Source of the DNA: Clostridia bacterium
Lineage (GTDB): Bacteria; Bacillota; Clostridia; Christensenellales; Aristaeellaceae
Length of the DNA: 36,855 nt
Direction: 5' to 3'
Assembly: GCA_017469025.1 (NCBI GenBank)
Contig: JAFUHD010000140.1
Span: forward strand, 1-36,855
This document shows positions 1 through 36,855 of the stretch, in pieces (within the stretch, counting starts at the first letter, position 1; each line of letters begins with the position of its first letter). The position numbers and the translations under genes are program-made. The notes beneath the pieces are model-generated. The model was not told the DNA's origin, ran no database searches, and worked only from the letters and a program-made list of their open reading frames with translations.

Positions 1-492
1 CTGGATGAGAACGGCAACCTGCCGACCATTGGCCGCATCTTCCTTGTTGACAGCTGCGCCACTGTCGCGGGTGCCCTGTTCGGCCTGACCACCGTCACAA
101 CATACGTAGAATCCGCCTCTGGTGTTGAAGCCGGCGGACGTACTGGTCTGACCGCCGTGGTAACCGCCTGCTGTTTCTTCCTTTCCATGTTCTTTGCCCC
201 GTTGTTCCTGATGGTCCCGACTGCGGCCACTGCTCCCGCGCTGGTTATTATCGGTATTTCCATGATGCAGACCCTTAAAGACGTCGACTTCAAGAACGTT
301 GAATGGTTCCCCGTCGGCCTCATGGTCATCGTTTCCATTTTCGGCGGTATCGCAAATGGCATTGCACTCGGTCTGGTATCCTATTGCATCACCCACTATG
401 CCCGCTATATCTTCACCGACAGCCGCAGCAAGGCACCTTCTCTCTTTACCCTCATCATTACCATACTCTGCTGCCTGCAGTTCATCGGCTGA
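1..492 (+). CDS. NCS2-family purine permease, 3' part (AzgA/PbuG type)
   Basis: This is the C-terminal 163 residues of a membrane permease whose start lies before the window. The stretch TTYVESASGVEAGGRTGLTA near the beginning is the hallmark of the AzgA/PbuG branch of NCS2 transporters, which import hypoxanthine, guanine or adenine by proton symport. Several hydrophobic segments follow (LFLMVPTAATAPALVIIGIS, then two more up to the C-terminus). The stop codon is 25 bases before the ATG of the adenine deaminase gene, so the two probably share a transcript and supply and deaminate adenine. The exact purine cannot be told from this part. A purine riboswitch could lie upstream, outside the window. 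Confidence 0.9.
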   Translation: MDENGNLPTIGRIFLVDSCATVAGALFGLTTVTTYVESASGVEAGGRTGLTAVVTACCFFLSMFFAPLFLMVPTAATAPALVIIGISMMQTLKDVDFKNVEWFPVGLMVIVSIFGGIANGIALGLVSYCITHYARYIFTDSRSKAPSLFTLIITILCCLQFIG

Positions 493-517
493 AATCATCT
501 TAGAAAGGATATTTGTT

Positions 518-2290
518 ATGCAGCTCATCAAAAACAAGGACAGATCCCGTCTGACACGGGCTGCCCTCGGTAAAATGCCCTGTGACCTTGCCATCGACAA
601 TGTGAAGCTCGTTAACGTCCTGACCGGTGAGATCTATCCCGCCGGCGTAGACATACTTGATGGTGTCATTGTCCGCGTGCGTATGCATGGTGAACCCTGC
701 ATGCCTGCAGCCATGGAAACACTGGATGGCGGCGGACACTATCTCCTGCCAGGATTTATTGATGTCCACATGCATATTGAATCCACCATGATGGTTCCTG
801 AAAACTTCGGCAAGGCAGCTGTTGTCTGGGGAACCACTACCGCAGTTACAGATCCGCATGAAATTGGAAACGTAATGGGAATCCCCGGTGTACGATACAT
901 GCTTGAAAGTGCACGACGCTCTCCGCTGCGTATCTACACACTGGCGCCAAGCTGTGTTCCCTCCGTCCCGCACCTGGAGGGCGCCGGAGCTGCATTCTTT
1001 AAAAAAGAAGTCGCTGAGCTGCTTTGCGATGAGGATGTCATCGGCGTTGCCGAGGTCATGGATTACATCGGCGTTATCAATGATGACCCCAGAATGCACG
1101 AAATCATCGATGCAGGCATAGAAGCCGGCGGCTTCATTCAGGGACATGCCCCGTATGTTATGGGAAATGATCTGTGTGCCTACCTGTGCGGCGGCCCAGT
1201 CAGCGATCATGAAGTCCGTATGGCCTCTGAGCTGTCAGAAAAACTGCGTATGGGCATGCATGTCAATATCAAATCCTCTTCCCTTTCAGACACTGTCCAG
1301 GAATTTCTAAAGGGCATCAAGAATGTACCGATCCATGATCAGGTATCGCTGTGCACCGACGATGTACACGCGGCAGATCTGCTCACTACTGGCCATATCA
1401 ATCACATCGTAAACGAATGCGTCAAGGGTGGTATAGAGCCAATGGATGCCATGCGCTTTGGCACCTGCAATGCTGCCCGTGAGCTGCATTTTGAAGATGC
1501 CGGTGCAATCGCTCCAGGTTATGTTGCAGACCTGCAGCTGGTTGAAGACCTGCAGTTTGATAAGCGGCCTCTTGCCGTGTATGTTGCCGGCAAACTGGTT
1601 GCCAAAGACGGAAAGCTGATCGGAACTGAAGCCAGCGAAGCCGCCATGCCTGGGGTCAATACCGTCAATATCCCCCAGATTACATCACCGGATGTCTTCG
1701 GTATCCATTCCGAAAAATCTGAAGAAAAACTGCTCGTTTTCAGTGCTTCAAGAGAAAGCATGACACCCGGCCAGAAAGCCGTATACCGTTGTTTCCCTGT
1801 TGAAAACGGTCTCGTCCGCATTCCGGACCTCAACGAAAATCAGTTCATCAGTGTTGTCAACCGGCATGGTTCCGGTGATATGACCACCGTCATCTGCAGC
1901 GATTTTCATCTGCTCCATGGCTGCGTAGCCTCAACAATCTCACACGATTCACACAATATGACAATCGCCTACCGGACGCCTGAAGATGCTTACGTGGCAG
2001 CCAAAGAACTCGAGCGTATCGGCGGAGGTATGTGCTATGTCGAGGACGGCAAGGTAGTCTATTCACTCCCGCTGCCTGTCGCAGGACTCATGTCACCATT
2101 GACTGTCGATCTGATTGCACCTGCAATTCAAAAAATGGATGAAGCCGTTGAGCACGCCTCCGAGCACCTGAGTCCAATGCTGCTTGCTATCGCCATTCTG
2201 GCACTTCCGGTTCGTCCCGGCATTATCATCACTGACCGCGGTGTAGTCCGCGGTGATACCCTGGAATTCATTCCGCAGCGTCTTGATTAA
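518..2290 (+). CDS. ade: adenine deaminase
   Basis: The 590-residue product is a metal-dependent amidohydrolase that converts adenine to hypoxanthine and ammonia in purine salvage. The metal-binding segment GFIDVHMHIESTM, the downstream TAVTDPHEIGNV segment and the GHAPYVMG segment (His ligand) are all in place, and the length fits the Ade family (about 570-600). The open frame extends further upstream, but the ATG at 518 is chosen because AGAAAGGA lies 8-15 bases before it and homology begins right after it. It follows a purine permease gene, which supports a salvage role. All recognisable motifs are intact. Confidence 0.95.
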   Translation: MQLIKNKDRSRLTRAALGKMPCDLAIDNVKLVNVLTGEIYPAGVDILDGVIVRVRMHGEPCMPAAMETLDGGGHYLLPGFIDVHMHIESTMMVPENFGKAAVVWGTTTAVTDPHEIGNVMGIPGVRYMLESARRSPLRIYTLAPSCVPSVPHLEGAGAAFFKKEVAELLCDEDVIGVAEVMDYIGVINDDPRMHEIIDAGIEAGGFIQGHAPYVMGNDLCAYLCGGPVSDHEVRMASELSEKLRMGMHVNIKSSSLSDTVQEFLKGIKNVPIHDQVSLCTDDVHAADLLTTGHINHIVNECVKGGIEPMDAMRFGTCNAARELHFEDAGAIAPGYVADLQLVEDLQFDKRPLAVYVAGKLVAKDGKLIGTEASEAAMPGVNTVNIPQITSPDVFGIHSEKSEEKLLVFSASRESMTPGQKAVYRCFPVENGLVRIPDLNENQFISVVNRHGSGDMTTVICSDFHLLHGCVASTISHDSHNMTIAYRTPEDAYVAAKELERIGGGMCYVEDGKVVYSLPLPVAGLMSPLTVDLIAPAIQKMDEAVEHASEHLSPMLLAIAILALPVRPGIIITDRGVVRGDTLEFIPQRLD

Positions 2291-2322
2291 ATAACGCACA
2301 TTTTCCGTATGAGCGAAATCAT

Positions 2323-2350
2323 AATCAGCCCCGCATATGCGGGGCTGATT
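2323..2350. terminator. perfect palindromic hairpin after ade
   Basis: A 28-base perfect palindrome with arms AATCAGCCCCGCAT / ATGCGGGGCTGATT lies 32 bases after the ade stop and 22 bases before the convergent radical SAM stop. The T tract is weak on both sides (GTATTT on plus). It probably works as a bidirectional terminator between convergent genes. Confidence 0.65.
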
Positions 2351-2372
2351 GTATTTACACAGATCAATGCAT

Positions 2373-3254
2373 TTATACTATGTCAAACAGGCTCAATTGC
2401 GTGTATTTCTCAGGAAGTTCATTCATAAAACCAAAGCATTCATCCGGGCTTGAAAGAATGCCATGCGCCTTGCAGATCGTTTGAAAACAGTCCTTCAGTG
2501 CCTTTGCATTGGGGCTTGGCAGTTCATACGCATTTCCATAGCACTGAATATAGCGCTGCTTCATTCCAGGAAAAAAACTGTCCAACGCCTTATAGTAGTA
2601 TTCCCTGTCACCTTCCCGCAGCGTTAACCCCATTCCAAAGTCAATAATGCCCCTGACGCCGACACGAATGCACTCATTCAGAATGGATGTAACATTTTCC
2701 ACAGTATCGTTGATAAACGGCAAAATCGGTGTCAGCCATACAATCGTCGGAATGCCTCTTTTTTGCATTTCCTCCAGCACCTGAATTCTGCGTTTGGTAT
2801 TGCATACATTTGGCTCCACTATTCTGCACAGTTCATCATCATAGGTCGTCAGCGTAATCTGCACGACACATTTTGCAGAACGATTTATCTCATCCAAAAG
2901 ATCAATATCCTGAAGGATACGGTCTGACTTTGTCTGTATGGCTGCACCAAAGCCGTATTTATGAACGACCTCAAGGCATTTTCTTGTAAGGCGCAGTTCT
3001 TCCTCACAATGCATATACGGGTCTGACATGGCACCGGTTCCAATCATGCACCTGTGTCTTTTGGCTTTCAGTTCCTTTTCAAGCAGCTCCGGCGCATTCT
3101 GCTTTACCTCTATGTCTTCAAACGGATGCGTGAACTGATAACATCTGCTCCTGCTGTCACAGTAAATGCATCCATGGCTGCAGCCACGATATATATTCAT
3201 TCCAAAGAAGCCATGCCTGCCAGTCAGCAATCCTTTGGCATTTACAAAATGCAT
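2373..3254 (-). CDS. SplB-like radical SAM protein
   Basis: The 293-residue product has the radical SAM cluster motif C-x3-C-x2-C (GCSHGCIYC, Cys25, Cys29, Cys32) close to the N-terminus. The family is that of spore photoproduct lyase-like proteins (COG1533/Rv2578c type), as shown by the N-terminal FFGMNIYRGCSHGCIYC, the GTGAMSDPYMHCE segment and the QITLTTYDDELCRIVEPN segment. Such proteins are found in most Bacillota; most lack a proven substrate, so calling it a photoproduct lyase would be too strong. It converges on ade and lies downstream of a decayed region. The ATG follows the remnant gene by only four bases; no strong ribosome binding site is seen. Confidence 0.8.
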   Translation of the reverse strand: MHFVNAKGLLTGRHGFFGMNIYRGCSHGCIYCDSRSRCYQFTHPFEDIEVKQNAPELLEKELKAKRHRCMIGTGAMSDPYMHCEEELRLTRKCLEVVHKYGFGAAIQTKSDRILQDIDLLDEINRSAKCVVQITLTTYDDELCRIVEPNVCNTKRRIQVLEEMQKRGIPTIVWLTPILPFINDTVENVTSILNECIRVGVRGIIDFGMGLTLREGDREYYYKALDSFFPGMKQRYIQCYGNAYELPSPNAKALKDCFQTICKAHGILSSPDECFGFMNELPEKYTQLSLFDIV

Positions 3255-3258
3255 CTTG

Positions 3259-3410
3259 TCAGTTCTCCCTGGTTTTTATCGGATGCCGGATCACGGTTTT
3301 CAATTTTTGAGGTGTGACGCGCCTCGGATCTGAAAGATAGATTTCATGATGCAGACGGGTATCTGTGATATCCAGCACATGTCCATACATCGAATACCAT
3401 TGACTGGCCG
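3259..3410 (-). pseudogene. C-terminal remnant of a GyrI-like protein
   Basis: About 48 codons at the 3' end match the end of the intact GyrI-like gene at 4387-5022: TRLHHEIYLSDPRRVTPQKL and KTVIRHPIK here, against ERLHHEIYLSDPRRSDPVKL and KTVIRHPIRKA there. The rest of the gene is missing, because the sequence immediately upstream belongs to an unrelated frame that stops at 3413. I read it as a truncated paralogue. An open frame runs up to 3465 but the homology does not. Confidence 0.75.
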
Positions 3411-3412
3411 GA

Positions 3413-3837
3413 TCACCTTTCAAAATCCTCGCCGAGCATCTCTTTTCCGATTTCCACGCCCACATCTACGACGTGTGCCACACCAAGAACCTGTTCATGC
3501 AAAGCCTCTATCGTAGTGAATTCAATCTCGTGATATATTGAAAGCTCTGTTGCAAAACTATACTGCTCCACATAGATTCTGTATTCTGGGCATTTCTTTC
3601 TAATTACATTTGCCAACCGTATTGCATCCTTTAATCTGATGCAACAGCTCCCACAGTAATCCGAAAGGAGCACTCTACCATTAAACACATCGCATACATG
3701 TGTGAAGCTTCGTCTGACATTTTGAAGTGGAATATACACATAAAAACCTTGATTATTACTGTATGGAATACCAGCTTTTTCAGATATTCCGCATATTCTT
3801 TTTTAATTCTCTTCGTTAGCTCTTCATCAGATTTCAT
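3413..3837 (-). pseudogene. unrecognised protein, broken by a one-base frameshift
   Basis: Two overlapping frames join into one coherent product of about 141 residues. It begins MKSDEELTKRIKKEYAEYL at 3837, passes through an AAAAAG run at 3775-3780, and continues in the -1 frame as KAGIPYSNNQGFYVYIPLQN, ending GEDFER at 3413. GTAGGA lies just before the ATG. The product has a charged N-terminus and a Cys pair (DYCGSCC), but I recognise no family. One lost A in the run would explain the break. A -1 ribosomal slip on AAA-AAG would give the same protein, so a functional gene is not excluded. Confidence 0.5.
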
Positions 3838-3850
3838 ATTCCTACCTCAT

Positions 3851-4130
3851 CTACCCCATCTTCTGACAAAACAGATACGCTCCATCTGTTTTGAATTCAA
3901 CAGGGTTTGCTGAATTAAAATGAAACCCCTCAAACAGTTCAAACGTAATTTTCTGCTCAAGCGTAAACGGTTCATGTTCAAAATGAATTGTCACATATCT
4001 TCTTTCGTCGTGTTCAAATGATTTCTGGTTGTTTGTGACTTTCCTTCGCCTAGGGTTTAAGCAATGTCTCTTTCATCTTCTCACGCAGATCATCAAAAGT
4101 CCATAGCAAGATATCAATTCCGATTATCAT
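3851..4130 (-). pseudogene. frameshifted remnant of an unrecognised gene
   Basis: This part of the 3838-4386 gap reads as broken coding sequence on the minus strand. A frame starting at 4130 (MIIGIDILLWTFDDLREKMK) stops at a TAG inside ETLLKP. The neighbouring frame continues from LNPRRRKVTNNQKSFEHDE through HFEHEPFTLEQKITFELFEG to a stop at 3851. The composition and the smooth join suggest one former gene with an indel near 4045. No family is recognised and no ribosome binding site is clear. Confidence 0.4.
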
Positions 4131-4219
4131 TATACTTCAATATTCCTGAATCATCAACGTTTTCTTCGTTTCCAAATGCTGAAAAGAGCCGCGAACGGCT
4201 TCAACCATTTTCAATGCTT

Positions 4220-4369
4220 TCAAACACCTGTGGAATTCCATAAAAAGCGAGGCGCATGAAAGCTCTCCCTCAATTCTCTCACGCTGCAGCCCAGCCCGTT
4301 TTCCTCCAACCTGATCCGTCCGCCCTGTTCCAGCTTCTTCAAAGCATAATATGCTTCTGTGTACTTCAT
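4220..4369 (-). CDS. small hypothetical ORF or gene fragment downstream of the GyrI-like gene
   Basis: A 49-codon frame (MKYTEAYYALKKLEQGGRIR at its start, ending FLWNSTGV) begins 17 bases after the stop of the GyrI-like gene on the same strand. It is rich in charged helix-forming residues and looks like protein rather than noise. It ends abruptly, and more protein-like fragments in other frames follow (MVEAVRGSFQHLETKKTLMI). It may be the 5' part of a further decayed gene. No function is proposed. Confidence 0.35.
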   Translation of the reverse strand: MKYTEAYYALKKLEQGGRIRLEENGLGCSVRELRESFHAPRFLWNSTGV

Positions 4370-4386
4370 GCCAAGGTATGTGTTCC

Positions 4387-5022
4387 CTACGCTTTCCGAA
4401 TCGGATGACGGATGACCGTTTTTAGCTTTACCGGATCGCTCCTGCGTGGGTCGCTCAGATAGATCTCATGATGAAGCCGTTCCGCCGAAAAGTCCTCCGC
4501 GTATCCCTGTTTTTTGGCATACTGTCTCATAGCTGTTACCGTACGGGGCTCATCGTCATACGGACCAATATGCATACACTGCACGCAGAGCCCCTCTGCG
4601 ATGGTCGCGTATTCGACAGCGGAAAAGTCCGTTTTTTTCTTTATGGTCGCTTCCTTCAATGCCCAATCAAACTCGTCCTTTGTGACGAACTCCGGAAGAC
4701 AGATCGCGGAGATCCAATGAAAATCCTCCTTATGTGCATAGTCAAAGTCTTCCACCCCCGGCTGCCACCAGAATCCCTCCAGCGGCGGAACGGAATATTG
4801 GAAAAAGCCAGGAATCTGATGTTCCGTCTTATAGCTCATTTTCAAGGTATACGCGATGCCGTAGAGCAGTCCGATCGCGGTTTTATATGTGCCGTTCTCA
4901 TCATTGGGATTCCCTTTGCCGCGGACAGCAATATAATTCATCTCCGGGACTTCAATGATAGAAGGTGTAGGTTTGGGCTGGTAAAGGTCTTTATATTCCT
5001 TCTTGAAATCAAACGCTGCCAT
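4387..5022 (-). CDS. GyrI-like small-molecule-binding domain protein
   Basis: The 211-residue product matches the stand-alone GyrI-like family (COG4832). Diagnostic segments are EVPEMNYIAVRGKGNPNDEN near the N-terminus, IPGFFQYSVPPLEGFWW in the middle and RLHHEIYLSDPRRSDPVKL at the end. Proteins of this fold bind hydrophobic or cationic small molecules, and some hydrolyse cyclopropanoid toxins; the ligand here is unknown. The ATG at 5022 is preferred over one nine codons upstream because AAGGGGGAT lies directly before it. It overlaps by 14 bases the end of a broken XRE-like regulator. Remnants of two similar genes flank it, so this is the survivor of a small paralogue cluster. Confidence 0.8.
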   Translation of the reverse strand: MAAFDFKKEYKDLYQPKPTPSIIEVPEMNYIAVRGKGNPNDENGTYKTAIGLLYGIAYTLKMSYKTEHQIPGFFQYSVPPLEGFWWQPGVEDFDYAHKEDFHWISAICLPEFVTKDEFDWALKEATIKKKTDFSAVEYATIAEGLCVQCMHIGPYDDEPRTVTAMRQYAKKQGYAEDFSAERLHHEIYLSDPRRSDPVKLKTVIRHPIRKA

Positions 5023-5235
5023 CTGCTGATCCCCCTTCCCGTTTTTCACATGTTAATCTGACATCACATCTCAGATTTTCCAGCAAGAATGTTTTATTGA
5101 CAAGCTGCTCCTTGCCATTCACATTCCTGCAGATATAAGCTGTGGAAGATCCCAGATCCTGTGCAATACCCGCCTGTGTCCTGATTCCTCTATGCACTTT
5201 GTTCTCGCGTCCAGTTCGATATTGTTAAAAAGCAT
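5009..5235 (-). pseudogene. frameshifted XRE-like HTH regulator
   Basis: A frame from ATG 5235 reads MLFNNIELDARTKCIEESG. The other frame then carries RTQAGIAQDLGSSTAYICRN and VNGKEQLVNKTFLLENLRCD up to a stop at 5009. Joined, they look like a short Cro/CI-type DNA-binding protein (a TQxxIAxxLGxSxxYIxR helix-turn-helix). A change of one or two bases near GAATCAGGACACAGG separates the frames. Its end overlaps the start of the GyrI-like gene, so it was probably the regulator of that gene. The family call rests on the helix-turn-helix pattern only. Confidence 0.45.
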
Positions 5236-5307
5236 ACGCACTGTCTTTTTTTGTAAATTCAGTGGAGTAACAGCTTGACTCTTTAAAGCAGAAAAATGTG
5301 AGCTTTT

Positions 5308-5444
5308 CTACTGTCTGCCGAGAAAAACACCATCCTCCACATTTGGGTTTCCGCTGCTACGGACTGCAGAATAGTTCATCTTAAGGACCATAAGGATTAC
5401 TGGAGTATCCTTAGATATATAGCTTTCTTATCATCAAATGCCAT
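5308..5444 (-). pseudogene. N-terminal remnant of a second GyrI-like gene
   Basis: From an ATG at 5444 the sequence reads MAFDDKKAIYL and then, after a frame change, DTPVILMVLKMNYSAVRSSG and NPNVEDGVF before stopping at 5308. The intact gene reads MAAFDFKKEYKDLY, TPSIIEVPEMNYIAVRGKG and NPNDENG in the same order. This is the first ~45 codons of a degraded paralogue; the rest is missing. Confidence 0.7.
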
Positions 5445-5454
5445 CTCATCCGCA

Positions 5455-5865
5455 TCATTTGTCTTTCAAATCAAATGGTTTGTTCCATGAACCAATCTCG
5501 ATCAGATTCCCTTCTGGATCTGCTATGTAACAGGTTCTCTGTCCCCACGGTTCCAGTTCCGGTTCCAGTACCGGTGCTGCTCCATTCTCCACGGCATTTC
5601 TGAATGCAGCATCAACCTCATCAAACGTATCCACATAAAGTGCAATTTCAAAATGACCATTCAGACCCATGACATACTCATATCTCCGGTTTGTCATTTT
5701 TTCAAAGTCTTTTCTGCGGTATAGCATGAAAAGCGTTCCATCCTTTACGAGGTACACATTCGAAGTATCTTCCGTTTCCCTGATTTCGAATCCAAGAACG
5801 TCCCTGTAAAACCGAATCATTTTTGACATGTCATCAACCAGCAATCCCATTCCATCCAGTTTCAT
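5455..5865 (-). CDS. VOC (glyoxalase/bleomycin-resistance fold) protein
   Basis: The 136-residue product is a vicinal-oxygen-chelate domain protein. It has the paired beta-alpha-beta pattern with VDDMSKMIRFYRDVLGFEIR at the N-terminus and CYIADPEGNLIEIGSW at the C-terminus; the final Glu and a Glu in the central GHFEIALYVD strand are typical metal ligands. Such proteins are isomerases, dioxygenases or antibiotic-binding proteins, and the substrate cannot be told here. The ATG overlaps the TGA of the WYL regulator gene (ATGA), so translation is coupled. A longer open frame upstream is inside the regulator gene and is not used. Confidence 0.85.
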   Translation of the reverse strand: MKLDGMGLLVDDMSKMIRFYRDVLGFEIRETEDTSNVYLVKDGTLFMLYRRKDFEKMTNRRYEYVMGLNGHFEIALYVDTFDEVDAAFRNAVENGAAPVLEPELEPWGQRTCYIADPEGNLIEIGSWNKPFDLKDK

Positions 5866-6782
5866 AAAGTCCTGTCTCCCCTGTATATCATCATCATTCC
5901 ATGTGCCATCTGTGCAATTTTCTCTCTTGCCTCTATGGGTTCCAATACTTCTGCTGTATCTCCAAAGGTCATAAGCCACGTGATCAGATTATCCATATCT
6001 GTGTAATCAGCCGTGAAAAGCAATTTGCCATCATCTGTTTCTGAAAAACAATCCGGTCCAAATTCTTCCATCAGCCGCCATTTTTGATTCTGTTCAAACA
6101 ATGCTTTGACTTTGATTCCACCTGGAAAAAGCCTTTCATTGGACAGGTCTGGCAGTGGCGCTTCCCTGCGTTCAAATGTCTCTCTGAGTTTCTGAACATC
6201 GGCCATACGGTTCAGTTTGAACAGCCGGAATGCTTTTCTGTCTACACAAAAGCCCCATAAATACCAGCTTGACCACCGGAATACGAGATAATACGGCTCA
6301 ATTTTTCTTTCGCTTTCTCCGGATGGTGCATAATAATGAAATCTGATCATCTGTCCCTTTTCAACCGCATCCTGTATCGCCTCGATCTTGGGAACCAGAG
6401 TCTTACGATACCACGATGACAGGTCGATCAGAATGTTGTCTCTTCCAACGATAAAATCAGATGCACCTGCCTGGATTTTCTCCATCAGCCGGCTGTAATA
6501 ATTGCTGCCGCTGACACTGTCGAGACTTCTCAGACCAGCAAGTATCATCTGCATATCTTTTGTCGTCAGTATGGTTCTGTCCAGCCGATAGCCATTCATG
6601 ATACTGAAGCCGCCGCCTGTTCCCTGTAAGGACTGAATAGGAATACCCGCTCTGCAGAGATCCTCAATATCGCGATTGATTGTTCTTCTTGAAACCTCAA
6701 ACTGTTCTGCCAGTTCCGGCGCAGTTGTTTTCTCCTTCTGCAGCAGAACCGAAAGTATACCAATCTGCCTGTCAATCTTCAT
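5862..6782 (-). CDS. WYL-domain transcriptional regulator (YafY type)
   Basis: The 306-residue product has an N-terminal winged helix-turn-helix (HTH_11; TTAPELAEQFEVSRRTINRD within residues 15-45) and a WYL domain containing SSWYLWGFCVDRKAFRLFKL. WYL proteins sense ligands, possibly nucleotides or nucleic acids, and regulate nearby genes. ATG 6782 is chosen, with GAGG four bases before it; a GTG three codons upstream is the alternative. The gene is followed by an overlapping VOC-protein gene, its likely target. Two inverted repeats lie just upstream, one overlapping a -35-like TTGTCA, which suggests autoregulation. Confidence 0.9.
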   Translation of the reverse strand: MKIDRQIGILSVLLQKEKTTAPELAEQFEVSRRTINRDIEDLCRAGIPIQSLQGTGGGFSIMNGYRLDRTILTTKDMQMILAGLRSLDSVSGSNYYSRLMEKIQAGASDFIVGRDNILIDLSSWYRKTLVPKIEAIQDAVEKGQMIRFHYYAPSGESERKIEPYYLVFRWSSWYLWGFCVDRKAFRLFKLNRMADVQKLRETFERREAPLPDLSNERLFPGGIKVKALFEQNQKWRLMEEFGPDCFSETDDGKLLFTADYTDMDNLITWLMTFGDTAEVLEPIEAREKIAQMAHGMMMIYRGDRTL

Positions 6783-6816
6783 TTTCCTCACAACCTGTCT
6801 GTATCATATCACGCTT

Positions 6817-6840
6817 AACATGACAACTGTATGTCATGTT
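6817..6840. promoter_or_regulatory. inverted repeat, candidate WYL operator
   Basis: AACATGACA and TGTCATGTT form a perfect 9-base inverted repeat with a 6-base spacer, 35 bases upstream of the WYL regulator start. On the minus strand one arm includes TTGTCA, a possible -35 element. A repressor bound here would block transcription of the regulator/VOC pair. Confidence 0.5.
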
Positions 6841-6845
6841 TATTA

Positions 6846-6871
6846 CCTGTTGATCCAATTGGATCAACAGG
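6846..6871. promoter_or_regulatory. 26-base perfect palindrome between two genes
   Basis: The arms CCTGTTGATCCAA / TTGGATCAACAGG are perfectly complementary with no spacer. It lies five bases from the previous inverted repeat, between the end of the gene at 6933 and the WYL regulator. It has no T tract, so it looks more like a protein-binding site than an intrinsic terminator. Confidence 0.5.
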
Positions 6872-6932
6872 CACCTAGATATCACATTCTGAAGCATATA
6901 CTCCGGTTCTTCCGGACTGAAAATGAGCCGGA

Positions 6933-7826
6933 TCAAAACAGGTCAAGCGTGCTGCTCAGGTAAATCTCTTCACGTACATTCAACTGACATTCCGGCTTTG
7001 TCATGTAATAAAGCAGAAATTCCAGAATCAGCGCACTGCCAAGACTTCGTCCTTCGATCTTAAAGTGTGAAAAACCTGCCGGCAGATAAACATTCCTGAT
7101 ATCGTCAATTCCAATAAATGCCGGATTCTTCATGGCATCCGAAAAACGGTAACCCCTGTCTGCATACGGCGATGCACAGATATGATCCAGGCACTCCTCT
7201 CCAAGATTTTTACGGCTGACATTCTCATAGCATGCTTTCCTGTCAGGGCACTCGAACCAGCAGCACTCATTGCACAGAAACTCAATCTTTTTCTTCTGCA
7301 TATCTGAAAGTGTGTTCAGCTGTTCATATGCCTTGTTGAGTCTGAAATCAGGCACCACATATCGGAAAACAGCGCGGTTCAATTCATTTTCCAGTTGTCC
7401 GAATTCCATCAGGACTTTTGTTGTTGAAGACACAAAATAAAAACCAGGGTACGTTATCTGAAGATAATGCAGCAGCTGATCAGAGCTCACAATGATCCCG
7501 TTTTCTGCCGGACCATTCTTTTCAAACAACGCACAAAGCGCATTGCATTTTTTATCCGTCAGATGCGCTTCAGTAAGCAGCGAATTGCTGAATGTCAGAC
7601 GTGCGGATATGCCATAGTCCCGCATCAGTTCTGCTACCTTTTTCGGATCTTCATCTCCAAAGCCAACACGGCCACCACCCCACAGACAATCCGCAGGTGC
7701 ACCATATATAGAGCCAATCTCACACCAGTCATAAAAATACGTTCTGTGCTTACGATACAGCGGAAGAAATACGCGGTAGAGTTCATAAAATTCAAACAAT
7801 CCAGGCAGATGATAATATGCTTTCAT
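6933..7826 (-). CDS. Cys-rich hypothetical protein, possibly U32-peptidase-related
   Basis: The 297-residue product is not firmly recognised. It has a cysteine cluster (NECCWFECPDRKACYE, around residues 186-202) that could hold a metal or Fe-S centre. The later HFKIEGRSLGSALILEFLL resembles the FKIEGR segment of U32-type TIM-barrel proteins. The middle (GIIVSSDQLLHYLQITYPG) reads like alternating strands and helices of a barrel. I infer a distant link to U32 peptidase/hydroxylase proteins but would not assign an activity. It lies 39 bases downstream of a GNAT gene, possibly co-transcribed. The ribosome binding site is close to the ATG (AAGGAATG). Confidence 0.6.
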   Translation of the reverse strand: MKAYYHLPGLFEFYELYRVFLPLYRKHRTYFYDWCEIGSIYGAPADCLWGGGRVGFGDEDPKKVAELMRDYGISARLTFSNSLLTEAHLTDKKCNALCALFEKNGPAENGIIVSSDQLLHYLQITYPGFYFVSSTTKVLMEFGQLENELNRAVFRYVVPDFRLNKAYEQLNTLSDMQKKKIEFLCNECCWFECPDRKACYENVSRKNLGEECLDHICASPYADRGYRFSDAMKNPAFIGIDDIRNVYLPAGFSHFKIEGRSLGSALILEFLLYYMTKPECQLNVREEIYLSSTLDLF

Positions 7827-7865
7827 TCCTTATTCAACCTCAATCCGTGATAACCCTGGTGCATA

Positions 7866-8315
7866 TCAGCCGATTATGTTCGTATCCGTAATCTCAAATC
7901 CATTCTTCCTGTATAAACTGACTGCTTTTTGATTCCACTGTGCAACATGCAGGATCACCTTTTCTTTGTTCATATGAGACAAAGCCCACAGCAGCATCTG
8001 TCTGCCATAGCCCCGCCCCTGGTACCTGATGTTTACTATCAGATCATCCAGTTCGTCTTCTTTAAGCGTAACGCTACCGATCAGTTCATCGTTCTCCACA
8101 AGAAGATGTACTGCATCCATTCCTGCATCAAAAAAAGAATCATCCTGAATATAATCATACGGCTGTATGTCCAGTGCTTCTCTCATTTCGTGATAACATT
8201 CATTATACATTTTCCGGTATGCTGCCTGATACTTTGACGTATATGGCACAAGACATACATTACTCTGCTCGCCTGTCGGATTCGTAAGTGTCATTTCAAA
8301 CGCAAGCTTCATCAT
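7866..8315 (-). CDS. GNAT-family N-acetyltransferase
   Basis: The 149-residue product has the GNAT fold. The acetyl-CoA-binding segment RYQGRGYGRQML matches the Q/RxxGxG/A motif, followed by the helix LLWALSHMNKEKVILHV and the typical C-terminal NQKAVSLYRKNGFEI. GNAT enzymes acetylate amines of proteins, small molecules or antibiotics; the substrate is not evident. The ATG at 8315 follows AGGGGATACCG and is preferred over an in-frame ATG eight codons upstream, which has no ribosome binding site. Confidence 0.85.
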   Translation of the reverse strand: MMKLAFEMTLTNPTGEQSNVCLVPYTSKYQAAYRKMYNECYHEMREALDIQPYDYIQDDSFFDAGMDAVHLLVENDELIGSVTLKEDELDDLIVNIRYQGRGYGRQMLLWALSHMNKEKVILHVAQWNQKAVSLYRKNGFEITDTNIIG

Positions 8316-8372
8316 CGGTATCCCCTGCATCATCCACATATCAAATACCTTGCTTTAATGTGGTAAATCAAA

Positions 8373-8426
8373 GGCACCAGTCAGATACATAACCCCATAC
8401 AATGAATCATGTCTCAGACTGGTGCC
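8373..8426 (-). terminator. long-loop hairpin after the nucleoside phosphorylase gene
   Basis: GGCACCAGTC (8373-8382) pairs perfectly with GACTGGTGCC (8417-8426) across a 34-base loop. On the minus strand the stem is followed by TTTGATTT. It lies 41 bases after the phosphorylase stop codon and probably ends that transcript. Confidence 0.55.
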
Positions 8427-8467
8427 GTTTTCATTTCTGGCTGTAAAATTCCTGACAGACAATATGC

Positions 8468-9814
8468 CTATCTGACTTTTCCATATCCATCCGCATAGAT
8501 TATTGAGTTTGCAGAGACAAAAGCATACACCAGGGGGAGTTTCTTTGGCTTTTTGTCTCCGATTTCTACTGCCTGCTGCATTGCTTCGATGGCAGGTGCT
8601 GCCTGTTGTTCATTGCGAAGATGCAGCATTGCAATCGGCTGACCCGCCTCTACATAATCTCCCAGCCGGACCTGCATGACAAGCCCGACGGCAGGATCGA
8701 TAATGTCTGTTTTTTGGGCTCTGCCTGCCCCCATATGCTGTGTGCAATATCCTATGGCAGTCGTGTCCATTCTTGTCACATAGCCACTCACAGGTGCTGG
8801 AACCGGCAGGATTACGGGTGCCTGCGGCAGAAGGGAAATATCCTCACAGACAGCAGGATTACCACCCTGTGCCTGGATCATTTCTGCCAGTTTTCTGAGA
8901 CCTGCGCCTGATCTGAGCGCTTCCATCATTTGGGCTTTCCCATCTCCCACATTTTCTGCCTGACCGCCGGCAATCAGCATTCTGGCGCCCAATTCAAGAG
9001 AAACCTCCAGCAGATCTCCGTTGATCCGCCCGGACAGAATATCTATCGCTTCCTTAACTTCAAGCGCATTTCCAACATGAGTACCCAGCGGCTGATCCAT
9101 CCCGGTCACCAGTGCAAAAATGGGCTTCCCTGCATATTGTCCTATGCCTACCATAGCTTCTGCCAGTTTCACGGAATCCTCGAGGGTTTTCATCAGTGCA
9201 CCTGTACCGGTCTTGACATCCAGCACAATCGCACCTGCACCACTGGCCAGTTTTTTCGATACAATACTTGAAGCAATCAGCGGGACACAGCCTACCGTGC
9301 CGGTTACATCCCGAAGTGCGTACAGCGCTTTATCTGCCGGACAGAGATTCTTCGTCTGACCAATAACCGCGCAGCCGATCTCCTGAACCTGACGGATAAA
9401 ATTCTCTTCACTGATATCCACCGAACAGCCCGGAATGCTTTCCAGCTTGTCGAGTGTACCACCCGTATGACCAAGTCCGCGTCCAGACAACTTGGCTACA
9501 TGCGCCCCGCAGGCCGCAGCCAGCGGCGCCAGAACCAGCGTTGTCGTATCTCCAACACCTCCGGTTGAATGTTTGTCGACACAAATACCATCTATTCCTG
9601 ACAGATCCACAACATCACCGCTGTGCATCATAGACATAGTCAGAGTTGTTGTTTCCCGCATGTCCATTCCCTGAAAGCAGATGGCCATGAGAAGCGCTGA
9701 CAGCTGATAATCCGGTACAGATCCCGTAGCTGCGCCTTCTGCAAACAGTCGGATCTCCTCATCACTCAGCGGAAAACCGGCTTTTTTCTTCATGATAATA
9801 TCAACGAAATTCAC
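8468..9814 (-). CDS. pdp: pyrimidine-nucleoside phosphorylase (thymidine phosphorylase family)
   Basis: The 448-residue product splits thymidine, uridine or deoxyuridine with phosphate into base and (deoxy)ribose-1-phosphate. The phosphate-binding KHSTGGVGDTT and the family signature SGRGLGHTGGTLDKLESI are intact, and a C-terminal domain (PVSGYVTRMDTTAIGYCTQH) is complete. The start is GTG 9814, seven bases after a strong GGAGG, giving VNFVDIIMKKKAGFPL; the longer open frame upstream runs through a repeat element and is rejected. In Bacillota this enzyme usually accepts both uridine and thymidine. Upstream lies a degenerate copy of the short-peptide element also seen before ddl. Confidence 0.93.
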   Translation of the reverse strand: MNFVDIIMKKKAGFPLSDEEIRLFAEGAATGSVPDYQLSALLMAICFQGMDMRETTTLTMSMMHSGDVVDLSGIDGICVDKHSTGGVGDTTTLVLAPLAAACGAHVAKLSGRGLGHTGGTLDKLESIPGCSVDISEENFIRQVQEIGCAVIGQTKNLCPADKALYALRDVTGTVGCVPLIASSIVSKKLASGAGAIVLDVKTGTGALMKTLEDSVKLAEAMVGIGQYAGKPIFALVTGMDQPLGTHVGNALEVKEAIDILSGRINGDLLEVSLELGARMLIAGGQAENVGDGKAQMMEALRSGAGLRKLAEMIQAQGGNPAVCEDISLLPQAPVILPVPAPVSGYVTRMDTTAIGYCTQHMGAGRAQKTDIIDPAVGLVMQVRLGDYVEAGQPIAMLHLRNEQQAAPAIEAMQQAVEIGDKKPKKLPLVYAFVSANSIIYADGYGKVR

Positions 9815-9830
9815 AGGAGACCCTCCTATA

Positions 9831-9875
9831 CTAACATAGTTGTGCTTTAGGCACCGTATCAATAGCAGATGCCAT
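9831..9875 (-). other. degenerate copy of the short-peptide element before pdp
   Basis: The minus strand reads AQALACQIM then ASAIDTVPKAQLC and TAG, ending 16 bases before the GTG of the phosphorylase gene. It matches the peptides before ddl and the esterase. Here no ATG, GTG or TTG stands at the position of their start; only an internal ATG (9875) would give 14 residues. Relative to the ddl copies it lacks two codons, so the frame is kept. Confidence 0.5.
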
Positions 9876-10012
9876 GATTTGACATGCCAGCGCTTGCGCC
9901 GGGTCATCTAACTTTGAGCTTTTGGTTTATATGACCGAATAATGGACAATGTTTCTTTTTTACTCAGCCGGTTCAGAGCATTCCTCAATATAAATCAGAA
10001 AGCCCAATCCTT

Positions 10013-10495
10013 TTATGCAAGCGCCTGTCTGAGACAGTCATGCCAGATACTGCACTTTTTCTGAAACGGCATGGTAAACGCAGGACTTGTACTCGGCATG
10101 CAGAAAACAGGACAGCTTTCAAAAAAACCGGTCCGCCGGAACAGACAGTATGCTTTCTGACCATTGCACAGCACTGCCTGAATCCCGCAGACATCGAATA
10201 TCCGGTGAAAGTCATTGAACGCCGCGTCCCGGATTGCTGTATCAAGGCTCCCCTCGCGCTGACAGGTTCTGCATACATCCCAAAGTGCCAGATCGTTATC
10301 TCGGATCAGCATGCAGCGATCTGAATAGGATGCACTCACAGACTTTCCGAAGTAGCTGAAAAGAACAGGCCAGAATGCATTGCGCGGATGTGCATAATAT
10401 TGAGATGCTTCGAGAGACGCAATGCCCGGCATCGAGCCCAGAATCAGTACACGGGAATCATGCGTAAAGACCGGCTCGAAGCTCTGACATTCCAT
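10013..10495 (-). CDS. hypoxanthine (deoxyinosine)-DNA glycosylase, UDG superfamily
   Basis: The 160-residue product matches the DNA-deoxyinosine glycosylase branch of the uracil-DNA glycosylase superfamily (family 6). Motif 1 is LILGSMPGIASLEASQYYAH followed by PRNAFWPVL; motif 2 is the MPSTSPA segment near residue 135. Such enzymes remove deaminated adenine from DNA. The ATG at 10495 is five bases after GGAGG, and the gene starts 18 bases after the tsaC stop, so it is the last gene of the rpmE-region chain. A stretch of about 130 bases after it shows no clear gene. Confidence 0.85.
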   Translation of the reverse strand: MECQSFEPVFTHDSRVLILGSMPGIASLEASQYYAHPRNAFWPVLFSYFGKSVSASYSDRCMLIRDNDLALWDVCRTCQREGSLDTAIRDAAFNDFHRIFDVCGIQAVLCNGQKAYCLFRRTGFFESCPVFCMPSTSPAFTMPFQKKCSIWHDCLRQALA

Positions 10496-10513
10496 TCATA
10501 CCTCCACATATCC

Positions 10514-11545
10514 TTAAAGATGGATGATATCAAATGCTGCTGCACGTCCCATCCGGTTCATGACAGCAAGTCCGATTCCTTCAAGAGAAACAGCTTCACA
10601 AAGTGCAAGTGTTCGGCCTTCTGTATCAAGTTCCCGAAGTGCAGCAAACAGTCTGCTGGCAGCTTCATCCGGATGTGCCGGGATTCCCAGGGACAGAACA
10701 TGTCTGTCACCGTAATCATGATTGTCAAACCCTAAAATGGCCGGAAATCCGCCGGAAGTCAACTCGGCATCATAACGGTCACAAATCGATTTTATAACAC
10801 GCGCCGGCGAGCCTTCAAAAATGACCGTTTTGGCCTTCGGTGCATAATGCCGGTATTTCATTCCGGGCGAACGTACACGTTCTCCTTCGGCCACCGGAGC
10901 CATGATGTGCTCATCCAGCCGTACCGCTCCGGCGACAATTTTCACCATTTCCGGTGTAATCCCGCCAGGCCGAAGAATCACCGGCACGTCACCTCTGGCA
11001 TCTATGACCGTAGATTCCACACCGACTGAGCATGCACCGCCATCCAGAATCAGCGGAATGCGTCCATTCATATCCTCAAAAACATGCTGCGCGGTTGTCG
11101 GACTCGGTCTCCCACTCCTGTTGGCACTTGGCGCCGCAATCGGGCGCTGGCTGGATGTGATCAGTGCTCTTGCTACCGGATGACTGGGCATCCGGATTCC
11201 AACCGTATCAAGGCCGGCACTGACTTCATCCGGAACAGCGTCTGACTTTGGAAAAATCAAGGTCATTGGACCAGGCCAGTATGCATCCATCAGGATGCGT
11301 GCCATCTCTGGTACATCTGTAACCAGCGGTGCAATCTCTGACAGTTCACTGATATGAACAATCAGCGGATTGTCTCCCGGTCTTCCCTTTGCCTTAAAAA
11401 TCTGTTCAACCGCACGTCCATCAAGGGCATTGGCACCAAGTCCGTATACCGTTTCTGTTGGAAACGCAACCAGCTGGCCCTCCCTGATGAGACGGCCGCC
11501 GTACTGCAGTTGTTCATCTGTTGGTTCTGCGATTGTCGTAATCAT
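10514..11545 (-). CDS. tsaC: L-threonylcarbamoyladenylate synthase (Sua5/YwlC)
   Basis: The 343-residue product makes threonylcarbamoyl-AMP from threonine, bicarbonate and ATP, the first step of t6A37 tRNA modification. The YrdC domain carries PTETVYGLGANA, FKAKGRPGDNPLIVHI and SANRSGRPSPT; a C-terminal Sua5 domain follows (from about residue 230), so this is the long Sua5 type rather than short TsaC. The ATG overlaps the prfA stop (ATGA) and has GGAG eight bases before it inside prfA. This prmC-prfA-ywlC order is common in Bacillota and groups translation functions. Confidence 0.93.
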   Translation of the reverse strand: MITTIAEPTDEQLQYGGRLIREGQLVAFPTETVYGLGANALDGRAVEQIFKAKGRPGDNPLIVHISELSEIAPLVTDVPEMARILMDAYWPGPMTLIFPKSDAVPDEVSAGLDTVGIRMPSHPVARALITSSQRPIAAPSANRSGRPSPTTAQHVFEDMNGRIPLILDGGACSVGVESTVIDARGDVPVILRPGGITPEMVKIVAGAVRLDEHIMAPVAEGERVRSPGMKYRHYAPKAKTVIFEGSPARVIKSICDRYDAELTSGGFPAILGFDNHDYGDRHVLSLGIPAHPDEAASRLFAALRELDTEGRTLALCEAVSLEGIGLAVMNRMGRAAAFDIIHL

Positions 11546-12630
11546 GAAGCCGTCTCCATCTCATTTGATACGAGTCCGAGCTGACGCAGCTTTTCCTGCC
11601 GGTCAGCAAGAATCAACGGCTCAACCAGTTCATCAATGTCACCATCCAGGAATGTCGGAAGCGTGTAAACAGTCTTGCCGATTCTGTGATCCGTAACGCG
11701 GCCCTCACAGTAATTGTATGTCCGTATACGTTCGCTCCTGTCACCCGTACCTACCTGCGAACGGCGGTTTTCTGCCTCTGCTTCATGCTGTGCCTCAAGC
11801 GCTCTTTCATAAAGTCGTGCACGAAGGACCCGCATGGCTTTCTCTTTGTTCTTAAGCTGACTCTTTTCATCCTGACAGGTTACCACTACACCGGTTGGAA
11901 GATGTGTTATGCGCACAGCGCTGTCCGTCCGGTTGATATATTGGCCGCCATGTCCTGACGCGCGGTAGGTATCAATTCTGAGATCATTCGGATCTATATC
12001 AACATCCACATCTTCAGCCTCAGGCATAACCGCCACGGTAGCTGTAGACGTCTGCCGTTTTCCGTTGCTTTCCGTCACTGGAATACGCTGTACCCTGTGT
12101 ACACCGCTCTCATACCTGAGTCTGCTGAACACGCCATCGCCATGAATTTCAAAAACCGCTTCCTTGATCCCGCCAAGTTCAGTAGGTGACACATCAATCA
12201 GTTCACAGCGCCATCCCTGACGCTCGGCATAACGCATATACATACGCTGCAGCTCTGCTGCAAACAATGCAGCTTCCTCACCGCCTGCACCGCTGCGGAT
12301 TTCCATCACCGCGCTTCTCTCGGCATTCGGATCCGGTGGAATGAGCATCAAACGGATTTCCTGCTCCGTCTCCTCTATCTCAGTTTTGAGACGGTTCAGT
12401 TCTTCCTCTGCCATCTCCTCCATTCCCGGTTCAGAAAGGAGGTGTTTTGCTTCTTCCTGTTCATCTTCCATTTCCTGAAGACGTACAATGGCTTCATTCA
12501 GAGGTTCAAGCCGCGCATGTTCCCTCACCAGCGACTGCCAGCGTTTCTGATCTTTTACAACATCAGGATCCGAAAGCAGCATCCCTACCTCTTCAAAGCG
12601 CGGCTGTACCCAGTCCAATTTATCCAGCAT
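11542..12630 (-). CDS. prfA: peptide chain release factor 1
   Basis: The 362-residue product ends translation at UAA and UAG. The catalytic GGQ is present (SGHGGQYINRTDSAVRITHL) and the codon-reading PxT motif is PVT in RIPVTESNGKRQTSTATVAV, which identifies RF1 rather than RF2. ATG 12630 is chosen because GGAG lies seven bases before it, within the last codons of prmC; an ATG six codons earlier overlaps prmC and has no such site. The neighbour prmC encodes the methyltransferase that modifies the GGQ glutamine, a direct functional pair. Confidence 0.96.
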   Translation of the reverse strand: MLDKLDWVQPRFEEVGMLLSDPDVVKDQKRWQSLVREHARLEPLNEAIVRLQEMEDEQEEAKHLLSEPGMEEMAEEELNRLKTEIEETEQEIRLMLIPPDPNAERSAVMEIRSGAGGEEAALFAAELQRMYMRYAERQGWRCELIDVSPTELGGIKEAVFEIHGDGVFSRLRYESGVHRVQRIPVTESNGKRQTSTATVAVMPEAEDVDVDIDPNDLRIDTYRASGHGGQYINRTDSAVRITHLPTGVVVTCQDEKSQLKNKEKAMRVLRARLYERALEAQHEAEAENRRSQVGTGDRSERIRTYNYCEGRVTDHRIGKTVYTLPTFLDGDIDELVEPLILADRQEKLRQLGLVSNEMETAS

Positions 12631-12634
12631 TCCA

Positions 12635-13483
12635 TTACTCCAATACACAATTTGGTACCGTCATTGCAGCACCTGCGACCCGCCAGTTTCCACCATAATC
12701 CCTTATCCGGAATGATGGCCCAATCCGCTCATCCAACAGTTTGCAGACGTCATCCGCCTGCTGCCAGCCGATCTCAAACAGCAGCATTCCGCCAGGCTTC
12801 AGATTTCTGCCTGCCTCGGCAGTAATCCTGCGATAGAACGTAAGCCCATCTGCACCGTCAAAGAGTGCACCTGCCGGCTCCATTAATAACTCCGGTTCCA
12901 GTGTTTCCCGTTCTGCTTCACTGATATACGGCGGATTTGATACTATCATATCATACCGCAAGTGCCTGACAGGTTCAAGGCAGTTTCCCAAAACAAATTC
13001 TACGCAGACACCGTTTTTTTTTGCATTCATCTTCGCAATCTCAAGTGCTGCCTGAGAGATATCACCTGCCGTAACATGCACATCCGGGCGCAGCTTTGCA
13101 ATACTGACAGCCAGAGCGCCACTGCCGGTTCCAAGATCAAATACGGTTCCGCCCTTTGGCAAACGTTCAATGGCTGCCTCACATAGAATCTCCGTATCTG
13201 CCCTCGGAATAAGCACATCGCTGTTAACAGAAAAAGGGAAGCCCATAAACTCGGTTTCCCCTTCTATATACTGGAGCGGTTCACGTCCTGACCGCCGCCG
13301 GATTCTTTCCAGATAGCGTTTTTCATCTGCTGTTGAAACAAGTTGCTGCTTCTGCAGGGCCAGCATCAGATGCGGACAGCCCAGCACACCTGCCAGCAGC
13401 AGCTCGGCATCCAGCCTGGGTTCAGGAACACCGGCTTCTTTAAGCCAGTGTTCACCTGTTCTGAGAATCTCACCAATTGTCAT
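12635..13483 (-). CDS. prmC: release factor glutamine N5-methyltransferase
   Basis: The 282-residue product methylates the GGQ glutamine of release factors. The SAM-binding motif FDLGTGSGALAVSIAKLRP and the catalytic NPPY (SNPPYIS) are in place, preceded by the N-terminal helical domain typical of PrmC/HemK (PRLDAELLLAGVL). The ATG at 13483 has GGAG eight bases upstream and overlaps the stop of the DUF1385 gene (ATGA). It ends four bases before prfA. Length and motifs are normal. Confidence 0.95.
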   Translation of the reverse strand: MTIGEILRTGEHWLKEAGVPEPRLDAELLLAGVLGCPHLMLALQKQQLVSTADEKRYLERIRRRSGREPLQYIEGETEFMGFPFSVNSDVLIPRADTEILCEAAIERLPKGGTVFDLGTGSGALAVSIAKLRPDVHVTAGDISQAALEIAKMNAKKNGVCVEFVLGNCLEPVRHLRYDMIVSNPPYISEAERETLEPELLMEPAGALFDGADGLTFYRRITAEAGRNLKPGGMLLFEIGWQQADDVCKLLDERIGPSFRIRDYGGNWRVAGAAMTVPNCVLE

Positions 13484-14511
13484 GATTTTTTCTCCGCACC
13501 TGCTGCATCCGGTGTCCATACAAATGTATTTTCACCAAGATTATCTGCAAAATGGGCAGGTCCTGCTTTTGCCGCTTTCATCGAAGCAATGGCAACTTCA
13601 AGCATTTCCCGGTCAGGCTCACGAGTTGTAAGTCTCTGCAGCATCAGTCCAGGCCACCGGAGGATACGGACAATCAGTGCATCGCCGGCATGAGCCAGTC
13701 CCTTCAAAACCTCATACGAAACACCGGCCACAACCGGCAGAATGCAGAGACTGCGGACAATTCGTCCGATGAATGTCAGTTTCTCAATCCCGAAAAGAAG
13801 AAACAACAACTGATCCGCTACCGATCCGATCAGGATGGAGATAAACATAACCAGAAACAGAAACGCAGTTCCGCAGCGGGGATGGAAGCGGGAGAACTTC
13901 TTTGCATTCTCCGGTGTCAGTTCTTCCCCTGCCTCATTGCAAAACACCGTTTTATGCTCGGCACCATGATACTGGAATACACGTTTGATATCCGGTACAA
14001 AAGCAATGCCGATCATGTACCCGATGAGAATCAGAATCCGGACCACGCCTGCAAAAAGATTAATCAGAATCCGGTTATCCGTCACATGGCCAATCAATGT
14101 TGCCGCACCGGACGGAAGCATGACAAAAAGGAACAGACTGAGTACCACAGCAAGGACCATCGCTACTGCCATAACAACCTTGTCAATATTGGCCCCCAGT
14201 TTTTCCGAAAGCCATTTTTCAAACTTGGTCGGTTCCTCATCCGTAATACCGAGCATCTGCGTGCCTTTGTCCAGTGTATCCATGCCCATTTTGAGCATGA
14301 GCGCCATATTGACACATCCACGGATAAACGGCTTTCCCATCCATGGGTGTTTCTTTGAAATCGGTTCCCTGTGATCACAGGTAACCACAATCCGTCCGTC
14401 CGGCTTTCGTACAGCAATCGCTATGGACTCATCCTGAGGGCTCTGCATCATGACCCCTTCCATAACTGCCTGTCCGCCTATATCCTTATATTCAAACTTT
14501 TTCTGACTCAT
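13480..14511 (-). CDS. DUF1385 (YqhQ-type) membrane protein
   Basis: The 343-residue product belongs to DUF1385, a conserved multi-pass membrane family of Gram-positive bacteria. Typical segments are GGQAVMEGVMMQSPQ at the N-terminus, YHGAEHKTVFCNE and HPRCGTAFLFLV in the middle, and VSYEVLKGLAHAGD near the end; three or more strongly hydrophobic segments are visible. The function is not established; related genes often sit beside prmC/prfA, as here. The ATG 14511 follows AAAGGATATAAAA. It is translationally coupled to prmC by an ATGA overlap. Confidence 0.9.
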   Translation of the reverse strand: MSQKKFEYKDIGGQAVMEGVMMQSPQDESIAIAVRKPDGRIVVTCDHREPISKKHPWMGKPFIRGCVNMALMLKMGMDTLDKGTQMLGITDEEPTKFEKWLSEKLGANIDKVVMAVAMVLAVVLSLFLFVMLPSGAATLIGHVTDNRILINLFAGVVRILILIGYMIGIAFVPDIKRVFQYHGAEHKTVFCNEAGEELTPENAKKFSRFHPRCGTAFLFLVMFISILIGSVADQLLFLLFGIEKLTFIGRIVRSLCILPVVAGVSYEVLKGLAHAGDALIVRILRWPGLMLQRLTTREPDREMLEVAIASMKAAKAGPAHFADNLGENTFVWTPDAAGAEKKS

Positions 14512-14603
14512 TTTTATATCCTTTCTGCGTCTGGCGCATTCAATCCATATCCCCGGTCCTGTTCCGGATCGCCAGCTTAAACAAACCGGCATCCAGGCAG
14601 AAA

Positions 14604-15035
14604 TTATTCGTCACGCTCATATGCCTCCGCCTGCTGTGTCTGACGCTTCTCTACACTCTTCATCAGGATGTTCAACAGTCCGAAAGTAAGCAGAAACATG
14701 AGAACTGCCGCAAGCAGCGCACGAAGCACATGTCTTGTGATTCCAGCAACCAGCAGCCCGAGGCAGACGCCGCTGATTCCTGCATACCTGATATTCCCGT
14801 TACGGCTTGGTGCGGCATCGGTATCCCAGATGCCATAGTATACATAACCGGCAATCATACCGATTCCAACAATGACCATGACAATGCATTCTCCGGCAAT
14901 CTGTCTGAAATCCGCACCCATCAACAGCTGGATAACAATAAGGACAGACAGAAGAACCTGAGTTGCGTTGAGTGCAATATGTTCTATTCTGCCAAGCAGC
15001 TGACGCTCCCGTTCATCCAGTATATTCGATCTCAT
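14604..15035 (-). CDS. small four-helix membrane protein (DUF6773-like)
   Basis: The 143-residue product has a charged N-terminus (MRSNILDERERQLLGRIEH) and about four hydrophobic helices (VLLSVLIVIQLLMGAD; VMVIVGIGMIAGYVYYG; ISGVCLGLLVAGI; AVLMFLLTFGLLNILM). It is paired with a YozG-like XRE regulator whose stop precedes it, an arrangement common in Bacillota, where the small regulator controls the adjacent membrane protein. The second ATG (15035) is chosen, seven bases after GGAGG; the first overlaps that regulator's stop. The function is unknown. Confidence 0.75.
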   Translation of the reverse strand: MRSNILDERERQLLGRIEHIALNATQVLLSVLIVIQLLMGADFRQIAGECIVMVIVGIGMIAGYVYYGIWDTDAAPSRNGNIRYAGISGVCLGLLVAGITRHVLRALLAAVLMFLLTFGLLNILMKSVEKRQTQQAEAYERDE

Positions 15036-15037
15036 CC

Positions 15038-15238
15038 TCATTCCTCCCAGAACAGCTGATCCAGTGTCCGGTTCAATGTCTTACAGATAGCAATGCAGAG
15101 CGAGATTGATGGATTGAATTTTCCGGCTTCTATCATGCCAATGGTCTGACGCGTTACACCGACAGACTGGGCAAGCTCATCCTGTGACAGATCCATCTCA
15201 GCCCGTGCTGCCTTCATCTTGAGATTCTTCCCAGCCAT
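15038..15238 (-). CDS. small XRE-family regulator (YozG-like)
   Basis: The 66-residue product is a minimal Cro/CI helix-turn-helix protein. MDLSQDELAQSVGVTRQTIG is the helix-turn-helix, followed by MIEAGKFNPSISLCIAICKT and the usual LDQLFWEE end of this family. The ATG at 15238 has two GGAG sites just upstream; a GTG 13 codons earlier is the alternative. It is first in a transcript that starts at the promoter near 15345-15373 and probably reads through to the DUF1385-prmC-prfA-tsaC chain. Confidence 0.88.
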   Translation of the reverse strand: MAGKNLKMKAARAEMDLSQDELAQSVGVTRQTIGMIEAGKFNPSISLCIAICKTLNRTLDQLFWEE

Positions 15239-15344
15239 TTCTCCACTCCATTCGCCACTATGTTGAGCTTTGGACACCGTTATTCTGCACAGCCTGTTGT
15301 CTCAACAGAACGGTCCAGGCACCGGTCTGTCGTTGTTCGTCCGC

Positions 15345-15373
15345 ATTAGAGGCATGTCTTTGCATTTTGTCAA
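15345..15373 (-). promoter_or_regulatory. sigma-A promoter of the XRE-prmC-prfA transcript
   Basis: On the minus strand TTGACA (15368-15373) and TCTAAT (15345-15350) are separated by exactly 17 bases. The site is about 107 bases before the XRE start and just after the rpmE terminator, so it opens a new transcript. Confidence 0.75.
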
Positions 15374-15424
15374 CTATATTTGTCATTTTTAAAAATATAT
15401 TTTTCTTTTTGCAAACTAAAAAGG

Positions 15425-15457
15425 TAAAAAAAAGAACGACAGTCGTCGTTCTTTTAA
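15425..15457 (-). terminator. intrinsic terminator of rpmE
   Basis: On the minus strand AAGAACGAC pairs with GTCGTTCTT around the 4-base loop GACT, followed by an uninterrupted run of T. It starts within ten bases of the rpmE stop. Confidence 0.9.
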
Positions 15458-15465
15458 TGCATAAA

Positions 15466-15663
15466 TCAGATGCCATAACGCTTCTTGAAGCGATCGACAC
15501 GGCCGCCGGTATCTACCAGCTTCTGCTTGCCGGTGAAGAAGGGATGGCACTTGGAACAAATTTCAACGCGCAGATCCTTCTTGGTGGAACCGGTCTGGAA
15601 GATATTGCCGCAAACACAGGTTACGGTAGCCTTCTGGTACTTCGGATGAATGCCCTCTTTCAT
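15466..15663 (-). CDS. rpmE: 50S ribosomal protein L31, zinc-binding type
   Basis: The 65-residue product is L31. Cys16, Cys18, Cys36 and Cys39 (TCVCGN and EICSKCHPF) are all present, so it is the zinc-containing form rather than the Cys-less replacement form. [10 protein letters not shown] is the usual start; ATG 15663 has GAGAGG nine bases upstream. It is a single-gene transcript closed by a strong terminator. Upstream, TTGCTT and TATACT 17 bases apart on the minus strand (about 15747-15776) may be its promoter. Confidence 0.97.
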
Positions 15664-15858
15664 GATTTTCACCTCTCCCGTCGCAATACTATCACATGAA
15701 AAACACAACCACGGTGTTTTCTCAGGCGCCTGAACGACATGACGTAGTATATGTCAATGCTTTAAAAAAAGCAAGTCTTTTTCAAACTTTTTTTGCTTGA
15801 GCTTTTTCGCAGAAATCTCCGTGAAAAGAAAGACTGTGAAACTGTAATCAACATAACG

Positions 15859-15896
15859 AAAAAGCTCATCCGACAGTTTTACAGCTGTCGGATGAG
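15859..15896 (-). terminator. intrinsic terminator of the ABC transporter pair
   Basis: On the minus strand CTCATCCGACAG pairs perfectly with CTGTCGGATGAG around an 8-base loop and is followed by CTTTTTCG. It lies 26 bases after the permease stop. Confidence 0.88.
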
Positions 15897-15922
15897 AGAT
15901 CGTATTTTTTCAGAGAATCAGA

Positions 15923-17389
15923 TCAGCGTTTATCCTTGTCGATAAACTCGAGGGTAATTGTAGAGAGGATTGCAAAGAGCATGATGAAGCCGAACAAGCC
16001 AAACCAGTATTCAACCACATTATCCATCGTATATTCATAGTCTTTCGTATAGCTGGCTTCTGCAGCTTTTTCTTCAAGGAATGATTTCACATTCTCTTCT
16101 CCGACAAGATCAAGCACTTTGCCAAGCGTTGTTTTCACTGTAATGACTTGGTCCCGTCTGGCCTGAACATCGCCATTGGACGCGATCATATCTACCAGCT
16201 CACCTATCGTAATTGTGCCTCCAATTTCCATGTCAGCACACTGATCCAGTATCCCCTGGGCAATAATAGCGTTCCAAACATCTCCGACTGTCGTCAGATG
16301 ACTGATTTTCGTTTCCATGAAAGATCTTGCAGCTTCATTTTTTGCCACATCAGAAAGGATTTTGCCAAGCGTAATGCCAGGCAGGCCGAAATCAAAATTG
16401 CGGACATCCTCCAGCCCCTCTGATTCCAGAATAATCTCAATCAGATCATCTACCGTTACATCTTCCAGAATCTTCTCCTGCTTAAGAGATTCAAATGTAG
16501 CAGACTGTTCAAGTCTCTCCCTAAGCTCGCCAACCGTCATGACGCCGCCAAGTTCTTTTGCACGCAGTTCCTTCATTGCCGGATTGCTTTCATCCTGCAA
16601 AAGATCCAGAATCTGACCAACAGACACGGAACCGCCGAGTTCACTGTTCCGCATCTTGCTGACCATTGTAGCAATTGTGGCATACGGACGTTTATTTGTA
16701 TCTGCCTGAGTTGCAATTACCTTGAGACCGGGATTGGAAATGGTCAGCCGCGTCAATGGTTTCGTCCATTCAGGAAGCGTCAGCATGCCGCCCGAAAAGA
16801 CCAGCTGAAAGATCAGTACGAAAGGCATGATGGTCATGGCAGTGGTCGTTGTACGTGCCAGAGTAGAAATCCACAAAGACATCATATCCGACGCAAAGGT
16901 AATCAGGAACATGGAAATGGCAAAGTCAACCAGGAAAAACGGTGTAATCAGACCCTGTGCCGGATACTTTACACCAACCTGACGGGTTATATACAAAGTA
17001 ACACCGACCTGTGCCAGACACAGTAGTGCCTGATACAGCATATGCGAAAAAACATACGAGGAAATGTGCATCCCAGAGCGGTGTTCACGCTTAACCACAT
17101 CACGTTCGCGGCAAATGACCTGGATGGAATTAAAGCAGCCATTCCAGATGCATACACAGACCATGGCAAAGGCGCTCATGAGCGTTCCTTCCATGTTAAT
17201 GAAGAAACGCTTGCGGATTACCATACCAACCAATCCGGCAATCAGCGCAGACATCGGAAGCACTTTCCAGTCGCTCTGATAAACGAACATCCGGAGCATC
17301 TTTCCAAGATAAATCCACACCTGCGCACCACGACCGCGGTGACGAATCAGAATTTTGCGTGAATTACTGTTCATATTCATCTCAGCCAT
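15923..17389 (-). CDS. ABC-2 type (ABCG-like) permease with a repeat-built loop
   Basis: The 488-residue product is the membrane half of an ABC exporter. Hydrophobic segments occupy residues ~45-225, including ICRERDVVKREHRSGMHISS, the connecting-helix segment typical of ABCG-like permeases, and a final segment lies near residues 462-483 (FGLFGFIMLFAILSTITLEF). Between the last two, residues ~250-435 form a loop made of seven degenerate units with a [T/S]-[V/L/I]-[G/D]-x-[I/L/V] core, spaced 27-29 residues apart. ATG 17389 follows GGAGG by six bases and overlaps the ATPase stop. The substrate is unknown. Confidence 0.85.
   Translation of the reverse strand: MAEMNMNSNSRKILIRHRGRGAQVWIYLGKMLRMFVYQSDWKVLPMSALIAGLVGMVIRKRFFINMEGTLMSAFAMVCVCIWNGCFNSIQVICRERDVVKREHRSGMHISSYVFSHMLYQALLCLAQVGVTLYITRQVGVKYPAQGLITPFFLVDFAISMFLITFASDMMSLWISTLARTTTTAMTIMPFVLIFQLVFSGGMLTLPEWTKPLTRLTISNPGLKVIATQADTNKRPYATIATMVSKMRNSELGGSVSVGQILDLLQDESNPAMKELRAKELGGVMTVGELRERLEQSATFESLKQEKILEDVTVDDLIEIILESEGLEDVRNFDFGLPGITLGKILSDVAKNEAARSFMETKISHLTTVGDVWNAIIAQGILDQCADMEIGGTITIGELVDMIASNGDVQARRDQVITVKTTLGKVLDLVGEENVKSFLEEKAAEASYTKDYEYTMDNVVEYWFGLFGFIMLFAILSTITLEFIDKDKR
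16097..16639 (-). repeat. seven ~27-residue protein repeats in the permease loop
   Basis: Repeat cores by residue number of the 488-residue protein: SVGQILDLL 256, TVGELRERL 285, TVDDLIEII 312, TLGKILSDV 340, TVGDVWNAI 367, TIGELVDMI 394, TLGKVLDLV 421. The spacing is 29, 27, 28, 27, 27, 27. Three units are preceded by GG (ELGGSV, ELGGVM, EIGGTI). The DNA is not obviously repetitive, so the units are old. Confidence 0.8.
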
Positions 17390-18740
17390 GGTGCACCTCC
17401 GCATACTTCATCACAAATTCATCTGCAAGGCCGTCGCCGCCTTCTTCCTTCCGGTTAACCGATTTGACAATCTGCTCCATCCGGTCACGTCCAAAGAAAC
17501 TGCGGGCTTCTTCAATACTGCCATAGAATGCCAGTCTGCCGGTACGTGCAGAGTCTTTTGCCAAAACAATGACGTCATCAAACAAATCAATGACACGGTC
17601 CGGTGTATGCGTAATGACAATAACGATTTTGCCTGTATCTGCAATTTTTCGCAGCTGTTCGAACAGTTCGCGCGCCATGACACCATCCAGACCAGAATCC
17701 GGTTCGTCCAGAATAAACAAAGAAGGATTGCTGATAAATTCCATTGAAATGGACAGACGCTTTTTCTGTCCGCCGGACAATTTTTCAACGAGGTTGTTTT
17801 GTACAGGCTTCAGTCCGAATATTCCCATAACCTCATCAACGCGTTCTCTGCGCTGTTTGGATGAAACATCTTTCGGAAGACGCAGTTTTGCTGCATCCAG
17901 GAGCGTACTCAGTACAGTATCTTTGCCGCGCATCATCTCTGTCTGCGGTACAAATCCAACCTCATACTGCATTTTCTTATACTGTGTATATAAGTTGGTT
18001 CCGTTGAGCAACACCTCGGCATTTGCCTTTTCATAACCGTTAATCGCATTAAGATATGTTGTTTTACCGGCACCGGAACCGCCGAGAAGCAGAACCATGT
18101 GTCCCTGTGGAATGGACATATGGATATCACGCAGAAGCGTCTTCTTCTGGAAGAATTCAGTAACCGTACGTTCCTTTAAATTTACCGTGAGGCCTTCATT
18201 CATGACAGACGCACTGCCTGAGGATGCCAGCTTTGCCATTTCATTCTGGATGTCCTCCACCTGCCAGGCGGGCTGATACTTATTGTTTAAGCCCAAGACA
18301 AGCGCGACAACCGCCCGCGAAAAACTGAAAACGCATAAAAACAGCCAGCGTTTTCTGAGTCCATAAACGTCTAAAATACCGCTCCAGATCCGAATCACAT
18401 AGATAAAGCTCACCAGGCCCAGAGTAACCGCACCTATAACTATAAATACACCGGCAATAGTGAATTCATCATTCACCATGGAAGGCACAAATAAAGATAT
18501 TACTGACAGAACAATACTCAGGACTTCAACAATACTGTATACACGTCCCTCAGGCTCGCGACCAGCACACTTCGACAGCATGTACTCCCTGGCACCAGGA
18601 ATAAACGTCCACCATCCCTTAACACCAGACTTTTCAAACATTTTATAGAGTCCGATGTAACGCACGATTGCAAACAGAACACTCCATCTGTTTGAGCTCT
18701 TAAAAAAAACCTCACAAAAAAGCAGCAAGATTTTGTCCAT
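17382..18740 (-). CDS. ABC transporter ATPase with an N-terminal membrane module
   Basis: The 452-residue product has a complete ABC ATPase: Walker A GGSGAGKTT (residues 220-228), signature LSGGQKKRLS (321-330), Walker B LFILDEP (341-347) and switch His in ITHTPD. The motifs are of the ABCG/White type. Residues ~20-150 are an additional membrane region with LYKMFEKSGVKGWWTFIPGA, which resembles the DUF5684 small-membrane-protein family. ATG 18740 has AGGGGGAAT upstream. It overlaps the permease gene and forms one exporter with it. A drug, lipid or peptide substrate is possible but unproven. Confidence 0.88.
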   Translation of the reverse strand: MDKILLLFCEVFFKSSNRWSVLFAIVRYIGLYKMFEKSGVKGWWTFIPGAREYMLSKCAGREPEGRVYSIVEVLSIVLSVISLFVPSMVNDEFTIAGVFIVIGAVTLGLVSFIYVIRIWSGILDVYGLRKRWLFLCVFSFSRAVVALVLGLNNKYQPAWQVEDIQNEMAKLASSGSASVMNEGLTVNLKERTVTEFFQKKTLLRDIHMSIPQGHMVLLLGGSGAGKTTYLNAINGYEKANAEVLLNGTNLYTQYKKMQYEVGFVPQTEMMRGKDTVLSTLLDAAKLRLPKDVSSKQRRERVDEVMGIFGLKPVQNNLVEKLSGGQKKRLSISMEFISNPSLFILDEPDSGLDGVMARELFEQLRKIADTGKIVIVITHTPDRVIDLFDDVIVLAKDSARTGRLAFYGSIEEARSFFGRDRMEQIVKSVNRKEEGGDGLADEFVMKYAEVHHG

Positions 18741-18818
18741 CAGCCAGATTCCCCCTTTTCCCTTGATTTCGCAAATAATAAACCGGTACTATAATAGCAC
18801 AAACTTTCTGAAAGTGAA

Positions 18819-18862
18819 ATAAAAAACGCCAGCAAAGCTCTTCCTTTCCTTCACTGGCGTTT
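18819..18862 (-). terminator. intrinsic terminator of the M4 protease gene
   Basis: On the minus strand AAACGCCAG pairs with CTGGCGTTT across a 21-base loop, followed by TTTATTT. It stands between the protease gene and the ABC ATPase gene. The loop holds a second, partial pairing (GGAAAGGAAGAG with CTTT). Confidence 0.75.
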
Positions 18863-18930
18863 GGTCTATATTCGTTAAGTCAGTGTTATTTGCTCGTTAA
18901 TAGTAATCACGCTTTTCCAGATACAGAAGA

Positions 18931-21480
18931 TTATGCAGCCTCATTTTCGACTTCTTTCTCTTCCTCAATCTTCGGCCTGGATTTCTTCGGTTCAGGCTTC
19001 TCTGCAGCCGCAACTGCATCCTGCATTCCTGTAAAACTGGTACTGCAATCGAAAGGCTCAAGCGATTCAAGATCCATGTTCGGCAGTTCATTCACCTTTC
19101 CGCCGTCAATACGGAAGAGCAGCAGATCCATGAAATCATTTACACTGCGAATATTTCCAATGTTGTCAATAAAACGCTTGACTGCAGGAATTTCAACCAC
19201 TTCACTGTTTTGTGTCTCTGTACCTTCCCTGAATTCGCTCATTATCCTGCCCAGATCAAACCAGCCGCCTCCAATATAGATCAGGATATGCATTTCCTCT
19301 ACTTCTTCAGTTACAGCATTATTGACACCATGCATCAGAACGGGCAGCGCATATCCGGGTTTGCTGACCATACGCATCGTGCGTCCATCCTGTCCGCCAT
19401 TTGTATCAGATGCATAGAGAATATCCACCAGGTTTCCCCTGATCCACTTGATCAGCTCTGACTTCATTTCTTCAAAACTCATCGGCTTGTCTTTTTCAGC
19501 AGTATCAGCTTCTTTCTCTTCATCATTTATGGCAGCCAGTGCTTCGGCAATTGCCTCAAGCAGTCCCTTTTCTTCCTTAACGACTTGTTGAGGTTCGTTC
19601 CCATTCATCAGCATTTCCTGAATAAATGCCGGTAATCCGCTGTAATCCCCTGAAGCCACCTGGGATATCAGATTTTTTGACAACTCCATCAGCTTATCAA
19701 CATCGAGACTCCATAAGAACATAACCCACTGTCCGTCATCAAACTTTCCAGTCTGGGGCAGCGTTAAACTCAGCAGTGCATGGTCGTCGTCAAAAGTTTC
19801 CGGTACAGCATCCACACCCAGTCTTGTTGCATCAATTGCCTGCTGCAGTTCAGTCTCATACTTAACGAGTCCAGATGCACGCAATGCCCATGGCAGTATT
19901 TCTGCAAGCTGCGGATAGTCTGTCCCAGGTACCATTGCGCAGTCTACAGTGAACCAGAAAGCCCGACCCTCTTCCAGGCTCATGCCTGCCTTTTCATACA
20001 AACGCCAGGCAAGATAGTTGAGCAGAGAAGAGTTTGTATGAACGCCACCACGGTCATTAAAATCCGTCGGCAATTCAACCAGTGGTTTGTAATAGAAATC
20101 CCATGTAAACTCCGGCTGGTTTGAAAGATGCGGTTCACTCATGCTCCGAAGGCCATTATTTTTGCTTTTATCAGCAATAATCCATGATGTCTTATCCCTG
20201 CCTTCCACGAGCATCTGACATGTCTTTCCCTGAATATCACTCATGGCTTCATTGATAGCACCAAAGTCATTCTGATAGGCATTGTATGTCATAACAGACC
20301 CTGTTACGCAATGCGTAAACTCATGTGCCAATACATCAAGGCACTCTGAGAAATCATTCCCCTGACTGGCCACAAAAACCTGCCACCCAAGATAATTTCC
20401 CATATAGGCTGCATTATCGATCGGTACATGTTTTTTATCACAGAAATTGTTAAGTACCAGAATCGGTGTATCAAGTCCATCTCCGCCAGACCATCCGATT
20501 TCCTTATAGTAATCATAAGCCCGACAGTAATTATACAGTGAAATCAAACCTGTCTGGTCCCATTCGAGGTTGTCCGGACTGGACTCAAGTACCACACGTC
20601 CATCGTCATACAGAAACTCCCAGCAGTCTGCAACGACAATTTTCCGTTCCAGGTTTCCAAGATAGTACATGCCGGTCCGCTGATCCCGCATCACTGTCAC
20701 GGTAAGTTCCTGCTCACCTCCAACCGACATGTCCACATATCCGGTATATTCGACCGGTTCCATAAATTCAAAAATATAGTTGGAAGCAAACCCAGACATT
20801 CCGGCCGCATCGCCCGGAATAATCGTCGGCAGACTGTAAAGATACTCGCCTGCCATTGTCACATAATGAGCAAGATACGGAAGCTCAGATGATTGGATAT
20901 AACTTCTTTCCGGATTCTCTGTATAGACGACCCATACATACCGGCTTCCTTCTTCATCAACGCTATCATTACTGATACGAATGGTTAATGGCAGAATCAT
21001 CTTTTGGGTGAGGCCCGCCATCGGTGTCATTGTACGCTGAATGGTTTCCTCAAGATGGCTGATAACAATCTGTTCTGCAGCTTCGGCCGATATCCCTTCT
21101 ATCTGCTCTTCCTCTGGCACTTCGGACACTATGCTGCTGGTCAGACCAATCATATTTCCACTGCCGTCTGTAATCAGCTTCACAGCACCGCCCAGCACTG
21201 TAGTCGTGTTGTGCATCTGCTGGAAAACGTAATAATGATTGCCAAAGGCATCCGTAATATCACGCCAGGGTTCAAGCTGGGTCGTCTGATCTCCACCGAG
21301 CTGATCAAGCTGGGCACTGATCACATCTGCGGCATCTGTAAAGCTTTTCACGGGTGTATCCACACACGAACCGTCAATCAGTGTCACCTTTCCATCATGA
21401 GTATATACTGTGCTTTGTGCAAAAGCTGAAGTGCAGATCAGCAGCAGTACCGTCAACAGGCATATTGTTTTATGCATCAT
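18931..21480 (-). CDS. secreted M4-family zinc metalloprotease with long C-terminal extension
   Basis: The 849-residue product begins with a signal peptide (KTICLLTVLLLICTSAFA, cleavage expected after residue 21) and a propeptide (to ~230). The thermolysin-type active site is complete: HEFTH at 386-390, the third zinc ligand Glu411 in AINEAMSDI, and His481 in RGGVHTNSS. The catalytic part ends near 560. The remaining ~290 residues, with Glu/Lys-rich linkers and an end of the type KKSRPKIEEEKEVENEAA, have no family I recognise. M4 proteases degrade extracellular protein. ATGATG at 21480 follows AAAGGAG by eight bases. It is a single-gene transcript by its own terminator. Confidence 0.9.
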   Translation of the reverse strand: MMHKTICLLTVLLLICTSAFAQSTVYTHDGKVTLIDGSCVDTPVKSFTDAADVISAQLDQLGGDQTTQLEPWRDITDAFGNHYYVFQQMHNTTTVLGGAVKLITDGSGNMIGLTSSIVSEVPEEEQIEGISAEAAEQIVISHLEETIQRTMTPMAGLTQKMILPLTIRISNDSVDEEGSRYVWVVYTENPERSYIQSSELPYLAHYVTMAGEYLYSLPTIIPGDAAGMSGFASNYIFEFMEPVEYTGYVDMSVGGEQELTVTVMRDQRTGMYYLGNLERKIVVADCWEFLYDDGRVVLESSPDNLEWDQTGLISLYNYCRAYDYYKEIGWSGGDGLDTPILVLNNFCDKKHVPIDNAAYMGNYLGWQVFVASQGNDFSECLDVLAHEFTHCVTGSVMTYNAYQNDFGAINEAMSDIQGKTCQMLVEGRDKTSWIIADKSKNNGLRSMSEPHLSNQPEFTWDFYYKPLVELPTDFNDRGGVHTNSSLLNYLAWRLYEKAGMSLEEGRAFWFTVDCAMVPGTDYPQLAEILPWALRASGLVKYETELQQAIDATRLGVDAVPETFDDDHALLSLTLPQTGKFDDGQWVMFLWSLDVDKLMELSKNLISQVASGDYSGLPAFIQEMLMNGNEPQQVVKEEKGLLEAIAEALAAINDEEKEADTAEKDKPMSFEEMKSELIKWIRGNLVDILYASDTNGGQDGRTMRMVSKPGYALPVLMHGVNNAVTEEVEEMHILIYIGGGWFDLGRIMSEFREGTETQNSEVVEIPAVKRFIDNIGNIRSVNDFMDLLLFRIDGGKVNELPNMDLESLEPFDCSTSFTGMQDAVAAAEKPEPKKSRPKIEEEKEVENEAA

Positions 21481-21536
21481 TCTGTCGTCTCCTTTCAGTA
21501 ATCAAGTTAAACTCCCGGCACTCTGCTCCGGTCAGG

Positions 21537-21563
21537 CAAATAAAGTACCGGCAATGCCGATAC
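21537..21563 (-). terminator. hairpin with T tract after the LURP-one-like gene
   Basis: On the minus strand GTATCGGC pairs with GCCGGTAC (one U-G pair) around a 3-base loop, followed by TTTATTTG. It lies 14 bases after the stop codon and separates this gene from the protease gene. Confidence 0.6.
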
Positions 21564-21576
21564 TTTTAAAACACGG

Positions 21577-22182
21577 TCAGTTACTCGAGGATGATGAGGA
21601 TGAAGAGGACGAAGCGCTGTTCTCCCGGTCTTTGATCATGTGCTGCAGCGTAATAAGAATCGCAACTACCTTGTCCTCATGCTCCGGCTGATAAATATCA
21701 ATGCAGTATTTGTCGTGGATAGAAAGCATCTTCTGGCCGATTACAGCAATAATCTGGCCATTCTCATCATAAAGTTCAAAATTCAGTCCCAAAATGTTTC
21801 CCTGCAGCTGCCATCCAAGTCCTGAAATATTATTGATATCTTTGATCAGATGGAACAGCTCTGTTGACATCTCAAACGTGCTGCCGTCAGCCATAGTGAT
21901 AAAATGGCGCTGATGCAGCGTAAAGAACTTGCGCTCTATATGTGCAACATGATTCCCTGCTGCATCTGCTATATCCGTTTTGTCATGCAGTGACGGGAAT
22001 TTGGTGTTCGCCTGATATACAACCTGTTCACGGTCATCCGTAATATCAATATGATGATGCAGCGTAAACACCTTTGATGTCGTGAAAAGTGAATGATCCG
22101 GTAATCCAAACCGTTCTTCATTGTTCACATTTACCGCTTCTCCCGCTTCACGAAAGCGGTGAAACTTTGAAAGCACTCCCAT
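21577..22182 (-). CDS. LURP-one-related (YxjI-like) protein with a poly-Ser tail
   Basis: The 201-residue product has the repeated beta-strand pattern of the LURP-one/tubby-like C-terminal fold: VFTLHHHIDITDDREQVVYQ, KFFTLHQRHFITMADGS and MLSIHDKYCIDIY. Bacterial members are cytoplasmic beta-barrels of unknown role related to phospholipid scramblases. The C-terminus is NSA followed by ten serines and Asn. The ten Ser codons use five of the six synonyms (TCG, TCC, TCT, TCA, AGT), so this is not a simple DNA repeat. ATG 22182 follows GGGGGAAAAAAGGAA. A long upstream region (22183-22678) precedes it. Confidence 0.8.
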   Translation of the reverse strand: MGVLSKFHRFREAGEAVNVNNEERFGLPDHSLFTTSKVFTLHHHIDITDDREQVVYQANTKFPSLHDKTDIADAAGNHVAHIERKFFTLHQRHFITMADGSTFEMSTELFHLIKDINNISGLGWQLQGNILGLNFELYDENGQIIAVIGQKMLSIHDKYCIDIYQPEHEDKVVAILITLQHMIKDRENSASSSSSSSSSSN

Positions 22183-22678
22183 TTCCTTTTTTCCCCCATT
22201 ACTTTGTTTTATATCTCCGATCTGATCAGATGATTACAACCACCCTTCATCAACAAACCAGACGAAGTTTTGTATATCATAGTACATAAAGTACTGATGA
22301 ACGATAAGAACTGTTCTGAACACTATTCATAAATTACAGTCTGTTATATTTCTGTCTATTTCAGAACAGCCAGCCAGTCAGTCATTTCTTCAGATTTGAG
22401 CCCAACAAATGCGAATTTTCGATTCCATACTTCATATAACGGTTAAGAAAAGAAATACCCGGTTCATCTGTCTGAGCCACAGGAATACGCCGGCAGTACC
22501 ATTATTATCACATCAGCAAGGATAAACTTTATATCATTATAACATATTCCATCACGAAATCATATCTTTTTTCACTTTAACTCTGCAGAGTATACCAGAT
22601 TATTTCACCTCCTTTCTGTAGACGGTTCATGAAGAAAACCAGCTCAATATAAAGTGGTTTTCTCCATGAATTGCGATA
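22183..22678 (-). other. 500-base gene-free stretch with promoter and orphan SD signals
   Basis: No convincing gene is seen on either strand. Minus-strand signals include an extended -10 (TGTTATAAT, 22536-22544) about 355 bases before the LURP-one-like start, and AGAAAGGAGGTGA (22605-22617), a full complement of the 16S anti-SD with no ORF positioned after it. A hairpin sits next to it. If transcription starts at the -10, the mRNA has a long untranslated leader. Confidence 0.4.
22626..22670. terminator. imperfect hairpin after rsmE, no T tract
   Basis: TTCATGAAGAAAACCA and TGGTTTTCTCCATGAA pair with one mismatch across a 13-base loop, eight bases after the rsmE stop. There is no T run, so it may be a 3' stabilising hairpin or a factor-dependent terminator. 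Confidence 0.45.
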
Positions 22679-23416
22679 TTACTGCCATTCTCCCAGCCGA
22701 CAGCTGACCGCAGCAACAGAAGCAAGAGCAGCTGTCTCCGTGCGCATAATCCGTGGGCCGAGTGTAACAATTCTGACATTGGATAGGGGTCTGAGCTCCT
22801 CTATCTCGTCAGAATCTATTCCGCCTTCAGGACCAATGAGGATTCCTATTCTGGCCCCTTTTACAGCATCCGAAAGGCCCGCATTGAAACTCAGCGCGTG
22901 CTCGTCCTCCCACGGAACCAGTAAAATATCCTCTTCTTCAAACATGGAAACAGCTTTCGTAAAAGAAACTGGCCGCATGACCTCCGGTATTTCGCAACGG
23001 CCTGACTGCTTTACAGCTTCACGTACGATTTTCTGCCATCGCTCTGTTTTTCTTTCACCGTCTTTTTGATCCATCTGTACAATGCTCCGTTTCATGGAAA
23101 CGGGTACAAAGCGCCGGCATCCCAGTTCGGTCCCTTTCTGGACAATCCACTCCATTTTATCCGCTTTGGGAAGCCCCTGATATAGTGTAATCCTGGTTGC
23201 TGCCTCCGTAGACGGAAGCAGCCTTGTAATTTCAAGCAGAACATCATGGTTCTCGATACTGATAATATCGGCCAAAGCCCTGTTAGGTGGACAAATCAGC
23301 TCGACTGTATCTCCAGGCGTCAGGCGGAGTACACGCAAGGCATGCTTTGCATCCTCCTGATTCATCTGCACCTGCTCGCCAGGTTTCCCTGTAAATTCAG
23401 CAAAAAAACGATGCAT
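22679..23416 (-). CDS. rsmE: 16S rRNA m3U1498 methyltransferase
   Basis: The 245-residue product is a SPOUT-class methyltransferase that makes m3U1498 in 16S rRNA. It has the N-terminal PUA-like part (MHRFFAEFTGKPG) and the knot region with RIGILIGPEGGIDSDEIEEL and VTLGPRIMRTETAALASVAA, both diagnostic. QGLPKADKMEWIVQKGTELG is the family's central motif. It starts three bases after prmA, so both come from one transcript, the B. subtilis yqeT-yqeU arrangement. Length is normal. Confidence 0.95.
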   Translation of the reverse strand: MHRFFAEFTGKPGEQVQMNQEDAKHALRVLRLTPGDTVELICPPNRALADIISIENHDVLLEITRLLPSTEAATRITLYQGLPKADKMEWIVQKGTELGCRRFVPVSMKRSIVQMDQKDGERKTERWQKIVREAVKQSGRCEIPEVMRPVSFTKAVSMFEEEDILLVPWEDEHALSFNAGLSDAVKGARIGILIGPEGGIDSDEIEELRPLSNVRIVTLGPRIMRTETAALASVAAVSCRLGEWQ

Positions 23417-23419
23417 ACC

Positions 23420-24361
23420 TTAAGGGCGTGCAGCAATGCAAACCCATTCTCCTTTTTGCAGTCTTCGGTCAATTGTATATCCGGCTTTGTCAAGAGCATT
23501 CTGAACATCCGGCTCCCGCTCCCGGATGATACCGGAACAGATGAATATGCCGTTTGGATTCAAATGGTGCTTTGCAGGTGCTGCCAGGAAACAGACGACA
23601 TCGGCGATAATATTGGCCACGATTACATCTGCCTTTTCATCCTGCTGTTCCAGCAGATCTCCATGCATGACGCGTATGGTTCCGCCAAGATGATTCCGCT
23701 CCACATTTTCTGCGGCTACCTTGACCGCATCCGGATCTAGATCAATTGCAAGTGCATCCTTTGCACCAAGCTCTGCAGCCGCCAGTGCCAGAATGCCGCT
23801 GCCGCATCCAACATCTATGCAGGAACATCCTGGTGTAATGTAATGCTCCAACTGTTCCATGCACATGGACGTTGTCTCATGTGTTCCGGTACCAAATGCC
23901 ATGCCGGGATCCATCTGGATAACATGATCTCCCGGCTTCGGTTCAAATGTTTCCCATGAAGGACAGATAACCAGTGACTGACCAATACGTGTCGGTTTGT
24001 AATACTGTTTCCAGTTCTCCGCCCAGTCTTCATCCTGGACTGTTTCCGTATCAACTGTTAGGGCACCCATGTCAAAACCCATAGACAGCCCTTTAAGCGG
24101 AAGCAGGCGTTCCGTCAGAGATGCACAGATTTCTGCAGGATGCAGTTCCGGCGCATAATATGCCTCCACAATGACATCCTCTGGCAGATCAGCCAGCACA
24201 TGCTCGTCTATCATGTCCCACATGCCATCCCTTTTATCACTCGAAAGCACATCATACCGGTCCAGCACCTGTGTTCCCATTGCACCCGCTTCCATCAGCA
24301 GATTGCTGACCAGGTCTGCGCCCATGGTTGTTGTATGCACCTGTATCTTTGTCCACTCCAT
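23420..24361 (-). CDS. prmA: ribosomal protein L11 methyltransferase
   Basis: The 313-residue product trimethylates ribosomal protein L11. The N-terminal MEWTKIQVHTTTMGADLVSN recognition domain is followed by the SAM-binding region: MAFGTGTHETTSMC, CIDVGCGSGILALAAAELGA and DVIVANIIADVV. It begins after the dnaJ terminator, and an unclear promoter must lie in 24362-24413 unless there is readthrough from dnaJ. The ATG has GTGGGGAC upstream. It is directly followed by rsmE. Confidence 0.95.
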   Translation of the reverse strand: MEWTKIQVHTTTMGADLVSNLLMEAGAMGTQVLDRYDVLSSDKRDGMWDMIDEHVLADLPEDVIVEAYYAPELHPAEICASLTERLLPLKGLSMGFDMGALTVDTETVQDEDWAENWKQYYKPTRIGQSLVICPSWETFEPKPGDHVIQMDPGMAFGTGTHETTSMCMEQLEHYITPGCSCIDVGCGSGILALAAAELGAKDALAIDLDPDAVKVAAENVERNHLGGTIRVMHGDLLEQQDEKADVIVANIIADVVCFLAAPAKHHLNPNGIFICSGIIREREPDVQNALDKAGYTIDRRLQKGEWVCIAARP

Positions 24362-24413
24362 TTAGGTGTCCCCACTTTCCTAATGCAGAAAATATACTCA
24401 TTCAGAAAATATG

Positions 24414-24447
24414 TAAAAACAGAAAAGCGAGCTTAACTCGCTTTTCT
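24414..24447 (-). terminator. intrinsic terminator of the hrcA-grpE-dnaK-dnaJ operon
   Basis: On the minus strand AGAAAAGCGAG pairs perfectly with CTCGCTTTTCT around TTAAG, followed by GTTTTTAC. It lies two bases after the dnaJ stop and separates the heat-shock operon from prmA-rsmE. Confidence 0.85.
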
Positions 24448-24449
24448 GC

Positions 24450-25634
24450 TTATTTCTTTGTAAAGCGCTCCTTAAAGCGTTCCGTGTTCTCGCGGATATA
24501 ATCATGCACCTGATCGCCAAAGGATTTCCTGCGCTCATACTCCCGTCCATTCAGGGAATCCTCAAATTCACGGAGCAGCTGACGCTGCTTGTCATTCAAA
24601 TGCTTTGGTACATCCACGTGCACAGTGATATAAAGATCACCGCGGCCAGTACCGCGCAACTGCTGAATGCCCTGATTGCGGATCCGGATTGTCGTGCCTT
24701 CCTGTGTACCGGCAGGGATCGTATGCTTCGTAGTGCCCTCAAGCGTCGGAACCTCGATCTCACCGCCCAGCGCTGCCTGGGTAAAGGAAATCGGTACCTC
24801 GCAATAGAGGTCGAAACGATCACGCTTGAAAATCTTATGCGGCCGGACAGTGCTGAAAATGTACAGATCGCCAGCCGGACCACCGTTGCGACCCGGTTCA
24901 CCTTCGCCAGGAATGGTCTTGAAGTTCTGTCCGTCATCCACACCGGCAGGTACATTCAATGTGACTGTTCTGGTTACACGGGTAAATCCATTGCCGCCGC
25001 ACTTTGTGCAGCGTTCCTTGATAATCTTTCCCTTGCCGCCGCAGCTTTGACAGGTGCGCATCGTCTGAACCTGTCCAAACGGAGAATTCATAGTGACGCG
25101 CTGCTGACCGGTACCGTTACATGTCGGACAGTTCTGAGGCTGTGTTCCCGGCTTTGCACCTGTCCCCTTACAGGCATCGCAGACTGCGTTGCGCTGGAAC
25201 TTGAATTCCTTTTTACAGCCAAAGGCCGCCTCTTCAAAAGACAGCTGCAGATTGTACTGCAGATCATTTCCCCGTTGTGGAGCATTCTGCCGGCGTGAAC
25301 GGCCGCCGCCAAATCCCCCGCCGAAGCCACCGCCAAACAGATCGCCAAAAATGTCATCAAAACCACCGAAACCGCTAAAGCCGCTTCCATATCCGCCGCC
25401 CGCCGGGTCTTCGAAGCCAAACTGATCATATCTGGCCCGCTTCTGCGGATCAGACAAAACCTCATATGCCTCATTAACCTCTTTAAAGCGTGCCTCGGCA
25501 TCTTTGTCATCCGGATGAAGATCCGGATGGCAGTCCTTGGCCGCTTTCCGGTAAGCCTTCTTCAAATCATCGTCTGAAGCGTTCTTGGAAACGCCCAGAA
25601 CCTCATAATAATCTCTCTTTTTTGTATCTGCCAC
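24450..25634 (-). CDS. dnaJ: chaperone DnaJ (Hsp40)
   Basis: The 394-residue product has all DnaJ parts: the J domain with HPD ([20 protein letters not shown]), a Gly/Phe-rich linker rich in GGFGG, four zinc-finger repeats ([32 protein letters not shown]) and the C-terminal substrate-binding domain. It stimulates DnaK ATPase and delivers clients. GTG 25634 gives [15 protein letters not shown] and is preferred because AGGCGG lies eight bases before it; GTG 25643 is the alternative. It is the last gene of the CIRCE-controlled operon. Confidence 0.96.
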
Positions 25635-25667
25635 AGCAGTCACCGCCTATCTGAAATACACACATGT

Positions 25668-25693
25668 GCCGCCGCCACAGGCGTGACGACGGC
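25668..25693 (-). other. strong mRNA hairpin between dnaK and dnaJ
   Basis: The minus-strand RNA folds GCCGUCGUCAC against GUGGCGGCGGC around GCCU: 11 base pairs, two of them G-U. In the complementary strand the two wobbles would be A-C mismatches, so the pairing fits an RNA made from the sense strand. No T tract follows. It may be a processing, attenuation or stability element. Confidence 0.5.
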
Positions 25694-25747
25694 CAGGTGT
25701 TTACAGTCCATTAAATGTTTCGGGCCAATGCCGCCGTTTTTATCCAA

Positions 25748-27607
<1,860 letters not shown>

Positions 27608-27733
27608 CTATCAAATCGTTTCTATCGGCTGCAGCCCGTATTCGGCCCCGCCGGACAGTTCCGCCGGTTTTAACAGGTCATTCAGCCGGTTATATGATCA
27701 TTTTGTCATTAATCAAATTTATGTGAACGGGGA

Positions 27734-28384
27734 TTAACCCGCAACCACCTTAACCATCGCATGTCTGATGACATGATTCCCGATCTTGTATCCCTTCTGG
27801 AGAACCTGGCATACCGTTCCCGGTTCGCCCTCATCCTCCGTTCCCTGCATGACCGCGTTCATTTCATTCGCATCAAACAGGTCACCCTGAGGATTGATCG
27901 CCTCTACGCCCAGATTCGTGAGCGTATCAAGCATCTGACGCAGCACCATCTGGATGCCTTCGCGCAGCGGTGATTCCTCAGTTGCCGAATCAATGGCGCG
28001 TTCCAGATTGTCAAGCACCGGCAGGAACGTTTTTATCGTATCCCTGCAGCCTTCATCAAGTGCTTCCTTGCGGATCCCCTCCGTCCTGCGCTTATAGTTG
28101 GCAAACTCGGCCTTCTGCCGCTGAGCAAGATCAAGGTATTCATCCCGCTCCTTGACTGCCTTTTCAAGTGCCGCCTGCAGTTCTTCCGCAGTGGGTGCTG
28201 CCTCCTCAGTCTTCGACTGTCCATTTTCCTCCTGTACAGCTTCCTCGGCTTCTAGCTCAGGCGCCTCCGTCTGAACCTCTTTCTCTTCCTGCTCCATATC
28301 CTTCACCCTTTCTTTTTGAGTTCCGCCTTTAAAACGGGGCAAGATGCGGAAGCCCTTCTTCTTTTTTTTCTTCTTTTCACTCAT
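27734..28384 (-). CDS. grpE: nucleotide exchange factor GrpE
   Basis: The 216-residue product releases ADP from DnaK. An acidic coiled-coil stretch (residues ~31-110) precedes the beta domain, which carries LREGIQMVLRQMLDTLTNLG and the end CQVLQKGYKIGNHVIRHAMV. The N-terminus is unusual: MSEKKKKKKKGFRILPRFKG is strongly basic before the usual acidic region. The ATG at 28384 overlaps the hrcA stop (ATGA). A second ATG at 28294 (MEQEEKEVQTEAPELEAEE) has AAAGGGTGAAGGA directly upstream and gives a more usual length, so either or both may be used. Confidence 0.93.
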   Translation of the reverse strand: MSEKKKKKKKGFRILPRFKGGTQKERVKDMEQEEKEVQTEAPELEAEEAVQEENGQSKTEEAAPTAEELQAALEKAVKERDEYLDLAQRQKAEFANYKRRTEGIRKEALDEGCRDTIKTFLPVLDNLERAIDSATEESPLREGIQMVLRQMLDTLTNLGVEAINPQGDLFDANEMNAVMQGTEDEGEPGTVCQVLQKGYKIGNHVIRHAMVKVVAG

Positions 28385-29415
28385 CTCTGCTCATCATCCT
28401 GTGCATCGAGCAATTCATAGAGAGACCGGCCAACCTGATTAAGCACGGATAATACTTTTCCATACTGCATTCTGGTCGGTCCGATTAAGCCAATCGTGTT
28501 TACCCGTCCGTCCCGCATCCGGTAGCTCGCGGTAACAACCGAGCAGTCCTTCAGTTCCTCCATACCCGTTTCCGGGCCGATCCGGACCGTTATCTCCATT
28601 TCCCCGTGTGTATTCAGTAACGAAATCATCTTGTCTTTTGTCTCAAGGACAGACAGAAGATTCCGCGCCTTTTCCACATCGGAATACTCCGGATAAGAAA
28701 GCAGATTAGACCGTCCGCCGACCACAATGGAACCGACATCAGGACTCTCATCATCCTGTGCAGCCAGCGTACGAAGCAGCTTGCTCATTTCCTCCGGCTC
28801 ACCCGCGGCAATGTCGATCAGCGACTGATGCAGCTTGCTCATGGGAACGCCTTCAAGACGTTTGCTAAGGAACTTCGATACGGTATAAAGCACATCCGGA
28901 TCTATGGCAGCATCCAAATCAACGGGCGTCTGCGTAACCGCACCGTTTTCCGTGACCAGGATGAGAATTACACGTCTGTCTGCAACCGGCACCAGCTGCA
29001 TATGAGATAATTTCTGATCATCTCTCGGCATCCGTGTCATTACAGCCGTCGTGTAATTGGTCATTCCGGAAATCGCCCTTGCAAGCCGCATGCTGATCTG
29101 TTCGATCTGATGCGACCGCGTATCGAAACAGCTCCGGATATAGGCGATGTCCTCAACGCTCAGCGGAAACGGCTGGAGCATCTGGTCCACATACAGCCTG
29201 TATGCCTTGTTGCTCGGTATGCGTCCTGCGGATGTATGCGGACTGTCAAGATAACCGAGATCCTCAAGATCACTCATCTCATTGCGGATGGTTGCCGAGG
29301 AAAGTTTCTGTTCGTATTTCCGGGAAATGGTTCTTGAACCGACCGGCAGGGCAGTCAGGATATAATCATCTATGATCGCCTGCAGAATGCGGTATTTGCG
29401 ATCAAGGAGTTCCAT
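28381..29415 (-). CDS. hrcA: heat-inducible transcription repressor HrcA
   Basis: The 344-residue product represses the heat-shock operon by binding CIRCE. The N-terminal winged helix (LPVGSRTISRKYEQKLSSAT, then IRNEMSDLEDLGYLDSPHTS) and the family's AGRIPSNKAYRLYVD are intact; the C-terminal inducible domain ends near EDLYELLDAQDDEQR-like sequence (SLYELLDAQDDEQR). The ATG follows AGGAGG at about ten bases. It is the first gene of hrcA-grpE-dnaK-dnaJ and is autoregulated through the CIRCE site 28 bases upstream. Confidence 0.97.
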   Translation of the reverse strand: MELLDRKYRILQAIIDDYILTALPVGSRTISRKYEQKLSSATIRNEMSDLEDLGYLDSPHTSAGRIPSNKAYRLYVDQMLQPFPLSVEDIAYIRSCFDTRSHQIEQISMRLARAISGMTNYTTAVMTRMPRDDQKLSHMQLVPVADRRVILILVTENGAVTQTPVDLDAAIDPDVLYTVSKFLSKRLEGVPMSKLHQSLIDIAAGEPEEMSKLLRTLAAQDDESPDVGSIVVGGRSNLLSYPEYSDVEKARNLLSVLETKDKMISLLNTHGEMEITVRIGPETGMEELKDCSVVTASYRMRDGRVNTIGLIGPTRMQYGKVLSVLNQVGRSLYELLDAQDDEQR

Positions 29416-29442
29416 CCTGAATAACCTCCTGTTTCGGATTTG

Positions 29443-29469
29443 TTAGCACTCGATGGACTTGAGTGCTAA
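29443..29469. promoter_or_regulatory. CIRCE operator
   Basis: TTAGCACTC-N9-GAGTGCTAA matches the CIRCE consensus perfectly. It lies between the -10 element and the hrcA ribosome binding site, the usual place for HrcA repression. Confidence 0.98.
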
Positions 29470-29479
29470 CAGCGTGCAT

Positions 29480-29508
29480 AATATACATCTATGGTAATGG
29501 TTTGTCAA
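29480..29508 (-). promoter_or_regulatory. sigma-A promoter of hrcA-grpE-dnaK-dnaJ
   Basis: On the minus strand TTGACA (29503-29508) and TATATT (29480-29485) are 17 bases apart. The CIRCE operator begins 10 bases after the -10, so bound HrcA blocks initiation. Confidence 0.93.
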
Positions 29509-29646
29509 CAGGAAAAATCAAAGTTTTTCTATAAAATTTGACCTTTCTTGTCTTTTAAAAACCGCCAAAGCGACATTTGAAATCTCATCTGATGCTTTGA
29601 AGCAGTGCATTGTATCTTTGAGTCTTTTTTATCATTTCCAAATCAT

Positions 29647-30807
29647 TCATTTGGCCTGCTCTTCTTCCTCAATCATCCGGACAAGCCAGTAATTCATAAC
29701 ATCCATTCCACGCTCTGTCAGAGCCAGTCGTCCGGATTCTGTAAAGATCATATTCTGTTCTTCCATTTCACGAATTGTCCTTGGCCACACCTTCTCCGGC
29801 ATCAGTCCAAAGTCCTGCCTGAAACGCCGCAGATCCACGCCGCGTGTCATCCGGAGCCCCATCATCATCCGTTCATACCGGCGTTCCTGCAGAGAACCTG
29901 TTCCCTCCTGTTCATCCAGTGCATCCATCCGGCCTTGCATGACATGATCTGTCCAGGATGAAAGATCTGCCGGATGACTGAACCGTGTTCCGCCGCAGTC
30001 ACTGTGTGCCCCTGGACCGATTCCAAGATACGGCAGACATTCCCAGTAAACGATATTGTGCGCACATCTGAATCCCGTCTTTGCGTAATTGGAAACTTCA
30101 TAACGCTCATATCCGTCCTCCTTTAGACATCTATGAATCACATCTTCCATTTCGCAGACTGTATCCTCATCCGGCAATGCAGCACCGCCTCCGGCATTAA
30201 GACGCTCCGATAACAGTGTTCCCTCCTCCACAATCAGTGAATAGCAGGAAAGATGCTCAGGTTTCAGGGAAAGTGCAGCCCTTATCGTTTCCCGAAGCAT
30301 CCCGGTATCCTGTCCCGGGAGGCCGTACATCAGATCCAGATTGATATTGCAAAATCCGGCACGCCGTGCCATGTGTACAGCCTCTTCAGCCTCTCTGGAT
30401 GTATGAATACGTCCGATTGCTGAAAGCATTGTGTCTGAAAAACTCTGTACCCCCAGGGAAAGCCGGTTTATCCCCGCTTTCCGGTAAGCATCAAGATTCT
30501 CTGCTGTCAGCGTTCCAGGGTTTCCTTCCATGGTCATTTCACATTCATCACAGAGTGTATAGCCGCTGCGTATCTCTGACATGATTTTCTCTGCCATCTG
30601 CCCGCTGAGGAGCGTTGGTGTTCCGCCGCCAAAAAAGACTGTCCTTACCCGCGGATGGTGATACTGAACCGACCTGAAGCGAAGCTCTCTGCAGACAGCT
30701 TCCGTATATATTTGCAGTCTGTCTTCAATCCCGGCAAGCGAATAAAAATCACAGTAGTCGCATTTATGCCGGCAAAAGGGCACATGTATATATAAGGATA
30801 TTTCCAT
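29647..30807 (-). CDS. hemW: heme chaperone HemW (coproporphyrinogen oxidase-like radical SAM)
   Basis: The 386-residue product is a radical SAM protein with C-x3-C-x2-C (HVPFCRHKCDYCDFYS; Cys12, Cys16, Cys19). It lacks the N-terminal extension of true HemN. VRTVFFGGGTPTLLSGQMAE and LSLGVQSFSDTMLSAIGRIH are typical of HemW, which inserts heme into respiratory proteins. ATG 30807 has GAGGGAAATTGAG before it; an ATG seven codons upstream lies in the lepA terminator and is less likely. The lepA-hemW-hrcA order is conserved in Bacillota. It ends about 140 bases before the hrcA promoter, with no clear terminator. Confidence 0.93.
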   Translation of the reverse strand: MEISLYIHVPFCRHKCDYCDFYSLAGIEDRLQIYTEAVCRELRFRSVQYHHPRVRTVFFGGGTPTLLSGQMAEKIMSEIRSGYTLCDECEMTMEGNPGTLTAENLDAYRKAGINRLSLGVQSFSDTMLSAIGRIHTSREAEEAVHMARRAGFCNINLDLMYGLPGQDTGMLRETIRAALSLKPEHLSCYSLIVEEGTLLSERLNAGGGAALPDEDTVCEMEDVIHRCLKEDGYERYEVSNYAKTGFRCAHNIVYWECLPYLGIGPGAHSDCGGTRFSHPADLSSWTDHVMQGRMDALDEQEGTGSLQERRYERMMMGLRMTRGVDLRRFRQDFGLMPEKVWPRTIREMEEQNMIFTESGRLALTERGMDVMNYWLVRMIEEEEQAK

Positions 30808-30827
30808 CTCAATTTCCCTCAGAATCA

Positions 30828-30857
30828 TAAAAAGACCTTTCCTTATTGAAGGAAAGG
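30828..30857 (-). terminator. intrinsic terminator of lepA
   Basis: On the minus strand CCTTTCCTT pairs perfectly with AAGGAAAGG around CAAT, followed by TCTTTTTATG. It lies between lepA and hemW; readthrough is likely needed to express hemW unless a promoter is hidden here. Confidence 0.85.
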
Positions 30858-30903
30858 CTCAAATAAAAGTCTTGGAGAGAAAACCCGAAATGCGTGAAAG
30901 CTT

Positions 30904-32709
30904 TTATTCATCCATCTTGAGAACCGTCATGAAGGCTTCGCTTGGAACCTCGACCGTACCAAGCTGGCGCATCTTCTTTTTGCCTTCTTTCTGCTTCTCA
31001 AGCAGTTTACGTTTTCTGCTGATATCGCCGCCATAGCACTTGGCCAGAACGTCCTTGCGCATTGCTTTTACTGTTTCCCGGGCAATGACCTTGCCGCCGA
31101 TAGCTGCCTGGATCGGAATCTCAAAGAGCTGTCTCGGAATAACATCCTTAAGCTTTTCCGCAATGGAGCGTCCCCTTGCATATGCCCTGTCCTTATGAAC
31201 AATCATGGAAAGTGCATCGCACATATCCCCATTGAGAAGCATATCGAGCTTTACAAGTTCACTCTTGCGATATCCATTCAATTCATAATCATAGCTGGCA
31301 TAGCCGCGGCTTCTGCTCTTCACCTGGTCAAAGAAATCAAAGATAATTTCCGACAGCGGGATATCGTAATGCAGACAGACATGTTGTCCTTCATAGACCA
31401 TGTCCTTAAATTCACCACGCTTTCCCTGACATACCTCCATAAGCGCACCAACGTACTCCTGCGGTGTATGCACACTGACACTGACATAAGGCTCTTCCAT
31501 ATAATCAATGTTGCCGGCTGGCGGCAGATTGCTCGGATTGTCAACCTCCTCCATGCTCCCGTCCGTCTTATGTACCCGGTAGATTACGCTGGGAGCGGTG
31601 GTAATCAGATCAAGATCAAATTCGCGTTCAAGCCGCTGCTGAATGATCTCCATGTGCAGCAGTCCCAGAAATCCGCAGCGGAAACCGTACCCCAGGGCCT
31701 GACTTGTTTCAGGATCAAATGTCAGCGAGGCATCATTGAGCTGAAGTTTCTCAAGTGCCTCCTTCAGGTTTTCGTACTGCGCGCCGTCTGCAGGATAAAT
31801 ACCGCAGAAAACCATGGGAACAACGGCACGGTATCCTGGAAGTACCTCATCCGCAGGATTGGCATCATCCGTAATGGTATCACCAACTCGCGTATCATGA
31901 ATGTCCTTGATGGATGCGGCAATATAACCGACATCACCGGCAGACAGCTGGTCAAGCGGCATATAATCCGGCGATCTCGCGCCGACTTCAACAACTTCAA
32001 ACTTTGCTCCGGAATTCATCATGCGGATGGTCATTCCCGCACGGACCGTTCCGCTGACAATACGGACAAAACAGATCGCTCCGCGGTAATTGTCATAATA
32101 GGAATCGAAAATCAAAGCCTGAAGCGGTGCTTCCGGATCACCAACAGGCGCCGGAACAGTTTTGACAACCTGTTCAAGAACATCATCAATGCCTATCCCC
32201 GCTTTGGCAGAGATCAGCGGCGCTTCATCTGCCGGAAGGCCAATTACATCTTCTATTTCCTTGCGGACCTCCTCCGGACGTGCACTGGGCAGATCAATTT
32301 TATTGATTACCGGCAGTATTTCCAGATTATGTTCAAGCGCCATATAAACATTGGCCAGCGTCTGTGCTTCTACACCCTGTGTGGAATCCACTACCAGCAG
32401 CGCACCTTCACAGGCTGCAAGTGCCCGGCTGACTTCATAGGTAAAGTCCACATGTCCCGGCGTATCTATCAGGTTCAGCACATACTTCTGCCCGTCTTTT
32501 GCAATATAATTCATGCGGATTGCCTTGCTCTTGATGGTAATCCCGCGTTCCCGTTCCAGTTCCATGGAGTCGAGAATCTGCTCAACCATCTCCCGCTTTT
32601 CATATACGCCGGTCTTTTCCAGCAGACGGTCCGCCAGTGTGGACTTACCGTGGTCAATATGCGCTATGATACAGAAATTCCGGACGCTGTCCATTTTCTT
32701 TTCTGCCAA
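30904..32709 (-). CDS. lepA: elongation factor 4 (LepA) GTPase
   Basis: The 601-residue product is a ribosome-binding translational GTPase that back-translocates or remodels stalled ribosomes. GTPase motifs are present: AHIDHGKST (G1), [14 protein letters not shown] (G2), DTPGH (G3) and NKIDLPSA (G4). The C-terminal LepA-specific domain is complete ([20 protein letters not shown] and [19 protein letters not shown]). The start is TTG 32709, eight bases after GAGGAGG; ATG 32694 ([12 protein letters not shown]) is possible. A complete gene of normal length. Confidence 0.97.
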
Positions 32710-32777
32710 TGTGTATGCCTCCTCAGAAAAAAGATATAATGCCGGCAGTCCGGCGCAGGCTGGTCCTGCATGTTTTG

Positions 32778-32815
32778 AAAAAAAGCAGGCTGAACCTGCT
32801 TCACCGCAGCCTGCT
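32778..32815 (-). terminator. intrinsic terminator after the ddl-linked membrane protein gene
   Basis: On the minus strand AGCAGGCTG pairs perfectly with CAGCCTGCT across a 14-base loop, followed by TTTTTTC. The 5' arm overlaps the stop codon of the membrane protein gene. Confidence 0.88.
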
Positions 32816-33741
32816 CAATTCCACGCTGCAAGGACCAGAAAGAGCAGGCCGAAGGTATTATTGAACCAGAGCAGAAAAACACTGAAAGGCAGCCGCATGG
32901 AACCCAGGCTGTACAGTGCTTCCAGACGGTCTCCCAGGAACAACAGTATTGCCCCGAGAATCCGTACAATGCCCCTCACTATTTCCTCAATACCACTGCC
33001 CATCTGCGTGGCAGAAAAAGACACCGTAGCGGCAACCAGCAGAGCTGGCATAATACCGAGCACACCGGAGAGGATGCGCAGGAAAAGCGGCTGACGCCTG
33101 TTGGGGAGAATGATGATGGCATATAGGACCAGATGCGTCAGAAGCATGAAAATCATCATGGCCTGAAGCAGCATATTGTTTGCTACACCACGGTCCCTGT
33201 AGTGAACATAGTAAAAGATGACAGGACAAAGCATTGACATAGCGGCAATGATCCTGGCCGCTATGTAGACCTGCCTGATTTTGCCTGTGACCGGTTTATA
33301 TGAAAGTTCAAATGCTGTGGATACCCAGTTGAGCAAAATACACACTGCAGCTGCCGCGATCTCCCAAGTGCCTGAAAAAACACATCCGAATCCGGCCAAG
33401 GCGATCAGGAAAAGCTGCGTATAAAAACGCAGGCCCGCACCGGCAGAATCTATTGCAATCAGCCATTCAAACTGCCGACTGAAAAACTGTTTCAGACTGC
33501 CCAGTCCACCTTGAAGCTGCTCAGTGGTATCATCCAGAAAAAGGTCCATGTCATTCTCAGACCTGAAGTGAACAAACAGTCCGCCAATTGCATTCCGGAT
33601 ACTGGCCATAATCAGGCACAGATGCCATCCCAGCCGGCTTCCGGCAATCCGGATGCCTACGATCCGGAGAAGCACCGGTGCCTGCACAACCAAGCGATCA
33701 ACCCAGGAATCGAACTTCTGGTCGATCACGTTTTTATTCAT
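32815..33741 (-). CDS. multi-pass membrane protein of unknown function, coupled to ddl
   Basis: The 308-residue product has a soluble N-terminal part of about 100 residues and then six or seven hydrophobic helices (for example FYTQLFLIALAGFGCVFSG, VYIAARIIAAMSMLCPVIFY, LLQAMMIFMLLTHLVLYAII, FLRILSGVLGIMPALLVAAT). I recognise no family. Its ATG overlaps the TGA of ddl (ATGA), so its translation is coupled to a cell-wall ligase, which hints at a role in cell-envelope synthesis; this is inference only. A strong terminator closes the pair. Confidence 0.8.
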   Translation of the reverse strand: MNKNVIDQKFDSWVDRLVVQAPVLLRIVGIRIAGSRLGWHLCLIMASIRNAIGGLFVHFRSENDMDLFLDDTTEQLQGGLGSLKQFFSRQFEWLIAIDSAGAGLRFYTQLFLIALAGFGCVFSGTWEIAAAAVCILLNWVSTAFELSYKPVTGKIRQVYIAARIIAAMSMLCPVIFYYVHYRDRGVANNMLLQAMMIFMLLTHLVLYAIIILPNRRQPLFLRILSGVLGIMPALLVAATVSFSATQMGSGIEEIVRGIVRILGAILLFLGDRLEALYSLGSMRLPFSVFLLWFNNTFGLLFLVLAAWN

Positions 33742-34946
33742 ACTTTACTGCCTTTGGTTCCGGCTGTGACTTTCTGCAGAATCGTTGAGTCATATGCATA
33801 GACGCTGCGGTTCTTGTCAGCAAATGCTTCCATAGCACTTTCAATCATACGGTCGACAAGCTCTGGGAAATTGATGCCGGCTGCTTTCCACAGATAAAAT
33901 GCGAGAGAGCCCGGGATCGTATTGGGTTCCTCAACATAAAGAATGTCATTCTGGTCAAGAATAAAGTCAACCCTGACTGTTCCCCTGAAATCAAGCAGTT
34001 TGAAGATATCTATTGTCATTTCACGGATGCGTTTGGTCAGGCCTGCGTCAATCGGCGCCGGAAGCACACGGGACAGGGATTTCATTCCACCGCTCTGTGC
34101 GCCTTTGGTTCCGGAATTGCGCAGATATTTCTCCCAGAACGTAAGGAACGTATCATCTCCAGCGGAAACCGGCATCTCACATACGGAGGCAATAACATTC
34201 TCACCATATCCGACTGCTGCACAGTTAATCTCAACCGGATGCTCAATACCGACTTCGATCAGAATACGGCGGTCATATGAGGCGGCCAGAGTCAGTGCAC
34301 GGTCCAGCTCCTCCCGGTTTGAAACCTTTGATACACCAATGGATGAACCAAGCGATGCAGGCTTTACAAACATTGGATATTTGATTTCTTTTTCCGCCTG
34401 TTCAATAATCAGCAGACGGTCACGCTCCATCTTTTCACGTGTGAACCAGATGAAGTCGAGAACCGGAAAACCGGCGCCCCTCAGCAGCTGCTTCATGGCA
34501 ATCTTGTCCATGCCAACGCTCGAGCCCAGTACTCCTGACGAAGCATATGGAAGACCCGCCATCTCAAAAAGGCCCTGAATCGTACCGTCCTCACCGTTCA
34601 TGCCATGGAAAACCGGAATCACACATTCAATATGAGCCACCGGATCGGGCAGACGGCCGAAAAGCCCAGTCTTCTGAAGCGGCCAGCCCCACAGATCTCC
34701 GGAGCCGGAACTGATATCCAGAATGACCCGCTGTACATCCTTGCCCATCGGGTTAAACTCGCGGAATGTTTCTATCGACCTGAGTGCCTCTCCCGTATAC
34801 CACAGACCATCTCTTGAAATATATAAAGGAATTACGGTATGCCCAGCCGCCTCAACTGCCTCCATCAGCTGGAGCGCAGAGATAATGGATACATCATGTT
34901 CAACACTTCGCGATCCAAAGCACACCGCAATATTCATTCGTTCCAT
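33738..34946 (-). CDS. ddl: D-alanine--D-alanine ligase family protein
   Basis: The 402-residue product is an ATP-grasp ligase that makes the D-Ala-D-Ala end of peptidoglycan precursors. The catalytic Glu segment SVEHDVSIIS, PVFHGMNGEDGTIQGLFEMA, the nucleotide-binding MFVKPASLGSSIGVSKVSN and the metal-binding EEPNTIPGS are present. It is longer than typical Ddl (300-370), and the sequence after EEPNTIPG (SLAFYLWKAAGI) differs from the usual NT-x-PG-MT, so the second substrate could be another D-amino or D-hydroxy acid. ATG 34946 has AAAGGAGA about ten bases upstream. Two tandem copies of a short-peptide element precede it. Confidence 0.88.
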   Translation of the reverse strand: MERMNIAVCFGSRSVEHDVSIISALQLMEAVEAAGHTVIPLYISRDGLWYTGEALRSIETFREFNPMGKDVQRVILDISSGSGDLWGWPLQKTGLFGRLPDPVAHIECVIPVFHGMNGEDGTIQGLFEMAGLPYASSGVLGSSVGMDKIAMKQLLRGAGFPVLDFIWFTREKMERDRLLIIEQAEKEIKYPMFVKPASLGSSIGVSKVSNREELDRALTLAASYDRRILIEVGIEHPVEINCAAVGYGENVIASVCEMPVSAGDDTFLTFWEKYLRNSGTKGAQSGGMKSLSRVLPAPIDAGLTKRIREMTIDIFKLLDFRGTVRVDFILDQNDILYVEEPNTIPGSLAFYLWKAAGINFPELVDRMIESAMEAFADKNRSVYAYDSTILQKVTAGTKGSKV

Positions 34947-34973
34947 TCGAAACTCTCTCCTTTAATGACATAG

Positions 34974-35042
34974 TCATGCTTTCGGCACCGTATCAATCTC
35001 AGTTGTCATTGTTTGACAAACCAGCTCATAGCGCTGTGCCAA
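34974..35042 (-). CDS. short upstream ORF 1 before ddl (22 codons)
   Basis: Directly after AAAGGAG a frame starting with TTG reads (M)AQRYELVCQTMT then TEIDTVPKA and stops at TGA, 27 bases before the ddl ATG. The next four codons in frame are CTA TGT CAT TAA, the same end (LCH, stop) as ORF 2, so the TGA is a one-base change from CGA. The spacing of one base or less between AAAGGAG and TTG is tight. It belongs to the short-peptide family seen at four places here. Translation is plausible but not proven. Confidence 0.4.
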   Translation of the reverse strand: MAQRYELVCQTMTTEIDTVPKA

Positions 35043-35047
35043 CTCCT

Positions 35048-35128
35048 TTAATGACATAGTCGTGCTTTCGGCACCGTATCAATTGCAGTTGTCATGATTT
35101 GACAAACCAGCATGAAATGCTGGGCCAT
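35048..35128 (-). CDS. short upstream ORF 2 before ddl (26 codons)
   Basis: ATG directly after AAAGGAG opens a 26-residue frame: MAQHFM, then LVCQIMTTAIDTVPKA, then RLCH and TAA. The TAA overlaps the next AAAGGAG, which serves ORF 1. This is the best-preserved member of the peptide family, with ATG, Cys residues at positions 9 and 25, and no transmembrane segment. The Shine-Dalgarno to ATG distance is very short. A leader peptide is one reading; a translatable DNA repeat is another. Confidence 0.45.
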   Translation of the reverse strand: MAQHFMLVCQIMTTAIDTVPKARLCH

Positions 35129-35133
35129 CTCCT

Positions 35134-35289
35134 TTAATGACACAGCTGTGCTTTCAGCACCGGATCCAATGCAGGTTCCGCTTTATGCGTACAGGTATCT
35201 GGCCAATTGATTTTTCTGTAGCCAGAGCTTTCAGCACCGGTCAAACGTATTGCCGATTCTGGTGATGCAGGTGCTTTACACCGCACCAT
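35134..35289 (-). CDS. short upstream ORF 3 before ddl (51 codons)
   Basis: A 51-codon frame begins 13 bases after the esterase gene and ends LDPVLKAQLCH with TAA, overlapping the AAAGGAG that serves ORF 2. The last 13 codons match the end of the short-peptide family (IDTVPKAxLCH). The N-terminal part (MVRCKAPASPESAIRLTGAE) does not match the other copies. It contains an internal 14-base duplication (CCGGTGCTGAAAGC). No ribosome binding site precedes the ATG, so a decayed longer repeat is as likely as a gene. Confidence 0.3.
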   Translation of the reverse strand: MVRCKAPASPESAIRLTGAESSGYRKINWPDTCTHKAEPALDPVLKAQLCH

Positions 35290-35301
35290 AAGCTTTGTGT
35301 A

Positions 35302-36273
35302 TCATGGATTCCAGAACCAGAGCAGGGCATTGAAAGTATATTGATTGGATTGCTCGGGACCGTGGGTACCGCCCTGATACAGCCGGTAGGAAATGTTGCC
35401 GTCCGCTTCATTGTCTGCCAGGTGAAAAGTACGGCTGTAGTCATTCACCATGCTGCGGATCTGATATGCAAAACCCGATGCGGCAAAATCTTCGGTCCCG
35501 GTTGCGGTCCAGATGAAGAAATCCCTGTCCGTCCATCCGGATGAGCGGACCACGGCATCAATCCACTGACTGTCGCCCATATTGCCGCTCATGGGCATAA
35601 AATACCGGAAATAATCGAGACAGTGCTGGAAGGTGTGCCAGGTATTGACGCTGCCCATGCTGAACCCGCCAAAGCCCCGGTGATCCCTGCTGGCTTTCAG
35701 GCTTTCCGGACCGGTATCATAATTTGCCCAGGTATGAAACTGTCCTTCCACGGCGGGAATCAGATCATTGACCAGTTCGTTGTGAAACTGATCGGTCAAC
35801 TGGAGCGCCAGACTGTAGTCCCAACTGTCATGGTCACTGGTGTTGTTGTATGTAGGTGCCACCAGAATCAGGGGGTTCATGCGCCTATCCTGAAGGGCAT
35901 GGTCCACCGCGCACTTCAGTTCACTGGGATGTGACAGCGTACCCAGTACCGTTTCCTCGCTGCTCCATCCGCCGTGACTGAGATAGAAGATGTTGTAGGC
36001 TTTGCTTTCGTCATATCCATAGGGCAGATAAATCCAGGCGGCTTTTTTCAGCTTCTGGCTGTGCTGGGGATAGGAGAAGGATTCCCAGGTATCATATTCC
36101 AGCCGGACCAGGCTGCCTGCCTGTTCTGCATGCTGTCTGTAGTTTTCAGATATGATTTCCAGTTTTTCCGGAATATTGCGGGTGTTAATCATAAAGGGTT
36201 CCTCCGCATGCGCGATGCTGATGAGCAGAAACCAAAGAACAAGCAGGACCGCACCGATCTTTTTATCATGCAT
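35302..36273 (-). CDS. secreted esterase, alpha/beta hydrolase (feruloyl-esterase-like, CE1 type)
   Basis: The 323-residue product has a signal peptide (KKIGAVLLVLWFLLISIAHA) and an esterase domain of the D/enterochelin-esterase type (COG2382). AAWIYLPYGYDESKAYNIFY is the usual first strand, the nucleophile is Ser in GFGGFSMGSVNTW, and Asp (TGTEDF) and His (QGGTHG) complete the triad. CE1 members of this kind remove acetyl or feruloyl groups from plant polysaccharides; the substrate is a guess. ATG 36273 is five bases after AGGAG and overlaps the end of a short upstream ORF. A longer frame to 36315 is rejected. Confidence 0.85.
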   Translation of the reverse strand: MHDKKIGAVLLVLWFLLISIAHAEEPFMINTRNIPEKLEIISENYRQHAEQAGSLVRLEYDTWESFSYPQHSQKLKKAAWIYLPYGYDESKAYNIFYLSHGGWSSEETVLGTLSHPSELKCAVDHALQDRRMNPLILVAPTYNNTSDHDSWDYSLALQLTDQFHNELVNDLIPAVEGQFHTWANYDTGPESLKASRDHRGFGGFSMGSVNTWHTFQHCLDYFRYFMPMSGNMGDSQWIDAVVRSSGWTDRDFFIWTATGTEDFAASGFAYQIRSMVNDYSRTFHLADNEADGNISYRLYQGGTHGPEQSNQYTFNALLWFWNP

Positions 36274-36367
36274 GTGAACTCCTGTTATATAGGTGTGCTT
36301 TCGGCAACGTATCAATCGTAAATGTCAGTATTTGACAAACAAGCGCATTGCTCTGTGTAATCTCCAT
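36266..36367 (-). CDS. short upstream ORF before the esterase gene (33 codons)
   Basis: ATG 36367 opens a frame reading MEITQSNA, then LVCQILTFTIDTLPKA, then HLYNRSSHA and TGA. It matches the ddl upstream ORFs at LVCQI, IDT and PKA with the same spacing and no indels, although 10 or more codons differ. It starts near the aldo/keto reductase stop and ends inside the esterase start (CATGCATGA), an eight-base overlap, so ribosomes ending it would sit on the esterase start. No ribosome binding site is clear before it. Confidence 0.45.
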   Translation of the reverse strand: MEITQSNALVCQILTFTIDTLPKAHLYNRSSHA

Positions 36368-36368
36368 T

Positions 36369-36855
36369 TCATGCTTTTCTGGCCGGAGAACCGCCAAACA
36401 CTGCAGACATTTCCATGTGTTCAAGCTTTTCATCGATCTGTCTGACTTCTTCTTTCGTCAGCACGATTTCAGCAGAACCAAGGTTTTCATGAATACGTTC
36501 AATCCTGCGGGAACCGGGGATTGGCACAATGTAAGGCTTTTTGCAAAGCATCCATGCAAGGGAAATCTGCGCCGGAGTGGCCCGCTTTTCCGCAGCCAGC
36601 GTGCGGATCAGGGACATCAGCTGCCGGTTCTGCTCGAAAGCCTCCTCTGTATACTGAGGCATTGCACTTCGGTAATCTCCGGCAGAAAAGCGGTCTTCCC
36701 TGGAGAAGGCATCTGACAGGATGCCGTTTGCCAGCGGGCTGAAGGCAACATAACCGATGTTTAATTCTTCCAGTACTGGGAACAGGCCTTCATGCCATCT
36801 GGCCATCATGGAATATCGGTTCTGGATGCAGGTGACAGGGCATACCGCGTTTGCC
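36369..36855 (-). CDS. aldo/keto reductase, C-terminal part
   Basis: The gene runs off the right edge; the last 162 codons are present. The segment CPVTCIQNRYSMMARWHEG followed by LNIGYVAFSPLANGIL is the typical end of the AKR (beta/alpha)8 barrel, and the NADPH-binding PYIVPIPGSRRIERIHENLG is present, as in YajO/IolS-type reductases that reduce aldehydes or ketones. The catalytic Tyr and Lys lie outside the window. The stop TGA is one base from the ATG of the short ORF that precedes the esterase gene, so these genes are probably co-transcribed. Confidence 0.9.
   Translation of the reverse strand, partial: ANAVCPVTCIQNRYSMMARWHEGLFPVLEELNIGYVAFSPLANGILSDAFSREDRFSAGDYRSAMPQYTEEAFEQNRQLMSLIRTLAAEKRATPAQISLAWMLCKKPYIVPIPGSRRIERIHENLGSAEIVLTKEEVRQIDEKLEHMEMSAVFGGSPARKA

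Follow-up and report, generated by a model that had tools for sequence, protein, structure and literature searches.

Mini-genes upstream of ddl in a gut bacterium are copies of a small, hairpin-forming and probably mobile repeat with about 350 copies in the genome

The ddl locus

The window analysed here is a stretch of 36,855 nucleotides from the assembly of a Clostridia bacterium (GCA_017469025.1, contig JAFUHD010000140.1; 4.25 Mb in 373 contigs). It contains the D-alanine-D-alanine ligase gene ddl, preceded by a series of short tandem repeats (Table 1). As the original prediction had it, two of these are direct tandem copies of exactly 86 nt each, and they proved 85% identical. The third match in the tandem series covers 39 nt (35128-35166). 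The gene-proximal unit ends in AAAGGAG 10 nt before the ddl ATG at 34946; the Shine-Dalgarno (SD) position of ddl is occupied by the end of a repeat unit.

Table 1. Repeat copies and associated genes in the window
Feature	Position	Strand	Remark
Gene-proximal unit	34957..35042	-	Terminal AAAGGAG at the SD position for ddl
Second unit, near consensus	35043..35128	-	85% identical to the gene-proximal unit
Third unit, decayed; matches only model positions 27-85	35129..35187	-	
Possible trace of an older unit, 14-nt core GCTTTCAGCACCGG only	35227..35240	-	Weak
ddl, D-alanine-D-alanine ligase	33738..34946	-	Pfam Dala_Dala_lig N and C domains
Single diverged copy ending TATAGGAG	9823..9906	-	8 nt before GTG
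Single diverged copy immediately before the gene at 35302-36276	36287..36356	-	

The mini-ORFs at this locus are MSLKELAQRYELVCQTMTTEIDTVPKA (34974-35057), MSLKEMAQHFMLVCQIMTTAIDTVPKARLCH (35048-35143) and a third ORF of 51 amino acids (35134-35289) that ends in QLCH. Both the ORFs and their shared peptide core, LVCQ[I/T]MTT-x-IDTVPKA, are as originally described. The role of AAAGGAG as their SD is not borne out. This string sits inside the ORFs or touches the next TTG or ATG at zero spacing, and mini-ORFs with an internal AAAGGAG begin with ATG/GTG-TCA-TTA-AAG-GAG. Hence, it is not an ordinary SD for the mini-ORFs.

Nor is the arrangement specific to ddl, since further copies occur in the window and throughout the genome. 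The GTG just past the copy at 9823-9906 would start a pyrimidine-nucleoside phosphorylase gene. The gene at 35302-36276 has AGGAG 5 nt before its ATG, just past the matched stretch of the copy upstream of it.

In four close relatives ddl has an SD without the repeat unit, AGGAG in G023 and G002 and GGAGG in G004 and G016, positioned by eye at 6-10 nt before the ATG. The gene upstream of ddl in the window differs from that in the relatives, which suggests rearrangement upstream of the array. In the window, the region before the array (35302-36855) holds an aldo/keto reductase gene and a 324-amino-acid gene that has no Pfam match. Several relatives instead carry, immediately before ddl, a conserved and possibly murF-like ORF that ends in ..ENDLPDNY...

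Copy number and arrays in the genome

A 22-nt core pattern with at most three mismatches matched the genome 351 times, far beyond chance, as the reversed control pattern gave no matches. In the same assembly, searches with one unit, for which 40 of 321 candidates were scored, returned at least 75 matches at E ≤ 10. With 150 of 2507 candidates scored, a covariance model of 39 copies returned at least 173.

The arrangement of copies was studied in 100 stretches plus the window, together 1,001,737 bases, a non-random sample picked for holding copies. These stretches contained 285 copies in 182 arrays, comprising 113 single, 41 double, 22 triple and 6 quadruple arrays, and 32 of 44 distances between full copies equalled 86. 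Several contigs, among them C151, C136, C292, C325, C110 and C3, start within or beside a repeat copy. Possibly, the repeat is a cause of the fragmented assembly.

Fold of the unit

The left part of the unit, GGC-CCAGCAC-NNN-GTGCTGG, forms a 7-bp hairpin (P1). The right part consists of TGACA...TGTCA (P2) enclosing GTGC-CGAAA-GCAC (P3), followed by TTAAAGGAG, and the right end of the unit reads ...TCATTAAAGGAG. Among 34 distinct rows, 95.6% of the cells were paired (P1 95.0%, P2 98.2%, P3 93.4%), against 13-50% in slid controls. Two-sided changes were found at 5 pairs in 8 cells; a slide of +3 likewise gave 5 pairs, but in 5 cells. None of 500 shuffles, which ignore relatedness, reached the covariation score. 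P2 varies on one side only, and the changes are mostly compatible with G-U pairing on the gene strand. Thus, the units contain conserved helices, for which covariation is support rather than proof and for which sister species offer further support. An alternative hairpin, TTGTCA/TGACAA, has one pair broken in 10 of 39 rows, and TGACA/TGTCA is therefore preferred.

The sister repeats in two related genomes, G015 and G004, differ in their stems from the unit of the window and have a layout in common with it: GGC(C), a hairpin, (T)GTCAAA, a right domain and AAAGGAG. The G015 stem is CCGGTGC/GCACCGG or a close variant; of 14 segments, eight pair at 7/7, one at 6/7 and five at 0 to 4 positions. The G004 stem is CTGTCGC/GCGACAG; over 58 copies, 329 of 406 cells are paired, compared with 0.20-0.59 in slid controls. 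An outer helix CAGGCCTCA/TGAGGCCTG is visible by eye. One sister-family array in G004 (L196, 4167-4576) has five units of about 85 nt. A generic scan for GGAG plus a hairpin gave 116 hits versus 25 reversed in the sample from our genome and 29 versus 22 in G004, and is therefore useless for diverged families.

Unit ends and insertion target

The flanks were compared in 57 high-scoring single copies with complete ends. At the 5' side, random sequence gives way to A.63 A.77 A.88 G.88 G.84 A.93 G.89 (frequencies), then AT and the unit; at the 3' side, TTAAAGGAG is followed by random sequence. Most units thus have a genomic (AA)AGGAG at their immediate 5' side and end with an AAAGGAG of their own. 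In 34 of the 57 copies both strings are exactly AGGAG. In the remaining 23, none of the variant pairs match each other (0/23), although a few may be alignment offsets. This favours a 3' AGGAG encoded by the element rather than produced by target duplication. Yet, the letters of target and element end are identical, and the mismatch between variants may also stem from later mutation or alignment offset, so that target duplication may instead be the source of the 3' AGGAG.

In the sister families, a GGAG precedes the unit by no more than 8 nt in 15 of 61 copies from G004, against a background of 2.1%, and in 3 of 14 from G015; near the 3' end it occurs in 27 of 61 and 10 of 14 copies, respectively. 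A 5' GGAG is therefore enriched in these families, yet confined to a minority of copies. Many of these copies look old, or else the target rule may be looser there.

Interruption of a gene

One single copy (array 122, locus L121) lies inside a coding sequence, which reads ...CGG ACA AAG GAG [AT-unit-AAAAGGAG] GGT GTT AAC AGA AAA GCA... As it stands, the frame reads MRYEQEILEKIMYYDREEIMSSFPLYIYRTKE, continues for 26 unit codons to a stop, and is then followed in the same frame by KEGVNRKALEAAVDCA. In the relative G004 (L204), the corresponding sequence, MRYEQEILEKIMYYDPTGTMSIFPLYIYKTREKVNRQALETAVGYA..., is one uninterrupted open frame. By eye, the two flanks are collinear and no sequence has been lost. 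The relative has CGC GAG at the junction where our gene has AAG GAG; hence, it shows the uninterrupted gene and no target string. Because this copy lies away from any SD, the AGGAG string itself is the likely target.

Matches of both flanks to a relative were found for 7 of the 182 arrays, and we read six of these site pairs (arrays 122, 94, 132, 38, 62 and 124). Array 122 is the only clean pair of interrupted and uninterrupted sites among the six. At arrays 94 and 132 the relative has a diverged or sister-family copy. At array 38 it has GGAGGAG and no unit, with flanks too diverged to place the junction.

Position relative to gene starts

With ORFs called simply, without a gene finder, 16 of the 182 arrays had an overlap of over 70% with a called ORF. 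Among the other arrays, 152 had a called downstream ORF, which was co-directional in 122 and opposing in 30. The position of the terminal GGAG was evaluated in the 126 arrays whose 3' end was complete and whose sequence extended far enough, counting only starts that open at least 80 codons. Such a start lay 4-14 nt past the GGAG in 83 arrays (71 ATG, 7 GTG, 5 TTG), against 1753 of 20000 random positions (8.8%), and the distance was 6-10 nt in 75 of the 83, with a mode of 8 nt. The remaining 43 arrays have no start at SD distance.

Multiplying 351 copies by 182/285 and 83/126 gives an estimate of about 150 genes whose SD is supplied by the repeat. Outside the repeats, 51 of 122 AAAGGAG strings are SD-like and 60 of 122 lie in gene interiors, while only 4 of 161 arrays lie wholly within the interior of an ORF. 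Targeting of AGGAG, followed by the loss of insertions in coding sequence, suffices to account for the SD preference, which may be just purifying selection acting on AGGAG targeting.

Growth and decay of tandem arrays

Of 55 interior arrays with at least two copies, 44 had a higher score for the gene-proximal (3') copy than for the distal one (Wilcoxon p=3e-6). Counted outward from the 3' end, the copies averaged 81.9, 73.4, 59.5 and 36.5 bits (n=55, 55, 20 and 5). Possibly, this gradient could be due in part to selection on the gene-proximal SD.

Arrays might instead have grown mainly by replication slippage or unequal recombination from one ancestral insertion per site. Identity is indeed slightly higher between adjacent full copies than between copies in different arrays (0.899 vs 0.870), 28 of 46 adjacent pairs exceed the age-matched identity, and contig C151 (L018) carries three tandem copies of nearly equal score. 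However, a copy is strictly closest to its neighbour in just 5 of the 46 adjacent full pairs, which favours serial insertion over tandem duplication, and decay grows with distance from the gene. We therefore regard slippage as an unlikely main source of the arrays. The slightly raised identity within arrays makes some duplication or conversion likely; serial insertion at a regenerated AAAGGAG explains most arrays, and a minority may be duplications.

Coding capacity of the mini-ORF

The consensus frame, over 66 nt, is open in 138 of 153 unique copies from our genome, and the consensus stop codon overlaps the terminal AAAGGAG. In G015, two frames are open (12/14 and 13/14 copies), while in G004 three frames are open in 31, 29 and 42 of 61 copies, none of them strongly preferred. 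Internal length changes occur in 30 of 174 full copies, of which 26 break the frame and 4 are multiples of three. When each distinct substitution is counted once, the synonymous, nonsynonymous and stop changes number 40, 111 and 6, against 40.6, 110.8 and 5.6 expected. Weighting by frequency yields an excess of synonymous changes (444 vs 329.9), which comes largely from a few subfamily columns. A permutation of codon positions gave p = 0.10, or 0.14 without the hairpin columns. Relative to the consensus of our genome, two G015 copies show 10 and 11 nonsynonymous codon differences, against 2 and 1 synonymous ones, while their stem is retained. Among last copies, the mini-ORF is intact in 57 of 73 located at SD distance and in 32 of 40 others (Fisher p=1.0). 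These codon-level results imply that the peptide sequence is not what is conserved. We found no clear coding constraint on the peptide, although some copies may be translated.

The mycobacterial interspersed repetitive units (MIRU) invite comparison, as their mini-ORF has a role in translation. MIRU are described as apparently mobile repeats that insert at start codons, with an ORF that couples to the gene with minimal effect (PMC12548453); those in senX3-regX3 have units of 77 bp and 53 bp (PMC4213456). MIRU resemble our unit in being short tandem intergenic repeats at translation-start signals that cost the downstream gene little, and they are its closest functional analogue. Our arrays, too, consist of tandem units in intergenic positions preceding genes. 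Accordingly, one might suppose a MIRU-like mobile repeat in which selection on the element preserves the mini-ORF for coupling translation to the gene at the host site, a reading that fits the tandem habit, the similar functional logic and the open ORF in most copies. In contrast to MIRU, which lie at start codons and couple by a mini-ORF, our unit lies at AGGAG and supplies the SD. The overlap of the mini-ORF with the downstream start is absent; the conserved terminal feature is the SD, with a GGAG that varies between 5 and 14 nt from the start. Our unit also differs in that its hairpins show compensatory changes and a clear coding constraint is lacking, and the G004 family lacks a strongly preferred open frame. 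Selection for such coupling is thus quite improbable.

The original prediction proposed translated leader peptides, with termination and reinitiation carrying ribosomes through the tandem mini-ORFs to ddl and setting its expression. The open frames in our genome and in G015, the stop codon overlapping AAAGGAG and the frequency-weighted synonymous excess speak for it. However, most internal length changes break the frame, distinct substitutions show no synonymous excess, the two G015 copies differ mainly by nonsynonymous codons, and an intact ORF is equally frequent with and without a gene at SD distance. Moreover, the spacing between AGGAG and the ATG of the mini-ORF is 0 nt, and copies occur at many unrelated places. 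Leader-peptide coding as the main function was therefore rejected, and we consider coupling into ddl very unlikely. The repeat that the original prediction offered as its alternative, a small spreading unit with its own SD, is supported and can now be specified as a repeat that adjoins AGGAG and has AAAGGAG as its end.

A regulatory RNA acting in cis, such as a riboswitch, an attenuator or a protein-binding leader, spread over a regulon would account for conserved helices compatible with G-U pairing on the gene strand and for the many copies in 5' leaders, but it is very unlikely, given the arrays without a start at SD distance, the copy inside a coding sequence, the arrays facing opposing ORFs, the decayed tandem copies and an Rfam search of positions 33500-36500 of the window that found nothing above threshold and one microRNA match far below its threshold.

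Distribution and candidate transposases

Matches of our own type were found in 3 of 60 genomes by the unit search and in 3 of 29 genus genomes by the model search, our genome included in both. A 33-nt string from the 3' end occurs in two contigs of the genome_contigs set, which may leave out records of our own genome; they come from the roe-deer gut MAGs Clostridia bacterium RGIG4336 and Lachnospiraceae bacterium RGIG5021. One contig from RGIG4336, binned with G015 (G015:C43), carries own-type copies; its loci L031 and L033 match L287 at 100%. The 5' flank at L031 (= L287) is 94% identical to locus L105 of our genome, while the 3' side is ~80-84% identical to L066. This mix may reflect recombination between repeats, an assembly chimera or cross-binning. 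The last may apply because the other observed G015 copies are of the sister type, and the G015 stem count excludes this contig. Searches of plasmids and phages, as candidate origins, gave no match, and viral contigs held no exact match of a 38-nt string.

No autonomous partner with the ends of the unit was found in our genome, an incomplete assembly. It has four Y1_Tnp matches, all partial, and none was seen with both unit ends. The only one beside a copy lies on contig C14 and is cut by the contig end. A search for half-copies in 105 stretches likewise found a left half joined to a transposase only at this contig end (L161/L286), where ~25 nt of the unit precede the start of an IS200-like Y1 gene. 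The 29 genus genomes contain its inner hairpin string once. This IS200-like gene is either the partner or an insertion into a copy.

At Y1 loci of relatives, own-type matches appeared only at E ≥ 0.085. In G004, three G004-type copies (L233, 690-933) lie ~540 nt from a Y1 gene at 1474-1941, possibly by chance, as such copies are common in that genome. A Y1 gene of G015 was rejected as a RAYT; its sequence relatives fail to clearly track the repeat and no copy matched at its locus.

Comparison with other repeats

IS200/IS605 elements are described with a hairpin near each end, a fixed short string flanking the left end and a fixed tetranucleotide at the right end (PMC6006769). Like the ends of these elements and of the MITEs derived from them, our unit has a hairpin near each end, together with a short left-flank string (AGGAG, in the 57 copies of our genome) and a fixed right-end string. 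It differs in having no transposase inside and in its target, AGGAG. REP sequences with RAYT/TnpA-REP are comparable as well, being high-copy and mostly extragenic hairpins with a short string 5' of the foot and species-specific families, according to the same paper (PMC6006769). Their tags are given there as GTAG or GTGG, with CnGA for class 3 genes (PMC6006769), and elsewhere as CGTC (PMC3733652). Our unit differs by its AGGAG string in place of GTAG or GTGG, by its 86-nt format with two hairpins in direct tandem, and in that no intact RAYT was found in our genome. Because the enzyme was not identified, we file the unit as working like an IS200/IS605/REP-type element, not as a member.

BOX, RUP and SPRITE of Streptococcus pneumoniae are likewise small, interspersed and probably parasitic repeats, and can form ORFs and become operon leaders, as stated in the accessible portion of PMC3049150. 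In contrast to our unit, that portion describes no SD targeting or regeneration for them (PMC3049150). The open-access literature yielded no recognised element that inserts at and rebuilds an SD, which does not prove its absence from print.

A repeat that rebuilds its own target

We propose that the unit is a non-autonomous mobile element of ~86 nt, with a 7-bp hairpin on the left, a compound hairpin on the right and AAAGGAG as its last bases. It would insert immediately 3' of a host (AA)AGGAG string, AGGAG being the target rather than a by-product. Many of the AGGAG strings that tolerate insertion are SD sites, and hence the element would often land between an SD and its start codon. Its terminal AAAGGAG would then act as the SD at normal spacing, which should keep the downstream gene translatable. 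The regenerated AAAGGAG would also be a new target, leading to tandem stacking with an 86-nt period in which the oldest copy lies upstream and the youngest beside the gene, as before ddl.

To this reading, in which a non-autonomous element with two hairpins targets AGGAG, rebuilds the SD and stacks, we give a probability of about 0.78, and it is the best explanation of the data. The mini-genes before ddl are copies of a small hairpin-forming and probably mobile repeat of which this gut bacterium has about 350. Insertion by a trans-acting single-strand transposase (HUH/Y1, IS200/IS605- or RAYT-like) is a tentative suggestion, to which we would give less than even odds. We lean slightly towards a wider reading, namely that the unit and its sister families in related species represent a class of transposable elements that targets and rebuilds the SD, recolonises ribosome-binding sites without silencing genes and provides the SD of an estimated 150 genes.

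If true, homing on the ribosome-binding site and replacing the displaced signal would add to the ways in which a mobile element can avoid doing harm. The translation signals of many genes would belong to a dispersed repeat, which bears on the evolution of 5' leaders, and tandem growth would be explained without slippage. The results also serve as a warning that chains of small intergenic ORFs can be by-products of repeats. Finally, the AGGAG target rule makes both the enzyme and the mechanism directly testable.
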